In this document: positions 1 through 64,000 of the stretch, one piece after another | Layout: each line of letters opens with the position of its first letter | Position numbering within the stretch: position 1 is the first letter of the stretch | Assembly (NCBI GenBank): GCA_913058395.1 | Contig: CAJXQI010000013.1 | Location: 1-64,000 of the forward strand | DNA: 64,000 bases | Direction of reading: 5' to 3' | Origin: an uncultured Colwellia sp. | GTDB lineage: Bacteria; Pseudomonadota; Gammaproteobacteria; Enterobacterales; Alteromonadaceae | The notes under the pieces: model-generated | The model's database searches: none | What the model was told of the DNA's origin: nothing | What the model saw: only the letters and a program-made list of their open reading frames with translations | Program-made: the position numbers and the translations under genes

Positions 1-2
1 TG

Positions 3-80
3 GGTTGCCCCGAAGAAGTGGAGCGCATTATGGCGATTTCTCGCGGCACGTCAACTGTTAAATGCACTTTATTTGCTTAA
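3..80 (+). CDS. C-terminal tail of a gene cut by the window edge (uncertain)
   Basis: An open frame enters at base 3 and stops at TAA 78-80, giving 25 residues that end in CTLFA. The stretch EEVERIMAISRG looks faintly like a helix-turn-helix end, but it is too short to assign. The opposite strand is also open here, so the coding strand is not certain. Confidence 0.25.
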   Translation, partial: GCPEEVERIMAISRGTSTVKCTLFA

Positions 81-421
81 AGGTGTTTGTCTGCTTTTTA
101 ATTATACAAATCGCATTTTAAACACGCTATTTATTAAGAATTGGGCTTATAACTACATATAAGATTCACCTGAACTTAAAATAGTCATTACCTATACAAA
201 CTACTTATTGCATTTAATACCTTTTAACCTGGCTATTGTATAGTAAGGATAAAAGAGAAATTACGGCGAAATTTATCACTGAGATTAGCCTTTAAAGGCA
301 TCAAAGGTATTTATCTGATTAAATTGAATAAAAATTGCACTTATAGTTGCACATTACTAAAAGGTGGGTAACATAGAATTGCAATTTAAGTTTTTTATAA
401 AATAATAATTAGGTATCCATT
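81..421. other. Intergenic region upstream of the RRM gene
   Basis: About 340 AT-rich bases without a convincing gene. There is a 12-bp perfect palindrome (GCCTTTAAAGGC, 288-299). Two TTGCAC direct repeats start 12 bp apart (335-340 and 347-352), close upstream of the next gene. They could be promoter or operator elements, but no matching -10 is clear. Confidence 0.4.
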
Positions 422-865
422 ATGAAGTCTCCTCAAGCATTAACGCTAATTGTAGCGTTGGTATTTGCTATTGCCGTTTACTTTCTAGCTGGCAGTGCAT
501 TTGAATTAAGTAATATAAGTGTTGCGGTAGTAGCGTTTGTTTGTGCATTTGTTGCCCCTCTTGTTGGCAAGGCTAACAGCGTTGGCCAAGAAGCCGAAGC
601 AAACATTACAACATTATATGTTGGTAATTTACCGTATAGAGCAAATGAAGCGGCAGTTAGAGAATTGTTTTCAGAATACGGACAAGTTCAATCTGTAAGA
701 TTAATGAAAGACAAGCACACAGGTAAAAGACGTGGTTTTGGTTTTGTTGAGATTTCTTCACCAGATGCTGATAAAGCGATAACGGAATTAAACGATAGTG
801 AATTTCAGCAAAGAACATTGAAAGTGCGTGAAGCTAAAGAGCGACCGGAAAAAGGCGCTGAATAG
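422..865 (+). CDS. Membrane-anchored RRM-type RNA-binding protein
   Basis: 147 aa. The N-terminus carries two hydrophobic segments (about residues 5-25 and 31-50), followed by one RNA recognition motif at about 64-140. Both RNP signatures are plain: RNP2 LYVGNL (65-70) and RNP1 KRRGFGFV (102-109), and the tail is charged. RRM proteins of this size are usually soluble single-domain RNA chaperones; the membrane hairpin suggests this one holds RNA at the inner membrane, which is inference. It stands alone with its own terminator just downstream. RNA target unknown. Confidence 0.85.
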   Translation: MKSPQALTLIVALVFAIAVYFLAGSAFELSNISVAVVAFVCAFVAPLVGKANSVGQEAEANITTLYVGNLPYRANEAAVRELFSEYGQVQSVRLMKDKHTGKRRGFGFVEISSPDADKAITELNDSEFQQRTLKVREAKERPEKGAE

Positions 866-887
866 AAATTTTATCGTACAGTCTTTA

Positions 888-911
888 AGGCCCACTTTTG
901 TGGGCTTTTTT
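888..911 (+). terminator. Rho-independent terminator of the RRM gene
   Basis: The stem GCCCAC (890-895) and GTGGGC (900-905) enclose a TTTT loop and are followed by six T. It lies about 25 nt after the stop codon. Confidence 0.85.
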
Positions 912-1117
912 GTATCTAAATCTCATTGAAATTATTTAATTACAATAGTTAAAGAGTAATATCAGTAATAGTTAATCAACACGCCCTAGTTCATTAACTA
1001 TCTCTCACCTTCAATTTATCCTAAAATATTGGTACTAATTAGTAGACAAAAACTGGGCAATCGCTAAAATCGGCGCCTTTATATCGTCATCCGCTTCATT
1101 ATTAACAAGGTAACTCA

Positions 1118-2212
1118 ATGTTTAGCCACATTCACCCAGATAACTATCAGCAGCAACTTGATGAAAAACAGCAATCTATTGCTACAGATTTTGCTCAATT
1201 TGATTTACCAAAATTCGAAATATTTACTTCTCCTACACTTAACTACCGTCAGCGTGCGGAATTTAGGGTTTGGCATGAAGGCGATGACTTGTATTACATT
1301 ATGTTTGATAGCAAGACAAAGCAAAAATTTCGCGTTGATGATTTCCCCGTAGCCAGCACATTAATAAATCAGTTTATGTCTGCATTACTTATCGATATAA
1401 AAGATAAAGAAATTTTGCGTCAGCGCTTATTTCAAGTGGATTTTCTGTCAACAATGAGCGGCGAAGTATTGGTTAGCTTGCTTTATCATAAGCAGTTAGA
1501 TGATGAGTGGATAGAACAAGCAGAGCAATTAAAGTTACGTCTTAGCGCTATTGCCCCTGTTGATATTATCGGCCGAGCTCGCAAGCAAAAAGTGATACTT
1601 AATAAAGACTATGTAATGGAAACATTAACCGTAGGCGACAAACAGTTTCATTATCAACAAGTAGAAAATAGTTTTACGCAACCGAATGCCGTCGTAAACG
1701 AAAAAATGCTGTTATGGACACAACAAGCAACTAAAAATGCTGGTGGCGATTTAATAGAGTTATATTGTGGCAATGGCAATTTTGGTATGGCGCTTGCGGA
1801 AAACTTTGATCGAGTGCTTGGTACTGAAATTTCAAAATCATCGGTAAAGTCTGCACAAGTAAATATTGCCGCTAACAACTTAGAAAATGTCGACATTGTA
1901 AGAATGGCAAGCGAAGACTTTAGTCAGGCAATGAACGGCGAGCGAGTGTTTCGACGTTTAGAGGGTTTTGATTTAACGAGCTATAAATACCAAACTGTAC
2001 TTGTTGATCCACCACGTGCAGGTCTTGATCCTGACAGTGTAGAGTTAATCAGTCGATTTGAGCGTATTATCTATATTTCTTGTAATCCAGAAACATTACG
2101 CGATAACCTGATCGAATTAGTAAAAACCCATAAAATTGAGCACTTTGCTTTATTCGATCAATTCCCATATACCCATCATATTGAAACTGGCGTTATTTTG
2201 ACTCGACTTTAG
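1118..2212 (+). CDS. trmA: tRNA (uracil-54-C5)-methyltransferase TrmA
   Basis: 364 aa, close to the 366 aa of E. coli TrmA. It makes ribothymidine at position 54 of the tRNA T-loop, using S-adenosylmethionine. The SAM-binding motif [16 protein letters not shown] is at 212-227, the VDPPRAG motif at 296-302, the catalytic nucleophile C322 in ISCNPETL, and the catalytic base E356. No N-terminal TRAM domain is present, as expected for TrmA rather than RlmD/RlmC. Its 3' end overlaps the convergent fabR by 20 nt. E. coli also has trmA near fabR. Confidence 0.97.
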
Positions 2213-2846
2213 ACTTTTTCCGAGCTTCAACACGTACGTCGTTTCGTAAACCAAACTCAAAGGCGCCGCGAGCAATAAACCTTAGTTGTTTAATTGTTCG
2301 TAGTGCTAATTCTTTTAAGTCTTTTTTATCACAATCTAACGCATCAGACCCAGCACTAAACACGATAGTCACCGCGGCATTTGCTTGTAAATAAGCAACT
2401 TCGGCATCTAATTTATTGGCTTGCTGTAAATAATCACACAGCTCAAGTGTAAAATAACGAATTTCACGGTTTACTGCAGCACGAAATGCCGCCGAAGTTC
2501 CTGAGCGTTCACGTAATAACAGCCTAAAAATATTACCGTTATTCTCGATAAACTCCATAAAAGTAAGTACCGATATTTGAATAACTGAACCACCTTTTTC
2601 GATACGTTGTCTTGCCTGACGCATTAGTTGGCGTAAAGTTAAACCGGCTTCATCAACTAAGGTTAGTCCTAATTCATCCATATCACTAAAATGGCGATAA
2701 AATGATGTTGGCGCTAGTCCCGCTTCCTTTGCAACTTCTCGCAAGCTTAAACTAGAAAAGCTACGCTCACTACTGAGTTGCCCCAATGCTGCATCAATTA
2801 ATTGTCGACGGGTTTTTTCTTTCTGTAGCGCTCGAATTCCGCTCAT
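2193..2846 (-). CDS. fabR: HTH-type transcriptional repressor FabR
   Basis: 217 aa TetR-family repressor of unsaturated fatty acid genes. The N-terminal helix-turn-helix ([20 protein letters not shown]) is nearly identical to E. coli FabR. The ligand domain keeps the [17 protein letters not shown] block. I start at the ATG giving [11 protein letters not shown], because it aligns with the family start and AGGTG sits nine bases upstream; two longer in-frame starts (ATG 2852, GTG 2858) lack a properly spaced ribosome site. It is divergent from the desaturase it probably controls and convergent with trmA. Confidence 0.95.
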
Positions 2847-2995
2847 GGCCATTAACACCTAGTAATTATTTCACTATAAAACTAAGCTGGTATGATACTG
2901 AAAACCGTTAACATTGCTAGTAAATTGACATAAATCACTGACAAATGTCTCTAGTTTGAATTTTTTATGACAAGTCGATATTAGCCAAACAACAC

Positions 2996-3023
2996 TTGAC
3001 TCTGCGTTAAGTGAAGTTAAAAT
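2996..3023 (+). promoter_or_regulatory. Sigma-70 promoter of the desaturase gene
   Basis: TTGACT (2996-3001) and TAAAAT (3018-3023) are separated by 16 bp, each one mismatch from consensus. The FabR operator begins at the next base, so a bound repressor would cover the transcription start. Confidence 0.7.
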
Positions 3024-3041
3024 AGCGTACATCTGTACACT
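3024..3041. promoter_or_regulatory. FabR operator upstream of the desaturase
   Basis: AGCGTACATCTGTACACT is an imperfect palindrome (GCGTACA-N2-TGTACAC) matching the known FabR site type of E. coli fabA/fabB (AGCGTACA half-site). It lies 35 bp before the desaturase start codon and within the fabR-desaturase divergent region. It shares 14 of 18 bases with the site before yqfA at 51820-51837. Confidence 0.85.
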
Positions 3042-3075
3042 GAAATTTTAGTGTTTAACCCTAAATGGAAGATCA

Positions 3076-4194
3076 ATGAACAAACCTCCTGTAATTTGGC
3101 TAAATGTTTTTGTATTTAGTATCACCTTTTTATTCGCCGCAATAGCCGTGCCTTACCGAGCCTTTACCCATGGTTTTGACGCAACTGAAATCACCGTCGC
3201 TATTATTTGTTTTATTTACTGCGGAATGTCAATTACTGCGGGCTACCATAGGTTATGGTCTCACAAAACTTACCAAGCACATTGGTCATTACGCATTCTT
3301 TATGCGCTAGGTGGTGCATTTGCTTTGCAAAACAGCGCATTACATTGGTCTTCAGATCACCGTATTCACCATAAACATGTCGATAAAAACCATGTTGACC
3401 CATATTCAGCAAAAATGGGCTTTTGGCATTCGCATATCGGTTGGATGATTAGAGATTATCAACCAGAGCGTTACAGTAACTATGAGAATGTTCGCGATCT
3501 GCAAAAAGATCCTATCGTGGTATGGCAACACAAGCATTACTTGCTACTAACAGTTTTAATGAACATTGGAGTACCATTATTATTTGGCTTCTGGCATGGC
3601 GATGTCATCAGTAGTTTACTTTTAGTTGGGTTTCTAAGGCTAGTATTGAGTCACCACACAACATTTTTTATTAATTCATTAGCACACATTTGGGGTAAGC
3701 AAACTTACACTGAAAAAAACACTGCTCGTGATAATGGCTTTTTAGCTTTCTTCACCTTTGGTGAGGGCTACCATAACTTCCACCATATTTTTGAAAATGA
3801 TTACCGCAATGGCATTCGTTGGTGGCAGTTTGATCCAACAAAGTGGTTGATTAAAGGTTGTGAACATTTAAAACTGACTTCTAAATTACGCGTAACACCT
3901 GAAGATAAAATTGAAAAAGCACGCTTGTCGATGATATTACTGCGTAGCCAAGAAAAAATTGCATTGCACCCAGATGCAGAGCAACTACTTGAGCGTTTAC
4001 AACAAGAGTACGACGAACTGATTAATAAGGTGAATGCCTTTTATGCTGCTCGTAAAGCCTTACTTGCAAGTAAGCGTGATCAACTTATTGCAGACGTTGA
4101 AAACTCAGATGCAATGACACAATACCAAGAAATTAAGCTACTTTTAGCCGAACAAAGACGTAGTTGGCAAAATATGGTAGAAAAGCTAGCATAA
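3076..4194 (+). CDS. Acyl-CoA/acyl-lipid fatty acid desaturase (membrane, di-iron)
   Basis: 372 aa integral membrane desaturase. It shows the three histidine boxes of the family: HRLWSH (58-63), HRIHH (95-99) and HNFHH (233-237). Four or so hydrophobic segments surround them. It introduces a cis double bond into acyl chains, probably delta-9, using oxygen and an electron donor. The C-terminal 100 residues form a charged, helical extension with possible coiled coil. Located next to fabR and behind a FabR operator, it is most likely the aerobic arm of unsaturated fatty acid synthesis for membrane fluidity in the cold. Exact regiospecificity cannot be read from sequence. Confidence 0.93.
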   Translation: MNKPPVIWLNVFVFSITFLFAAIAVPYRAFTHGFDATEITVAIICFIYCGMSITAGYHRLWSHKTYQAHWSLRILYALGGAFALQNSALHWSSDHRIHHKHVDKNHVDPYSAKMGFWHSHIGWMIRDYQPERYSNYENVRDLQKDPIVVWQHKHYLLLTVLMNIGVPLLFGFWHGDVISSLLLVGFLRLVLSHHTTFFINSLAHIWGKQTYTEKNTARDNGFLAFFTFGEGYHNFHHIFENDYRNGIRWWQFDPTKWLIKGCEHLKLTSKLRVTPEDKIEKARLSMILLRSQEKIALHPDAEQLLERLQQEYDELINKVNAFYAARKALLASKRDQLIADVENSDAMTQYQEIKLLLAEQRRSWQNMVEKLA

Positions 4195-4209
4195 AAACAG
4201 TTACCTCCG

Positions 4210-4253
4210 TTTTAATTCCTGCTAAAATTTTCCCATTAAGGCAGGAATTAAAA
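4210..4253. repeat. Perfect 13-bp inverted repeat in the sthA leader
   Basis: TTTTAATTCCTGC (4210-4222) and its exact complement GCAGGAATTAAAA (4241-4253) enclose an 18-nt loop. It starts 15 nt after the desaturase stop, and its right arm abuts the AAAAGGG that is the only ribosome-site candidate for sthA. There is no T-tract, so it does not look like an ordinary terminator. Confidence 0.7.
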
Positions 4254-4263
4254 GGGTTTATCA

Positions 4264-5700
4264 TTGAGTAAGCAAGCACAAAGTAAAACGACAAACAAAA
4301 CCACTAAAAGTTACGACTTCGATGCCATTATAATCGGCACAGGTCCTGGTGGTGAAGGCGCGGCAATGAACTTGGCAAAACGCGATAAGCACGTTGCCAT
4401 TATTGAGCGTTATCATAATGTTGGCGGTGGTTGTACTCACTGGGGCACTATCCCTTCAAAGGCACTACGACAATCTGTAAGCCGTTTAATTGAATATAAT
4501 TCCAACCCGTTATTTAATGCTGGCCAAAATGCTAAGCAATTAACTTTTCAAGATATTCTCAGCCATGCATCAGCCGTTATTCGCAAGCAAGTAAATTTGC
4601 GTAGTGGTTTTTATAACCGTAATCAAGTTGAACACTTTTATGGTGAAGCATCATTTGTTGATGCAAATACAATTCAAGTACTCCGTACTGATGGCTCTGT
4701 CGATACTATCACCGCAAAACAAATAGTCATTGCAACTGGTTCTCGACCATATCACCCTGATGATGTTGATTTCTCACATCCACGTGTATATGACTCAGAC
4801 AGTATTTTGTCACTTGAGCATTCACCAAGACATATTATTATTTATGGCGCAGGGGTTATTGGCAGTGAGTATGCGTCGATATTTCGTGGCCTCGGGGTAA
4901 AAGTTGATTTGATCAACACCCGTGATCGTTTATTGTCATTTTTAGATGATGAAATGTCAGATTCTTTAAGTTATCACTTATGGAATAATGGCGTTGTTAT
5001 ACGCCACGGCGAACAAATAGAACGTGTTGAAGCCAGTGAAGACTCGGTTATTGTACATTTAGAATCAGGTAAAAAAATGCGTGCTGACTGTCTATTATTT
5101 GCAAATGGTAGAACAGGCAACACGGCTGATTTAAAACTTGAAAATGCTGGCTTAAAAGCTGATGGCCGCGGGCAATTAAAAGTTAATGAAGCTTACGAAA
5201 CTGAAGTTGAAGGCATTTTTGCCGTTGGTGATGTTATTGGTTACCCAAGTTTAGCTAGTGCAGCATTTGATCAAGGTAGAATTTGTGCCAGTGCTATGCT
5301 TAATGGCAATGGTAAAGCTAAACTTACCGTCGACATTCCGACGGGGATTTATACCATTCCAGAAATCAGCTCAGTTGGTAAAACTGAGCAAGAGTTAACG
5401 GAAGCAAAAATACCTTATGAAGTGGGTAGAGCACAGTTTAAGCACCTCGCCAGAGCACAAATTTCAAATAATTTAGTTGGCTCTTTAAAAATTCTTTTTC
5501 ATCGAGAAACTAAAGAAATCTTAGGTATTCACTGTTTTGGTGAAAATGCCGCGGAAATCATTCATATTGGTCAGGCGATTATGCAACAAACCAATGGTGG
5601 CAATACCATTGAATACTTTGTTGAAACCACCTTTAACTATCCAACCATGGCTGAAGCATTCCGCGTTGCAGCATTAAATGGTCTAAATCGATTATTTTAA
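4264..5700 (+). CDS. sthA: Soluble pyridine nucleotide transhydrogenase SthA
   Basis: 478 aa flavoprotein, about 12 residues longer than E. coli SthA at the N-terminus. It exchanges hydride between NADPH and NAD+ to balance cofactors. The FAD-binding motif GTGPGGEG is at 25-32. The active-site region reads [13 protein letters not shown]: the first Cys (C57) is kept but the second Cys of the usual redox disulfide is Thr (T62), the hallmark of SthA against lipoamide dehydrogenase and glutathione reductase. The second nucleotide fold ([14 protein letters not shown]) and the C-terminal dimer domain are complete. The start is a TTG codon, preceded by a strong hairpin. Confidence 0.95.
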
Positions 5701-5803
5701 TTGAAAATGAGCAAGGCAAAGTTATTTTACTTAGCTTTGCTCATATTAGGTTCACCTTTTAGCTATTTTTAGCCGCTTAAACCATGTCATATTAGGGATG
5801 ATT

Positions 5804-6298
5804 ATGAAATATAGTTTACTACTGGTTTTATTTTTCTCAGCATTTACAACTCACGCAAGTGATGACTTTACTATTTACTTAACTCGTCACGCCGAAAAGC
5901 AAAGTGAGTCGAAAGACCCAAAACTTACAGATTGTGGTGCGCAACGAGCGCAGCAATTGGCGAGTATATTAGAGAAAGTTAACATTGAGCGTGTCTATAG
6001 CACACCGTACAACAGAACGATGGCAACTGCGGCACCAACAGCAAAGCAGCAAGGCTTAGTTGTAGAACAATATTCACCTGCAAAATTAGCATTGTTTGCG
6101 AAAAAATTATTGCAAAAAAAGGAAAGTGTTTTGGTTGTGGGCCATAGTAATACCACACCACAGCTATCGGCTTTACTAAGTGACTTAGATGTCGCAGACA
6201 TCACTGAAAAGGAATATCGCAACTTATATCAAATACAAGTTAGTGATAGCGGTAAAGTTTTAACGTTATTAACACAACCACTAACTTGTCATTATTAA
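5804..6298 (+). CDS. Exported histidine phosphatase (SixA/phosphoglycerate mutase family)
   Basis: 164 aa. An N-terminal signal peptide ending near THAS is followed by a compact histidine-phosphatase domain with the LTRHAEK motif (phospho-accepting His), VYSTPYNRTMATA and the late VVGHSNT His. The size and motif spacing match SixA-like small phosphatases, though SixA itself is cytoplasmic. I chose ATG 5804 over ATG 5798, because AGGG (5794-5797) lies six bases before it and directly abuts the upstream ATG. Substrate unknown. It converges on the next lipoprotein gene with only three bases between stops. Confidence 0.85.
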   Translation: MKYSLLLVLFFSAFTTHASDDFTIYLTRHAEKQSESKDPKLTDCGAQRAQQLASILEKVNIERVYSTPYNRTMATAAPTAKQQGLVVEQYSPAKLALFAKKLLQKKESVLVVGHSNTTPQLSALLSDLDVADITEKEYRNLYQIQVSDSGKVLTLLTQPLTCHY

Positions 6299-6301
6299 CA
6301 G

Positions 6302-6805
6302 CTACATTTCTAAAGGATTACCCTTTGTACCTGGGGTAATCAATTCAATTTCGGTAATAGTAAAAGGTGTGCCCCACTGTTGAATGGTCATCACATTTTT
6401 TACTTTGCCTTTAATTCGAACAATAGCACCATTTTGAGCAAACTCTTTTTTCATATTCATCGGTAAAATTTTCTTACCTGAATCAGTAATAATGCCGTAA
6501 AAGCCACCTTCTAAGTTTAAGAACTGTACACGACCTCGTTGCCAGCCGCTAAATTCACCTTTTGATTTATCTTTTAATTCTTCCATTTTATGCCCTTTTA
6601 GTTCGTCAGCACTAATTGGCGTAGCAACAAGCTTTGTTGCTTCTTGCTGAGTATTATCCTCAGTCACTTCTTGTGTCTTTGCTTCATCAGCTTTTACCGT
6701 ATTATTAGTCTCTTCGGTAGTAGAGCTACTACCACAAGCACTAAGTAACAGGGAAAGTACAAGTGCTGATAAAAATTTAGTGTTAGTTGTCATGATCATA
6801 TCCAT
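6302..6805 (-). CDS. Lipoprotein with an OB-fold-like C-terminal domain
   Basis: 167 aa. The signal peptide ends in the lipobox LLSAC, with the lipidated Cys at about residue 24. A Thr/Glu-rich linker follows, then a beta-rich domain (about 75-165) with the pattern GFYGIITDSGKKILPM / AIVRIKGKVKNV / PFTITEIELI. This resembles OB-fold proteins by strand pattern only. Three in-frame ATG starts cluster at 6805, 6799 and 6793, and none has an obvious ribosome site. Function unknown; it is probably an outer or inner membrane periplasmic lipoprotein. Confidence 0.75.
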   Translation of the reverse strand: MDMIMTTNTKFLSALVLSLLLSACGSSSTTEETNNTVKADEAKTQEVTEDNTQQEATKLVATPISADELKGHKMEELKDKSKGEFSGWQRGRVQFLNLEGGFYGIITDSGKKILPMNMKKEFAQNGAIVRIKGKVKNVMTIQQWGTPFTITEIELITPGTKGNPLEM

Positions 6806-6964
6806 AAAGAATCAGTTTCTGTCTCAAGCATACCTTAATCTAAAAGCAATAACCAAATGCAATAGTGATAACCTAAATGAATTTCATAAGTTTAGTCATT
6901 GTTTTTAAATTGAGTTTTATTTATTTAAACAAATTATTAGCAAAAAGTTGCGATGAGGAAATAT

Positions 6965-6990
6965 AAAAAAAGGAGCCTAAGGCTCCTTTA
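6965..6990 (-). terminator. Rho-independent terminator of hemE
   Basis: The stem AAAGGAGCC (6969-6977) and GGCTCCTTT (6981-6989) has a 3-nt loop. The A-run on its left side reads as a T-tract on the minus strand, about 60 nt after the hemE stop. Confidence 0.85.
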
Positions 6991-7047
6991 ATATATAGAA
7001 TTTAAGTGGCGTTACAATAGAACGTACAGCCAACTTTTAACTACAAT

Positions 7048-8115
7048 TTATTTATGAAATGGCTTACTTAAACGGTGTACTGACTCAATAAAGTGTCCAG
7101 CATGCTCAGGGTTCACATCAGGGTGAATACCATGGCCCAAGTTAAATACATGGCCTGTTCCACCTTCACCAAAACCAGTTAAGATTTTAGATACTTCTTG
7201 TTCGATACGTGGCAATGGTGCGTATAACATAGACGGGTCCATGTTACCTTGCAATGCAACTTTATCACCTACGCGCGCTTTAGCGTTCTCAATATCAATA
7301 GTCCAATCAAGACCCACAGCATCACAACCTGTTGCTGCAATATCTTCTAACCACATGCCACCATTTTTGGTGAATAGTGTTACTGGTACTTGGCGACCAT
7401 CATTATGACGAGTCAGTCCGTCAACAATTTTTGCCATGTATTGTAATGAAAATTCTTTGTAATCTCGCGGTGAAAGTACACCACCCCATGTGTCAAATAC
7501 CATGACTGATTGTGCACCAGCAGCTATTTGCGCATTAAGGTATAAAATTACCGAGTCAGCTAATTTATCTAATAATAAATGTAATGTTTGTGGCTCAGCA
7601 AACATCATTTTTTTGATTTTAGTGAAAGCTTTAGAACTACCACCTTCAATCATGTATGTCGCAAGTGTCCACGGGCTACCAGAAAAACCAATTAATGGCA
7701 CATCGCCGTTAAGTGTTTTCTTAATAGTACGAACTGCATTCATAACGTATTGCAATTCGCCTTCTGGATCAGGAATACCTATTTTATCAACATCAGCTTT
7801 ACAAGTAATTGGACGTTGAAACTTAGGGCCTTCGCCCGTTTCAAAATAAAGTCCTAAACCCATCGCATCAGGAATAGTTAAAATATCGCTGAACAGAATT
7901 GCAGCATCAAGCGGAAAACGACGTAATGGCTGAATAGTAACTTCACAGGCTAAGTCAGCATCACGACAAACTGTCATGAAATCGCCAGCACCTTTACGTA
8001 CTTCACGATACTCAGGTAAATAACGACCAGCTTGACGCATCATCCAAACAGGGGTGTAATCAACAGGTTGACGCAATAACGCGCGCAAATAAGTATCATT
8101 TTTTAATTCAGTCAT
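7048..8115 (-). CDS. hemE: Uroporphyrinogen decarboxylase HemE
   Basis: 355 aa, one residue longer than E. coli HemE. It removes four acetate carboxyls from uroporphyrinogen III to give coproporphyrinogen III in heme synthesis. The N-terminal signature [11 protein letters not shown] is at 26-36, and the second signature [17 protein letters not shown] is intact. The gene stands alone between a terminator and a long upstream region. A possible promoter for it lies close upstream (TTGAAG and TATTAT, minus strand, about 8134-8161), which would leave a very short leader. Confidence 0.97.
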
Positions 8116-8680
8116 GAAAATTCTTCTCCGCTATAATATGGGCGCATTCTAGCACTTCAAAATTTATTGATCTATGTCCCAAATCAATTCTAAGGCAGCT
8201 CTTCTCATTCAAAGCACTTTTTTAGTTGGATTTTTGTAAATTTTGTGACAAAAGACAAAAATACTTAAATGCAATTGCTCAATCTAGTACTTACCAGAAA
8301 ACTAGTTACTCTAAAACTTGCTCAATAAAACATCAGCACAAAATAAAATTTAAAATTATTTTAATTTTTTTTCACATGCACAAATCAAACTTGTGTCAGC
8401 ATTTTTTACAACTTATTCCTTATATTTCATTGACTTTCACAACTGTGGTAAACCAGTGACTAAATAAATATCAGCGTTTTCACATTTTTCTGCGTCACCT
8501 TTACACCTTGATTGATAACATTTTTTTACAATTCACGACGACCTTCAATAACGAGTATGCTTTTAGCTACTTCCATTTTTAGCCTTAATCGTAATAAATG
8601 AGCCATTTCACAATGCTTTCTTCGAGTCATAAACACTCTTATATACGAATAAGTTCGTGGAATATATGCTCTATTAAAGT
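8116..8680. other. Intergenic region upstream of hemE
   Basis: About 560 AT-rich bases. The short open frames on both strands have no ribosome site, no recognisable domain and composition like the surrounding spacer, so I do not call genes. The part next to hemE should hold its promoter. The remainder shows nothing I can name; a candidate small RNA follows from 8683. Confidence 0.5.
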
Positions 8681-8682
8681 TG

Positions 8683-8711
8683 TTGCACCATGAAAAAGCC
8701 TTTGCTATAAA
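8683..8711 (+). promoter_or_regulatory. Candidate promoter of a small RNA
   Basis: TTGCAC (8683-8688) and TATAAA (8706-8711) are spaced 17 bp, followed by a GC-rich discriminator (CCCGCG). No coding gene follows closely, but a terminator does. Confidence 0.5.
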
Positions 8712-8717
8712 TTGTCC

Positions 8718-8825
8718 CGCGTTACACAAAAACAATAATAAAAATAAAGAAATAAATAAAAAGAAGCTAGTTAAACTAGACCATACAGCGAGCATTTCAA
8801 GCCTTACTTCGGTAAGGCTTTTTTA
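8718..8825 (+). ncRNA. Candidate small RNA of about 105 nt
   Basis: The unit runs from the predicted start of the promoter at 8683-8711 to a strong terminator at 8799-8825. Between them is an A-rich single-stranded stretch (about 8725-8765) and no convincing reading frame; the only ATG (8690) gives a six-codon peptide that overlaps the promoter. This promoter-short transcript-terminator arrangement is typical of trans-acting sRNAs. I do not recognise the family and no homology can be checked here. Confidence 0.4.
8799..8825 (+). terminator. Rho-independent terminator with TTCG loop
   Basis: AAGCCTTAC (8799-8807) and GTAAGGCTT (8812-8820) pair perfectly around a TTCG tetraloop, with the T-run continuing to 8824. 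No coding sequence ends near it on the plus strand, which supports a non-coding transcript upstream. Confidence 0.85.
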
Positions 8826-8960
8826 TTGCCTAAATTTTATTAGTGCCATTAAGTTCGCGATAAAATTCGTCATAAAGTGATGAATAAGCCCCTTCCTACT
8901 TTTTTGATAAAAGTACTTTAAGCGCTAAAACATGAATAACTAAAATAAGTTGAAAACATT

Positions 8961-9794
8961 ATGCCTACTGACCAAATACTGAATCGCTTTAGTAAAGTTG
9001 CCGTTATTTTATGGCTAATAGCTGTAATACAAAGTTTATTAGCCATTTTCGGTATGTTCGGAGTTATGCACACTAACCAAGCACGTATTATATTTGGTGC
9101 TGTCGAGCTCATGACTATGCTGTTGGTTATCATCAATTCAATTGCCATAATGCGCTTTATCTCCCAGCAACAAAGCTCATTAGCATTTTTACTAAGCCGG
9201 CTGTGCTTATACTCTCTAATACTTTGTTTTTTCGGCGACGTTGTTAATCGAAATTTTCTCCAACAGTTCTATGAGTATGATGACGTAATAAAGCACAGCT
9301 ACTTAGCCGCTTCAGTTATATTCTTTTTCCCTGGCTACCTTATTATTGCGGCTGCCATTACATACTTAGCCACGCTCAAAGGCCTTTCAAAAGACTTTAT
9401 GATTACTAGCGCGTTAATAGCCACGACTATTGCGCTGTATACCTATAACGATATGCATATTGCTGGTAGCAGTGCCCTACTAACCATTATTACGGCATCT
9501 TACTCTGTGTTGGTCAGTGTATTGGCCGTATCAGCAATATGGTTGCTTAAATCACTATCATGGCGCCAAGTTCCTATTCGTATTTGGTTAGCAGCATTAG
9601 GGCTTATTCTCGCAATGGTTGCTGACGCTGTAATTGGCCAGTTTTGGATTTTTGGTAATCACGGGCAAGGCTATTTTCCAATGGTTAGCCACATTAATTG
9701 GATTATTTATCTAGGTTCACAAGTGTTAATTCAGCAACTTCCATTAGGAATTTTACAATTAAAAATAGCGCAACAATCTGCTGAGACTACATAA
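8961..9794 (+). CDS. Polytopic membrane protein of unknown function
   Basis: 277 aa with about eight hydrophobic segments (roughly 12-35, 42-65, 75-95, 110-135, 145-162, 170-195, 208-228 and 240-265). The general look is of a YhhN/lysoplasmalogenase-like or 7-8 TM protein, but I see no diagnostic motif and do not assign it. It is a single gene after the small RNA terminator and before the LhgO-like oxidase, in the same direction. Confidence 0.75.
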   Translation: MPTDQILNRFSKVAVILWLIAVIQSLLAIFGMFGVMHTNQARIIFGAVELMTMLLVIINSIAIMRFISQQQSSLAFLLSRLCLYSLILCFFGDVVNRNFLQQFYEYDDVIKHSYLAASVIFFFPGYLIIAAAITYLATLKGLSKDFMITSALIATTIALYTYNDMHIAGSSALLTIITASYSVLVSVLAVSAIWLLKSLSWRQVPIRIWLAALGLILAMVADAVIGQFWIFGNHGQGYFPMVSHINWIIYLGSQVLIQQLPLGILQLKIAQQSAETT

Positions 9795-9885
9795 AGCCAA
9801 ACAGATGAACCTAATGAGCAATTTGTGACATGTATGTTTATGGTATATATAGTTAATATCAAACGCTTTATTAGGGACATTGAGT

Positions 9886-10998
9886 ATGGACAATGTTGAT
9901 GTATTAATCGTTGGCGCAGGTGTGGTTGGTTTAGCAATAGCGGCTCGATTAAGCCAACAATATTCAAATGTTTTATTGGTAGATAAAAACTCAACTTTTG
10001 GTGAAGAAACCAGTAGCCGTAATAGCGAAGTGATCCACGCTGGTATTTACTACCCGCAAAACAGCTTAAAAGCCAAGCTCTGTGTACGTGGTAAACAATT
10101 ACTTTATCAATATTGCCAGCAACGTCACATTCCTCATAAAAAAGTTGGCAAATTATTAGTTGCACATGGCAAGCAAGAAGAAAGCTATTTAGCTGAAACT
10201 TTAAAACAAGCAAAATTGAATGGTGTTGACGATCTGGTCTGGCAAAGCAAAGAACAACTACAAGTGTCTACCCCCGCATTAGCGGCAACTGCTGCATTAC
10301 TTTCACCGTCAACAGGCATTATTGATGTTCACAGTTATATGCAAAGTTTACTTGCCGATACCGAACAAAACGGTGCGCTATTTGTTGCTCAAACTCGTTT
10401 TGTTTCGGCAACAGCGAATAAATCAGGGTTAGAAGTTGTGTTAGATAGCCAAGGAGAAACGAGCACGCTTCAATGCCAGCATGTTATTAATTGCGCCGGC
10501 TTATATGCCACAGAAGTCGCTACAGCTATTAAGGATATGCCAATATCAGAAATACCTCAATTACATTACTGTCGTGGGCATTATTTTAGTTATCAGGGAA
10601 AAAGTCCTTTTAACCAGCTTATTTATCCTATACCTGAAGCCAATGGTTTAGGTATTCATGCATCTTTAAATACCGCAGGGCAATTAAAGTTTGGTCCCGA
10701 TACTCAATATATTGAAGATATTGATTACCAAGTAGCAGAAACATTAAAAAGAAAATTTGTTACAGCAATTAGTAAGTATTTTCCTGATATAGATAGTAAT
10801 AAGCTAATTCCTGACTACGCAGGTATTCGACCTAAATTACAAGGCCCTAACGAAGGCTTTAAAGATTTCTGTATTCAAACGGTAAAACAGCACAACGTAG
10901 CAGGACTCATTAACTTATTTGGCATAGATTCCCCAGGGCTAACCTCTAGCTTAGCCATTGCCGAATATGTTGAGCATTTGATGACTAACGAAAAGTGA
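9886..10998 (+). CDS. FAD-dependent oxidoreductase, LhgO-like (L-2-hydroxyglutarate dehydrogenase family)
   Basis: 370 aa DAO-fold flavoprotein. The FAD-binding glycine motif IVGAGVVGLAIA starts at about residue 7. The block EETSSRNSEVIHAGIYYP follows and is typical of LhgO/L2HGDH, and the C-terminal half holds AGIRPKLQGP. Members oxidise L-2-hydroxyglutarate to 2-oxoglutarate and pass electrons to the quinone pool; this substrate is an inference from family similarity. I use ATG 9886 rather than TTG 9880, since AGGGAC (9873-9878) is correctly spaced only for the ATG. Confidence 0.85.
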   Translation: MDNVDVLIVGAGVVGLAIAARLSQQYSNVLLVDKNSTFGEETSSRNSEVIHAGIYYPQNSLKAKLCVRGKQLLYQYCQQRHIPHKKVGKLLVAHGKQEESYLAETLKQAKLNGVDDLVWQSKEQLQVSTPALAATAALLSPSTGIIDVHSYMQSLLADTEQNGALFVAQTRFVSATANKSGLEVVLDSQGETSTLQCQHVINCAGLYATEVATAIKDMPISEIPQLHYCRGHYFSYQGKSPFNQLIYPIPEANGLGIHASLNTAGQLKFGPDTQYIEDIDYQVAETLKRKFVTAISKYFPDIDSNKLIPDYAGIRPKLQGPNEGFKDFCIQTVKQHNVAGLINLFGIDSPGLTSSLAIAEYVEHLMTNEK

Positions 10999-11093
10999 GT
11001 AACCTGAGCTCAGGATAAGAAAAATGCTACAGCAGCGCCATTAAAGCCTATTTCTACGTAGTTCAAGTGACGTTATCGAAAACTATTAGAAAC

Positions 11094-11123
11094 AAAAAAG
11101 CCAACGATAAAGTTGGCTTTTGA
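11094..11123 (-). terminator. Terminator of fkpA (bidirectional)
   Basis: AAAAGCCAAC (11096-11105) pairs with GTTGGCTTTT (11112-11121) around a 6-nt loop. The flanking A and T runs allow termination from either side, so it serves fkpA and probably the upstream oxidase. Confidence 0.8.
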
Positions 11124-11161
11124 AATTTATATACCGAGTAAAGGCATTATAAAATTAGGCT

Positions 11162-11920
11162 TTACTTATCACCGACTTGAGCTGCCGCTTCTGGCTTTTG
11201 AACTTCAAGTAATTCAATTTCAAATTGAAGTACTGAGTTACCAGGAATACGTGGCGGGTTGCCGTTTGGTCCGTAAGCTAAATCAGAAGGGATAGTAAAT
11301 TTAAATTTAGACCCTACTGACATTAACTGAACACCTTCAGTCCAACCAGAAATTACACGGTTAAGTGGGAATACTGCTGGCTCACCACGGTCATATGAAC
11401 TATCAAATGTTTCGCCATTTAAGAACGTACCCTTGTAGTGTACTTTAACAGTATCTGTAGCAGCAGGCTTATCACCTTCAGCTGCAGTCAATACTTCATA
11501 TTGAATACCTGAATCAGTCACTTTAACACCATCTTTCTTAGCATTTTCGTCTAAGAATTTTTGACCTTCAGCTAAGCTAGCTTCTGCACTTACTGATGCT
11601 TGTTCTTGTTGTTTCGCTTTCATCGCTTGATCTAAATTCATCAATAACGCTTGAATATCTTCTTTCTCAATTAGTGACTTGCCGTCCATGCTATCAGTGA
11701 AACCACGAATAATAAGTGACTTATCTAACGTTAAGCCCATTTTATTGTGTTCTTCTAAATTGCGTTCCATGTACATACCAATTGACGCACCTAAACCGTA
11801 GGCTTGTTTTTGTATTTCAGTATCAAGTACAACTGCTTTTTCTTCTTGTTTTGCTGGTTCTTGACAACCCATTACAGACAATAAAGCAATGGCGACTACA
11901 GTCGGTTTAAAAAATTTCAT
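11162..11920 (-). CDS. fkpA: FKBP-type peptidyl-prolyl cis-trans isomerase (FkpA/Mip-like lipoprotein)
   Basis: 252 aa. The signal peptide ends in LLSVMGC, a lipobox-like site with Met at -2. The N-terminal helical dimerisation domain (about 35-130) begins with the family pattern QAYGLGASIG. The FKBP domain (about 140-245) has VHYKGTFLNGETFDSS and GWTEGVQLMSVGSKFKF. It assists folding of envelope proteins at proline bonds. It lies next to slyX and yheV, as fkpA does in E. coli. Confidence 0.92.
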   Translation of the reverse strand: MKFFKPTVVAIALLSVMGCQEPAKQEEKAVVLDTEIQKQAYGLGASIGMYMERNLEEHNKMGLTLDKSLIIRGFTDSMDGKSLIEKEDIQALLMNLDQAMKAKQQEQASVSAEASLAEGQKFLDENAKKDGVKVTDSGIQYEVLTAAEGDKPAATDTVKVHYKGTFLNGETFDSSYDRGEPAVFPLNRVISGWTEGVQLMSVGSKFKFTIPSDLAYGPNGNPPRIPGNSVLQFEIELLEVQKPEAAAQVGDK

Positions 11921-12012
11921 TTACATCTCCGTTATACTACTCAGGCGGAAATTCCCGCTAAGTCATTAAATATGTGTGAATTGTGAAACAATGCGGCTTA
12001 TACTAACGATAA

Positions 12013-13035
12013 ATGAGACAAGAAAAAAGTATTAATATTTTGCTGAAATGTAACTTAACTAATCGAGCACTCAAGCTTCTGTTTTTAATAACATTACTAT
12101 CGGCTTGTCAGCCTAGCGGCCAAGCACCTGAACAAAGGTGGCAACACGCCGTTGAAGGCGCTTATGCCGCCAACATTTCTAATGATGGCAAATACAGTGT
12201 TGTCTCATCAATACATCACGGTGTTAGCCTTTGGGACCTTGATGAAAACGCCTTAAAGTATAGTTGGTCGCAACAGCAAAGTAGCGCCGACAACTTAGTA
12301 TTACTTGCTGATATTGCTGATAATAATAGCCATGCCTTGATTGCTAACCGAAATGACTTTTCTCTCTGGAATATAGGTGATGGTAAGTCGGAAGGCTTTT
12401 GGTCGATTAGCGAATCAAATATTCGCGATATTGCCGTTGCCAACAATGGCAATTATTTATTAGTCGGGCAAAGTAATGGCAAAGTTGTTCACATCACAAC
12501 TGACACAGGTCGAAGACTAGAGTTTCTTGGTCACCAAGAAAAAATAAATGCTGTTGATATGATGCCCAACGGTAGGGTCGCCATTTCCGGTTCGAATGAC
12601 TTTGTTGCTTACGTTTGGGATACTCAATCAGGGCAAGTCATATATCGTTTCAATCACCCTAGCCGAGTTACTATGGTAGCGCTAGATCCTAAAGGTAGAT
12701 ACGCTTTTACTGCTGACAGTAAAAAATCAGCAAATATTTGGGATTTAAAAACCGGTAAATTAGTCTCTCAACTTAAGTATTTTAATCGCCAAGAAGTCTT
12801 TAGTTCCGTGCAATTTTCTCCTGACGGCACCACACTGCTTACGGGCGCTCCTTCACGTAAAGTCAGTATTTGGGCTATTGCTACAGGTGAGCGCTTAACA
12901 AGTTGGCGTGTAACACCGCGTGAAGATATTCGTCCTGCAGGAGCGGTTGTGTATAGTGCTGCTTTTAGGGATAATGAGCGCGTAATCACCGAAAGCTCTT
13001 CAGGATACGCCGAATTATGGCAGGTAAATAAATAG
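12013..13035 (+). CDS. WD40-repeat lipoprotein
   Basis: 340 aa. The signal sequence and lipobox LLSACQ put the modified Cys at about residue 32. The rest is a beta-propeller of about six to seven blades: repeated units such as FVAYVWDTQSGQ, KSANIWDLKTGKLVSQL and KVSIWAIATGERLTSW show the WD core. Propellers of this kind scaffold protein assemblies; its partner is unknown. The stop codon overlaps the GTG start of slyX by one base, so the two are translationally coupled. It is divergent from fkpA. Confidence 0.85.
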   Translation: MRQEKSINILLKCNLTNRALKLLFLITLLSACQPSGQAPEQRWQHAVEGAYAANISNDGKYSVVSSIHHGVSLWDLDENALKYSWSQQQSSADNLVLLADIADNNSHALIANRNDFSLWNIGDGKSEGFWSISESNIRDIAVANNGNYLLVGQSNGKVVHITTDTGRRLEFLGHQEKINAVDMMPNGRVAISGSNDFVAYVWDTQSGQVIYRFNHPSRVTMVALDPKGRYAFTADSKKSANIWDLKTGKLVSQLKYFNRQEVFSSVQFSPDGTTLLTGAPSRKVSIWAIATGERLTSWRVTPREDIRPAGAVVYSAAFRDNERVITESSSGYAELWQVNK

Positions 13036-13256
13036 TGAAATCAGTTAGTGAGATAGAACAAGCGATAGAGTCGCTTGAAACCCGTAATGCCTTTCAAGAT
13101 GATGTTATTGAACAGCTCAACCATGAACTGTCGGTACACCAAAGCGAAATAGCAGAGCTTAAGCAACAACTTAATGTCATTGCTAACCGACTTAAAGAAA
13201 ATGCGGCTTCGCCACAAGGTAAAGAAGAAATAGAACCGCCACCGCCACATTATTAG
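13035..13256 (+). CDS. slyX: SlyX family protein
   Basis: 73 aa, GTG start, sharing the last base of the upstream TAG stop. It is almost entirely one amphipathic coiled-coil helix (about 5-55) followed by the conserved proline-rich end PPPPHY, the recognisable tag of SlyX. Its molecular role is not established in any organism. The tight coupling to the WD40 lipoprotein is of interest, since E. coli slyX is instead beside slyD and fkpA. Confidence 0.92.
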   Translation: MKSVSEIEQAIESLETRNAFQDDVIEQLNHELSVHQSEIAELKQQLNVIANRLKENAASPQGKEEIEPPPPHY

Positions 13257-13298
13257 CACTATACCCAAGTCACTTGGACGATTAGTGCATGACGAAAT

Positions 13299-13332
13299 TA
13301 AGCTAAACAAAAAAACTCTTTTGTTTAGCTTA
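13299..13332. terminator. Bidirectional terminator between slyX and yheV
   Basis: TAAGCTAAACAAAA (13299-13312) pairs perfectly with TTTTGTTTAGCTTA (13319-13332) around a 6-nt loop, in the gap between convergent genes. Confidence 0.85.
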
Positions 13333-13345
13333 AAATAAATGCTGA

Positions 13346-13540
13346 TTATTCTTGCTTAAAAATACCAATAACTTGTTCATTTGGTCTCACTTCCTGCGCT
13401 ACATGTTCTTCCGTTTGCGACATTTGCTCGCCACAATTTACACAAGTTACCGTCTCAACATCATTTTCTTTCGTTAAAGCCATCGTATCCATTGCCTTAC
13501 ATTTTGGGCAAGTTGCACCGGCTATAAATCTTTTTTTCAC
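13346..13540 (-). CDS. yheV: YheV family zinc-ribbon protein
   Basis: 64 aa. Two CxxC pairs (CPKC and CVNC) form a small zinc ribbon. The start KKRFIAGATCPKC and the end NEQVIGIFKQE are nearly the same as E. coli YheV (RKRFIAGAKCPAC and DEQVIGIFHPD). Function unknown. It keeps its classical place between slyX and yheS. Confidence 0.93.
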   Translation of the reverse strand: MKKRFIAGATCPKCKAMDTMALTKENDVETVTCVNCGEQMSQTEEHVAQEVRPNEQVIGIFKQE

Positions 13541-13670
13541 TTTTTACTCAGTTTTCAGTTAATTTTCAGATAAGAAAGGCAAGATAACTGCCTACTAGTC
13601 TTATTTTACCTTGAACAACCCCCCAAGGAAAAGCGACAATAGCGCCTTGCATTAAAAAGAGTAGCGATAA

Positions 13671-15572
13671 ATGATCACAGCCACAGATTTAAGTTTAGCC
13701 CGAGGCGCAAAATACCTCATAAAATCATCAAGTTTTACCATACATCCAAATCATAAGGTTGGGCTTGTTGGGGCAAATGGTTGTGGAAAATCATCTTTAT
13801 TCGCCAGTTTGCTTGGTACCTTGCCGCCTGACTTAGGTAACCTTACCATGCCAGCAAGCTGGAAAATTGCCACGGTTAAACAGGAAACTCCAGCCTTAGA
13901 ACAGTCCGCGTTAGATTATGTTATTGATGGTGATATAGAATATCGCCAGCTAGAAGCAAAACTAGAACAAGCACGTATTGACGACAACGGTACTCTTGAA
14001 GCGACTATTATCAATCAAATTGATGTTATCAACGGCTATAGTTTACCTGCTCGTGCTGCTGAGTTATTGCACGGCTTAGGCTTTTTACAAGAGCAATTAG
14101 CAAACCCAGTCAAATCGTTCTCTGGTGGTTGGCGTATGCGTTTAAACTTAGCGCAAGCGTTGATTAGTCGTGCCGATTTATTACTACTTGATGAACCGAC
14201 AAACCATTTAGATTTAGATGCCGTAATTTGGCTACAACGCTGGTTAAAGCGCTTTACAGGTACTTTGGTATTGATATCACATGATCGTGACTTTCTAGAT
14301 GATGTTATTGGGCAAATTTTACATATCGAACAGCAAGGCGCGAAATTATACTCGGGTAATTACTCAGCCTTTGAACGCCAGCGTGCAGAACATTTAGCGC
14401 AGCAAGACGCTCAGTTTCAAAAACAACAAAAAGAAGTCGCGCACTTAACCTCTTTTGTTGATCGCTTTCGCGCTAAGGCGAGTAAAGCGAAACAAGCACA
14501 AAGTCGTTTAAAACGTTTACAAAAGCTGCCTGACTTAGCGCCTGCGCATGTTGATAGCCAATTTACTTTCAGTTTTGAGCAACCTGAAACCTTGCCTTAC
14601 CCATTGTTGTCGCTGACTGAAAGCCAATGTGGTTATAACGATGAGGCCATTATTCTAGAAAATGTAGAGATGACGTTAGTACCTGGTAGCCGCATCGGTT
14701 TACTCGGTCGAAATGGTGCTGGTAAATCAACTTTAATAAAGTCTCTCGCAGGAGATTTAACACTGCTGCAAGGTCAACGCTATTGCGCGCAAGAACTTAA
14801 AGTGGGTTACTTTTCTCAACATCAACTAGAGCAACTTCATTTGCCTAGTAGCGCCATTGAACACATTACACGTGCAAAACCCGACTTAACTGAACTACAA
14901 GCAAGAAGCTTTTTAGGTCGCTTTGGCTTTAGTGGTGACCAAGCATTAGACAAAGTAGGCACGATGTCTGGTGGCGAAAAAGCGCGCTTAGTATTAGCAC
15001 TTATTGTGCTAGAAAAGCCGCAACTGTTACTTCTAGATGAGCCAACCAACCACCTTGATTTAGAAATGCGCCAAGCATTAGTATTAGCGTTACAAGACTT
15101 TGATGGAGCAATTATTCTTATTGCCCATGACCGCTACTTATTAGAGTCGTGTGTTGATGAATTTTACTTAGTCGCTAACGGCCGTGTAACTGACTTTGAT
15201 GGCGACATTGATGACTACCAACAATGGCTAAATGACGATAAAAAACAAACCGTAAAAGCAAACAAAGTCGTTAGTGAGCCGCAAGTTGATAAAAAGCAAC
15301 AACGTAAAGAACAAGCAGAGCTGCGCAAGAAAGCTTCACCACTGCGTAAGCAAGCAGACAAGTTTGAAAAGTTAGTGCAAAAAGGACAAAACGAGTTAAG
15401 CGAAGTTGAAGCTAGGTTGGCGGATAGCGAAATATACCAAGCTGAACACAAAGCTGAGTTAACCACACTATTGAAGCAGCAAGCTAAATTAACTCAAGCC
15501 ATCGAAGAACATGAAATGGAGTGGCTCGATTTAGAAGAGCAAATAGAAGAGATAATGTCGCAAGCATTATAA
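13671..15572 (+). CDS. yheS: ABC-F family ATPase YheS
   Basis: 633 aa with two ABC cassettes and no membrane segments. The first has Walker A GANGCGKSS (34-42), signature SFSGGWRMRLNLAQAL and Walker B LLLLDEPTNHLDL. The second has GRNGAGKST, signature TMSGGEKARL and another DEPTNHLDL. The linker between cassettes (about 240-285) is charged and helical, and the C-terminal 95 residues form a coiled coil. ABC-F proteins act on the ribosome; YheS orthologues are linked to translation of difficult peptides. Confidence 0.95.
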   Translation: MITATDLSLARGAKYLIKSSSFTIHPNHKVGLVGANGCGKSSLFASLLGTLPPDLGNLTMPASWKIATVKQETPALEQSALDYVIDGDIEYRQLEAKLEQARIDDNGTLEATIINQIDVINGYSLPARAAELLHGLGFLQEQLANPVKSFSGGWRMRLNLAQALISRADLLLLDEPTNHLDLDAVIWLQRWLKRFTGTLVLISHDRDFLDDVIGQILHIEQQGAKLYSGNYSAFERQRAEHLAQQDAQFQKQQKEVAHLTSFVDRFRAKASKAKQAQSRLKRLQKLPDLAPAHVDSQFTFSFEQPETLPYPLLSLTESQCGYNDEAIILENVEMTLVPGSRIGLLGRNGAGKSTLIKSLAGDLTLLQGQRYCAQELKVGYFSQHQLEQLHLPSSAIEHITRAKPDLTELQARSFLGRFGFSGDQALDKVGTMSGGEKARLVLALIVLEKPQLLLLDEPTNHLDLEMRQALVLALQDFDGAIILIAHDRYLLESCVDEFYLVANGRVTDFDGDIDDYQQWLNDDKKQTVKANKVVSEPQVDKKQQRKEQAELRKKASPLRKQADKFEKLVQKGQNELSEVEARLADSEIYQAEHKAELTTLLKQQAKLTQAIEEHEMEWLDLEEQIEEIMSQAL

Positions 15573-15601
15573 ATTTATTGCTACACTTAACTTAAGGTAC
15601 T

Positions 15602-15625
15602 TTGTCGCTTTAATAACAGCGACAA
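15602..15625. repeat. 8-bp hairpin between yheS and the Sel1 gene
   Basis: TTGTCGCT (15602-15609) and AGCGACAA (15618-15625) pair perfectly around an 8-nt loop, 30 nt after yheS. It lacks a T-tract and lies in the leader of the next gene. Role unclear. Confidence 0.45.
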
Positions 15626-15645
15626 CACATATATAGGACATTATG

Positions 15646-16368
15646 ATGAAAAAATTAACCTTAGCAATATTGAGCATAGCCCTATTCGCCAGTCATTCAG
15701 CTGTTAGTGCCGACCTTGATCTTGGCATCTATGAATTAAATCGTGGTGAATTTAGAGCTGCTATTGCTGAATTTGAGCCATTAGTGGCACAAGAATACGC
15801 GCCAGCTCAATATCAAATGGGCGTCATGTATTTGAATGGCTATGGTGTGATTAAGAATGCTAAAAAAGCGATGGAGCTATTTAACTTAGCTGCATCACAA
15901 AACTATTCTGAAGCTTTATTTGACCTATCTCTGCTCTACAGCGAAGGCAAAATAACCAAAAAAGATTTAAAAACCGCTTTTGCACTCATGGAAAAAGCCG
16001 CTGATAAAGATTTGCCTCGTGCACAGTTTAATTTAGGCGTAATGCTTTATAACGGTGATGGAGTGAAACGCAGCTATTTACAAGCATCACGTTGGTACCA
16101 AAAAGCCGCAGACCAAAATTATGCGTTGGCACAATTTAACCTTGCCTTAATGTACTTTGAAGGTAAAGGCGTACCGAAAAGCACCGAAATGTCATACATT
16201 TGGAATATTATCGCCGCAAAAAATGGCTACAAAATGGCAGAAAAAAGCCGTGGTATGGATGAAAACAAACTCACCATAGAGCAAATTAAAGTGGCTAGAG
16301 AAAAAGCCGATGCTATTCATCAAAAAATTATCAAGCAACAAGAGATAAAATTAAAAAAATACTCTTAA
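15646..16368 (+). CDS. Periplasmic Sel1-repeat protein
   Basis: 240 aa. The signal peptide ends near AVSA. It is followed by about five helical repeats of 36 residues with the Sel1 pattern (AxYxLGxxYxxGxGVxxxxxxAxxWxxKAA), for example RAQFNLGVMLYNGDGVKRSY and LAQFNLALMYFEGKGVPKST. Sel1 proteins act as adaptors in envelope and signalling assemblies. ATG 15643 is also possible; AGGA (15635-15638) is better placed for 15646. It shares a bidirectional terminator with the following gene. Confidence 0.88.
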   Translation: MKKLTLAILSIALFASHSAVSADLDLGIYELNRGEFRAAIAEFEPLVAQEYAPAQYQMGVMYLNGYGVIKNAKKAMELFNLAASQNYSEALFDLSLLYSEGKITKKDLKTAFALMEKAADKDLPRAQFNLGVMLYNGDGVKRSYLQASRWYQKAADQNYALAQFNLALMYFEGKGVPKSTEMSYIWNIIAAKNGYKMAEKSRGMDENKLTIEQIKVAREKADAIHQKIIKQQEIKLKKYS

Positions 16369-16385
16369 CGTTATTGCCGATAAGT

Positions 16386-16427
16386 AAAAACAATAAACCC
16401 GCGATTAATAGCGGGTTTATTGTTTTT
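16386..16427. terminator. Bidirectional terminator between the Sel1 and LytTR genes
   Basis: A perfect 15-bp stem (16388-16402 with 16411-16425, core ACCCGC/GCGGGT) with an 8-nt loop and flanking A and T runs, between convergent genes. Confidence 0.88.
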
Positions 16428-16444
16428 AAAACCGTTAAATAAAA

Positions 16445-17311
16445 TTACTGCGCAAGCTGAGCTTTAAAGCTATCTTTATAGCGCCGCGACAGATTAAGCA
16501 CTTTACCGTTATTGAGCTTAACTTCGCTATCACCACTACTTAATGGCGTTATAGATTCAACACAATTGAGGTTTATCGCATGTGAGCGATGGATGCGGCA
16601 AAAGCCTTTAGTGCTAATTTGTTCACTTAGTTGCGTCAACGTTGCTCTTGTTGGATAAATGCGTCCAGCAATATGTAAATTGACATAATTGCCTGATGAT
16701 TCTAGCCACTCAACATCAGTAATTTTGATAATAAACTCTTTACCTAACTTTTTAACTAGCAGTCTATCAATGTCGTTGGCGACACTTTGATTTTCATTAT
16801 TGTCTTCTCCCTGTGCAATAGGGTTAGCTTCGCCAGCAAGTCGGTTCAAAATAAATTCATAGGCTTTAATTACGCCAATAAAAAAGATAAAGGCCCATAA
16901 GTCTTTACGGTATTCATAAAATAGCTCATACCAAAGATCACCAAAATCATAATTCCACTGCACTAAAAAGTAACTGAATTTTCGAATAGCAACCATTATG
17001 CCGACATGTAATAGCGAAAAAATAATTGAGGCGAGAAAATAGAGAAAAATAGAACGCTTTATCGATTGCCAACTAAAAGGTAAACGTCGCAGTAATACCA
17101 CCATCAAGGGAAATAACAGTAAGACACTAATCGCACTTGAGTATTCCCAAACGAAGGGTTCCCATAATTCAAATGGTAACTCTGAACCCTTACGTTTAGC
17201 TTCCATTATTACCGACGTTGCATGCAGAGAATTATTAATAAAAAAGTAAATAAAAAGCACCGCAGCTTCGTAGCGAAATTTATACTTTTGAAAATGCTCT
17301 AGCCTACTCAT
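16445..17311 (-). CDS. Membrane-bound LytTR-domain transcriptional regulator
   Basis: 288 aa. The N-terminal half has four hydrophobic segments (about 15-33, 57-75, 85-110 and 138-155). A polar linker leads to a C-terminal LytTR DNA-binding domain (about 183-285) with VEWLESSGNYVNLHI, FCRIHRSHAINL and LNLSRRYKDSF. LytTR proteins with a membrane sensor in place of a receiver domain are one-component regulators. It is divergent from an acyltransferase, and the 81-bp gap holds a phased direct repeat of the type LytTR proteins bind. Confidence 0.88.
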   Translation of the reverse strand: MSRLEHFQKYKFRYEAAVLFIYFFINNSLHATSVIMEAKRKGSELPFELWEPFVWEYSSAISVLLLFPLMVVLLRRLPFSWQSIKRSIFLYFLASIIFSLLHVGIMVAIRKFSYFLVQWNYDFGDLWYELFYEYRKDLWAFIFFIGVIKAYEFILNRLAGEANPIAQGEDNNENQSVANDIDRLLVKKLGKEFIIKITDVEWLESSGNYVNLHIAGRIYPTRATLTQLSEQISTKGFCRIHRSHAINLNCVESITPLSSGDSEVKLNNGKVLNLSRRYKDSFKAQLAQ

Positions 17312-17337
17312 GATATTTCATCTCAAAGCAATAATGT

Positions 17338-17365
17338 TTATCCCTGTATTCCACCACTTATCCCT
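17338..17365. promoter_or_regulatory. Candidate LytTR operator: phased direct repeat
   Basis: TTATCCCT occurs at 17338-17345 and again at 17358-17365, exactly 20 bp apart, in the short divergent region between the LytTR gene and the acyltransferase. LytTR domains usually bind two direct repeats about two helical turns apart. Confidence 0.55.
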
Positions 17366-17392
17366 ACCTATTGTTTTTACAGCCTTTATGTC

Positions 17393-18730
17393 ATGCACTT
17401 ATTCAGTGTAGCAGCGAAGATATCAACATCACAAGCCGACCAAACGTTAACACTTATGTCAAAAATGTTCATGACTACAATTGCAAAACTTTTTATTCCA
17501 GACCAAAAACATATGCCTGAAAGAAGGTATGACCTTGACTGGTTAAGGGTTATTGCCTTTGGTTTATTAATTTTATTTCATTGCGGTATGTTTTACGTGG
17601 AGAATTGGGGCTGGCATGTAAAAAGCCAACATAGATCACAATTTCTTGAAAATATTATGTTGATAGTAGAGCCTTGGCGTATGGCACTACTTTGGCTTAT
17701 TGCGGGTATTGCTATTCGCTTTATTATCGCCAAAGTTTCCGTTTGGCGTTTTATTAGTATGCGATCTTTACGCATATTGCTGCCGTTATTATTCGGCATA
17801 CTGATTGTTGTGCCGCCGCAACTTTACGTTGAAATGACCAATAATGGCGATCTCAATATGAATTACTGGCAGTTCTTAAAAGTGTTTTTCAGCGATGGTA
17901 ATGGTGTGTTTGATAAATATCAGTCCGGTATTTGGCCTCATATTGATGTTAACCACCTTTGGTTTCTTCGCTCCTTATGGCAGTACTCACTGGTGATACT
18001 GTGTTTATTACCTTTACTCAATTCAACCAAAATAGAAAACGGCATTAACTGGTTATTCAAGCAATACGGTGTAATTGCCATTTTATTGGCAACTTTACCG
18101 ATATTTATTATTCAAATTAATTGGTCAATGGAACAAGTACGCTACCCATTAGGTTTTACCTTTATGGTTTATGGCTATTTAATTGGCTGGCAACCAAACT
18201 TTTGGCAACGAATAAGCAACAATATAAGCTGGCTACTATGTAGTTTCGCCATTGCCTATATCAGTTTTATCTTCTTTTATAATCAAGTTTGGTTAGTTGA
18301 ACTGAGTGCTCCAGATAGTCATGAGTCATGGTTACTAATGCTTGGTATGTTTATTTACAGCCTATTGCGCATATTAGGCGTGCTTACTCTGTTTGCTATT
18401 GCTCATAAAATGCTAAATAAAAAATCAAAAAAATTAGGTTACCTTAATGAAGCGGTTTACCCTTTTTATATCCTGCATCAAAGCTTAATCGTAGTTATTG
18501 GCTATAACCTTTCTAGATTAAACCTAAGCGTGACAATAGAAGCTATATCGTTGATATCAGCAACTATCGTCTGTTGTTTTGTTAGTTTTGAAATCATAAA
18601 GCGCATCAATACTCTCCGACCATGTTTTGGTTTACCAATGCAGCCTCACACCAGTTTATTGCGTCAACGCTTTGCTTATGCAGCGGCAGTAGTTCTAGTA
18701 TTGCCAATTGGTATAGAAATACTTATTTAA
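17393..18730 (+). CDS. Acyltransferase 3 family membrane protein
   Basis: 445 aa with about ten hydrophobic segments. The entry motif RRYDLDWLRVIAFGLLILFH carries the conserved Arg and active-site His of the Acyltransferase_3/OpgC family. Members transfer acyl groups to glycans or lipids at the inner membrane. The annotated start adds about 40 residues before the family motif; later ATGs (17456, 17513) are possible. The divergent LytTR regulator is its likely controller. Substrate unknown. Confidence 0.88.
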   Translation: MHLFSVAAKISTSQADQTLTLMSKMFMTTIAKLFIPDQKHMPERRYDLDWLRVIAFGLLILFHCGMFYVENWGWHVKSQHRSQFLENIMLIVEPWRMALLWLIAGIAIRFIIAKVSVWRFISMRSLRILLPLLFGILIVVPPQLYVEMTNNGDLNMNYWQFLKVFFSDGNGVFDKYQSGIWPHIDVNHLWFLRSLWQYSLVILCLLPLLNSTKIENGINWLFKQYGVIAILLATLPIFIIQINWSMEQVRYPLGFTFMVYGYLIGWQPNFWQRISNNISWLLCSFAIAYISFIFFYNQVWLVELSAPDSHESWLLMLGMFIYSLLRILGVLTLFAIAHKMLNKKSKKLGYLNEAVYPFYILHQSLIVVIGYNLSRLNLSVTIEAISLISATIVCCFVSFEIIKRINTLRPCFGLPMQPHTSLLRQRFAYAAAVVLVLPIGIEILI

Positions 18731-18873
18731 TCATGTGTGGCAAGTTCAATGATATTTATCTCCAATTTAATAAAGTGAATATGACTGTGATCTAAATCAA
18801 TAAGTGTTAATTACTTGTTATTTACAATATGTGCCTATGTTGTTTACGTATTTAACGCTTATTGGAGTGAGTT

Positions 18874-19005
18874 ATGAACATTATGGATATGCTTCTGAAT
18901 GACCCTGTTGTGCTTTCGGCTTTTATTGGTTTAGCTGTACTTTTAGGCATTGGTGCTTTTTATATTTATTACTTTTTGAAAAACATTAACGAAGATGAAG
19001 AGTAA
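18874..19005 (+). CDS. Small membrane protein, DUF3149-like
   Basis: 43 aa. A ribosome site (TTGGAG) lies six to seven bases before ATG. The protein has one transmembrane helix (about 12-34, ending GAFYIYYFLK) and an acidic end NEDEE. Length and pattern (MDxLLxDPVVLSAF, helix, charged end) resemble the DUF3149 family of short proteobacterial proteins, as far as I remember it. Function unknown. It stands alone between the acyltransferase and yheT. Confidence 0.75.
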   Translation: MNIMDMLLNDPVVLSAFIGLAVLLGIGAFYIYYFLKNINEDEE

Positions 19006-19030
19006 TTTACCACTGTAGTTAATTACTCTT
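18998..19030 (+). terminator. Hairpin overlapping the stop of the 43-aa gene
   Basis: AAGAGTAATT (18998-19007) and AATTACTCTT (19021-19030) pair perfectly around 13 nt. The T-tract is weak, so it may be a 3' stabiliser rather than a true terminator. Confidence 0.5.
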
Positions 19031-19194
19031 ATTGTAAAATATAAACAAAGTTATCAGCCGATGTTTTGGCCGTTACTACTAGAAACGTTACCTTGCGAAA
19101 GTACCATTAATAAATAGTGCTAACTTCTTAGAGTGTGCATCAATGTTGTTTTAACGTACAATAAGCTTTTGTATTGTTCAGTATTTATTAGGTT

Positions 19195-20166
19195 ATGTTT
19201 AGCAAAAGTTCTTTCTCTCCAGCCTGGTGGCTAAAAAACGGTCATGTTCAAACCATGGCGGCAAAATTTCTCCGACGCCACCATACCTTAGATACCAGTG
19301 ATGAAACCCTAGAGTTGCCCGATGGAGATTTTGTAGATTTAGCATGGACAGAAAAAGTCAGCCCGGCTTGCCAACGTCCAATAGTCGCTGTTTTACATGG
19401 GTTAGAAGGCTCAAAAAATAGTCATTATGCTAGAGGCATGTTATCGGCAATTAAAGCCAAAGGTTGGATCGGCGTATTAATGCATTTTCGCGGTTGTAGC
19501 GGTCGGCCAAATCGTATGGCGAAATCTTATCACAGTGGCCAAACGTGTGATGTCGACTTTTTTAGCCAACACCTTGCCAATACTTACCCTCAAGCTAAAA
19601 AGGCCATTGTTGGCTTTTCGCTTGGTGGTAATGTGCTTACCCGATATTTGGCAGAGCAAAAAGAAAATATTTACCAAGCCGCTAGTGTTATTTGCGCGCC
19701 GTTAGATCTATCAAGTTGCTGCGACAGAATAAATAGTGGTTTTTCTCGCGTTTATCAAAAATATCTTGTCGATATGCTCAAAGCAAGCACGGTTGAAAAA
19801 ATCAACATCAACTTACTAAAAAATATTCATGAAAAAGACTTACTCAACATACGCTCTATTCGTGATTTTGATCAAATGGTAACCGCACCAATTAATGGCT
19901 TCATTGACGCCAATGACTATTATCAACAAGCCAGTGGCCGAGATGTACTCAATGATATAACCACGCCATGTTTAGTTATTCACGCCAGCGATGATCCTTT
20001 TTTATGCGACAAAAACACAACGGCGATTAGCGCACTACCTGAACATGTTAACTTTGAAATCAGTGAACGTGGCGGCCATGTTGGCTTCATTAGTGGTAAT
20101 AACCCTTTCAGGCCACAATATTGGCTAGAAGCAAGAGTACCCGAATTTTTTGCGAGACACTTATGA
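19195..20166 (+). CDS. yheT: YheT family alpha/beta hydrolase
   Basis: 323 aa. The alpha/beta hydrolase fold shows HGLEGS near residue 70, the nucleophile motif GFSLGGN, and the late Asp and His (SDDPF and RGGHVGF). It aligns with E. coli YheT, a putative esterase. The start WWLKNGHVQTMAA is a family signature. The stop overlaps the yheU start by four bases (ATGA), so the pair is translationally coupled. Confidence 0.93.
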   Translation: MFSKSSFSPAWWLKNGHVQTMAAKFLRRHHTLDTSDETLELPDGDFVDLAWTEKVSPACQRPIVAVLHGLEGSKNSHYARGMLSAIKAKGWIGVLMHFRGCSGRPNRMAKSYHSGQTCDVDFFSQHLANTYPQAKKAIVGFSLGGNVLTRYLAEQKENIYQAASVICAPLDLSSCCDRINSGFSRVYQKYLVDMLKASTVEKININLLKNIHEKDLLNIRSIRDFDQMVTAPINGFIDANDYYQQASGRDVLNDITTPCLVIHASDDPFLCDKNTTAISALPEHVNFEISERGGHVGFISGNNPFRPQYWLEARVPEFFARHL

Positions 20167-20402
20167 TTATCCCATTAGACACATTACCTAAAGAAACGTT
20201 AAGCGCCATTATTGAAAACTTTGTACTAAGAGAAGGTACTGAATACGGTAGTGAAGATGTTGCACTGAGCGATAAAATTCAGCAGGTTGAACAACAGTTA
20301 AAACAAGGTAGCGCATTACTGGTTTATTCTGAGTTACATGAAACGGTTAATATTTTACCTGCAGATCAGTTTGTTGAAGGTATTGAAGAGAGTGAATCTT
20401 AA
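20163..20402 (+). CDS. yheU: YheU family protein
   Basis: 79 aa. It starts at the ATG that overlaps the yheT stop. The block LSAIIENFVLREGTEYG and the end YSELHETVNILP match E. coli YheU. Function unknown; it always travels with yheT. A longer in-frame reading from 20121 lies inside yheT and is not supported by the family start. Confidence 0.92.
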   Translation: MIIPLDTLPKETLSAIIENFVLREGTEYGSEDVALSDKIQQVEQQLKQGSALLVYSELHETVNILPADQFVEGIEESES

Positions 20403-20518
20403 AGGTTGAGGTAAAGCTCAAAATAACCTTTTTTGCACCATTTATACTCCTCTTTAGAGTCATTTTGTGCAATTTATAGCAGTTAATCAGATTTCATACC
20501 TAATTAACTGCTTTTACG

Positions 20519-21820
20519 CTATTCGCCTGCGATTAAATCGGCAATAGTTGCAATACCAAGTCCTGTCGCTCCAGCAGCCCATAAACTCGACTCACCCGCG
20601 TTATAAGCCGCAGCTAAATCAAAATGTAACCAGCCAGCACCGTCATTAGGAACAAAGCGTGATAAAAAGCCAGCTGCATTACTCGCACCACCAGCACCAC
20701 CACCTTTTTGCGTACGGCTATTAGCAGTATCAGCAAACACTGACGAACATTTATCTTGATGCCAAGGCTCTAAAGGAAACTGCCACAAAGGCTCTGCGGT
20801 TACTTGCGCGGCGGTTTGTGCTTTAGCTACTGTATTGTTATCTAATGAAAATAATGCCGAATAATCACCACCAGTTGCCATAACAGCAGCACCAGTTAAA
20901 GTTGCAGCATCAATAATTAATGGAGCGCCAGTAGCACCTGCTGCCATTAAGCCGTCAGCTAGCACAATACGACCTTCAGCGTCGGTATTAGCCACTTCAC
21001 AAGTCACACCGTTTTTATAAGTGATGATGTCACCCAACTTATACGCATCATTGCTGATCATGTTTTCAGCACAACAAAGGTACAACTTTACACGTTGAGT
21101 TAAGCCCTGCTTAATTGCTAGCGCTAGTGCGCCAGCAACAACTGCTGCACCGCCCATGTCACATTTCATGTCGAACATACCGGCACTGGTTTTAATACTG
21201 TAGCCACCACTGTCAAAAGTAATACCTTTCCCCACTAAACAAGCAGCAACTTGCGTGCTTTCATTGCTACTTGGGTTAAAATCTAACTCAAGTAAGCATG
21301 GCTCATTAACACTACCTTTACCGACATTATATATTCCCATCCATTGCTCAGCTTTTAGCTCTTCCCCCTGAATAAGACGAGTACTCACGTGCTCTGGCGC
21401 TAATTTTGAAATGTAATCAGTGGTAAATTCAGCCAATTTTAAAGGGTATAACTCAGCCGGTGTCTGGTTAGTTAAATCACGGCTCCAAGCATATACCGCC
21501 AATTTATTGTTCAGTTTTTCAACTAAGGCAGCATCACCGCAAAAACTAATGCTTTCCAACTTGCCAACACAACTAAAACCCAAGGCAAACGCCCATTGGC
21601 TTGCTTCGTCCCAGTTGTCACCCGTTAACGAGGCATGCGCAATGCCAAGCTTTTCAATTTTACGCGCCGCGGCTTGAATTTTTCTCAACGGATAACTAGC
21701 GTCTTTTGGTAAGTAAACTGCAATATTGTCATCAACTATTTGCACGGTTTTACCTTGTTGCCAACCTGCCGTCAGGTTATTTTCGCTTAACGTTATTGAT
21801 ACAGAATGAGGTGTAGTCAT
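20519..21820 (-). CDS. pepB: M17 family aminopeptidase PepB
   Basis: 433 aa, similar in length to E. coli PepB (427). It removes N-terminal residues from peptides using two metal ions. The M17 signature NTDAEGR is present, as are the metal and catalytic regions [13 protein letters not shown] and [10 protein letters not shown]. The N-terminal region [19 protein letters not shown] aligns with PepB rather than PepA. It is divergent from sfsA with a short gap. Confidence 0.93.
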
Positions 21821-21928
21821 GTTCTCGCCTTTAGAATTAAATTTAACTTAATTTATGTTAGTAACAACAGTTTACACCATGAAAGCAACTATTTAACCTA
21901 TACACACGATTTATCGATGGCTGAAACC

Positions 21929-22654
21929 ATGAATTTTACTTTACAACCTAGCACCCTAATTAAACGCTACAAACGATTTTTAGCCGATGTAACCTTGGTA
22001 GACAAAACATCAGGTAACAGTAAAGAAGTTACCATGCACTGCGCCAACACTGGTGCTATGACAGGTTGTGCTACACCTGGCGACATAGTGTGGTATAGCA
22101 CATCAGACAACCTAAAGCGTAAATATCCCAATAGTTGGGAAATCACTTATACTCAAGCTAAGCACTGGATATGTGTTAATACGATTAGAGCTAACCAACT
22201 GACTGAAGAAGCGCTCAAGAATAATTTAATTACTGAATTTATTTCACACACCAAACTCAAGCGAGAAGTTAAATACGGCGAAGAAAATAGCAAAATTGAT
22301 TTTCAACTTTATGATAAAACTGGACGAGAAACTTATATTGAAGTGAAAAGCGTCACTTTATTGGAAGGTGAACAAGGCTATTTTCCAGATGCTGTCACTG
22401 AGCGCGGGCAAAAGCATTTGCGAGAATTAATCGCCATGACCGCTTTAGGCCATAGAGCTGTTTTACTGTTCGCAGTATTACATACCGGTATCAACAGCGT
22501 AAAACCTGCTGAGCATATTGACCCTAAATATGCACAGCTACTGCGAGAAGCTAAACAGCAAGGTGTCGAAATCCTAGCTTATAAAGCGAGTTTTGCGAAT
22601 GAAAAACAAGATTTTTCTATTAGCTTAGACACCCAAGTTTCGGTTATTTTATGA
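21929..22654 (+). CDS. sfsA: SfsA family protein
   Basis: 241 aa. The block [13 protein letters not shown] near the start, [13 protein letters not shown] and [14 protein letters not shown] are the SfsA signatures. It is annotated as sugar fermentation stimulation protein, with a nuclease-like fold and DNA binding reported in E. coli. I trimmed an upstream extension because the family begins a few residues before TLIKRYK; ATG 21917 is an alternative. It sits ahead of dksA, as in E. coli. Confidence 0.93.
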
Positions 22655-22733
22655 GCAAGCTATATAAATTTAGCATAATTAGCTGTAATAAAGATTGACG
22701 GCATGCCTATAAACTTGCTAAAAAGCTTGCTCA
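22652..22733. repeat. 10-bp inverted repeat between sfsA and dksA
   Basis: TGAGCAAGCT (22652-22661, including the sfsA stop) and AGCTTGCTCA (22724-22733) are perfect complements about 60 nt apart. The interval also holds the palindrome GGCATGCC. It may close a larger RNA structure; no T-tract follows directly. Confidence 0.45.
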
Positions 22734-22951
22734 TATTTTATTGCCATGGTCGATAAAGTTAATTGATAACGCATTATTTTTAACTTTTCTTCGGTTTTTA
22801 TAAAATCAGCCTTGAATTTCATACTGGCCAGCACAATATCAAGTGAAATATTTTAGGTCAATTTAGATTGGCAGTTGCAACCAAGCGATGAAGTTACAAT
22901 GAAGTAACTATTTTTCATCAGTTTAGGTCTAGTAGCATTAGGAGAATTAGC

Positions 22952-23392
22952 ATGCCAAAAAACAAAGCATTAGGTATTTTAGCCTTAGCGGGTGTTGAAC
23001 CATACGTTGAGAAGCCTAACGAAGAATACATGAACGATGAGCAACTAGAACATTTTAAAAAAATTCTAGAAGCTTGGCGTGATCAACTACGTGAAGAAGT
23101 TGATCGTACAGTGACTCATATGCAAGATGAAGCGGCAAACTTCCCAGATCCGGTTGATCGCGCAGCACAAGAAGAAGAATTCAGTCTTGAATTACGTACA
23201 CGAGATCGTGAACGTAAACTAATCAAGAAAATTGAAAAAACTCTTCAATTGATTGAAGAAGACGAATTTGGTTTTTGTAAATCATGTGGTATTGAAATCG
23301 GCATTCGTCGCTTAGAAGCACGTCCAACGGCTGACCTTTGTATCGAATGTAAAACACTACAAGAAATCAAAGAACGTCAATTAGCAGGTTAA
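22952..23392 (+). CDS. dksA: RNA polymerase-binding transcription factor DksA
   Basis: 146 aa. It binds the RNA polymerase secondary channel and works with ppGpp to adjust rRNA and biosynthetic promoters. The coiled-coil tip DPVDRA keeps the two critical Asp (D66 and D69). The zinc finger is complete (C109, C112, C130, C133). A strong AGGAG precedes the ATG. GluQ follows after 13 nt, the conserved arrangement. Confidence 0.97.
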
Positions 23393-23405
23393 GCTACTAT
23401 TTCAA

Positions 23406-24308
23406 ATGGTAGTTCTTAATACTTTGCGACCACAAGCTCATCAAGGGTATCGTGGTCGCTTTGCTCCCTCTCCTTCAGGTTTATTACACTTTGGCTCTTT
23501 AATCGCCGCTCTTGCTAGTTATCTGGATGCTAAACATAACCAAGGTAAATGGTTAGTTAGAATTGAAGATATTGATCCTCCTAGAGAAAAATTAGGCGCC
23601 AGTGCCGAAATATTAAACACCATAGAAAGCTATGGCTTGAACTGGGACGAAGACGTTCTTTATCAAAGTCAGCAAAGCAGCCTTTATCTAGAAGTTCTAG
23701 CCAGCCTAAAACAGCAAAAATTAAGCTATCACTGTGCTTGTAGCCGAGCGAAAATTAAAGCCGATGGCGGCGTATATCAAGGCCATTGTCGTAAGCTAGA
23801 CTTGGCAGTAAGCAATAATGCCATTAGGGTGATTAATACGGTGGCGACTTCTCAATATCACGACTTAATTCAAGGTGATGTAAGTTGTGATAAAAAACTT
23901 GCCGGTGAAGATTTCATTGTCCGCAGAAAAGATAACTTATTTGCCTACCAGCTAGCCGTTGTTGTTGACGATATTTATCAAGGTATTAGTCATATTATTC
24001 GGGGTTGCGATTTATTAGAACCAACAGCTAGACAATTAAGTTTTTATCAAATACTTAATCACCCAGCACCTACATTTGGTCATTTTCCGTTGGCAATAAC
24101 GGATGAAGGTTATAAATTAAGTAAACAAAATAATGCCCCTGCCATTGATACAAAGAATCCAATACCATCGTTAATCGCAGCATTAAGGTTTCTTGGTCAA
24201 CAGCCTCCTACCGAGTTGAATTATGCAAGTGTTGATGAGCTTTTAACGTGGGCAACATGCCACTGGTCAATCAATAACGTGCCTAAATCACAAGAAATCG
24301 TTCTATAA
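23406..24308 (+). CDS. gluQ: Glutamyl-Q tRNA(Asp) synthetase
   Basis: 300 aa. It lacks the anticodon-binding domain of GltX and attaches glutamate to queuosine in tRNA(Asp). The first motif RFAPSPSGLLHFGSL and the KMSKS-like YKLSKQ are present, plus zinc-site cysteines in YHCACSRAKI and GHCRK. It is probably co-transcribed with dksA. Confidence 0.95.
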   Translation: MVVLNTLRPQAHQGYRGRFAPSPSGLLHFGSLIAALASYLDAKHNQGKWLVRIEDIDPPREKLGASAEILNTIESYGLNWDEDVLYQSQQSSLYLEVLASLKQQKLSYHCACSRAKIKADGGVYQGHCRKLDLAVSNNAIRVINTVATSQYHDLIQGDVSCDKKLAGEDFIVRRKDNLFAYQLAVVVDDIYQGISHIIRGCDLLEPTARQLSFYQILNHPAPTFGHFPLAITDEGYKLSKQNNAPAIDTKNPIPSLIAALRFLGQQPPTELNYASVDELLTWATCHWSINNVPKSQEIVL

Positions 24309-24395
24309 GCTCTTCTTTATTAACAAACGTCGATTATTCACACTGTTTTCATTCTCTTTTAGCCTGCGCTGTTATATCATTGCGCGAGAAATTTT

Positions 24396-25847
24396 ATGAT
24401 AAAACTGGGGTCAACCATTATCAAAAGCGTGATCAACTTGTGTAAAAAAGTACTTGGAAAAACACGAAAGAGCCAATCGAAACAGCCATCATTTGACGAG
24501 CCAAAGATACTTTCTCGCGATCAACATCCTGTATCTAGAAAAAACATAAGTCACAATGCCCTAAAGGTTTTATATCGCTTGAATTCTGGCGGCTACGACG
24601 CTTATTTAGTTGGCGGTGGTGTCCGTGATATTTTACTTGGTTTAGAACCGAAAGATTTTGATATTGCAACTAATGCAACACCAGAACAAATTAAAGCGCT
24701 ATTTCGTAACTGTCGTTTAATTGGCCGTCGTTTTCGCTTGGCCCATATCGTTTTTGGTCGAGAAATTATTGAAGTGGCTACTTTTCGTGGTCATCATGAA
24801 AATAGCGAAGAAAAAAATTGTCAGAAAACTTCAAAACAAAGTGAAGATGGCATGTTACTTCGCGACAATATTTACGGCAACATTGAAGAAGATGCTGAAC
24901 GTCGCGACTTCACTATCAATGCGCTTTATTATTCAGCCAAAGACTTTAAAGTTTACGACTTTGCCAATGGCGTAGCTGATGTATACGCTAAACAAATTCG
25001 TTTAATTGGTGATCCAGAAACACGCTACCGTGAAGATCCTGTGCGGATGTTACGTGCGATTCGTTTTGCCACTAAATTGGATATGAACATTCATGCCGAC
25101 ACCAAAGCGCCAATAAAAGAACTGGCACCACTAATGGCAAATATTCCGCCTGCGCGTTTATTTGAAGAATTCTTAAAATTATTCATGTCGGGTAAAGCGT
25201 TAGATAATTTCCACCAATTACGTGATTACAACCTTTTCCAATATTTTTTCCCTGCGGTTGACCAACAACTAAACCAACAGTCTCAAGTATACCTTGCTGA
25301 CTTTATTTGTTTAGCGATGAAAAATACTGACCACAGAGTAAATACTGATCAACGTGTTACGCCAGCATTTTTGTTTGCCGCTATGCTTTGGTATCCGATG
25401 CAAGAGCAAATACAGCGTTTAAACAGTGAAACGCAACTTACACCACAAGACGCTTTCTTTGCTGCGTTAAGTGAAATTATGTCCGAGCAACAGCGTAGTA
25501 TTGCCATTCCAAAACGCTTTCAAGCGGTAATGAAAGATATTTGGATATTACAAGACAAACTGTCTCGACGTGAAGGAAAAAGAGCATTTAAAACCCTTGA
25601 ACATCCTAAATTTCGAGCCGGTTATGACTTTTTACTTTTGCGAGCAGAAATCGAAAGTGCTGGTAATCAAGATGCTGAACAAGTTTCATCACTACAAGAG
25701 TTAGCTAAGTGGTGGGGAGACTTTCAACACAGCAACGCCGAAACTCAACAAGTGATGATTAAGAGTGTAGGCCAAAGCAGAAGCGGTTCAAGAAGAACAA
25801 CTCGTAAACGCAGAAAGCCACGTGCAGCGGCGGGTAATGAAGCGTAA
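24396..25847 (+). CDS. pcnB: Poly(A) polymerase I PcnB
   Basis: 483 aa (E. coli 465). It adds 3' poly(A) tails that mark RNA for decay. The nucleotidyltransferase motif LVGGGVRDILLG with PKDFDIATNATPEQ is intact, and the block RNCRLIGRRFRLAHIVFG separates it from the CCA-adding enzyme. The C-terminus is Arg/Lys rich, as expected for RNA binding. The stop overlaps the folK start by one base. Confidence 0.96.
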   Translation: MIKLGSTIIKSVINLCKKVLGKTRKSQSKQPSFDEPKILSRDQHPVSRKNISHNALKVLYRLNSGGYDAYLVGGGVRDILLGLEPKDFDIATNATPEQIKALFRNCRLIGRRFRLAHIVFGREIIEVATFRGHHENSEEKNCQKTSKQSEDGMLLRDNIYGNIEEDAERRDFTINALYYSAKDFKVYDFANGVADVYAKQIRLIGDPETRYREDPVRMLRAIRFATKLDMNIHADTKAPIKELAPLMANIPPARLFEEFLKLFMSGKALDNFHQLRDYNLFQYFFPAVDQQLNQQSQVYLADFICLAMKNTDHRVNTDQRVTPAFLFAAMLWYPMQEQIQRLNSETQLTPQDAFFAALSEIMSEQQRSIAIPKRFQAVMKDIWILQDKLSRREGKRAFKTLEHPKFRAGYDFLLLRAEIESAGNQDAEQVSSLQELAKWWGDFQHSNAETQQVMIKSVGQSRSGSRRTTRKRRKPRAAAGNEA

Positions 25848-26338
25848 TGTCATTGGCCTATATCGGGTTAGGTAGCAACTTATCTGATCCACAAGCACAA
25901 ATAATTTCAGCACTAACCAAACTAGAGCAGCTAACAAACTGCTCAGTTACTCAAGTCTCATCATTATACTTCAGCCGGCCGATGGGCCCGCAAGACCAAC
26001 CGGATTACATGAACGCAGTGGTTGCGCTCGAAACTATCTTAAGCCCTATTGAGTTACTTGATCAATTGCAAAGCATTGAAAATGAATCCGGTCGAGTCCG
26101 TAAAGATAATCGCTGGGGTGCGAGAATATTAGATTTAGACATTTTATTGTTCAATGAAATGGTCATCAACAGTGAACGCTTAGTTGTGCCGCATTATGGT
26201 TTAAAGCTACGTGAGTTTGTTTTACTGCCTTTAGCGGAAATTGCACCAAGTTTACTTTTACCTGATGGTACAAGTGTATTGCAACTGGCTAACCAGATTG
26301 AAAAAAATGGACTAAAAATTCATAGTAAATTGCGTTAG
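25847..26338 (+). CDS. folK: Dihydropterin pyrophosphokinase FolK
   Basis: 163 aa. It transfers pyrophosphate from ATP to 6-hydroxymethyl-7,8-dihydropterin in folate synthesis. The signature RWGARILDLDILLF and GLGSNLSDP near the N-terminus identify it. It is coupled to pcnB by a TAATG overlap, as in other gammaproteobacteria, and followed by panB after 58 nt. Confidence 0.96.
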   Translation: MSLAYIGLGSNLSDPQAQIISALTKLEQLTNCSVTQVSSLYFSRPMGPQDQPDYMNAVVALETILSPIELLDQLQSIENESGRVRKDNRWGARILDLDILLFNEMVINSERLVVPHYGLKLREFVLLPLAEIAPSLLLPDGTSVLQLANQIEKNGLKIHSKLR

Positions 26339-26396
26339 TATAACAACTCTAAAATTACTGATGCCCTGCTTAGCATCATAAACTATGGACAATACT

Positions 26397-27191
26397 ATGG
26401 CTAAAATCACAACTGCCACCTTGAAGAAAATGAAACAACAAGGTGAAAAAATTACCACAATCACGGCTTATGACGCCAGTTTTGCGAAAATTTTCGACCA
26501 AGCAGGTATTCACGCCATATTAATCGGTGACTCATTAGGCATGGTTTTACAAGGCCATGATGATACCTTGCCTGTTGATATTGAACATATGGCTTACCAT
26601 ACTCAAAGCGTAAAGCGCGGTGTTGAAAATACACTGATTATTGCCGACATGCCATTTATGAGCTACGCGACCACTGAACAAGCCTACACTAATGCTGCCA
26701 AGCTTATGCAAGCGGGGGCAAGTATCGTTAAACTTGAAGGTGGACAATGGTTAGAAAGCACCATTAAAGGCCTAGTTGAACGCGGTATCCCTGTTTGTGC
26801 TCACTTGGGCTTAACACCACAATCTGTCAATGTATTTGGTGGCTTTAAAGTACAAGGGCGTGAAAGTGATAAAGCACAAGAAATGATTGAAAATGCAAAA
26901 GCACTAGAGGCGGCAGGTGCACAATTATTGGTACTTGAATGTATTCCAAGTGGTTTAGGCAAAGCAATCACTGAAGCGGTTTCAATTCCAACCATCGGTA
27001 TTGGCGCAGGCAAAGACACTGACGGACAAATATTAGTGATGCATGATGCCTTAGGTATTTCATGCAGTTACATGCCAAAATTTTCACGTAACTTTTTAAT
27101 TGATACTGGTGATATTCAAAAGGCTATTGAGCTTTACATTACAGAAGTCAGTAATGGCAATTTCCCAGGCCCTGAACATATTTTTAAATAA
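26397..27191 (+). CDS. panB: Ketopantoate hydroxymethyltransferase PanB
   Basis: 264 aa, the same length as E. coli PanB. It converts 2-oxoisovalerate to ketopantoate using methylenetetrahydrofolate. The blocks [32 protein letters not shown] and LVLECIP are conserved. I use ATG 26397 rather than 26385, because ATGGA at 26385-26389 is a well-placed ribosome site and the family starts there. It is the first pantothenate gene of the cluster. Confidence 0.96.
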
Positions 27192-27218
27192 CCGACTCAA
27201 GCTGAGTAGAAAAACAGT

Positions 27219-28070
27219 ATGACAATGCAAACAACACAAGATATCGATACTTTACGCGCTACGATTAGCGCATGGCGTCAGCAAGGCCTTAAAATTGCTT
27301 TTGTGCCGACCATGGGCAACTTGCACCAAGGCCACATAACTTTGGTGGAAAAAGCTAAGTCTATCGCTGATAAGGTGGTCGCGAGTATTTTTGTTAACCC
27401 AATGCAGTTTGGCGCCAATGAAGATATCGACAACTACCCTAGAACGATGGCAGCCGACCAAGAAAAACTATTAGCTGCCGGTTGTGAATTATTGTTCACC
27501 CCAACACCAAGCATTATTTATCCTAAAGGTTTAGATAAGCAAAGTTATGTTGAAGTGCCTAATGTATCCGATGGCTATTGTGGTGAAAGTCGTCCAGGAC
27601 ATTTTCGCGGCGTATCAACCGTTGTTTGTAAACTTTTCAATTTAGTACAACCTGATATCGCTTGCTTTGGTTTGAAAGATTACCAACAAGTGCAAGTGAT
27701 CCAGACCATGGTTGAAGACTTGTCGATGCCGATTGAAATTATTCCAGTGGCAACGGTGCGAGAAGACAGTGGCTTAGCGCTAAGTTCACGTAATAACTAC
27801 TTAACCGACGAAGAAAAGAAAATTGCCCCAGCCTTAGCTCAAAATATCCAATGGTTAGCGAAAGAAATAGTAAATAACAATGACTTTATTGGCTTAGCGA
27901 AACAAGCCGCGGACTACATAGACAACGCAGGGTTGAAAACTGACTATATTCATATTTGCCATGCTCGCACTTTACAGCCGGCAAGTGAAGACGATAAAGA
28001 GTTGGTCATTCTTGCTGCCGCACATTGCGGTAAAGCACGACTGATAGATAATTTGCAGGTATTTCTGTAG
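27219..28070 (+). CDS. panC: Pantothenate synthetase PanC
   Basis: 283 aa, the same length as E. coli PanC. It joins pantoate and beta-alanine using ATP. The adenylate-forming motifs [13 protein letters not shown] near residue 30, FVNPMQF and LSSRNNYL are intact. It is 27 nt after panB, with a strong terminator about 90 nt downstream. Its beta-alanine is probably supplied by the convergent panP. Confidence 0.97.
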
Positions 28071-28156
28071 CTAGAAAAATAATTGAAAAGCTAAGCAGTA
28101 AATATGGTCATTCCTTCATATCCCTGTGAACATAACATACCGTTCATCCTGAACAT

Positions 28157-28188
28157 AAAAGCTAATAACATTGTTATTAGCTTTTTTT
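28157..28188. terminator. Terminator between panC and panP
   Basis: AAAAGCTAATAAC (28157-28169) pairs perfectly with GTTATTAGCTTTT (28173-28185) around a 3-nt loop, with seven T following. The A-run on the left gives weaker termination for panP on the minus strand. Confidence 0.9.
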
Positions 28189-28232
28189 ATTACCATTAAG
28201 TTTTGTTAGCATCAGCGCTAAGGTGTTTTAGG

Positions 28233-29876
28233 CTAAACCGCTTTAGCTTGGGCCATAGATAATAAGGTTGGTAAAAAGGTTTCACTTTCTTGTGCTAATA
28301 GCGTTTGCTCTGCTAACACATCTTGCAAAATTGTTTTTGTCGTTAACGGGTTTGCCAATACCACACGAAAAACCAAGGTTTTACGACCGTTATATTTTTG
28401 CACTTCAATACGAGTACGTGAAACAAACGACTTACCATTTTCACGCTGACGTTTTTGCACAAACTTAGTTAGCTTATCTAATAAATTATTAATACTTTCT
28501 TGTTCATCTTCAGTCGCTACAGCCAATAATGCCTGTACGCTAGATGGATTATAACGATAGGTTAATAAACATAACTCAGGTTGTGTGACCAATTCAAAAT
28601 CAGCTTGTTGTTCAATCAACTGGGCAAAGTAATGTGCTTTTTCAATACTAGTATTAATCAACATTTCATAGCCAGGGCGACTAATAACGTGCAACGCTGC
28701 ATAAACTAACATTGCCATACCTGGACGCGAACCTTCTAAGGTATGACTACCTAAATCTTTCGAGCCTTTACGTAGAATATATTCAGCATGATGTTCAATA
28801 GCAGCAACTGAAGCTGGATTTTTGAAAACCACCAAACCTGCACCCATAGGTACATACATTTGCTTATGCGCATCAATCGTTACCGAGTCAGCTAACTCAA
28901 TGCCTTTTAAAAGCGGTCGATATTTATTTGATAATAGCGTCGCTCCGCCCCATGCAGCATCAACATGAAAATGTGCGCCGTATTGCTGCGCTATTTCAGC
29001 CATTTTATCAAGCGGGTCAATATTGCCAGTTTCTGTCGTGCCAGCAACGCCTACTATGCTCAATATGCGAATATTTTCTTGTGCTAACTTTTCGCACTTA
29101 GCTTTAAGCAACTGACAATCAATTTTGTTATTTTCATCTGTCGGAATAGCAATAACGCTATCTTGGCCAATACCTAGTACATCAGCAGACTTTTTCAGTG
29201 AATAATGACCACGGTCAGACACTAGAATCGCTAAACCATCATATTGATAGTGTTTAAGCGCACTGTATAAGCCTTCACGAGCGACACCGCGAAATTCACC
29301 ATCAGGTCTTAATAAATTATTTCGTGCAACCCAGAGTGCGGTTAAATTCGCGACAGTACCGCCAGAGCAAAATGCACCTAATGAATGATTAGCACTGTGC
29401 ATCCACTCTTGATAAAAAGGTTCGTCATCTTGATAAACTAATCGATGCATCATTCCTAGTACTTGACGTTCCATCGGCGTAAACGCCTTAGAAGTTTCAA
29501 TTTTAACTAGGTTTTGATTTAATCCGATCATCAACTTTGACAGCGGTAAAATAAAGTAAGGTAATGCAGAAGTCATATGTCCAATAAAATTTGGACTAGA
29601 AGTGTGAACTGATTGCGACACCAACTTATCAAGCAAGTGATGCATGTGATCAGATACAAACGCTGGATTTTCAGGAATTTGTGAACTAGCAAAATCTTTT
29701 TCAATTTCAGACAGTGCTTGCTCGGTCGCCGCAATGTGCTCACCAAGAAAACCCGCTAAATTTTGCGATATCTCATTCTCTATTCGGCCTAATGTTGAAT
29801 TAGGCGCAACTGGAATGGTAAAGATGCGATGTAAAGACTCTTCACTCGCTTTTGCAGCGCGTTTACTAACCGTCAT
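28233..29876 (-). CDS. panP: PLP-dependent aspartate 1-decarboxylase PanP
   Basis: 547 aa fold-type I group II decarboxylase. The PLP lysine is K338 in DAHKQMYVPMG, and D306 in HVDAAWGG binds the PLP ring nitrogen. The sequence belongs with glutamate-decarboxylase-like proteins that replace PanD in many gammaproteobacteria (NOD_PanD_pyr type). It makes beta-alanine from aspartate for PanC. It sits convergent with panC and just before yadGH, the position of pyruvoyl-type panD in E. coli; no panD is in the window. Confidence 0.9.
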   Translation of the reverse strand: MTVSKRAAKASEESLHRIFTIPVAPNSTLGRIENEISQNLAGFLGEHIAATEQALSEIEKDFASSQIPENPAFVSDHMHHLLDKLVSQSVHTSSPNFIGHMTSALPYFILPLSKLMIGLNQNLVKIETSKAFTPMERQVLGMMHRLVYQDDEPFYQEWMHSANHSLGAFCSGGTVANLTALWVARNNLLRPDGEFRGVAREGLYSALKHYQYDGLAILVSDRGHYSLKKSADVLGIGQDSVIAIPTDENNKIDCQLLKAKCEKLAQENIRILSIVGVAGTTETGNIDPLDKMAEIAQQYGAHFHVDAAWGGATLLSNKYRPLLKGIELADSVTIDAHKQMYVPMGAGLVVFKNPASVAAIEHHAEYILRKGSKDLGSHTLEGSRPGMAMLVYAALHVISRPGYEMLINTSIEKAHYFAQLIEQQADFELVTQPELCLLTYRYNPSSVQALLAVATEDEQESINNLLDKLTKFVQKRQRENGKSFVSRTRIEVQKYNGRKTLVFRVVLANPLTTKTILQDVLAEQTLLAQESETFLPTLLSMAQAKAV

Positions 29877-30016
29877 ACTTATTCACTATTTACTACTCAC
29901 CCATAAGCAAGTTGTTTTACATAAGTGCGGCACTTTAATAAAATTTTCAGCAAAAGTCTCGTTTTTTCAACTCAATTGCCGTTTAAAACAATAATATTGA
30001 AGATAACTTAATCGTA
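29877..30016. other. Promoter-side spacer of panP
   Basis: About 140 AT-rich bases between the panP start and the stop of a 32-aa gene on the same strand. It contains CAATAATATTG, a short palindrome. I see no terminator with a clear T-tract, so the peptide gene may be read through into panP. Confidence 0.4.
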
Positions 30017-30115
30017 TTAAGCTAGTAATGTTGCGGCGTAAACTAGTCCTAGTTCAACAATTGCTAAGCTGCTTAAAGCCATCATAAATACTGTTTTTTT
30101 AATATTGTTAGTCAT
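30017..30115 (-). CDS. Putative 32-aa single-pass membrane peptide
   Basis: ATG with AGGA eight bases upstream opens a frame of 32 codons. The peptide starts MTNNIKKTVF with two Lys, then has one hydrophobic helix to the end (ALSSLAIVELGLVYAATLL) with a lone Glu inside the helix. An in-frame ATG three codons upstream overlaps the ribosome site. A clean ribosome site and positive-inside pattern argue for a real small protein. It is not part of a known family that I recognise. Confidence 0.5.
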   Translation of the reverse strand: MTNNIKKTVFMMALSSLAIVELGLVYAATLLA

Positions 30116-30243
30116 GTTATTCATCCTAAATTACAAATTGATATATCAAGGTATAATCAACTTTCAGGCCAAAAACACAAGCAATTGAAATATAAGAAAA
30201 AAGTTATAAAAGACAAAGAAAATACAAATTTAAAGATTAAGAT

Positions 30244-30275
30244 AATTGGCTAAATAAATGTAAATTTAGCCAATT
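30244..30275 (-). terminator. Hairpin after the TrmB-like gene
   Basis: AATTGGCTAAAT (30244-30255) and ATTTAGCCAATT (30264-30275) form a perfect 12-bp stem with an 8-nt loop, 18 nt past the stop of the minus-strand methyltransferase gene. The following bases are T-rich but interrupted. Confidence 0.55.
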
Positions 30276-30292
30276 AATTAAAATTTTCACAA

Positions 30293-30985
30293 CTAACTCT
30301 TAGCAATAGTTAATTGCCAACATATTTGACCACTGGCCTGATACTTTGCTTCGAACGGTGTTAACGGCTGCTCGTCATTAACTTTTGAAATACTACCGAA
30401 GAACCCCATAATGCCAGCCGCAACCTGAAACTCTTGCAGGTATAACTGCCAATTACTGCGGAGAATTATTTCATTACCTACGGCAATAATTTGCGGAAAA
30501 ACCGCACTACCATGCCAACGTCTTTGCACATGTTTTGCTTTTGGCCAAGGATTAGGATACAAAATATAATGCTTGTCGACTGGCCATTTAGCAGCAACGA
30601 CCAAACGATAAAAGTCATTTAAATCGGCACGCACAAGGTGGTAATTATCAACAATGCCTTCACCATCTTCTCGTTCAACATCATCAACATTACGCGTAAT
30701 GCGATGTGCTGATTTATCAACGCCAATCACTAAAGCATTGGGATTTTGTTTTGCTAACAATCGGGTACTTTGCCCTACACCACAGCAAGAGTCTAAAATC
30801 ACAGGGCCTGTAAATGATTGCACGATAGCATCCATTTCATCAAAGGCTTGTTGGGTATGTGCCTGTATCGGCTTTTGTGACGGATGCTCAATATGCTTAG
30901 CAACAATCTCTGCTAGCTTTTCATGTATACCAGGTTGATTAGTCACAATGGCTTTAGAATCGCCGGTGATTTCTGTAGAGCTCAT
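30293..30985 (-). CDS. TrmB-like SAM-dependent methyltransferase
   Basis: 230 aa. The block YPNPWPKAKHVQRRWHG (143-159) is the hallmark of tRNA (guanine-N7)-methyltransferase. The SAM-binding motif reads VILDSCCGVGQSTRLLA (62-78), not the EIGFGMG pattern of standard TrmB. It is therefore a divergent relative, probably a second copy beside a normal trmB elsewhere in the genome. It may modify tRNA or another RNA. It lies downstream of yadH on the same strand. Confidence 0.8.
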   Translation of the reverse strand: MSSTEITGDSKAIVTNQPGIHEKLAEIVAKHIEHPSQKPIQAHTQQAFDEMDAIVQSFTGPVILDSCCGVGQSTRLLAKQNPNALVIGVDKSAHRITRNVDDVEREDGEGIVDNYHLVRADLNDFYRLVVAAKWPVDKHYILYPNPWPKAKHVQRRWHGSAVFPQIIAVGNEIILRSNWQLYLQEFQVAAGIMGFFGSISKVNDEQPLTPFEAKYQASGQICWQLTIAKS

Positions 30986-31017
30986 TACTCATTTACCTAT
31001 AAATTTTCAAAAGTTCA

Positions 31018-31052
31018 CGCACTATGCTCAAGCCACTTGGCGAGATAGTGCG
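31018..31052 (-). repeat. Hairpin between yadH and the TrmB-like gene
   Basis: CGCACTAT (31018-31025) and ATAGTGCG (31045-31052) are perfect complements just after the yadH stop on the minus strand. The stretch after it is only mildly T-rich. It could be a weak terminator or processing site. Confidence 0.45.
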
Positions 31053-31065
31053 CGTTTAATAACGG

Positions 31066-31839
31066 CTAGCTTCTTAAGCCAATACCTTTAGTGATCAATA
31101 CCATGGCGATGGTGTACAAACTGACAATAAAAACACCTAGTACAGAGAAAGACAGTACTAAGCTAACGTCGGTAATTCCTAAAAATCCATACCTAAAGGC
31201 ATTGACCATATAGACGATAGGATTTATTTGCGATACACCTTGCCAAAATTCAGGCAATAAACTGATCGAGTAAAACACACCACCTAAATAGGTTAATGGC
31301 GTTAAAATAAAGGTCGGAATAATCGAGATATCATCAAAGCTACCTGCAAAAATAGCGTTTATTAATCCGCCTAAAGCAAAGGTAGCAGAGGTCAATGCAA
31401 CCGTTGCGATAATCACCCAAATATTATGAATTTGTATATCGACAAAAAACATTGCCACGAAAGTGACAATACTGCCAACTAACATGCCGCGCGCCATACC
31501 ACCGCCAACATAGCCGGCAACAATAACCCAATTAGGCACCGGTGCTACCAGCATTTCTTCGACATTACGTTGCCACTTGGCACTAAAAAATGACGAAGCG
31601 ACATTGGAATAAGAGTTTGTAATAACACTCATCATGATCAGCCCAGGCACGATAAATGACATATAGTCAAAGCCGCCCATTTCGCCAATACGAGAGCCAA
31701 TTAATGAGCCAAAAATGACAAAATACAAACTAATAGTAATTGCTGGTGGTACAAGGGTTTGCACCCAAATACGCATAAAACGGTGAATTTCTTTATGTAG
31801 AATACTTTTTAGCGCGATAATATTTCTTGCTGCAATCAT
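31066..31839 (-). CDS. yadH: ABC-2 type transporter permease YadH
   Basis: 257 aa with six hydrophobic segments and the ABC-2 pattern (PPAITISLYFVIFGSLIG, the FFSAKWQRNVEEMLVAPVP region). E. coli YadH has 256 aa. It forms the membrane part of an exporter with YadG, five bases upstream. Substrate unknown. Confidence 0.93.
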   Translation of the reverse strand: MIAARNIIALKSILHKEIHRFMRIWVQTLVPPAITISLYFVIFGSLIGSRIGEMGGFDYMSFIVPGLIMMSVITNSYSNVASSFFSAKWQRNVEEMLVAPVPNWVIVAGYVGGGMARGMLVGSIVTFVAMFFVDIQIHNIWVIIATVALTSATFALGGLINAIFAGSFDDISIIPTFILTPLTYLGGVFYSISLLPEFWQGVSQINPIVYMVNAFRYGFLGITDVSLVLSFSVLGVFIVSLYTIAMVLITKGIGLRS

Positions 31840-31844
31840 CTTGC

Positions 31845-32786
31845 TTACTCCTCTATCGCACTGGTTGCTGATTCTTGACCACTACCTACTAAACTGACAA
31901 ATAGCTCTTCTAGTCGATTACTTTTATTTCGCATACTCAACACTTCAATGCCCTGCTGTGTTAGCTCAGTAAATACTTGATTTATGGTTTGACACTTTTT
32001 CACATCAACTTCTAACGTGTGATCGTCAACAACTCGAAAGCAAAAACCAGTCAAATGTGCTGGCTTGCTGTTAGGTTTTAAATCAAAAACAAAGGTTTCT
32101 ACGTCTAACTTAGCCAACAAAGACTTCATATCGGTATTTTCAACAATAATACCCGAGTCGATAATGGCAATATTTCGACAAAGCATTTCTGCTTCTTCAA
32201 GGTAGTGGGTTGTTAAAATAATGGTGATGCCTTGTTGGTTTAATTCACGAAGGAATTCCCACATTGAACGTCTAAGCTCAATATCAACACCAGCTGTTGG
32301 CTCATCAAGTATTAACATTTTAGGTTCGTGCATTAACGCTCGAGCAATCATTAGACGACGTTTCATACCACCAGAAAGCATACGTGCAGCATCGTTTCTT
32401 TTGTCCCATAAATCGAGCTGCTTTAAATATTTTTCTGCCCGTTCAACGGCTATTGAACGTTCAACACCGTAATAACCCGCTTGGTTAACTAGAATTTTCA
32501 TTAAGGGTTCAAACTGATTAAAGTTGAACTCTTGTGGCACTAGGCCAATGAAGCTTTTAGCTGCTTCTAATTCTTGGTCAATATCATGGCCAAAAACAGC
32601 TACTTTTCCTGCAGTTTTATTTACTAGTGAAGTAATAATTCCAATGGTAGTCGACTTACCAGCGCCATTAGGGCCAAGTAAAGCAAAAAAGTCACCCTGA
32701 TTAACCGTTAGGTCAATACCTTTGAGTGCTTGAAAACCACCTTTATAAGTCTTTTCTAACCCTGATATTGTTAATGCCGATTGCAT
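31845..32786 (-). CDS. yadG: ABC transporter ATP-binding protein YadG
   Basis: 313 aa (E. coli 308). Walker A GPNGAGKST, signature LSGGMKRRL and Walker B MLILDEPTAGVD are all present, followed by the C-terminal extension typical of ABC-2 exporters. I start at the ATG (32786), which has GGGA upstream, rather than the in-frame TTG four codons earlier. It powers YadH. Confidence 0.94.
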   Translation of the reverse strand: MQSALTISGLEKTYKGGFQALKGIDLTVNQGDFFALLGPNGAGKSTTIGIITSLVNKTAGKVAVFGHDIDQELEAAKSFIGLVPQEFNFNQFEPLMKILVNQAGYYGVERSIAVERAEKYLKQLDLWDKRNDAARMLSGGMKRRLMIARALMHEPKMLILDEPTAGVDIELRRSMWEFLRELNQQGITIILTTHYLEEAEMLCRNIAIIDSGIIVENTDMKSLLAKLDVETFVFDLKPNSKPAHLTGFCFRVVDDHTLEVDVKKCQTINQVFTELTQQGIEVLSMRNKSNRLEELFVSLVGSGQESATSAIEE

Positions 32787-33001
32787 AGCAGATCCCAAAA
32801 TATTTGCGTCCCTTTAAGGTGGGGGCAAGTTAAATGTTTTCAATAAGAAATAGTAATTGTTATCAAGCAAATTATACACACCACTTATAACTCAGCGAAA
32901 TAAGTTAATTCATGACGAACAAGCATAAAATTGCGATGAACATATTTGCCTTGTCATTGTATACAATTTACAGTTAGGGCAATGAAAAATAAGGAACGAC
33001 T

Positions 33002-35305
33002 ATGTTTACAGCCAAATTAACTCGCTGGTGTGCATTCGCCGCCATCTCGGTATCACTTGTTGCCTGTCAAAGTACCGCTGACAAACCTGCTACAGGAAAT
33101 AATACAAGCAAAAATCCATTAAGCCTTGAACGTATTTACCAAGAAGGTGAGTTTACTTCTCAGTGGCTTGGTCGCATTCGTTGGTTAGCTGATGGCAGTG
33201 GCTATACCGCTGTTGAAAAGTCAGCAACAACCAAAACAGACAAAGACGGAAAAGCGCAAAGTGTTGGCAAAGAAATTGTTTTCTACGATCCCAGTACATT
33301 AGCGCGAACCGTACTTATATCAGCTGAGCAATTAACACCTAAAGGCGAAGAAAAGCCACTCGCCATTGACAACTACCTTTGGTCAGATGATCGTGCACAA
33401 GTTTTGCTTTATACCAATAGTAAAAAGGTATGGCGCTCAAATAGTCGTGGCGACTACTGGGTATTAAATCTAGCGACTAATCAGTTACAACAATTAGGTG
33501 GTAAAGACGTTAAAGCCAGTAGCTTAATGTTTGCTAAATTTTCACCTGATGGCAGCAAAGTAGCTTATGTTGCTGATAATAATATTTACCTAGAAACGCT
33601 TAGCAACAACCACATTAGCCAATTAACCTCTGATGCCGGCAATGGCATTATTAATGGCTTATTCGATTGGGTTTATGAAGAAGAGTTTTCTATTCGTAAT
33701 GGCTTTCGTTGGAGCCCTGACGGCAAAAGTATCGCTTATTGGCAATTAGATACCCAAGGCAGCAAAGACTTCATCATGATCAATAACACAGATGAACTTT
33801 ATCCAACCTTAACTAAGTTCCCTTACCCAAAAGTTGGCGAACAAAATGCGTTGGCAAAAATAGGTATTGTAAACCTCGACAGCAAGAAAACGGTTTGGGC
33901 AAAGTTACCGAATAACTCACGTGAAATGTACATTCCCCGCATGAATTGGTCTGGTAATTCAGAGCAAGTGCTAATTCAGCATGTTAATCGTAAGCAAGAC
34001 ACCAACAAACTTTATCTGACTAACCGTAATAGCGGTAAAGTTGACCTAATAATGACCGAGCAAGAAGCAACCTTTCTAGACTTTTATGATGACGCTCGTT
34101 GGTTAGAAAATGGTGATGATTTCATTTGGAAAAGTGAGCGTTCAGGTTGGAGACATATTTACAAAATTTCTCGTGATGGCACTAACATCGTCAATTTAAC
34201 AGACGGTGCTTTTGATATTACCGATATACAAGCCGTTGATGAAAAAAATGGTTGGGTATATTTTATTGCTTCGCCAGATGACGTTGCTCAGCGCTATTTA
34301 TATCGCAGTAAGCTAGATGGCACTTTATCAAATCAACGAGTAACACCTGAAGAATTTTCAGGTTCAAATCGCTACCAAATGTCGCCAGATGGCCAGTGGG
34401 CCATTCACTCTCATTCCAGTTTTTCTAAACCAACACAAAAAAGTTTAATAAAAGTATCAGGCCACCAAAATAAACACTTACTGATGGCTAACAAAAAGCT
34501 AAACGAGAAAATGGCTGCTTTGGCAAAACCTGAACATGAGTTTTTTCAAGTAACTGCACAAGATGGCGTAGTACTTGATGGTTACATCATGCGACCTGCT
34601 GATTTTGATGCCAGTAAAAAGTATCCAATAATTTTCTATGTATACGGCGAACCTGCAGGACAAACAGCGCAAGATAGATGGCGCGGAAATGCATATTTTT
34701 GGGATCAAATGCTAACTGAGGAAGGCTTTATTGTTGCCTCTATTGATAACCGTGGTACACCAGCACCTAAAGGAAGAGAGTGGCGTAAATCTATTTATGG
34801 TGCGGTCGGAATTTTATCATCTCGTGATCAAGCTGATGCACTAAAAGCAATGACGGAACGTTGGTCATATATAGATTCAGACCGTGTTGGTATTTGGGGG
34901 CATTCTGGTGGCGGCTCAATGACATTGAACATGCTATTTCGTTACCCTGAACTTTATAAAGTAGGGATTTCTCTAGCACCAGTAGCCGATCAACGCTTAT
35001 ATGACAGTATTTACCAAGAACGCTACTCTGGTTTATTAACTGACTATGCAGAAGGTTATAAGCAAGGTTCACCAATTACTCATGCTAAAAACTTACAAGG
35101 TAAGTTGTTACTAGTTCATGGCACAGGTGATGATAACGTGCATTACCAAGGCACTGAGCGATTAATTAACGAGTTAATTATACATAATCGTCAGTTTGAC
35201 TTTATGTCTTACCCGAACCGAAGCCATGGTATTAGGGAAGGTGAAGGAACAACGTTGCATTTAAAAACAATGATGACTGATTATTTTAATGAGCATTTAA
35301 AGTAA
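33002..35305 (+). CDS. Dipeptidyl peptidase IV family lipoprotein (S9B)
   Basis: 767 aa. The signal peptide ends in the lipobox SLVAC (Cys 22). An N-terminal beta-propeller (about 100-500) carries DWVYEEEF (E226-E228), the Glu motif by which DPP-IV binds the peptide amino end. The C-terminal hydrolase has the triad S635 in HSGGGS, D710/D711 in GTGDDNVHYQ and H742 in NRSHGI. The nucleophile box starts with His where many members have Trp-Ser-Tyr. It cleaves X-Pro or X-Ala dipeptides, probably in the periplasm for peptide use. Confidence 0.92.
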   Translation: MFTAKLTRWCAFAAISVSLVACQSTADKPATGNNTSKNPLSLERIYQEGEFTSQWLGRIRWLADGSGYTAVEKSATTKTDKDGKAQSVGKEIVFYDPSTLARTVLISAEQLTPKGEEKPLAIDNYLWSDDRAQVLLYTNSKKVWRSNSRGDYWVLNLATNQLQQLGGKDVKASSLMFAKFSPDGSKVAYVADNNIYLETLSNNHISQLTSDAGNGIINGLFDWVYEEEFSIRNGFRWSPDGKSIAYWQLDTQGSKDFIMINNTDELYPTLTKFPYPKVGEQNALAKIGIVNLDSKKTVWAKLPNNSREMYIPRMNWSGNSEQVLIQHVNRKQDTNKLYLTNRNSGKVDLIMTEQEATFLDFYDDARWLENGDDFIWKSERSGWRHIYKISRDGTNIVNLTDGAFDITDIQAVDEKNGWVYFIASPDDVAQRYLYRSKLDGTLSNQRVTPEEFSGSNRYQMSPDGQWAIHSHSSFSKPTQKSLIKVSGHQNKHLLMANKKLNEKMAALAKPEHEFFQVTAQDGVVLDGYIMRPADFDASKKYPIIFYVYGEPAGQTAQDRWRGNAYFWDQMLTEEGFIVASIDNRGTPAPKGREWRKSIYGAVGILSSRDQADALKAMTERWSYIDSDRVGIWGHSGGGSMTLNMLFRYPELYKVGISLAPVADQRLYDSIYQERYSGLLTDYAEGYKQGSPITHAKNLQGKLLLVHGTGDDNVHYQGTERLINELIIHNRQFDFMSYPNRSHGIREGEGTTLHLKTMMTDYFNEHLK

Positions 35306-35375
35306 GCCGTATTAGCGCCAATACTTGTCGCTCGTTAACACCTCAGTAAACATGGCACACAGCTTGTGTTGAAGA

Positions 35376-35405
35376 CAAAAAAGCCTGCAAATGCAGGCCT
35401 TTTTA
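35376..35405. terminator. Bidirectional terminator between the two S9 peptidases
   Basis: GCCTGCA (35383-35389) and TGCAGGC (35392-35398) form a tight stem with A and T runs on either side, between convergent genes. Confidence 0.85.
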
Positions 35406-35425
35406 CTGACTTAACAATGGCGGAA

Positions 35426-37600
35426 TTAGATATCCGTCACACCCATGTTAAATAACGTGAAACCATAAATATCAGCGTACTGATCAATCGTTTTACTGAT
35501 CGGCGTACCAGCACCATGACCCGCATCAGTCTCAATACGAATTAAAGTTGGGTTTTTACCTGCTTGCTTCGCTTGTAATTCAGCAGCAAATTTGAATGAG
35601 TGAGCAGGAACCACACGATCATCATGATCGCCAGTTGTCACCATCGTTGCAGGGTAATGCGTACCAGCTTTTACATTATGCACTGGAGAATATGCAAGTA
35701 AGTAGTTAAACATTTCAGCATTGTCATCAGACTTACCGTAGTCATATGCCCAACCAGCACCTGAAGTAAAGGTATGGTAACGCAACATATCAAGTACACC
35801 TACCGCCGGCAACGCCACTTTAAATAGCTCAGGACGTTGCGTCATTACCGCGCCAACAAGTAAACCACCGTTAGAGCCGCCCATTACGGCTAACTTATCA
35901 GAAGAGGTCACTTTTTCACTGATCAGATATTCAGCGGCAGCAATAAAGTCATCAAAAACGTTTTGCTTCTTCAATTGCGTACCAGCGTTATGCCATTTTT
36001 TACCGTATTCACCACCGCCACGTAAGTTAGCGACAGCATAAACACCACCTAATTCTAACCATGCAGCACGAGTAGAGCTAAATTGCGGTTGTAAACTTAC
36101 GTTAAAGCCACCGTAACCATAAAGAATCGTTGGATTATTGCCATCAAGCTTTAAGCCTTTTTTATGGGTAATAATCATCGGTACTTTAGTGCCATCTTTT
36201 GAAGTATAAAATACTTGTTTTGATTCAAAGTTATCGCTATTGAATTTAACTTTCGATTTCATGTGTACAGTAGATTCACCACTTGCCAAGTCTAAGGTGA
36301 AAATAGTTGAAGGTGTTTTTTGGTTGCTAAACGAATAATAAACGTTATCTTGCGATTCTTTACCGCTAAAACCGCCTGCTGTACCAACTTCAGGTAATGT
36401 AATATCACGAATTAGCTTACCATTTAAGTCGTATTGCTGAATCAGCGATGTAGCGTCTTTCATGTATTTGGCAAATAAGTATTTACCGCCTGTAGATACA
36501 GATAACACATTCTCTGTTTCTGGAATTAGGTCAACCCAATTTTCAGGGCTTGGCTTTAATGCGCTAACTTTTACAACGCGTTTATTTGGTGCGTTCTTGT
36601 TAGTGACAAATAATAAGTCATCACCGTTACTGCTAACCATGTAGGTATCAGAGTCGGTATTATCAATCGCTTCAACTAATGGTGCATCAGCTTTAGTTAA
36701 ATCTTTAATAAAGAGTTTATTTCCTGATGTTGAAACAGAGGCATAAACTAATAAATATTTGCCGTCTTTCGTTACTTCACCACTAACATAACGATGCTTT
36801 TCTGCATCAATACCACCGAATACTAAAGTATCTTCTGATTGCGCAGTACCTAGCTTGTGATAATAAAGTTTGTGTTGATCAGTTTTCGCAGAAAGTTCGC
36901 TGCCCTTAGGCTTGTCGTAACTTGAATAGTAAAAACCTTCATTCCCTACCCAAGAAAGGCCACTAAACTTAATATCTATTAATTCAGGCTCAAGCACTTC
37001 TTTAGTTCTAGTATCAATTACTCGCGCCTTACGCCAATCACTGCCACCTTCTGAAATCAGGTAAACTGCATGCGAGCCGTCTTCACTAAATTCAATACTC
37101 GCTAAAGAAACAGTACCGTCTTCACTAAAAGCATTTGGATCTAAAAACACTTCTGCTGCTTCATCACCCTTTTGACGATACAAAACATACTGATTTTGTA
37201 GTCCATCATTTTTGTAAAAATAGCTATAGTCGCCTTCAATAAACGGCATACCAACTTTTTCATAATCTAACAATGCGGCTAGGCGCGATTTAATTTTATC
37301 GCGGTAAGGAATTTGCTCTAAATAGCCATAAGTGGTTTTATTTTGTGCTTTTACCCACTCAGCTGTTTCTGCGCTCATATCGTCTTCTAACCAACGGTAA
37401 GAGTCTGTTACTTTTGTACCGAAGTAATCATCAACAACATCAATTTTTTTTGTTGTTGGATAAGTAACCGCTGTAACTTGTTCTGGTGTAGTAACTTCTT
37501 TTTCTGCTACTGCAGTCGGTGCAGTATCTTGGCCACAGCCGGAAAGACCAAATATAGCCAGTAATACCGAAGAGCTTAAGGTTATTTTTTTAGCGTTCAT
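35426..37600 (-). CDS. Prolyl oligopeptidase family lipoprotein (S9A)
   Basis: 724 aa. The lipobox FGLSGC gives a lipidated Cys near residue 22. The N-terminal segment [27 protein letters not shown] is the prolyl oligopeptidase entry motif. A seven-bladed propeller follows (about 115-470). The hydrolase domain has S576 in GGSNGG, D661 in GDHDDRV and H695 in DAGHGAG. It cuts short peptides after Pro. Together with the convergent DPP-IV it suggests proline-rich peptide breakdown in the envelope. Confidence 0.93.
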
Positions 37601-37756
37601 AATTTACCAAATAGTAAGTTGTTATTATTTTGCCCACAATCATATGGGAGACGAATATCTATGTCTAGCTATGCTATAAGTTAACAACTAGTTAATGAAA
37701 ACCTAACGAAATACTATTATGATTAACTTATTGAAAAGTAAACACTTGGGACACTT

Positions 37757-38299
37757 ATGCATATAGAAAATTCAGAACGTCTTAGCTTTAAATTGATTGA
37801 CGAAAGTGATAGCGAATTCTTATTTCAACTCGACCAAGACCCGGACGTTATGCGTTATATCAATGGCGGCAGTATGACGAGCCGTGAAGATATTAAAAAT
37901 AAATTCATTCCACGACTCAACGCTTACAAAAATATCGATAAGGGTTGGGGGCTTTGGAAAGTAACCATTACCGAAAGCCAGCAAGACATTGGCTGGATTT
38001 TAGTTCGCCCAATGGACTTTTTCTCTGACAAACCTATTTGGGATGATATCGAATTAGGTTGGCGTTTCTTGCAATCAACTTGGGGAAAAGGCTATGCCTC
38101 TGAAGCAGCAATACAAATTCACCAAGTATTAGCTAAGTTGCCAGAAAACAAATACTTTAGCGCTGTTGCTATGCATGGCAACGACGGTTCAGTTGGCGTG
38201 ATGAAGAAAATGGGCATGGAATATATTAAATCTTATATTCATTCAGACTCACAATTAGGTGATTTAGATGTCGTGCTTTATCGCATAGAAAATACTTAA
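37757..38299 (+). CDS. GNAT family N-acetyltransferase
   Basis: 180 aa, RimJ/RimL-like GNAT (Acetyltransf_3 type). The start SERLSFKLIDESDSEFLFQL, the DIELGWRFLQSTWGKGYASEA acetyl-CoA-binding region and VGVMKKMGMEY near the end follow the family order. It probably acetylates an N-terminus or small amine. It is divergent from the prolyl oligopeptidase. Confidence 0.88.
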   Translation: MHIENSERLSFKLIDESDSEFLFQLDQDPDVMRYINGGSMTSREDIKNKFIPRLNAYKNIDKGWGLWKVTITESQQDIGWILVRPMDFFSDKPIWDDIELGWRFLQSTWGKGYASEAAIQIHQVLAKLPENKYFSAVAMHGNDGSVGVMKKMGMEYIKSYIHSDSQLGDLDVVLYRIENT

Positions 38300-38439
38300 A
38301 AGAGTTAAAGAAATTATATTGAGATAAATGACTCAAATAGTTACTTAGGCCGCCTCATTGGTATTAGCTCGAACAGATACTTTATGCTGATCGATTTTAA
38401 TTTAAAATGACAGTCACTAAAGTCAGTAAGGCGGCTATA

Positions 38440-38461
38440 AGAGCTTAATGCATTAAGCTCT
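38440..38461. repeat. Perfect 22-bp palindrome
   Basis: The half-site AGAGCTTAATG is followed immediately by its exact complement, with no loop. It lies in a 283-bp gap between the GNAT gene and an orphan gene. A further inverted pair, GCCGCCT (38349-38355) and AGGCGGC (38429-38435), lies just to its left. Confidence 0.7.
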
Positions 38462-38582
38462 GCAGGTCCGATGTTGCCGATATTAGCGTACTGTTTTCCT
38501 GATAAGTAAATAACGTAATAAGCCGGCAACGTTATACATACCTATATTTTTTAAGCTTACTTTACAAGGAGCCTATGATTTC

Positions 38583-39536
38583 ATGGCGCTACGCAAAATT
38601 AATATATACTTCATATCTATAATTTTTATTGCTAGCATAGCTATTATTCTATTCAATTGGATAAATAGTAATTCAGTTTCAAACTCCTCTGATGTTGAAC
38701 TTAGCCCCCAAAACACCCTGTTATCAAAATCAACGATTAAAGAAACAGACGATATTCCTACAAAGAGACCAAATGCTAATGCTTTTGCAGGAAAACCAAT
38801 ACAAAATGCTCAAATGGTCGTCATGCATAAACCTAGCTGGAAGTTAGATGGAAATTTTAAAGATCATCTCGACAAACTAATTATTATCGCGGCAAGCGGG
38901 GATAATGAAGCGAACTATATTATTGCGATGAATTTTAGACATTGTTATTACGCTCCAGTTGATGAAACCGCTCTTGAGAAGAAATTAGAACAAGCTTACG
39001 AATATAGTGATGCAGATATAGCCGTTGATAAAATAAATGAAAGATACAAATATTGTTTTGGTATTAAACAGAAACAACGCAATCAGTTCTATAAGTACTT
39101 AGAGGTCGCATCCAATAATGGGTACGTTTTAGCACAGGAAGTTTTTGGTAGCATCACTCCAGAGTTCTTCATGAAATCTCAAGGCTACGAAGAGCTAGAG
39201 CGAAGTGATTTTATTCGAAAGCGTGATAGCTTTATTGAACAGAAAGTCAGCTTTTTGGAACAAGCGGCTAAAAACGGCAGCATCAAGGCATTAGCAAAGC
39301 TTTCTAAGATGAATCGCTCACAAATCATTGATGGGAATGGTTATGTTAAATCTTACGCATTTAATCAGTTAATTCTTGAGTTTACTCAAAATAATGAAAT
39401 CTATAATAGATATTCATGGTTTCAACAAAAGTTATACTCGCAGCTAAACCCTGAGGAAATAGAAAATGCATTAACCATGTCGGAGGAATGGTCTGCAAAG
39501 ATTAAGTTAAACGGTACTTTGTATTTAAATGATTAG
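38583..39536 (+). CDS. Hypothetical membrane-anchored protein with Sel1-like helices
   Basis: 317 aa. One N-terminal hydrophobic segment (about 8-27) is followed by a Ser/Thr-rich linker. The rest is mostly helical, with short alanine-rich units (LIIIAASGDNEANYIIAM, YLEVASNNGYVLAQEVFG, FLEQAAKNGSIKALAKL) that look like degenerate Sel1/TPR repeats. AAGGAG lies 11 bases before the ATG. No family recognised. Its AT-rich sequence and orphan state fit an accessory gene. Confidence 0.7.
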   Translation: MALRKINIYFISIIFIASIAIILFNWINSNSVSNSSDVELSPQNTLLSKSTIKETDDIPTKRPNANAFAGKPIQNAQMVVMHKPSWKLDGNFKDHLDKLIIIAASGDNEANYIIAMNFRHCYYAPVDETALEKKLEQAYEYSDADIAVDKINERYKYCFGIKQKQRNQFYKYLEVASNNGYVLAQEVFGSITPEFFMKSQGYEELERSDFIRKRDSFIEQKVSFLEQAAKNGSIKALAKLSKMNRSQIIDGNGYVKSYAFNQLILEFTQNNEIYNRYSWFQQKLYSQLNPEEIENALTMSEEWSAKIKLNGTLYLND

Positions 39537-39775
39537 GATAACTCAGTTAAGTCTAAACTTAGTTAAACCTAAATTGTTTTAGTCAGAATCCGATCTTACA
39601 AATTCAATAATAAACCTTCATATAAACTGACAAATTATATATTTTTTAATTAATAGAAAGACTGCTATTGCGACTTTCCGGCCCTAACAACTCTTACCAT
39701 AAACGCTAACTATCGCCACAAAGAAGACATTAGTCATTTATATAAACTAGTATATGGAGGGTAGATTTTGTTCCG

Positions 39776-40600
39776 TTAAAAACCTTGAAACGGAATTATC
39801 GTACCGCAGCTCGACTTACACTGTACGAGAAAAAGTTGTTGGTGTTGATCGTAAGAAAAACCTAAAGCAAAACTTAGCTTGTGAGTTTCAACACCATGGC
39901 CATATGTATTGTTAATAAATTGAGCATACGCTTTTATTTGCCTAGAAAGGCCCATCCAAGCCATAGTGTCATGGCTTGACTCTTTTTTATTCAAAACACC
40001 CAACCCTGGAGGGTAATATGAGGAACCATCACTAAGTACGATAGGATGGTTTATCCCTAATTTACGAGCCTGTTTATGATCTTCAGCTGTAGTTACTTCT
40101 TTTTGGTCACTTAACTTGAGGTGAGCAATCAGAAAAGGGAATTCATTATGAATGATTTCAACTAGTTGCGCATTATGCCATATGTCATCGTGGGGGAATA
40201 CTGCCAACAAATATATAGTTTCTGGCTCTACTATTGCAAACATTAGCTCTTTAGTTCCACCTTCGGCAAAGTGAAAATGAACGATACCCCAATCATCAAA
40301 CAATGGATCATTTCCTCCACCAGATTTTTTAAAGTTTTTTCTACTGCAAAATTTCAAAAGAGGACTGCCAGATTCAACTAGATCGATAAACTTTTGGTAT
40401 TCGATCATATGTTCTTGAGGGCAGTTAAATACCGATGACTTAATTACATTTCGCTTTTGAGCGATTGGAGTTCTACGAAGACGATTAATGAGGAGCATAA
40501 AATTACTCCGAAGACCTAACTCTTCAGAATAATTAATACACTGCTTTTCCAACTCGCTTGCTATGTAATTCTTAAGATTTGAGTTAAATAATTCGATCAT
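39776..40600 (-). CDS. Hypothetical protein with a DDWGIVHFHF motif
   Basis: 274 aa, soluble. The central motif DPLFDDWGIVHFHF (98-111) is followed by a beta-rich block (ELMFAIVEPETIYLLAVFP). I have the impression of similar D-W-G-I-x-H-x-H motifs in poorly characterised bacterial proteins, but I cannot name a family. The start at 40600 has AGGGA nine bases upstream; a longer frame upstream lacks a ribosome site. It lies in the repeat-rich pocket and ends close to nothing else on its strand. Confidence 0.65.
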   Translation of the reverse strand: MIELFNSNLKNYIASELEKQCINYSEELGLRSNFMLLINRLRRTPIAQKRNVIKSSVFNCPQEHMIEYQKFIDLVESGSPLLKFCSRKNFKKSGGGNDPLFDDWGIVHFHFAEGGTKELMFAIVEPETIYLLAVFPHDDIWHNAQLVEIIHNEFPFLIAHLKLSDQKEVTTAEDHKQARKLGINHPIVLSDGSSYYPPGLGVLNKKESSHDTMAWMGLSRQIKAYAQFINNTYGHGVETHKLSFALGFSYDQHQQLFLVQCKSSCGTIIPFQGF

Positions 40601-40637
40601 GCTCACTTTCCCTATAACGCATATCATTGAAATAAAG

Positions 40638-40745
40638 GGGGTCAGATACACATTAATATCACTATTGGGTCATAAATACGTTTTACAACTCATTAGAAAA
40701 TATATGGCAAAAAATTAAATGCTAACGTCCGCAATAGCGCACCGA
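40638..40745 (+). repeat. Dispersed repeat, copy A
   Basis: It begins GGTCAG and contains TCATTAGAAAATATA (40690-40704) followed by GCTAACGTCCGCAATAGCGCAC. Copy B at 42085-42165 has the same start, the same 15-bp block and the closely related GCTAATGTCAGCAATGCGCAC, in the same orientation. Confidence 0.65.
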
Positions 40746-40964
40746 CAAGTCATAAAACTACTTAGTGAAATCTCTGAATTATTAATATTGGAATAGAGCT
40801 AGAGGATGGCGCATTTAACTTCTATTCAATGATACGTGGCTTACCTTGATCAACTACGCAGTTATAGGTCACCATTAAAAATACAGTTCGAGAGTATTCT
40901 AGCTCTAGCATGTTCAATGATTTGGCTGACGATGTAAAAAATCAAAAAACACTAATCATCAGAA

Positions 40965-41003
40965 ACAAAAAAACATCAATCGTTATGATTGATGTTTTCT
41001 AAA
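40965..41003 (-). terminator. Terminator of the PEP-CTERM gene
   Basis: AAAACATCAATC (40970-40981) pairs perfectly with GATTGATGTTTT (40987-40998) around a 5-nt loop. The A-run to its left is the T-tract for the minus-strand gene. Confidence 0.85.
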
Positions 41004-41021
41004 ATAAATTTTTATAAATAA

Positions 41022-41750
41022 TTATTTATTAAATCGGCGTGATGCTAAACCCATTATTCCTAGTGCAAAAATAGCAAGTGTTGATGGCTCTGGCACTGAA
41101 GTAAATACATCTTTTGAAGCTCCTTGTACCCCAACAGTAAAGCCGTTCCAGTTTTCACTACTTAAACTATTCCAGCTAACGTTATCAAAAGCGCCTTTGA
41201 ATTGGATTGTGCCATGTGGTTCGCCTGTACCAAGCAATTGATATTCAATGTCGCCATTTCCGTGATCAATAACATTCTTATAAGAAGTTCCCGACCCCCA
41301 GTACCCAGCAGCTTTACCGTCGACTCCTCCAACAGATAAAATATCAAAATCCTGATCGAAAGAGTAACCATTACCATTTAAACTAACATAAGAAAAAACA
41401 ATGTTCGCCACTGACTCTGAGAATGAAAGAGTTTGGTTTCCTGCGTTTTTCAAACCTATCATCTCTGAAGCTGTAGGAGTGTTATCAACTTCGCTGCTAG
41501 TATATGGTGATATGGAAGGATCTTGAAAACTACGAAAATAATCTGTACCTGTACCTGTTTGTAAAAAAGCAATACCTTGAGGGTTAGTATATGTAATATC
41601 GATTGTTGATGTATTAGTTACAAACTCTCCAAGTACTTCTGTGGATGTGCCTGACTTCCAGTCTGCCCAATAAATTACGCCAGCATTTGCCACTGTTGAT
41701 ATTGATAGAGTTAAACCTACTAAAGCGATATTAAATAATTTAAATTTCAT
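41022..41750 (-). CDS. PEP-CTERM sorting-domain protein
   Basis: 242 aa. A signal peptide (to about ANA, residue 24) is followed by a beta-rich secreted domain. The C-terminus is a classic PEP-CTERM signal: VPEPSTLAIFALGIMGLASRRFNK, that is the PEP motif, one hydrophobic helix and a basic tail. Such proteins are cut and sorted by an exosortase and often belong to exopolysaccharide or biofilm matrices. No exosortase is in the window, so it must be encoded elsewhere if active. AGGGA nine bases upstream supports ATG 41750. Confidence 0.9.
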   Translation of the reverse strand: MKFKLFNIALVGLTLSISTVANAGVIYWADWKSGTSTEVLGEFVTNTSTIDITYTNPQGIAFLQTGTGTDYFRSFQDPSISPYTSSEVDNTPTASEMIGLKNAGNQTLSFSESVANIVFSYVSLNGNGYSFDQDFDILSVGGVDGKAAGYWGSGTSYKNVIDHGNGDIEYQLLGTGEPHGTIQFKGAFDNVSWNSLSSENWNGFTVGVQGASKDVFTSVPEPSTLAIFALGIMGLASRRFNK

Positions 41751-41850
41751 ATGACATTCCCTTTGATTCCATTGCATGTTGCAAATTATATTTGTTATTT
41801 TTTATAAAATGTAATACAAAAAACATGCCTCAAGTTAAATATGCATATAT

Positions 41851-41944
41851 TTCAATTGGTTGAGGTTGTTTAGGGAGTCCAATAAAATAGTATTGTAAAA
41901 TAATATGACATGGGTAACTCCTTCAATTAGTTGAGGTTATTTAG
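41851..41944. promoter_or_regulatory. Pair of 23-bp direct repeats upstream of the PEP-CTERM gene
   Basis: TTCAATTGGTTGAGG (start of 41851-41873) recurs as TTCAATTAGTTGAGG (start of 41922-41944). The full 23-bp units differ at two positions and lie 71 bp apart, about 100-190 bp before the start codon. They may be operators. Confidence 0.5.
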
Positions 41945-42084
41945 TACTTTATTGCTAGTTTTATATCTAGAACTCTAAAGTGTTAACATTACCTTTAACT
42001 CCCATCTACTTGAACATTGAATAAATCAGATTAATATTCTTTAATTTCAAGCTCTTATTGTAATATTATAGTTTTTTATGGACA

Positions 42085-42165
42085 GGTCAGGTTATTACTG
42101 TTTTGTTCATTAGAAAATATAGGAAAAAAGATTAATTGCTAATGTCAGCAATGCGCACAAAGTGG
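42085..42165 (+). repeat. Dispersed repeat, copy B
   Basis: GGTCAG start, TCATTAGAAAATATA (42107-42121) and GCTAATGTCAGCAATGCGCAC. It is shorter than copy A by an internal deletion and has the same orientation. Confidence 0.65.
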
Positions 42166-42348
42166 CCATATTACAGTTTTTTGCAAAACAGCTTCAGACT
42201 CATTACTGACTTAATCCACTGTACGATTAGGTCAAGTCAGGTTCTGAAATTAAGTATGAGCTACTACACCTAAACCTAGTTACCCTCCAAATCTTAAAAG
42301 TGGCAGTTCAAGCTAAATCCCTTATAGCTTTCTCTTTAAAAATACAAC

Positions 42349-42990
42349 TTACGTCGATTCTTCCATATGACTTTTAACCAATTCACCTATTTTTAGTGCA
42401 TGACTTTCGTTTTCACCAGACAAAGCATTAAAAATTCCCTGCTTGTTGGTAGTCGGTTGGTTTTGGCTCACCTTCCACTTCCCTACTACCGAGGAAATAT
42501 TAATTTCAATACCGACTATAGCGGGGAGCATTTTTGCTATGTATTGTTTTGGCGCGTCTTCAATAGACCAAGGTTTGGGCTGTAGGGCCTCATGTTGACG
42601 AGTTAAGCATTTGAGTAAATCAAGGTTGCGTGTATTGTCATGAACAAACGATATATGCCCTTTTACATGCACAGCAACATAGTTCCATGTTGGCACAGCC
42701 TTGCCCGTGGCCATTTTAGTTGGGTAATAGTTAGGTGATATATAGCAATTAGGTCCGTTAAACACGACCAACACTTCAGCTTTGTTAGAGATGTTTTTCC
42801 ATAATGGATTAGCTTTAGCAATATGTCCCTGTAGTGTGTCTTTACCACCTACTTGCTTCAACATTAGTGGTATATGATTCACTTCTAACCCTAATTCAGA
42901 GGTGCCAATAAGCGTTGCAAAAGGATATTCAACCATCAATGTTTTTAATGCCGCAGTATCACTTTGTTTAAATTTTTTTGGTATATACAT
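42349..42990 (-). CDS. FMN-binding negative transcriptional regulator, PaiB family
   Basis: 213 aa. The start MYIPKKFKQSD and the blocks LEVNHIPLML, NPLWKN, FNGPNCYISPNYY and VPTWNYVAVHVKGH are the PaiB signature of a split-barrel flavin-binding fold. In Bacillus, PaiB represses sporulation and protease genes; its role in gammaproteobacteria is unclear. I start at 42990, since AAGGCG lies just upstream and the family begins here. It is 38 nt downstream of a GNAT gene, recalling the paiAB acetyltransferase pair. Confidence 0.9.
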   Translation of the reverse strand: MYIPKKFKQSDTAALKTLMVEYPFATLIGTSELGLEVNHIPLMLKQVGGKDTLQGHIAKANPLWKNISNKAEVLVVFNGPNCYISPNYYPTKMATGKAVPTWNYVAVHVKGHISFVHDNTRNLDLLKCLTRQHEALQPKPWSIEDAPKQYIAKMLPAIVGIEINISSVVGKWKVSQNQPTTNKQGIFNALSGENESHALKIGELVKSHMEEST

Positions 42991-43028
42991 AATAACGCCT
43001 TTGCTGCTTTTCTTACCGTGCCTGTGCT

Positions 43029-43613
43029 TTACATTTTTGCTTCTAGCGTTGACTTTATAGCTGCCCATTCGCTAGCAATAATTGAAAAAATAGCAGTGTT
43101 GCGAAAAGTGCCATCAGACAAAATACGTTGATGACGAAGCAGGCCTTCATATGTTGCACCTAGCCTTGCTATCGCTTTACGTGACTTTTCATTTTTCTCA
43201 TGAGCTTTAAACTCAACTCTTATCGCACCAAGCTCTTCAAAAGCATGTTTTAATAAGCAATATTTAGCGTGAGTATTAATATGGCTACGCTGGTATTTAG
43301 GGGTAATAAAGGTAAAACCTATTTCTAAATTTCTATCCTCGCGCATAATTGAACAGTAACGCGTACTCCCTACCAACTCTCCGCTTTCATCATCAAAAAT
43401 AGCAAAAGGTACATGTTCACCTTTATCAGCCATTGCTTGTGAATAATTCAACCAATTCTTGGCCGTTGCTTTAGACGTACATTTGTCAGGTAAAGACCAA
43501 CGCCAAATCTCTGGAAAAGCGCCGGCACGATAAAAATCATCTAAGTGATCAAGTGTTAATGGTCGTAACGTGACTTTATTGGTACTCAACGTAGTAGCTC
43601 GGGGGTTAAACAT
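43029..43613 (-). CDS. GNAT family N-acetyltransferase
   Basis: 194 aa RimJ/RimL-like acetyltransferase. LRPLTLDHLDDFYRAG at the start, the FTFITPKYQRSHINTHAKYCLL acetyl-CoA region and ARLGATYEGLLRHQRI follow the family order. It is upstream of the PaiB gene on the same strand and divergent from a MocR regulator, its likely controller. Confidence 0.9.
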   Translation of the reverse strand: MFNPRATTLSTNKVTLRPLTLDHLDDFYRAGAFPEIWRWSLPDKCTSKATAKNWLNYSQAMADKGEHVPFAIFDDESGELVGSTRYCSIMREDRNLEIGFTFITPKYQRSHINTHAKYCLLKHAFEELGAIRVEFKAHEKNEKSRKAIARLGATYEGLLRHQRILSDGTFRNTAIFSIIASEWAAIKSTLEAKM

Positions 43614-43639
43614 AACTTGCTCTATTTAAAAGTGATGAT

Positions 43640-43700
43640 TGGTATTCTCTCTTTTTATGGTATAAACAAAACAACCAGTTTAAATAAATTACTTATACCA
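43640..43700. promoter_or_regulatory. Candidate MocR operator: three ATACCA half-sites
   Basis: TGGTAT occurs at 43640-43645 and 43658-43663, and its complement ATACCA at 43695-43700. The outer pair extends to a perfect 8-bp inverted repeat, TGGTATAA (43658-43665) with TTATACCA (43693-43700). The sites fill the divergent region between the GNAT and MocR genes. Confidence 0.6.
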
Positions 43701-43713
43701 AAGAATTGTAACA

Positions 43714-45171
43714 ATGCAGATACTGAATCTAACTTTAGAAGAGAGCGCAGAGAAGTTGTATTTAAAAATCGCTAATGCAATTCGACAGGCCATTAAGAAT
43801 GGCAACGCTTCTACTGGTGAAAAGTTACCTTCAGCGCGTACTTTAGCAGCACAGTTATCAGTTAATCGCCATACCATTATGTCGGCTTATCATGAGTTAG
43901 AAGCACAGGGCTGGGTTGAAACCAAAGAAAGGCAAGGTTATTCCGTAGCGCAAACACTACCAATTTATCTTTCACTAAAAAGTAATGAAAACCTTAATGA
44001 TGTCAGTAATAAACATCAGTGGCGGTTAGTAAAAACTGAAAATAATAACTTGCAGCGCCAAGCTAGCGATTACCAATTTAACTTCGCTGGCGGTAACCCT
44101 GATATTTCATTGTTCCCTTTTAATGAACTTAGAAGCTACGTAAATGAAGCAATGAGCCGCCCGCAGATTAATGAATTGAACTACGGCAATAACAATGGTT
44201 TTCCAGCCTTTATTACTGAAGTTAGTACTTATTTACGTAGAGTGAGAGCAATTGCTAATAAGGAAATAATTGTCGTTAATGGTAGCCAAGAAGCGCTATA
44301 CATTATTTCACAAATTTTGTTAAAACCAGGCGACAAGGTTGCGGTAGAAAGTTTAGGTTATCGCCCGGCTTGGAACGCATTAAAAAATGCCGGCGCTGAA
44401 CTTATCGGTGTTAAACAAACAAAAGAAGGTATTGATGTTGAACACCTTGAGCAATTATTTAAGCAACATAAACTTCGCCTGCTCTATTTAACTCCGCTTC
44501 ATCAGTACCCAACCACCACCACATTACCCGCGGCGCAGCGAATAAAAGTTTATCAGCTAGCACAGCAATATAATGTGCCAATTATTGAAGACGATTACGA
44601 TCACGAGTTTCATTATGACAGCCAGCCTTTAGCCCCTATGGCAGCTAATGATCCTGCGGGGCTAGTTATATATTTATCAAGCTTTTCTAAAATTATGTTC
44701 CCTGGAGTTCGCTTGGGTATAATTGCGGTAGACCAATCACTTGCCGCACACATTGTCAGTTATCGAACAATGATCAATCATAAAGCTAACGTGGTATTGC
44801 AAGATGCTGTAGCTCGGTGGATGAAAGATGGCGCATTTGAACGCCACTTAAGAAAAGCGACACGCATTTATCAAAAAAGACGACAATGTATGGTGGAAAC
44901 ACTAAACAGTTTTATAGCAGAAGGCATAGAACTCGACTTTACCGTGCCTCCTGGTGGAATGACGCTATGGGTAAATGTTGGTGGTAATGCAGAAGAAATA
45001 GCAAAATCAGCACAAGAAAATAACATCTTCTTGTTAGCTGAAAAGGCTTTTCATTTAGAGTCTAAAAATGATGAAAATAAATTTATTAGGCTCGGATTTG
45101 CAGGTCAAAGCGAAGACCAAATTACGCAAGGCTTATCACGACTAAAGCCTTTTCTTAACCGTAAAGATTGA
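43714..45171 (+). CDS. MocR/PdxR-type regulator (GntR HTH fused to aminotransferase)
   Basis: 485 aa. The N-terminal winged helix (about 8-75: LYLKIANAIRQAIKNGNAST, GEKLPSARTLAAQLSVNRHT) is of GntR type. A linker leads to a fold-type I aminotransferase domain with the PLP lysine in SSFSKIMFPGVRLG and DDYDHEFHYD before it. MocR proteins sense PLP or an amino-compound aldimine. It is divergent from the GNAT-paiB pair, with half-sites between. Confidence 0.93.
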   Translation: MQILNLTLEESAEKLYLKIANAIRQAIKNGNASTGEKLPSARTLAAQLSVNRHTIMSAYHELEAQGWVETKERQGYSVAQTLPIYLSLKSNENLNDVSNKHQWRLVKTENNNLQRQASDYQFNFAGGNPDISLFPFNELRSYVNEAMSRPQINELNYGNNNGFPAFITEVSTYLRRVRAIANKEIIVVNGSQEALYIISQILLKPGDKVAVESLGYRPAWNALKNAGAELIGVKQTKEGIDVEHLEQLFKQHKLRLLYLTPLHQYPTTTTLPAAQRIKVYQLAQQYNVPIIEDDYDHEFHYDSQPLAPMAANDPAGLVIYLSSFSKIMFPGVRLGIIAVDQSLAAHIVSYRTMINHKANVVLQDAVARWMKDGAFERHLRKATRIYQKRRQCMVETLNSFIAEGIELDFTVPPGGMTLWVNVGGNAEEIAKSAQENNIFLLAEKAFHLESKNDENKFIRLGFAGQSEDQITQGLSRLKPFLNRKD

Positions 45172-45225
45172 GCTTTTTATATATTGTACTTATCGAATGT
45201 TAAGCATGTTTATTAAAGGAAAAAC

Positions 45226-45255
45226 AAAAAAGCCCAACCAAGGTTGGGCTTTCAA
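45226..45255. terminator. Bidirectional terminator between the MocR gene and fadA
   Basis: AAAGCCCAACC (45229-45239) and GGTTGGGCTTT (45242-45252) pair perfectly around AA, with flanking A and T runs. Confidence 0.88.
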
Positions 45256-45309
45256 AAGATGACTAACAAAAAGTTAACTCAAACTTATTATCAAAAGTGC
45301 CAGATAAAA

Positions 45310-46488
<1,179 letters not shown>

Positions 46489-48648
46489 CTAAGCTGTTTT
46501 AACGTCTGTTGTAAAATAAGATTTGCCAGATTTCGCCATTTCGCGAAGTCCGTCAGTCACTTGATAAATTTCGCCCAAGTGAGCGTATTTATCAGCCATC
46601 GCAATGAAGTTATCTAAGCCTAGTGTTTCTAAGTAACGAATCGGGCCACCTCTAAATGGAGGGAAACCTAAACCGTAAATTAAGCCCATATCAGCTTCAG
46701 CTGCAGTATCAACTACACCTTCTTCTAAACAACGAACCACTTCATTGACCATAGGGATCATCAAGCGAGCAATAGTTTCGTCTTGGCTAAACTCTTTGCT
46801 TTCAACAGCAAATAAGTCATAAGCTGCTTGTGCAGCCACTTTTGTTGGACGACCACGCTTGTCTTTACCGTAGTCGTAGAAACCTTTACCGTTTTTCTGA
46901 CCAAAACGCTCATTGGCATATAGCGCACTTACAGGGTCATTATCAATTTTGGTCATACGGGTTGGGAAGCCTGCCGACATAACACCAGTACAATGATCAG
47001 CGGTATCAATACCAACAACATCAAGTAAGTATGCAGGGCCCATTGGCCAGCCAAATTGTTTTTCCATTACTTTATCAACGGCAGTAAAGTCAGCACCCTC
47101 AAGCACTAACTGACTAAAACCGGCAAAGTAAGGGAATAAAACACGGTTAATATAAAAACCAGGGCAGTCATTTACTACAATCGGAGATTTGCCCATTTTC
47201 GCAGCGTATGCAACAACTGCAGCTACAGTTTCATCAGAGGTTTCTTTACCACGAATAACTTCGACTAACGGCATTTTGTTTACTGGGTTGAAGAAATGCA
47301 TACCACAGAACTTGTCTTTGCGTTTTACGCTTTCTGCCAATAAATCAATTGAAATGGTTGACGTATTTGACGTAACAATAGCGTCATCAGCAACATGGCT
47401 TTCAACTTCAGCCAACACCATAGCTTTAACTTTCGGGTTTTCAACTACCGCTTCTACAACAATATCAACATCTTTAACGCTGTCGTAGCTTAACGATGGT
47501 GTAATGTTCTTTAACACGCCCGCCATTTTTTTAGCGTTCATGCGACCACGTTCAACTTGCTTGCTAAGAATACCGGCAGCCGTTGTTAAGCCTAAATCAA
47601 GCGCTTGGTCATTTATGTCTTTCATGATAATTGGCGTGCCTTTATAAGCAGACTGGTATGCAATACCACCGCCCATAATACCAGCACCCAATACAGCTGC
47701 TTTGTTCACAGCTTTAGTGGCTTGTTTACCGGCTTTTTTCGCTTTGCCTTTAACCACTTGGTCAGCCATAAATAGGCCAATTTGTGCTGTTGCTGCATCA
47801 GTTTTCGCTAATTTAGCAAAACCGGCATTTTCCAATGCCATTGCGCCAGCGCGGTCTAAACCTGCTGCTGCTTCAATAGTTTTTACTGTTGCCATTGGTG
47901 CAGGGTAATGTTTACCCGCTTTTGCCGCGATCATGCCTTTACAAGTATTAAAGGTCATAATTGTTTCAACTGGCGATAATTTTAATGCTTCTAACTTAGG
48001 TTGACGTTTTGCACGCCAATCTAACTTACCAGCAATCGCTTGTTTCAACATGTTAGTCGCTGCTTCACGTAAATGCTCAGGTGCAACAACAGCATCAAGT
48101 AGGCCAACCGCCATTGCTTGCGCCGCTTTGTGTGCTTTACCTGTCGACATCCACTCAATAGCATTATCAGCACCAATAACACGTGGTAAACGTACTGTGC
48201 CGCCAAAGCCAGGCATTAAACCTAATTTTACTTCAGGTAAGCCAATTGAACAGCTTGTATCGGCAATACGGTAATCACAAGCTAAGGCCATTTCACAACC
48301 ACCGCCTAATGCGAAACCATTAATGGCAACAACTGTTGGCAGGTTAATATCTTCAAATGAGTCAAAAACATCCGAGCCTTCTTTAATCCAAGGCATTAAC
48401 TCGGCTTCAGGCTTTTTAAATATCTCTAAGAATTCGGTGATATCAGCACCAACGATGAAAGAAGACTTACCAGAAGTAACTAATACCCCTTTTGCTTCAC
48501 TACAATTATTAATGGCATCAACAACTGCGATATATTCTTTAAACGTTGCCTGATCAAATTTGTTAACTGAACCTTGCGCATCGAATTTAAATTCAACAAT
48601 GCCGTCATCTAACAATTGGGCAGAAAGGCTTTTGCCTTGAAATAACAT
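46489..48648 (-). CDS. fadB: Fatty acid oxidation complex alpha subunit FadB
   Basis: 719 aa (E. coli 729). The N-terminal enoyl-CoA hydratase/isomerase domain has [20 protein letters not shown]. The 3-hydroxyacyl-CoA dehydrogenase domain has [16 protein letters not shown] and [16 protein letters not shown] start at ATG 48648, since AGGAG is seven bases upstream and it matches the family start MLFQGKSL; a longer in-frame extension is not supported. A PsrA-like palindrome lies about 165 bp upstream. Confidence 0.97.
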
Positions 48649-49072
48649 GCCTACTCTCCTGACTTTTATGGGTCGATTGACTGGTAATGCGTAATCATAG
48701 ACTACTACCAAGCGGGTAATATTTAATTTACTAACTTCTTCAATAATGAACTAGTAAACGAAATAAAGTGCAAATGAGTTTGCCTTGAAAGGATAGGGAA
48801 AGCAAATTTTTTTAAACAGGTGTTTTAATTAAGCGTATTAATATCGAAAATCTACCTAGTTAACATGTTAAATATATCACTCTCATTTTGAATTTATGAC
48901 TCGAAAAACTGTTTGTATGCTTTATTAATTAAGGGGTTTGTCGTCTAAAGCAATATTTCATCTGAAATTAACAAACAAATTCCCCCCTAGTTAACTTGCT
49001 AATAAACATATTGATTTAAGATAAATTCAACGTACTATATAACTATAATAATAATGCATTGTAAGGTATGTC
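48649..49072. other. Divergent intergenic region of fadBA
   Basis: About 420 AT-rich bases. They hold the PsrA-like palindrome (48811-48828), a 12-bp palindrome TTAACATGTTAA (48860-48871), and CCTAGTTAAC twice (48855-48864 and 48986-48995). No gene is visible. Confidence 0.6.
48811..48828. promoter_or_regulatory. Candidate PsrA operator of fadBA
   Basis: TTTAAACAGGTGTTTTAA is a near-perfect palindrome (7 of 8 paired positions) of the AAACA-N2-TGTTT type known for the fatty acid regulator PsrA in Shewanella and relatives. It lies about 165 bp before fadB. Confidence 0.65.
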
Positions 49073-50917
49073 ATGAAAGCAAAGTTTGTACGATTAAGAT
49101 CAAGTGTTATGTTATTAATTTTTAGCATGGGTCTTATTGTAGGGGGTCAAACTGTGGTGCAAGCTGCCACTATAGATCATGAGAAAGCCACTTTAGTGAG
49201 TAAGTTCGCTAGATATGTAAGCTGGCCTGCAGAAGCTAGACAACGAACATTTGTTATCGGTGTTTATGGTGATGTTGAGAAGCATAAATTTTTCAGTGAT
49301 TTCTTTGTAAATAAGGGAGTTAAGGGGAAAGATATTGAGGTGCGTTTAATAAAAAGCATCAGCCAAGCCAAAGATGTAAATATTTTATATCTTTCAGCGG
49401 GTAACCAACGAATTTTAACAAAACTAAATGATAAAAAAATCAATAAATCACATGTCTTAATTATTACTGAAGACACTAAAGAATTAGCTAAAACGATGGT
49501 TGATTTTTCCTATAATAAACAGCAAGGTAGCATTAATTTTAAAATACTTGAAGATAACGTTCTAGATGCTAAATTAACAATGCCGGATCTGTCTTACTTT
49601 GTGGATAATAAAGATAATCGCGAAGTATTGTCTGCAAGTCCTACTTTTACTTCAAAAAACCAAAAATCAAAGCAAATATCTGCGTTTAAAAACAAAATAG
49701 AACAACAAGAGTCTTCATTAAATAAACTAAATGAAAGCCTAAGTTTAAGTAAAGAGAACTCAGAAAAGTATTATGCAGCACTACAAGAACAGGCTGAACG
49801 TTTAAAGGCTGTGCAGCAAGAAGATGCAAAGAAGAGTCAAGAAATCAAATCTAAAAATCAACAATTAGAACGTTTAGAAACACAATTACAAGCTCAAAAA
49901 AAGCAGTTAGAAGCAAGTAAACAAAGTGTGAAAGCTGTTGATGAAGGAAGTAATGTAGAACAAGACACCGCAATTATTGCTTTAACTGAAGAACTTAAAG
50001 TTAAAAATGAAGAGCTTCAAACGCAAAACGATGAACTTCAAAAGCAAAACAACATTAAAAATGATAGCGTCATAAAATTAACGAAAGAAGTCGAAGATAG
50101 TAAAGGTCAATCAAGCTTTCAAACGTTATTTTATATATTTCTTATTATTGCCATCATTGCCTTAGTTGCTGCATTTATGATGTGGAAAAAGGCTAAAGAC
50201 GCAGCGTTACAAGCACCATTGCCATCAAAAAATGAAAAAAATCCATTGTTACCTGTTAGAGAAGAGCAATTAATTAAATCAGAAAATTTCGCCGCACTAG
50301 GCTATATAGCTACTGATATTACTTATGCAGTTGGTCTGTCCTTAGATGATTTACAAGCTCAACTTGAAGCTACAGGTGATGCTAAAAATGCAACAGCACT
50401 TAAGCCAGTAGTTACCTTACTAGAAAGCTTTAACTTAATTGCCGCAGATCAAGATGACACTAAAGTTCAAAGCTTTGATGTTATCGCTTACACACAAAAA
50501 ATGCTGATGTTGTACGACTTTGAATTCAGTCAAAGTGATATTGTTTATAGCTACTCTGGAGAAAAAGAGTTAACTATTAAATCGGTGCCAAGTTATGTTG
50601 CGTTAATTTTACTAAATATAATTAACAATTCGTTGAAACATGGTTTTGATAATAATGGCAACGGTAAAATCGCTTTAAAAATCGAAAAAGGAAATAAGGG
50701 TGGCGCTAAGATAACTTACTCTGATGACGGTAAAGGAATGAGTAAAGCTGTTATTGGACAAGTGTTTGACCCATTCTTTACAACTCAAAGCAGTCGAGGC
50801 TACGTGGGTGTGGGTATGAGTACTACTTATGATTTGGTCAAGAAAAAATTGGCTGGTGATATTAAAATAGATAGCCAAGAAGGCAAAGGTACAACAGTTA
50901 CTATAACCTTACCTTAA
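49073..50917 (+). CDS. YfiR-domain/histidine-kinase-like hybrid without the phospho-His
   Basis: 614 aa. A signal peptide (to about residue 31) is followed by a YfiR/DUF4154 periplasmic domain (about 36-180, starting EKATLVSKFARYVSWP). Then come a long coiled coil (200-345), a transmembrane helix (351-371), a short DHp-like helix and a HATPase domain. The ATPase boxes are intact: NIINNSLKHG (515-524), DDGKGM (551-556), FDPFFTT and GVGMSTT. In the DHp helix, ALGYIATDITYAVGLSLD puts Tyr 418 where the phospho-acceptor His should be. It probably signals by another route, or modulates a partner kinase. Confidence 0.85.
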   Translation: MKAKFVRLRSSVMLLIFSMGLIVGGQTVVQAATIDHEKATLVSKFARYVSWPAEARQRTFVIGVYGDVEKHKFFSDFFVNKGVKGKDIEVRLIKSISQAKDVNILYLSAGNQRILTKLNDKKINKSHVLIITEDTKELAKTMVDFSYNKQQGSINFKILEDNVLDAKLTMPDLSYFVDNKDNREVLSASPTFTSKNQKSKQISAFKNKIEQQESSLNKLNESLSLSKENSEKYYAALQEQAERLKAVQQEDAKKSQEIKSKNQQLERLETQLQAQKKQLEASKQSVKAVDEGSNVEQDTAIIALTEELKVKNEELQTQNDELQKQNNIKNDSVIKLTKEVEDSKGQSSFQTLFYIFLIIAIIALVAAFMMWKKAKDAALQAPLPSKNEKNPLLPVREEQLIKSENFAALGYIATDITYAVGLSLDDLQAQLEATGDAKNATALKPVVTLLESFNLIAADQDDTKVQSFDVIAYTQKMLMLYDFEFSQSDIVYSYSGEKELTIKSVPSYVALILLNIINNSLKHGFDNNGNGKIALKIEKGNKGGAKITYSDDGKGMSKAVIGQVFDPFFTTQSSRGYVGVGMSTTYDLVKKKLAGDIKIDSQEGKGTTVTITLP

Positions 50918-50935
50918 GTCTATTTTAACTAAATT

Positions 50936-50983
50936 AAATCGAGTAATTGATGTACTAGCATGCATCGTTGCTCGATTTTTTAT
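50936..50983 (+). terminator. Terminator of the YfiR-hybrid gene
   Basis: AAATCGAG (50936-50943) pairs with CTCGATTT (50971-50978), with further pairing inside (TTGATG with CATCG) and a T-run after. Confidence 0.75.
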
Positions 50984-51030
50984 TTCCCTGAATAAAATAG
51001 CAAACAATATTACAGCGTTTGATTAGCAAT

Positions 51031-51064
51031 CAAAAAAGGGCTTAGATTTCTCTAGGCCCTTTCT
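51031..51064 (-). terminator. Terminator of the DUF3297 gene
   Basis: AAAGGGCTTAGA (51035-51046) and TCTAGGCCCTTT (51051-51062) pair with one G-T type mismatch around TTTC. The A-run on the left is the minus-strand T-tract. Confidence 0.8.
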
Positions 51065-51142
51065 CGTTTATAACAAGTGACTCTTCACAATCTTAACTTT
51101 ACATCAATTCAATTGTAAGATTTCCCGTTACGCAATTTCAGC

Positions 51143-51391
51143 TTAATTATAAAAAGCTTCAACTGTTCCTTTCATCGTCATCAACAATGGCTGACCTCGA
51201 CGATCTAATGCTTTCGGAGCAGGAAATTTTATCCAGCCTTCACTAATGCAGTATTCCTCAACATCATTACGCTCTTTACCATTGATGCGAATACCAATAC
51301 TGTGTTCGAAAATTTCAGCCACATGATGTGGGCTACGCGGGTTACCTGAAAGGCGATCCGGTAAAGCTGGAAGCGATTTAGTGTCGTTCAT
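51143..51391 (-). CDS. DUF3297 family protein
   Basis: 82 aa, soluble. The core DRLSGNPRSPHHVAEIFEHS, GIRINGKERNDVEEYC and EGWIKFPAPKALDRRGQPL is the conserved body of this small uncharacterised proteobacterial family. I start at ATG 51391 (MNDTKSLP), with AGG eight bases upstream. Function unknown. It stands alone. Confidence 0.88.
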   Translation of the reverse strand: MNDTKSLPALPDRLSGNPRSPHHVAEIFEHSIGIRINGKERNDVEEYCISEGWIKFPAPKALDRRGQPLLMTMKGTVEAFYN

Positions 51392-51857
51392 GTTTATGAC
51401 CTGAGATAAATAAAAGTGCGCTATTGTAGACAATATAGCGCTAACGCTCAAGAATAGTGCGAGAGTTTAGATGCAAAATAGTACCTTACCATTTATTTTC
51501 ACCCAAACTAGCCGTTTTAACGCCAGTATATAGACCTTTCAACAACAATAATTCAACAGCATAGCAAAACACTTATGTGATACGCTTTATTTAGAAAAGC
51601 TTAGATAGGTAAAATACTGCACTTATTATGACAAGCCATATTTGCATATGCTGCTTTCATTAGCGCTCACCGCTAAAATGTACTTGTAGTTTAATTTAAC
51701 CTCACAGTAGCTCATTTTTCTCACCACTTATGCCAATTTATCTTCACCTATTCCCAACATAATGTTATTCCTAAGGTCTGACCTCTAGGAATATCGACTT
51801 CGATTTGTTAACATACAACTGCGTACAAGTGTACGCTGAATTATTGGGAATTTATAC
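51392..51857. other. Intergenic region upstream of yqfA
   Basis: About 465 AT-rich bases between the divergent DUF3297 and yqfA genes. The only clear element is the FabR operator at 51820-51837. No reading frame is convincing. Confidence 0.6.
51820..51837. promoter_or_regulatory. FabR operator upstream of yqfA
   Basis: TGCGTACAAGTGTACGCT contains a perfect GCGTACA-N2-TGTACGC palindrome, 20 bp before the GTG start of yqfA. It is of the same type as the site before the desaturase (3024-3041) and FabR sites in E. coli. Confidence 0.85.
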
Positions 51858-52493
51858 GTGCAAACACAAAGCTACGATTTATCAGAAGAAATTGTTAATG
51901 CAATAAGTCACGGCCTAGCCACGTTACTTAGTGTTGCCGGTTTAACACTTTTAGTCACTCTTGCTTGGTTACAAAGTGATGTATTGAAAGTTATTAGCTT
52001 TGCCGTTTACGGCACCAGTTTAATCTTACTATTTAGCGCTTCAACACTTTACCACGCCCTACTTAATGCAAAGGCTAAAAAGGTTTTTAAACTGCTCGAT
52101 CATTGCGCAATTTATTTATTAATTGCCGGCACTTATACACCTCTTATGCTAGTTACATTAGCTGATGATATCGGCATATTGATGCTGACAATCATATGGG
52201 CAATTGCACTTCTAGGCGTAATATTCAAAATAAAATTTGGCAACAAATATAAGAAGTTATCATTAGCAACGTACTTAGGCATGGGCTTTATTTCTTTAAC
52301 AATAATAAACAAGCTCAATGCCCAGCTGGATACTGGAGGCTTAGCACTACTCGCTTTAGGTGGTTTGATTTATGCGTTAGGCACTATTTTTTATGTTCAA
52401 AAAAGCAAAAAGTATAGTCATGCGATATGGCATGTTTTTGTATTGATTGCGGCAATTTGTCATTTCTTCATGATGCTATTTTACGTTTTATAA
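51858..52493 (+). CDS. yqfA: Hemolysin III family membrane protein YqfA
   Basis: 211 aa with seven hydrophobic segments. EEIVNAISHGLATLLSVAG near the start, STLYHA and the final IWHVFVLIAAICHFF are the PAQR/hemolysin III signatures, with conserved His and Ser residues likely to bind metal. YqfA is reported to be part of the FabR regulon in enterobacteria, and a FabR site precedes it here. It is probably a membrane-lipid-linked hydrolase or sensor. GTG start with GGGA nine bases upstream. Confidence 0.92.
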   Translation: MQTQSYDLSEEIVNAISHGLATLLSVAGLTLLVTLAWLQSDVLKVISFAVYGTSLILLFSASTLYHALLNAKAKKVFKLLDHCAIYLLIAGTYTPLMLVTLADDIGILMLTIIWAIALLGVIFKIKFGNKYKKLSLATYLGMGFISLTIINKLNAQLDTGGLALLALGGLIYALGTIFYVQKSKKYSHAIWHVFVLIAAICHFFMMLFYVL

Positions 52494-52552
52494 ATAGCCG
52501 GGTAACTAATCTGCTTAATAGCAGCTAACGATATGCCGATAAGTATATTGAC

Positions 52553-53719
52553 CTAATAAGGTTTAATAAATTCGGCAAACTTCATTAACACACTCGCAAA
52601 ATCTCTCTGTCCTAAACCTAGCCGAAAGTAATTTCCAGAAAGGCCAAATAGCTCACTTGGCAGTGCTAAAACACCAGTATTTTTAGCTAACTCTGTTGAC
52701 CATTGTCTCATCGATTGCACATTTTTAACTGCCACTAAGGCGAGAATGCCAGCTTTAGGTGGATACCAGTTCAATATGTCACTATGTTGCTCAACAAACT
52801 GTTCAAATAGTGCAATATTACGCACAATAATTTTATTATTAGTTGCTAATATTTGCTGACTATTTTCGAAAGCAATAAGTGCCAACGCTTCATCGGTAGC
52901 AGAGCAGCAAATAGAGTTCTTTGTTTTAATTGCTCTTAAATTATCCATAATGGCTTTATTAGGCGTAATCGCCCAACCAATACGTATACCTGACAAGCCA
53001 AAGCTCTTTGACATGACACCAATCACAATACTATTTTGATAATCTAAATAGCGATGTGCCAATGCAACATCATCATAATTACTCGCTTGCGATACATCAT
53101 CACTTAATAAGTAACACTGATATTTTTTTGCCAGTTGTAGAATACTTTCAGCCAACGCACTGTCAATAATGTTTCCGGTTGGGTTGTGCGGTGAATTAAG
53201 TACAATCAAGCGCGTTTTGTTATTTACCACTCGCTCAAAGTCTTCAAAGGTGATGTTCCAGCCATTACTCTGCCTAAGCTGAATTTCTCTAACCTTTACA
53301 CCGAGTGATTTTGCCATGCTAACTAGCGATGGGTAACTCGGCGTAACAACGACAATTTCATCACCTGGGCACAGCACACTTTGATATATTGCTGACAACG
53401 CTTCTTGGGCGCCTGAAAACGTTACTGCATCATCAGCGCTGAGTTGCTGTTGATGTGAATTTAGCCCTTGATGAAAAGTAACAATAGCTCTTCGTAATGC
53501 AGCACTTCCTTGAATAGAAGCGTATTCCAGCTGAGTGTGAGTAACATCGGTGTTAGACAGCTGACATAACTGCGCCAAGGTCAAGGACTGCGCAGTCGAG
53601 TCACTAATACTATCCGTTACATAAGGTGCTAATTGCCGGCTAAATTCGATGTGCGCAGGTAAAGCGTGCTTTGGCATTGCTTTTGATATCACACTAGACA
53701 TTGATAAATCCGATTCCAT
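52553..53719 (-). CDS. PLP-dependent aminotransferase-fold enzyme, probable OvoB-type lyase
   Basis: 388 aa fold-type I enzyme. PLP-binding lysine is K238 in MSKSFGLSGIRIGW; SPHNPTGN and SDDVSQ are the cofactor motifs, and YFRLGLGQRDF holds the carboxylate Arg. It follows ovoA by nine bases on the same strand. Ovothiol synthesis needs a PLP-dependent lyase to cleave the histidyl-cysteine sulfoxide made by OvoA, and this is the obvious candidate by position. An ordinary aminotransferase cannot be excluded. The start could also be ATG 53701. Confidence 0.85.
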   Translation of the reverse strand: MESDLSMSSVISKAMPKHALPAHIEFSRQLAPYVTDSISDSTAQSLTLAQLCQLSNTDVTHTQLEYASIQGSAALRRAIVTFHQGLNSHQQQLSADDAVTFSGAQEALSAIYQSVLCPGDEIVVVTPSYPSLVSMAKSLGVKVREIQLRQSNGWNITFEDFERVVNNKTRLIVLNSPHNPTGNIIDSALAESILQLAKKYQCYLLSDDVSQASNYDDVALAHRYLDYQNSIVIGVMSKSFGLSGIRIGWAITPNKAIMDNLRAIKTKNSICCSATDEALALIAFENSQQILATNNKIIVRNIALFEQFVEQHSDILNWYPPKAGILALVAVKNVQSMRQWSTELAKNTGVLALPSELFGLSGNYFRLGLGQRDFASVLMKFAEFIKPY

Positions 53720-53728
53720 AATGATTAA

Positions 53729-55849
53729 TTATTTCATTCGCCATGCAGTCATTTGACATTTATCAACGGTAAAGTTTCGCGCTGACTCGTCCATAACGCG
53801 GTAAAGCTCATGCTGGCTAGTAAGATTAAATTTAGGCTCTAGTCGATTTCTCAGTGCTTCTAATGCAAATAAATTCTCACCATTAATTTTCATTCCACTT
53901 AACCATTTACTTTGTTCGGTATGCTGACTTTGATAGTGGTAATCAGAAAGAATAATTAACAGTCCTGATGGCTTCAAACGGCTAATAGCATTACGTAGTA
54001 AGCTTGCCGGATCATAACTTGTCTCAAGTGCATGTTGAACAAACACCACATCGTAGCCTTTAAAAATATCCTTCAAGTTACAGCCATCACCTTGGCTAAA
54101 TAAGATACGCTCACTTTTCGAGTTCGGTACGGCATCTACAAGCTTGAGTTCATGGTATTGGCAAATATCACCTTCAATAGTTTTGGTATAGCGAACACTA
54201 CCGCCAGTTTGCAGTTGTACCCCGTGTTGAATCGTTCGTGCTGAAAAATCAACTGCATCAATATGAGCAAAGCTTTCACTTAGCTCAAAGGCTACACGCC
54301 CGACACTACAGCCCAAATTTAATAAACGATTTGTTTGAACACCATTGTTACTTAATAAGGTTTTTATATGGGCCACGATCTGTTGACCGTAATCTTCATA
54401 AGCTAATGATTGTTCGCCAAAATAACAGTCTAATTGCTGACAAATATTTTTATCGGTTTCAAACTCATTAACTTTTGTTTTTGGTACATCTTCGATATCA
54501 CTTTCAACATAACGAAAGCCAGCATGTTGAAAGAAGTGACGACGAAAAGCATAGCGAGAAGAAGCTAACGTTTCGTTACCTGTTGATATCCAAGAGCCAC
54601 CCTTGATTAAATTATGCTTACCATCAAAAGTTGGCGTTGAAAAGTCATCATATAAAGGGTGTACCTTAAAGCCAGGAAAACCGTCAATTGCAGATTCAGA
54701 CCATTGCCAAACGTTACCGATGACATCGAAAAACTCACCATGACCAAAGCGGTTAACCGGGCAAGAAGAAGCATAATAGGCTAAATCAATATTGCCAGGT
54801 GCTTCACGCCACTGACTTTGCTCACCAACTACATTCTCTCTTAAGCAAGCCCACTCAGCTTCGGTTGGTAGACGAATGTAGGTGTCGCCTAGACTTTGTC
54901 GCCACTGGCAAAAAGCTTTAGCTTCTAAATAACTTACCTCAACTGGCCAATCTAAAGGCAATGGCATTTCACTGGTTAAGTTACGTTGTAAGTATTGGTT
55001 ATTTTCATAACGCCAAAACCTCGGCATTTTAGCTTGACTAAATTGCAGCCATGCTTGACCTTCTTGACACCAAAAGTGCTTCGATTGATAACCTTTAGCT
55101 TCCACGAATGTTAAAAACTCTTGGTTAGATACAAGGTATTTACTGGCTTTAAATTCAGCCACCTCAACCTCTAGTGCGCCATATTCATTATCCCAGCCAA
55201 AAGTTTTATCTTGAGCTTTTTTTCCTAATAAAATAGTTTGAGCGGGCACCGAAACCAAGCTATTTTCGGGTGCATTTGCAGATTCAGGGCATGACTGCCA
55301 AGCATTGTCAGCTGTTAACCATTGCAATGGCAACATGCGCATAATGACCGATGATGTCTCAAGATGAATGCGTTCATGCTCGCACCCCATCAAAATAATC
55401 CAAGCCAATGAATCTTGGTCAATTGGTAAACTCAGTTCCATATTCTCAATAAGGTTTAGCACTAATTGATATACTTCACTGCGGTAATTACGCACCTCTT
55501 CGACACTCGGCCAATCATAATGCTCGCTATTAAGATCGTCCCAACTCATTTCATCAACACCCACCGCGCAAATAGCTTCTAATCGACTATTTACCCGTTG
55601 GTTAATGTATTTCCCAAGGATCAATTTATTAATATAAAATGTAGCTGTGTGTCCGAAATAAAAGATTAATGGATGACGCAAGCGCTCGGGTCTTAGAAAA
55701 TACGCCTCATCATGATTAATGAGAGAAAACAAAGATTCATAAGTTGCCCAAGTATTTTTAAAGTATGCGACTAGCTCTTGGCGTTTCTCAGCGACTGATG
55801 GACTATCAAGTGTTGGAGAGCTTAATTGAGTGATCATATTATTTTTCAT
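53729..55849 (-). CDS. ovoA: 5-histidylcysteine sulfoxide synthase / methyltransferase OvoA
   Basis: 706 aa with the full three-domain layout of OvoA. A DinB-like domain (about 20-175) gives the iron ligands H67, H158 and H162 (HERIHLE). A formylglycine-sulfatase-like domain (about 195-450) contains RLPTEAEW and GNVWQW. A SAM methyltransferase (about 490-700) has LLNLGCSVGRVAFEL. The enzyme joins cysteine to C5 of histidine with oxygen, and its last domain can N-methylate the mercaptohistidine to give ovothiol A. It is the middle gene of a three-gene operon. Confidence 0.93.
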   Translation of the reverse strand: MKNNMITQLSSPTLDSPSVAEKRQELVAYFKNTWATYESLFSLINHDEAYFLRPERLRHPLIFYFGHTATFYINKLILGKYINQRVNSRLEAICAVGVDEMSWDDLNSEHYDWPSVEEVRNYRSEVYQLVLNLIENMELSLPIDQDSLAWIILMGCEHERIHLETSSVIMRMLPLQWLTADNAWQSCPESANAPENSLVSVPAQTILLGKKAQDKTFGWDNEYGALEVEVAEFKASKYLVSNQEFLTFVEAKGYQSKHFWCQEGQAWLQFSQAKMPRFWRYENNQYLQRNLTSEMPLPLDWPVEVSYLEAKAFCQWRQSLGDTYIRLPTEAEWACLRENVVGEQSQWREAPGNIDLAYYASSCPVNRFGHGEFFDVIGNVWQWSESAIDGFPGFKVHPLYDDFSTPTFDGKHNLIKGGSWISTGNETLASSRYAFRRHFFQHAGFRYVESDIEDVPKTKVNEFETDKNICQQLDCYFGEQSLAYEDYGQQIVAHIKTLLSNNGVQTNRLLNLGCSVGRVAFELSESFAHIDAVDFSARTIQHGVQLQTGGSVRYTKTIEGDICQYHELKLVDAVPNSKSERILFSQGDGCNLKDIFKGYDVVFVQHALETSYDPASLLRNAISRLKPSGLLIILSDYHYQSQHTEQSKWLSGMKINGENLFALEALRNRLEPKFNLTSQHELYRVMDESARNFTVDKCQMTAWRMK

Positions 55850-55890
55850 ATCTTATTCTTTATCTTAATTAAAATATTACAACGACTGGG

Positions 55891-57000
55891 CTAAAAAATA
55901 ATGTCAGCCGGCTGAAACAACTTTAAATAATGCTGCTGTAGTAATTGCCCTGTGCTTTTTTCAAAACTTTCGCCATTAATAAGACCATGCGAAGTCCCAT
56001 TAAGTACTCTGTCTATACTCTGACTAAACCAGTAATTATTCTCAAATAACGTAATTGCGCCGACATGATTACTTTGATCGTGTAACGAGCTAGGTAATCG
56101 ACCATAATTCTGTTTTTTCAGACTAACACTGTCTTTAATATCATCAATCGTGTCGATGATATTGAGCAAAGCATAAATGACATTCAAGTATGGGTTGTAT
56201 TCCTCACTGGATGCACCTAATCGGTGCTCAATACGTGCTGTTTTATGCCAGTTACTTTCGCTAAGCAGAACATTGTTTTTATCATCATAAAGTAGTGGCT
56301 CAACACCCATTTTCTGATTATGTTTACCAATATCACGATAAAGAGCAATGCTACCTTGATGCCCACCTGAAATGTCGACGGGAGAACACAACTCTTCTGC
56401 CAAGCCATATTTTGACTTTAACGCTAAACGCTCAAAAGCCTCTTCTTCTGGCAGGTAAATCAGACTCGCCGCCAAGCTAGTTTGCAAAAAGCGTTGCTGT
56501 AAACGCTCACCAAAATCACCGTCAACCAATAAATTATTGCCATGTTCATCTTGTAAACTAACATTAATTTGTACGGCATTTGGGATATGAACCGCTCGAT
56601 TATCGCCACTAAAAATATTTTCACATCCAGAGGCTAACTTACCGTTATCTCCAGCCCATACCACAGGTTTAATCAAGGTTTTCGTAATACCTTGAGTAGC
56701 AAACAGTTTTGGTAAAAAATACAATGCACGACTGAGGTTCACAGCCTCTTTTAGTGGGCTTTGGCCATTAAATAGAGAAACATATTCCCATTGGTTACTC
56801 CAATACTCAGCAACCACTTCCCCGTCAATATTCAGCTCAGCTAGCTGACGGTTTATTTGGTCGTAATTAACAGCTAAATCAACTGGTTTTTGATAACAAC
56901 CTTCCAGCTCAAAGTGTATAACGGGGCGATAGCCCTTTTTATTTATATAGTTTTGTAAGCCAGCAATAATATGTTCCGCTAGCTTATTTAATCTGTTCAT
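55891..57000 (-). CDS. Divergent glutamine-synthetase-like protein in the ovothiol operon
   Basis: 369 aa. It has no N-terminal beta-grasp domain but shows a glutamine-synthetase-type catalytic order. HFELEG (30-34, the E-x-E metal pair) and QWEY (about 70-73) come first. NAVQINVSL (141-149) stands where GS has GSGMHxHQSL, so the His is replaced. ARIEHRLGASSEEYNPYL (255-272) and LPSSLHD (302-308) follow. The 227-residue spacing from E-x-E to E-x-R equals that of GS. It probably makes an amide or gamma-glutamyl bond, but the altered His region points to a substrate other than glutamate/ammonia. It is the first gene before ovoA (41 nt). Confidence 0.7.
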   Translation of the reverse strand: MNRLNKLAEHIIAGLQNYINKKGYRPVIHFELEGCYQKPVDLAVNYDQINRQLAELNIDGEVVAEYWSNQWEYVSLFNGQSPLKEAVNLSRALYFLPKLFATQGITKTLIKPVVWAGDNGKLASGCENIFSGDNRAVHIPNAVQINVSLQDEHGNNLLVDGDFGERLQQRFLQTSLAASLIYLPEEEAFERLALKSKYGLAEELCSPVDISGGHQGSIALYRDIGKHNQKMGVEPLLYDDKNNVLLSESNWHKTARIEHRLGASSEEYNPYLNVIYALLNIIDTIDDIKDSVSLKKQNYGRLPSSLHDQSNHVGAITLFENNYWFSQSIDRVLNGTSHGLINGESFEKSTGQLLQQHYLKLFQPADIIF

Positions 57001-57133
57001 TTGGAAAAAATCATAATAGATAAATATTCGAATTTTAGTAACTACATAAGTAAGCGATATAAACCAGCTTAATAAATTGACCGTCGATCTTTATTATTTA
57101 TTTCTGGATATACGAATGAATAACGTTTTAGGT

Positions 57134-58993
57134 TTAAAAAACATTCACTTGATTCTTACCGAGGTGTTTTGCTTGATATAATGCTTGATCAGCATTGATG
57201 TAAAGCTGCTTTTCATCAATACATTCTTTAGATATTCCTGCAATGCCGATACTAACGGTGATGCTATCTTGATAACCTGAAATCATTTTAGTCTGATTAA
57301 TTAAGGTTAAAAAACGCTCGGCAACTCTTTTTGCTTCACTCGTGTTTGTTCTAGGCAATATACATAAAAACTCTTCACCACCAATTCTTCCAAAAACATC
57401 GCTTTGGCGAAAAACTTCTTTACCTATATCGGCAACGCGGCGAATTACGGCATCACCAATAGGGTGACCAAATTCATCATTCACTTTCTTAAAATCATCA
57501 ATATCAATTATAACGACTGACAATTCCATTTTAGTTGGGTCACTACCAGAAATAATTTTACCTAAATATTCAAAAATATAACGGCGATTAAAGACACCAG
57601 ATAAAGAGTCTTTTATGGTTAGCATTTGCATTTTTTTATTATTTCTGTTTTGCACTAAAATAACTATCAATACAGCTAGTCCAATGCAGACAATAAAAAT
57701 ATTAAAATATATTTCTTGTGCGCTATTATTTTTACTTTTTTCCAGTTCTAACAATTCAACTTTCGAACGATTTTTTTCTAATGCTTGCGTTATTTGTTGG
57801 CGTTCGTACTCTAAGTTGGTTCTGACTTTCACTAACCTACTCGATGATTTTTTTATAATTAATTCAGTATATTGACTATAATATTTTTCAAGCATCTTAT
57901 AGCCCAAATCAAAATCGCCACGCGCATGAGCCAATTCACCTGAAATCTTTATAACCTCTAATTGCCATGTTGTGCCCATAACATCAGGTACTTTCGAGAA
58001 CTCACTTGCAGCATTAAAAAGCGCCTCTTCTGCGGCATCTAATTGCCCTAACGTCACTAAGCAGCTTGCTTTTCGTTTATATAATTCAGCATTGTAATCA
58101 ACTAAACCTTTTAATGTTAATGCTTTATCGATAGTAGTTATGGCAAGTTCACAATCGCCTTTTTCAGCATAAGTCATTCCTAAACCATAAGCAGAAAAAA
58201 AGCTGATATTTGAATTTGGTGTGTAGCCTATACTCTGCTGATAACGATTAAAGTACTCCACTGCCAAATCATACTTTTTCCAATACCGATAGGTTGAAGC
58301 CAAGCCATAAATTGCTTCAGCAATATGTGCTGGGTAATTTAAATATTTATAAGACTCTAACGCGCGCTGATAATACTCAATCGACTTTTCATAATCATGC
58401 AAATAACCATAAATAGCACCATAGGTTTCATTAATTACAGCAATTAAAAGTTGATCTTTTAAGGCGAATGCCTCGACATAGGCTTCTTGAATATCAACAA
58501 GCGAGGTTTCAAATAATTCCGTTAAGGTTTTCGTATAAGCTAATTCTTGCTTACCATAAATATATAGACGGCTTAAATTGGCTTCTTTTGCTTGGATTAA
58601 AGCCTTGCTTAACACTTCTTTTGATAACGTATAGTTACCTTGACGTCGATGAATTATTCCTTGATAAAGATTTAAACGCGCTTGAATCTCTATTGCGGTA
58701 TTGGCAGTAACAATTGTCATTGCCAGCTTTACGGTATTATTGAAATCATCATAGAAATAAATGAGGTTTTCAGCTTGCGCCTTTCGCACTAACCACCAGA
58801 GATATTGAGACTCATTATAGGACTCAGCAACAAACTGCTTGCCAATTATTTTTTGATAGGAAAGCCAAGGTTGAAGAAATATTTCATCATCCATATGGCT
58901 AAAGTCAACGGTATCACTTGCCCTAGTATCAACAATCAGGCTAAAAAATAAAATAATGAAGCTTGCACAATAAGTTTTTAAAGCTTTCCCCAT
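57134..58993 (-). CDS. TPR-containing membrane diguanylate cyclase
   Basis: 619 aa. Signal peptide, then a periplasmic TPR array (about 90-380; for example EKSIEYYQRALESYKYLNYP and AEAIYGLASTYRYWKKYDLA), a coiled segment, one transmembrane helix (about 425-445) and a GGDEF domain (about 460-619). The active-site loop reads GRIGGEEF, so catalysis is likely. It makes cyclic di-GMP in response to an envelope signal. Upstream of the GS-like gene on the same strand with a 133-nt gap, so it is not clearly part of that operon. Confidence 0.9.
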   Translation of the reverse strand: MGKALKTYCASFIILFFSLIVDTRASDTVDFSHMDDEIFLQPWLSYQKIIGKQFVAESYNESQYLWWLVRKAQAENLIYFYDDFNNTVKLAMTIVTANTAIEIQARLNLYQGIIHRRQGNYTLSKEVLSKALIQAKEANLSRLYIYGKQELAYTKTLTELFETSLVDIQEAYVEAFALKDQLLIAVINETYGAIYGYLHDYEKSIEYYQRALESYKYLNYPAHIAEAIYGLASTYRYWKKYDLAVEYFNRYQQSIGYTPNSNISFFSAYGLGMTYAEKGDCELAITTIDKALTLKGLVDYNAELYKRKASCLVTLGQLDAAEEALFNAASEFSKVPDVMGTTWQLEVIKISGELAHARGDFDLGYKMLEKYYSQYTELIIKKSSSRLVKVRTNLEYERQQITQALEKNRSKVELLELEKSKNNSAQEIYFNIFIVCIGLAVLIVILVQNRNNKKMQMLTIKDSLSGVFNRRYIFEYLGKIISGSDPTKMELSVVIIDIDDFKKVNDEFGHPIGDAVIRRVADIGKEVFRQSDVFGRIGGEEFLCILPRTNTSEAKRVAERFLTLINQTKMISGYQDSITVSIGIAGISKECIDEKQLYINADQALYQAKHLGKNQVNVF

Positions 58994-59131
58994 TTTACAT
59001 CCATGACTTATATAAGATTTACTTTTAACATTACGTTATCACAAAAAAATACGTAAACGAATAAAAATCAAATATAACGCCACAGAGGGTATAGAATAGC
59101 AGAATTGATGTAAAAAATTGATTTTGAACAC

Positions 59132-59359
59132 TTATCCCTTATAGGCTTGATTAAAGCTTTTAATGTTAAAACCTTTAAGTATTTGGTCGGCAACTTTTAT
59201 TACTGGCACGCCACGCATATTCAATTTAGAAAACTCTTTTTGTCCGGCTGGTGTTTTTACATTGCATAAACGAAATGGAATACCTTCCTGCTCAAAATAG
59301 CGCTTAGCGGTTTGGCAATGAGGACAATTGTTCATCGTATAAAGTATTACGCGTTTCAT
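59132..59359 (-). CDS. Glutaredoxin-like protein
   Basis: 75 aa thioredoxin fold: ILYTMNNCPHCQTAKRYF contains the redox CPHC pair, and MRGVPVIKV is the cis-Pro loop. I start at ATG 59359, where the fold begins; a longer frame upstream has no support. It resembles GrxC/NrdH-type reductants; its partner is not known. Confidence 0.88.
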   Translation of the reverse strand: MKRVILYTMNNCPHCQTAKRYFEQEGIPFRLCNVKTPAGQKEFSKLNMRGVPVIKVADQILKGFNIKSFNQAYKG

Positions 59360-59450
59360 TAAGATTAACTTTTCACATTTAACGGATAGTAGACAGGATT
59401 CTCTCACACTTACACATAAAGCAATAAGGTTTGGCTGAAAAAGTTAAATA

Positions 59451-60062
59451 TTATTCTGCTCGCCATTCTTTAGATATTAATGTTTTGCCTGCCGATAGAA
59501 CTTTACCTTGAAAGTGGTCGCCGGCAATAATTTCTCCGACACCTGATGGCGTGCCTGTCATCACAATATCGCCATCTTCCAATGCGATAAACGATAAAAT
59601 TTCATTGAGTATCGCCAAAGGTGAGTACAACATCATGGCAACTGATGCCGTTTGTCGTCGTTTACCATTAATATCTAACTCTAGAGTAAACTCTTGGTCA
59701 ATGGCATCAATAGTAACAAAGTCACTAAAAAGCGCTGAATCAGTAAAAGCTTTAGCTCGTTCCCAAGGTAAACCTTTCGCTTTTAATTTTGATTGCAAAG
59801 CCCTTTTAGTTAAATCTAATCCTACTGCAACTGCGCAAAACGTTCCTTGTTGATATAAAAAACAAAGCTCCGCTTCATAATGTAAGGTTTCTTGATGATA
59901 CGCCGATAGTTTATGCCCTATAGCAGCATTGGGTTTACTAAAAAGCACCATATTATCAGGAATTTCATTCGCTAGTTCACTGATATGTTCTGCATAATTA
60001 CGTCCAACACAAATGATCTTTGATGGCGTAATATAACCCTGTTCAACTTTAACCGATTTCAT
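59451..60062 (-). CDS. Fumarylacetoacetate hydrolase family protein (YcgM-like)
   Basis: 203 aa. The block KIICVGRNYAEHISELANEIPDN at the start, FSKPNAAIGH and the final DGDIVMTGTPSGVGEI are FAH-family signatures with metal-binding Glu residues. The short form is typical of acylpyruvase or oxaloacetate tautomerase enzymes. AAGGG precedes the ATG. The exact substrate cannot be told from sequence. Confidence 0.9.
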   Translation of the reverse strand: MKSVKVEQGYITPSKIICVGRNYAEHISELANEIPDNMVLFSKPNAAIGHKLSAYHQETLHYEAELCFLYQQGTFCAVAVGLDLTKRALQSKLKAKGLPWERAKAFTDSALFSDFVTIDAIDQEFTLELDINGKRRQTASVAMMLYSPLAILNEILSFIALEDGDIVMTGTPSGVGEIIAGDHFQGKVLSAGKTLISKEWRAE

Positions 60063-60122
60063 TTGACCGCCCTTTCAAATAATAAATACTTTCGTATTAT
60101 ACCGATTAATAATTAGAAAAAA

Positions 60123-60473
60123 CTATGCTTTTACTAGTTTCAACTCTGGTCTAAAGGTATTGCATGGCGTTATTTTTACCGTATCTGATACTCGGCGGTT
60201 TTGCTTAAAGCGATCAAAGCAGACGTTTTCTACTTCTAATTGTTGACTCATTTTTGTAAAGGTTTGGTGGTCTTCACGCGTAAAATTATCTCCCTCTCGC
60301 GTTAACAAGCCATCAATGTACGCACTTTTGCCATTGAGCGTAAAATTAGCAATTGCAGAATAAGGTTTACCGAAGTCGTCGACTCGTATTGCACGAACAG
60401 CCTTAACTTCAAAAATCCATTTATCAATTTGTATATAACGAGATAAAGTTTGCTCGCAAGAGATATTATTCAT
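60123..60473 (-). CDS. Hypothetical 116-aa protein
   Basis: Soluble, mixed alpha/beta. It begins MNNISCEQTLSRYIQIDKWI and has a mid-block FTLNGKSAYIDGLLTREGDNF; no cofactor motif is visible. AAGG lies seven bases before the ATG. It is on the same strand as the EF-hand gene, 100 nt downstream of it, but a terminator-like hairpin lies between. Family not recognised. Confidence 0.65.
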   Translation of the reverse strand: MNNISCEQTLSRYIQIDKWIFEVKAVRAIRVDDFGKPYSAIANFTLNGKSAYIDGLLTREGDNFTREDHQTFTKMSQQLEVENVCFDRFKQNRRVSDTVKITPCNTFRPELKLVKA

Positions 60474-60496
60474 TGTGGGGCCTTAGGTATCAGTGT

Positions 60497-60546
60497 AAAA
60501 AGGCCGACTCATTGGCTGGGAATTAACGCTGACAGTCGGCAAAAAA
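60497..60546 (-). terminator. Terminator of the EF-hand gene
   Basis: GCCGACT (60503-60509) and AGTCGGC (60534-60540) pair around 24 nt, with A-runs on both sides of the plus strand. Read on the minus strand, the arm is followed by TTTTT. Confidence 0.65.
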
Positions 60547-60574
60547 GGGAGCTGTTAACCAGCAACCGGAAAAG

Positions 60575-60880
60575 CTATGATAGCGATTTTTTCATGCTAT
60601 CAAGATATTGATTAAATTCTTTTTCACTTATTTGTTTATCACCATTTACATCTACTTTAGCGAAAACTTTACTTAGCGTGTCATTTTTAGCCAGTTCATC
60701 TGCACTTAAGGTATTGCTTTTATCTGCATCATAGCTAGCAACAAGTTGAGAAAATGAAGACGAAGACTTCTCTACTTTAGGTAAAACTTTATTGATGTCA
60801 TTACCTGCAAAAACAAGGTTTGACGCTAATGATGCAACAACAACAGTGATTGAAAGTTTTTTTAAGCTAATATTATTCAT
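60575..60880 (-). CDS. Exported EF-hand calcium-binding protein
   Basis: 101 aa. Signal peptide to about residue 25 (LVFA), a short linker, then two EF-hands: DADKSNTLSADE and DVNGDKQISEKE, both with acidic residues at loop positions 1, 3 and 12. It is a small periplasmic or secreted calcium binder. AAGGA is seven bases before the ATG. The upstream region holds a sigma-54-like promoter and GlrR sites, so it is probably under envelope-stress-type control by the adjacent GlrK-GlrR system. Confidence 0.88.
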   Translation of the reverse strand: MNNISLKKLSITVVVASLASNLVFAGNDINKVLPKVEKSSSSFSQLVASYDADKSNTLSADELAKNDTLSKVFAKVDVNGDKQISEKEFNQYLDSMKKSLS

Positions 60881-60960
60881 GATTGAATCCTTTTATTTTG
60901 ATTAACAGCACATCAATAAATATGCCTACCATTGGCAATTGCCACTTACAGAGATGGTAT

Positions 60961-60976
60961 TGCACATGCTGTACCA
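60961..60976 (-). promoter_or_regulatory. Candidate sigma-54 promoter of the EF-hand gene
   Basis: On the minus strand TGGTACAGCATGTGCA has the invariant GG and GC exactly 10 bp apart and three mismatches to the TGGCACG-N4-TTGCA consensus. The predicted start (about 60950) gives a leader of about 70 nt. Confidence 0.55.
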
Positions 60977-61029
60977 ACATTGTAACCAACTGATACATAT
61001 AGCTTTAATTAAAAAACATCTCGAAACAA

Positions 61030-61047
61030 TGTCACCTATTAGCAACA
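61030..61047. promoter_or_regulatory. GlrR-like site, imperfect
   Basis: TGTC-N10-AACA, one base off the TGTC-N10-GACA motif known for E. coli GlrR. It is centred about 88 bp upstream of the predicted sigma-54 start, a normal enhancer distance. Confidence 0.45.
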
Positions 61048-61066
61048 GTTTATTTTATTGATTATT

Positions 61067-61079
61067 TATCAAGCATTTA
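61067..61079. promoter_or_regulatory. IHF-like site
   Basis: TATCAAGCATTTA fits WATCAA-N4-TTR exactly. It lies between the two GlrR-like sites. IHF helps GlrR-dependent sigma-54 activation at E. coli glmY. Confidence 0.4.
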
Positions 61080-61150
61080 GAACGATAGACAGAATAAAAA
61101 ATACCCTTATAAATCAGTCACTAATAAAAACAAAAGCACAAAAAAAAGTT

Positions 61151-61168
61151 TGTCTCCAAATAGAGACA
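61151..61168. promoter_or_regulatory. GlrR binding site, exact match
   Basis: TGTCTCCAAATAGAGACA is an exact TGTC-N10-GACA and a 6-bp perfect inverted repeat. It lies about 210 bp upstream of the predicted EF-hand start and 56 bp before glrK, so it could serve either gene. Confidence 0.65.
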
Positions 61169-61223
61169 GTGTTGTTTTTTAGTTAAATTTAACTAAAACT
61201 AATACAGAGATTAATTAGATGAG

Positions 61224-62741
61224 TTGTGGCAAATCCTTAACGTGAAATCAATAGACCCCCTAAAGCGCCCTAAACGCCTATCTATACTAAACCTTTCAAT
61301 AAAGTCGCTGACTTTACTCGGGTTTAGCTTAGTTGCCCTGCCACTGGTTATTGCGTTGCTATTTGGTGCCTCCCAGGTGAACACTCTCGCTCAAGATAGC
61401 GAAGGCGCAATCATTGATGTCGCAAAACTTCTTGATAATCAACAACTACTAAAAAGTAGCCAAATAAAAATGGAGCGCAGCGCAGCGCAGTACTTAGTGT
61501 TAAGGGATACGACTTTAGCTGAAAGTTACCTAGAGCAGAGCCAACAAATGTTAGTGATAACAGAACATTTTATTGCCTCAAACCAAGATGAAAAATTACA
61601 ACAATTGGCAAATAGCTATGCGACTACAGTAATAGATTTGGTAAAAGTAACCATACCAAATGCTGAAAAACAATCACCCAATAGCACGAATATTCTTCAA
61701 CCTATTCAAGATAAGTTTAATGCACTGACTGAAATTTATGAGCAAATGAGTCAACGTAGTAATGCCCTAAATGCTCAACATATCAATGACATTAAGCAAG
61801 CTGCACAAGTGACGCGCGATATAATGATACAGAGTTTAGTCATCATTCCAATTAGCTTGTTAATTGCTACAGTCTTCATTTTCCTTATAACTTCGCCATT
61901 AAAAACGCTCACCAAAAGTATTTTACGCTTACAGCAAGGAAAATTTGATAGAGAAATACAACTTACTGGCTCGCCAGAAATACAAGAAATTGCGCAAGCA
62001 TTAGAGAATATGCGAACACGATTACATGCACTTGAATTACAAAAATCTAGTTTTATAAGGCATATATCACATGAACTTAAAACCCCACTAGCAGCCATTC
62101 GCGAAGGCACTGAATTACTTTATGATCATAGTGTTGGTGAACTTAACGCTGAGCAGCAAGAAATTTCTCATATCATTAAAAATAGTGTTTTTCGCCTACA
62201 AAAGCATATTGAAGACTTACTCGATTTCAATATTGTGCTCGATTCTACCAGCTTACAAGATTCAGAAAAAATGCTAATTGATGACACTGTGAGCCAAGTA
62301 TTATCAGAACGGAAATTAGATTTAAAACGTAAGAAAATTCAATTAGACCTACAACTAAACAACATTTATTTGATCAGTAACCGTAAGCAAGTCGCCGTAA
62401 TCATCGATAACTTGCTGTCTAATGCAATAAAGTACTCTCCCGATGAAGGAGTGATTGTCCTTTCAACATTACTCGAAAAAGGCCAACTACTATTAACGGT
62501 GAGTGATCAAGGCGTAGGCATTAGCGATGAAAACCAGAGTAAAATATTTGATGCTTTTTTCCAAGGACCACCGCCAACAGAAAGCCTAGTAAAAGGCAGT
62601 GGCTTAGGCTTAACTATCGTAAAAGAGCTGATTCTCAGACTCAATGGGCATATAGCGCTAATCAGTAATCAAAAGCAGCAAACAGGCACTAAAATTAGTA
62701 TTACCCTACCACGTGCTTTTAAACAAAAGGAGCAGGATTAA
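61224..62741 (+). CDS. glrK: Sensor histidine kinase GlrK (QseE)
   Basis: 505 aa. Two transmembrane helices (about 26-50 and 203-222) enclose a periplasmic helical domain; a HAMP domain follows, then DHp with the phospho-His H283 in FIRHISHELKTPLAAIREG and a complete HATPase (DNLLSNAIKYS, DQGVGI, GSGLGLTIVKEL). It phosphorylates GlrR. The start could be TTG 61224 or GTG 61242; no ribosome site decides. The stop overlaps the next start by one base, so the operon is translationally coupled. Confidence 0.93.
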   Translation: MWQILNVKSIDPLKRPKRLSILNLSIKSLTLLGFSLVALPLVIALLFGASQVNTLAQDSEGAIIDVAKLLDNQQLLKSSQIKMERSAAQYLVLRDTTLAESYLEQSQQMLVITEHFIASNQDEKLQQLANSYATTVIDLVKVTIPNAEKQSPNSTNILQPIQDKFNALTEIYEQMSQRSNALNAQHINDIKQAAQVTRDIMIQSLVIIPISLLIATVFIFLITSPLKTLTKSILRLQQGKFDREIQLTGSPEIQEIAQALENMRTRLHALELQKSSFIRHISHELKTPLAAIREGTELLYDHSVGELNAEQQEISHIIKNSVFRLQKHIEDLLDFNIVLDSTSLQDSEKMLIDDTVSQVLSERKLDLKRKKIQLDLQLNNIYLISNRKQVAVIIDNLLSNAIKYSPDEGVIVLSTLLEKGQLLLTVSDQGVGISDENQSKIFDAFFQGPPPTESLVKGSGLGLTIVKELILRLNGHIALISNQKQQTGTKISITLPRAFKQKEQD

Positions 62742-63304
62742 TGTTTACTAATCAATACTTTTCTATACCCGTTTTACTCTTTAGTAGCACGTTACTGCTT
62801 TCTGGTTGCCAACTCGTTGCCACACCAGAGTCGAAAAACTCCAGTATTAGTTACGGTGAATACTACCTAGCCTTGCAGCAACTGAATGAGTTGGAGCTCG
62901 TAGAAGAAGTTGAAAAATTACAAAGTAAAATAGCAATAATACCTAATCAATTATCCATAAATGATTACGATAGCCAAATTAAATTATTACTACTTTATAG
63001 CTTACCAGAATCACCTATTTACAATAGTTTCAGCGCTAAAGCTTTACTCAATCAAATGACAAACGAAGGAAATAGTGCAGCTTTTGCTAATATCACCCCA
63101 AATGAGCAAGCACTTATTAGCTTATTGCGCGACCAATTAAATCAACGGCTGCTCATGCATAACCGACTACTAGTTAAGCAACAAGAACAACAAAAAACAG
63201 CATTGAAGAAGCAGCAGTTATTAGTAGAACAGATAACCTTACTTCAGCAAACCATTGCGCAGTTGAAAGAAATAGATCAAACGATAGATAAACGAGAACA
63301 ATAG
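62741..63304 (+). CDS. qseG: QseG-like lipoprotein of the glrK-glrR operon
   Basis: 187 aa. The signal peptide ends in LLLSGC (Cys 23), followed by a mainly helical body and a C-terminal coiled coil (about 140-185). Sequence is poorly conserved in this family; the call rests on the lipobox, length and position between glrK and glrR, exactly as in enterobacteria. QseG is reported to interact with the kinase. It overlaps the glrK stop by one base. Confidence 0.8.
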   Translation: MFTNQYFSIPVLLFSSTLLLSGCQLVATPESKNSSISYGEYYLALQQLNELELVEEVEKLQSKIAIIPNQLSINDYDSQIKLLLLYSLPESPIYNSFSAKALLNQMTNEGNSAAFANITPNEQALISLLRDQLNQRLLMHNRLLVKQQEQQKTALKKQQLLVEQITLLQQTIAQLKEIDQTIDKREQ

Positions 63305-63376
63305 TTAGTTTGTTATTAGCAATGAATAGCAATATTACCCAGACAAAATTTAACCTTTAGATGTAGAGATAACTTA

Positions 63377-64000
63377 ATGAATACCCCTAGCACTGCAACA
63401 GATAACAACATCAATAAAATACTCATCGTGGATGATGATCCTAGTTTATTGCGTTTACTTGGTATTCGTCTTTCTGCAGCTGGCTACCACGTTGAATCAG
63501 CAAAAAATGCCAAAATAGCACTCGGTCGGTTAGAGAGTTTCCATCCCCACTTAGTGATCAGCGATTTAAAGATGGAAGGAATGGATGGTATGGCACTATT
63601 TGAGCAAATTCGAGAGAGACATCCACACATTCCTGTGATCATTATGACCGCACATGGCACAATACCTGATGCAATTAATGCCACCAAACAAGGTGTGTTT
63701 AGCTTTTTAACTAAGCCTTTTGAAAGCCAAGAGTTACTGGAAATTGTTCAACAAGCGATTCGGTTGCAACCCGCCGAACTCAACCATAGCCAAGCTGATA
63801 ATAGATGGCGCGATAAAATCATCAGCCGTAGCACTGTTATGGAATCATTACTGCAACAAAGCAAACAAGTGGCGAAAAGTGACTTTAGTTTATTAATTCA
63901 TAGCCAAAGCGGCACAGGTAAAGAACTATTAGCAAAAGCAATTCATTTAGCTAGCCCGCGACATGACCAAAAGTTTACTGCCATTAACTGCGCAGCTATT
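63377..64000 (+). CDS. glrR: Sigma-54-dependent response regulator GlrR (5' part)
   Basis: 208 codons are visible; the gene runs off the window. The receiver domain (about 15-130) has KILIVDDDPS, the phospho-Asp in LVISDLKMEGMDG and the Lys in FLTKPF. The AAA+ domain starts at about 150 with HSQSGTGKELLAKAIHLASPR as Walker A, the pattern found in GlrR (normally GESGTGKE in other NtrC-type proteins). It activates sigma-54 promoters, here probably the EF-hand gene. Confidence 0.93.
   Translation, partial: MNTPSTATDNNINKILIVDDDPSLLRLLGIRLSAAGYHVESAKNAKIALGRLESFHPHLVISDLKMEGMDGMALFEQIRERHPHIPVIIMTAHGTIPDAINATKQGVFSFLTKPFESQELLEIVQQAIRLQPAELNHSQADNRWRDKIISRSTVMESLLQQSKQVAKSDFSLLIHSQSGTGKELLAKAIHLASPRHDQKFTAINCAAI

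Follow-up and report, generated by a model that had tools for sequence, protein, structure and literature searches.

A glutamine-synthetase-fold protein encoded beside the gene that initiates ovothiol synthesis in the marine Colwellia group: a probable additional step in making these sulfur antioxidants

In the Colwellia group of marine bacteria, a gene for a glutamine synthetase (GS)-like protein, here called GSL, lies directly beside the gene for the first step of ovothiol synthesis; the protein probably contributes an additional step to the production of these sulfur antioxidants. A functional link of GSL to the thiohistidine pathway is almost certain, and the protein is likely an active enzyme. 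Our preferred reading, to which we assign a probability of about 0.45, sees GSL as a metal-dependent enzyme of the GS fold devoted to 5-thiohistidine metabolism, most likely an amide ligase.

The window, i.e. the whole analysed stretch of 64,000 nucleotides from an uncultured Colwellia sp., carries three minus-strand open reading frames encoding GSL, OvoA and a PLP enzyme with intergenic gaps of 41 and 9 nt, in agreement with the original prediction made from the DNA sequence. A promoter and terminator scan revealed 18 promoter-like sites versus 16.1 ± 3.4 in shuffled sequences, which is no excess, and 6 terminator-like sites versus 3.5 ± 1.7, none of them convincing. The genes and the GSL motifs discussed below are:

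55891..57000, minus strand: GSL, GS-fold protein of 369 amino acids without beta-grasp domain, new family (family searches, fold, conservation, profile match to GS)
53729..55849, minus strand: OvoA, 706 amino acids, 5-histidylcysteine sulfoxide synthase with C-terminal N-methyltransferase (NCBIfam domains, motifs)
52553..53719, minus strand: PLP enzyme, 388 amino acids, fold type I, probable C-S lyase with a putative OvoB role, optional in the cluster (family scores, neighbour counts)
56899..56916, minus strand: HFELEG, E31 and E33 corresponding to the metal-site residues E129 and E131 of GS (conservation, profile alignment; coordinates derived from residue numbers)
56785..56808, minus strand: EYWSNQWE, E65 and E72 corresponding to E212 and E220 of GS, metal site (conservation, profile alignment)
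56563..56589, minus strand: HIPNAVQIN, Q144 and N146 at the positions of H269 and H271 of GS (GSL conservation versus GS controls)
56314..56328, minus strand: GKHNQ, with invariant K226 and H227 (alignments; placement read by hand)
56221..56235, minus strand: RIEHR, R256, E258 and R260 corresponding to R355, E357 and R359 of GS (conservation, profile alignment)

A GSL-seeded scan of genome contigs, which rests on two peptide patterns and may miss distant relatives, identified 59 loci, and a sulfoxide synthase gene was adjacent on the same strand in every one of them. Among 60 genomes including the window's own, 22 contained GSL, all with ovoA adjacent; the congener G014 lacked GSL and also had no ovoA scoring above the cut-off, and a match in G021 (19 bits over 59 residues of a 1238-amino-acid frame) was dropped as chance. 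The 295 genomes of the order, again including the window's own, comprised 53 with ovoA and 9 with GSL, each of the latter with adjacent ovoA, so that 44 of the 53 ovoA-bearing genomes were free of GSL. These three samples overlap. Profile searches detected GSL in 2 of 369 gammaproteobacterial and 1 of 385 alphaproteobacterial genomes, counts that take in the genome of the window and the centre genome. GSL lacking a neighbouring sulfoxide synthase was found in no search made; whether the family is common away from ovoA, a check suggested with the original prediction, was thus answered in the negative by all three samples.

Most loci belong to Colwelliaceae and their relatives by record title, and GSL is found in both Gamma- and Alphaproteobacteria; in three alphaproteobacterial loci the two genes are again paired, but their order is reversed. 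In a tree of OvoA, the GSL-linked sequences do not form one clade, and their distribution requires three changes, for which a single gain plus two losses is one possible account; the alphaproteobacterial sequence L108 lies on a very long branch. After the synthase, the next commonest neighbours occur at 35, 30 and 27 of the 59 loci. Because the PLP gene lies beside GSL at 27 of 59 loci only and three OvoA proteins lack the methyltransferase, the unit that is conserved consists of GSL and the sulfoxide synthase and not of the gene trio, and the earlier view of a three-gene ovothiol operon as the unit has to be abandoned. GSL is independent of both the OvoA methyltransferase and the PLP gene.

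The OvoA encoded in the window is canonical and full length. It scored 667.5 bits with TIGR04344 (cut-off 400) and 229.5 bits with TIGR04345 (cut-off 170), and its motifs GHTA, EHERIH and SRYAFRRHFFQHAGFR, correctly predicted to be intact, match the solved OvoA 8khq letter for letter. OvoA of the alphaproteobacterial loci L108, L112 and L113 stops after the synthase domain, and these three assemblies yielded no methyltransferase domain scoring above the cut-off, which suggests that GSL acts on thiohistidine rather than ovothiol. The synthase of L108 is divergent (45% to OvoA 8khq, 42% to EgtB-IV 8vih), and therefore a purely 5-thio substrate may not apply to every member. Residues 1–450 of 64 GSL-linked OvoA were compared with those of 20 GSL-free OvoA, taken from as many of the 44 ovoA-bearing genomes without GSL, with six of the 20 shown residue by residue. 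Consistent differences were restricted to five columns (45, 94, 148, 172 and 178), none of which falls in GHTA, EHERIH or SRYAFRRHFFQHAGFR; the last motif varies in the single members L048 and L168 among the six. As GSL-linked and GSL-free OvoA differ so little, and not in the motifs, action of GSL after OvoA appears plausible.

The PLP gene is missing beside GSL at 32 of 59 loci, two of which (L091 and L092) have only about 1 kb of sequence past OvoA, and a genome-wide search in 12 of these 32 genomes revealed no orthologue. The PLP enzyme of the window is probably a fold type I C-S lyase with the role of OvoB. By its family scores, its subfamily is nearest to GntC and capreomycidine synthase and not of the PatB lyase type: its best family was NF041364 (GntC; 234.7 bits, cut-off 415), its third best TIGR03947 (VioD; 199.7 bits, cut-off 390.9), and the PatB family TIGR04350 gave 113.7 bits (cut-off 340), all three scores being below cut-off. 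PatB-type enzymes occur beside the two GSL-free ovoA genes tested, namely in L049 (358.6 bits, above the TIGR04350 cut-off) and in L164 (297 bits, below it).

GSL is a previously unclassified protein and represents a new family with GS fold. Neither Pfam nor NCBIfam contained a matching family; the window protein searched against Pfam, NCBIfam and PDB sequences gave only noise and left its GS kinship invisible, as did a search of PDB sequences with the GSL profile. A small set of GS-family proteins yielded one match with an E-value of 1e-5 (phmmer) or 4e-6 (blastp), values that refer to a tiny database. The GS family PF00120 matched 2 of 55 GSL members (best E-value 4.4e-4, gathering score not reached) and not the window protein, and in the window's own genome it recovered the ordinary GS alone. 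The unrelated Pfam family MAAL_C, matching 6 of 55 members with a best E-value of 8.6e-4, was discounted since the structural model matches GS. This predicted model (pLDDT 89.8) gave a best Foldseek E-value of 3.1e-12, with GS-family proteins making up 50 of the 50 matches listed, among which the TM-scores were modest (0.49–0.60 by query length). Profile alignment by hhalign of the 60 GSL sequences (59 scan loci plus the window, filtered by the program to 57) with 18 GS-family controls gave an E-value of 1.2e-7 and a probability of 94%. On the basis of this profile match and the predicted structure, the kinship with GS that had been proposed is firm, and the model assigns to GSL the fold of the GS catalytic domain. 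As originally noted, GSL has no N-terminal beta-grasp domain, a part of GS that contributes to closing the active site between subunits: the alignment starts by pairing residue 9 of GSL with residue 105 of GS, and the model opens with a helix (residues 2–21).

The active site was compared using alignments of 11 sequences and of the window with 54 scan loci, the other five loci (L056, L057, L058, L085 and L102) being omitted as near copies or sequences with unsure start; residue conservation was counted in all 59 loci plus the window. The profile alignment places the metal sites of GS in GSL, with replacement of H269. All five metal-site carboxylates of GS (E129, E131, E212, E220 and E357) are kept as E31 and E33 in HFELEG, E65 and E72 in EYWSNQWEY and E258 in RIEHRLGASSEEYNPYL, motifs that are present as first described (E-x-E, Q-W-E and the R-I-E-H-R block). 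E33, E65, E72, E258, R191, R256, Q144 and N146 are found in 60 of 60 homologues and E31 in 59, the remaining sequence having an X. The equivalents of R321 and R359, arginines of the carboxylate/substrate site of GS, are also retained as R191 and R260, the latter lying with R256 in RIEHRLGASSEEYNPYL. The change of H-x-H-Q to Q-I-N-V is real, but only the loss of the first histidine is unusual: H269, a metal and substrate ligand, is replaced by Q144 in 60/60 GSL and kept in 18/18 controls, whereas the H271 position (N146 in 60/60 GSL) is histidine in 15 and asparagine in 3 of the 18 controls.

Arg339 and Arg344, which contact the ATP phosphates of GS and are present in 18/18 controls, have no conserved arginine counterpart in GSL, although the exact counterpart positions are unsure; no invariant or near-invariant arginine was found in the alignment columns for residues 205–255. 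Together with the replacement of H269, this indicates a remodelled ATP site, and ATP-phosphate binding of the ordinary GS kind is doubtful. The stretch ahead of RxExR is longer than in GS and holds GKHNQ, a candidate replacement for the phosphate-site arginines. K226, H227, Q215, Y221 and W251 are invariant and new relative to GS. With dN/dS values of 0.06–0.15 in 8 of 9 pairs (dS was saturated in the ninth), the coding sequences indicate that GSL is under purifying selection and that the motif conservation is not due to chance.

We infer from these observations catalysis by GSL, its ligase chemistry, its substrate and its action after OvoA. OvoA would couple histidine and cysteine to the sulfoxide, from which a C-S lyase (the PLP enzyme here, another lyase elsewhere) would free 5-thiohistidine. 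GSL, predicted to be a downstream amide ligase with putative substrate and ATP use, at somewhat below even odds, would then most likely activate a carboxylate, either that of glutamate or thiohistidine's own, and join it to an amine. The amide formed would be a conjugate containing either 5-thiohistidine or the sulfoxide that precedes it, with glutamate, ovothiol or 5-thiohistidine as presumptive partner, and this step may run parallel to, or replace, N-methylation to ovothiol.

GSL might belong to the pathway but carry out other chemistry, i.e. hydrolysis or deamidation, as does the GS-fold enzyme Dop, phosphate transfer, or C-S chemistry on the sulfoxide. The replacement of GS H269, R339 and R344 alongside retained metal glutamates and the five new invariant residues agree with such a role, as do the 32 clusters without PLP gene, where another C-S cleaving activity is therefore required. 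We nevertheless consider it rather unlikely: the carboxylate-binding residues R191 and R260 are kept, and the 27 clusters having both genes show that GSL is no simple lyase substitute. A non-catalytic partner of the synthase, such as a GS-fold scaffold, a regulator or a metal-handling subunit, would account for the one-to-one linkage with a set of OvoA sequences that is not a single clade, and for the lost canonical GS residues. Pseudoenzymes, however, usually lose the metal carboxylates, and GSL keeps all five in 59–60 of 60 sequences; 44 of 53 ovoA-bearing genomes of the order manage without GSL, and the 20 OvoA compared from these 44 have no consistent motif difference, so that we regard this role as unlikely.

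GSL could also act upstream and provide gamma-glutamylcysteine, a histidine amide or another gamma-glutamyl or amide donor for the synthase, in the way that EgtB is supplied by EgtA. According to PMC9103826, EgtA has gamma-glutamylcysteine ligases as relatives, EgtB takes gamma-glutamylcysteine, and OvoA tolerates histidine amide and histamine; the same paper describes OvoA as strongly preferring free cysteine over gamma-glutamylcysteine. This order of events appears improbable, as the motifs of GSL-linked OvoA are canonical and no more than five columns set these proteins apart, the 15 Pfam families matched by the 55 members include none of the EgtA/GCS2 type, and neighbours other than the synthase occur at no more than 35 of 59 loci, which leaves no regular partner to remove the glutamyl group again. 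That the association merely reflects synteny in a single bacterial family, for which the prevalence of Colwelliaceae and relatives might speak, is already disfavoured and scarcely credible: no other neighbour recurs at more than those 35 loci, the alphaproteobacterial pairs are kept in reversed order, and GSL never appeared without the synthase in the searches made.

The amide ligase reading can be compared with known systems. GS and GS-type gamma-glutamyl-amide ligases (PF00120; GmaS 9qur, 1-naphthylamine GS 8x6z, archaeal GS 8tfc) share with GSL the catalytic fold, ExE, E(x)6E, RxExR and the R321/R359 equivalents, and the GS NPY block is present in most GSL members; GSL differs by the missing beta-grasp domain, glutamine for H269, the lack of conserved R339/R344 equivalents, the longer GKHNQ stretch and similarity below family recognition. 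PafA and Dop of pupylation likewise have a GS-like catalytic domain without GS beta-grasp, but none of the 55 GSL members matched a Pup-ligase family in Pfam searches admitting E-values up to 10, with filters removing most matches above about 0.1, and we know of no tie of these enzymes to thiol synthesis. EgtA, the glutamate-cysteine ligase of ergothioneine synthesis and a member of the GS/GCS superfamily, is also encoded by a ligase gene of a histidine-thiol pathway; its place ahead of the synthase in the pathway is disfavoured for GSL by the OvoA comparison, and its GCS2 type was not matched by the 55 members. A parallel within the pathway is the 5-thiohistidine N-acetyltransferase 5THNAT, whose gene adjoins that of OvoA, in some genomes that of an OvoA without methyltransferase; the enzyme acetylates 5-thiohistidine and not ovothiol (PMC12631010). 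GSL is a candidate for a similar tailoring step, although 5THNAT is a GNAT-type acetyltransferase mostly of Bacteroidota and GSL a GS-fold protein of Gamma- and Alphaproteobacteria.

If the amide ligase reading is true, GSL would be the second non-methylating 5-thiohistidine tailoring enzyme after 5THNAT, many ovoA clusters would yield something other than ovothiol A, and a GS fold would work without the beta-grasp domain and the usual ATP-phosphate arginines. In its fullest and more tentative form, this reading makes GSL the founder of a new GS-fold family whose product, in marine Colwelliaceae and a few alphaproteobacteria, would be a hitherto undescribed low-molecular-weight thiol, namely an amide-linked thiohistidine. 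The nucleotide site would be rebuilt around GKHNQ, with glutamine for the active-site histidine, and synthesis in the ovoA clusters concerned would not end with ovothiol. GSL offers a defined gene, and named marine strains such as Colwellia polaris, whose locus L059 carries a homologue, in which such a product could be sought. According to PMC12631010, the methylating OvoA is, besides 5THNAT, the only known enzyme that uses a 5-thiohistidine derivative as substrate. A stand-alone 5-thiohistidine methyltransferase, OvoM, is present in the PDB (9bxl).

The cluster comprises three minus-strand genes encoding a glutamine synthetase (GS)-like protein, hereafter GSL, the sulfoxide synthase OvoA and a PLP enzyme. 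As originally predicted, they are separated by gaps of 41 nt (GSL-OvoA) and 9 nt (OvoA-PLP enzyme). Three further genes, named from their own sequences, lie upstream of GSL:

55891-57000, minus strand, GSL, 369 aa
53729-55849, minus strand, OvoA, 706 aa
52553-53719, minus strand, PLP enzyme, 388 aa
57134-58993, minus strand, TPR/GGDEF-type gene, ending 133 nt upstream of GSL
59132-59407, minus strand, glutaredoxin-like gene
59451-60062, minus strand, fumarylacetoacetate-hydrolase-like gene

OvoA is complete (TIGR04344, 667.5 bits; TIGR04345, 229.5 bits) and its motifs are intact as predicted, since GHTA, EHERIH and SRYAFRRHFFQHAGFR are identical to those of its best solved relative 8khq (E 2.4e-218). 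The PLP enzyme belongs to fold type I (PF00155 match); its nearest family, GntC (234.7 bits, cut-off 415), and third-nearest, capreomycidine synthase (199.7 bits, cut-off 390.9), both scored below cut-off. The nearest named relatives of GSL come from Colwellia records.

No Pfam or NCBIfam family was assigned to GSL, comparison with PDB sequences gave noise only, and with an E limit of 10 just 2 of 55 homologues matched PF00120 (best E 4.4e-4). An AlphaFold2 model built from a 55-sequence input was confident (mean pLDDT 89.8, pTM 0.91), and a Foldseek search with it led to the GS family (E 3.1e-12), in agreement with the predicted kinship. This search gave 143 matches with an E value of 0.001 or lower; among the matches listed, 50 of 50 were either GS or amide ligases of the GS type, and their TM-scores, normalised by query length, were 0.49-0.60. 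Alignment of a GSL profile (60 sequences, 57 after filtering) with a profile of 18 GS-family proteins by hhalign (E 1.2e-7, probability 94%) placed GSL residues 9-327 opposite GS residues 105-429. The start of GSL thus corresponds to the start of the catalytic domain, and the beta-grasp domain is missing, as had been proposed. We regard GSL as a new family with the GS fold that is linked to an already known pathway. In the accessible literature, no published link between ovoA or ovothiol and a GS-like protein was found; a description in subscription papers is possible. PMC9103826 contains "glutamine synthetase" just once, within a reference title.

GS residues are numbered here according to the genome's own GS, which matches the familiar enterobacterial numbering. 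We take E129, E131, E212, E220 and E357 to be the metal glutamates, R321 and R359 the substrate-carboxylate arginines, and R339 and R344 the phosphate arginines. The five glutamates correspond to E31, E33, E65, E72 and E258 of GSL, each kept in 59 to 60 of 60 sequences, while Arg321 and Arg359 correspond to R191 (60/60) and R260 (59/60, one X). His269, present in all 18 GS-family controls, is replaced by Gln144 in 60/60 GSL, and His271 by Asn146, likewise in 60/60, an exchange also seen in 3 of the 18 controls. For Arg339 and Arg344 (18/18 controls), no conserved arginine counterpart was found in GSL: hhalign places N228-Q229 and the following residues opposite them, and a hand reading that equates the GSL strand SIALY with TVALR of GS places G216 and Y221 there instead. 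The stretch preceding RIEHR is longer than in GS and holds the invariant residues K226, H227 and W251. Selection on GSL is strongly purifying (dN/dS 0.06-0.15 in eight pairs; dS was saturated in a ninth). Taken together, the active-site residues and the selection depict a metal enzyme that works but has been respecialised, not a decayed one.

A scan seeded with GSL only, over one genome per species (84,980 species), yielded 59 loci, and in 59/59 a sulfoxide synthase gene adjoins GSL on the same strand (split in L100). The conserved unit is thus GSL plus the synthase and not the trio, as the PLP gene was not found in 32 of the 59 clusters. Clustering of neighbours gave GSL 59, OvoA 59, GGDEF-type 35, glutaredoxin 30 and PLP enzyme 27; the GGDEF-type and glutaredoxin genes are accordingly syntenic, not obligatory. 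Among 60 genomes, the window's own included, GSL occurred in 22, always adjoining ovoA, and ovoA above cut-off in 26; the congener G014 had neither above cut-off. In an overlapping sample of 295 genomes of the order, GSL was present in 9, all adjacent to ovoA, and ovoA in 53. GSL is rare in the wider Gamma- and Alphaproteobacteria outside these samples: it was detected in 2 of 369 gammaproteobacterial genomes, one being the window's own, and in 1 of 385 alphaproteobacterial genomes, the sample's centre genome itself. In genome G009 (L053) the GSL gene falls into two frames, with the OvoA and PLP frames open, and OvoA is split in G010 (L054) as well as in L100; such breaks may reflect either true gene decay or errors in the sequence. 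Locus L067 (NZ_JAGHQT010000002.1), titled Endozoicomonas sp. G2_1, is probably misnamed; the tree groups its OvoA with those of Colwelliaceae and places it, weakly, next to Thalassotalea.

Whole-genome searches in 12 of the 32 genomes whose cluster lacks the PLP gene gave best-scoring matches of only 22-30% identity, so these 12 have no orthologue at another site; two positive controls gave E values of 4e-139 and 6e-139. At 4 of 20 ovoA loci without GSL (L049, L164, L165, L176), a similar-looking PLP-enzyme gene lies next to ovoA. The two scored against the model for PatB C-S lyases (cut-off 340 bits) are PatB-type lyase genes, with 358.6 bits at L049 and 297 bits at L164. None of the 20 loci showed a gene closely related to the PLP gene found with GSL, the nearest being the PatB-type gene of L049 (27%).

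The methyltransferase half of OvoA is likewise dispensable: three alphaproteobacterial loci (L108, L112 and L113) lack it, their OvoA stopping at 470-497 aa. At these loci the gene order is also inverted, with OvoA before GSL. Elsewhere in the three assemblies no methyltransferase domain scored above cut-off, and the weak matches there are generic; the same search gave matches in each of the 14 control genomes, below cut-off in 13. As the three assemblies are metagenome-assembled, the absence is not certain. At L171, a GSL-free locus from the same genus (g30) as two GSL-bearing genomes, OvoA is truncated past the synthase domain and the methyltransferase part lies in a separate overlapping frame.

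If GSL performed an upstream EgtA-like step and supplied OvoA with an altered substrate, the active site of OvoA should show change. Comparison of 64 GSL-linked with 20 GSL-free OvoA over residues 1-450 did reveal discriminating columns, but only five, none within the GHTA, EHERIH or SRYAFRRHFFQHAGFR motifs. Together with the preference of OvoA for free cysteine (PMC9103826), this makes the product of OvoA the most likely target of GSL. Since GSL is kept where N-methylation seems absent, 5-thiohistidine or the sulfoxide is a more likely substrate than ovothiol. The 5-thiohistidine N-acetyltransferase 5THNAT, found by the same neighbourhood reasoning, acts in assays on 5-thiohistidine and not on ovothiol (PMC12631010).

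Conservation of the metal cluster and of the arginines that bind carboxylate suggests that GSL would activate a carboxylate. Without the beta-grasp domain the site is left open, which might suit a bulky amine acceptor. For these reasons we favour an amide ligase conjugating 5-thiohistidine, at a probability of roughly 0.45, held down mainly by the missing phosphate arginines. The rival readings are other chemistry on the GS fold, an upstream EgtA-like step and a non-catalytic partner of the sulfoxide synthase. The last would agree with the strict adjacency of the two genes and less well with the conserved metal ligands.

Two alphaproteobacterial loci show further peculiarities:

L108:4515-6008, sulfoxide synthase
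L112:7146-9315, Robiginitomaculum, class III aminotransferase (NF005685, 588 bits) and a second gene, both after GSL

The L108 synthase (TIGR04344, 596 bits) is 45% identical to OvoA 8khq and 42% to EgtB-IV 8vih, has Phe where OvoA carries the tyrosine of its RYAF motif and forms a very long branch in the tree; it perhaps represents a separate synthase type. The second L112 gene is related to beta-keto acid cleavage enzymes, with a score below cut-off, and the two L112 genes may either extend the pathway or have no connection with it.
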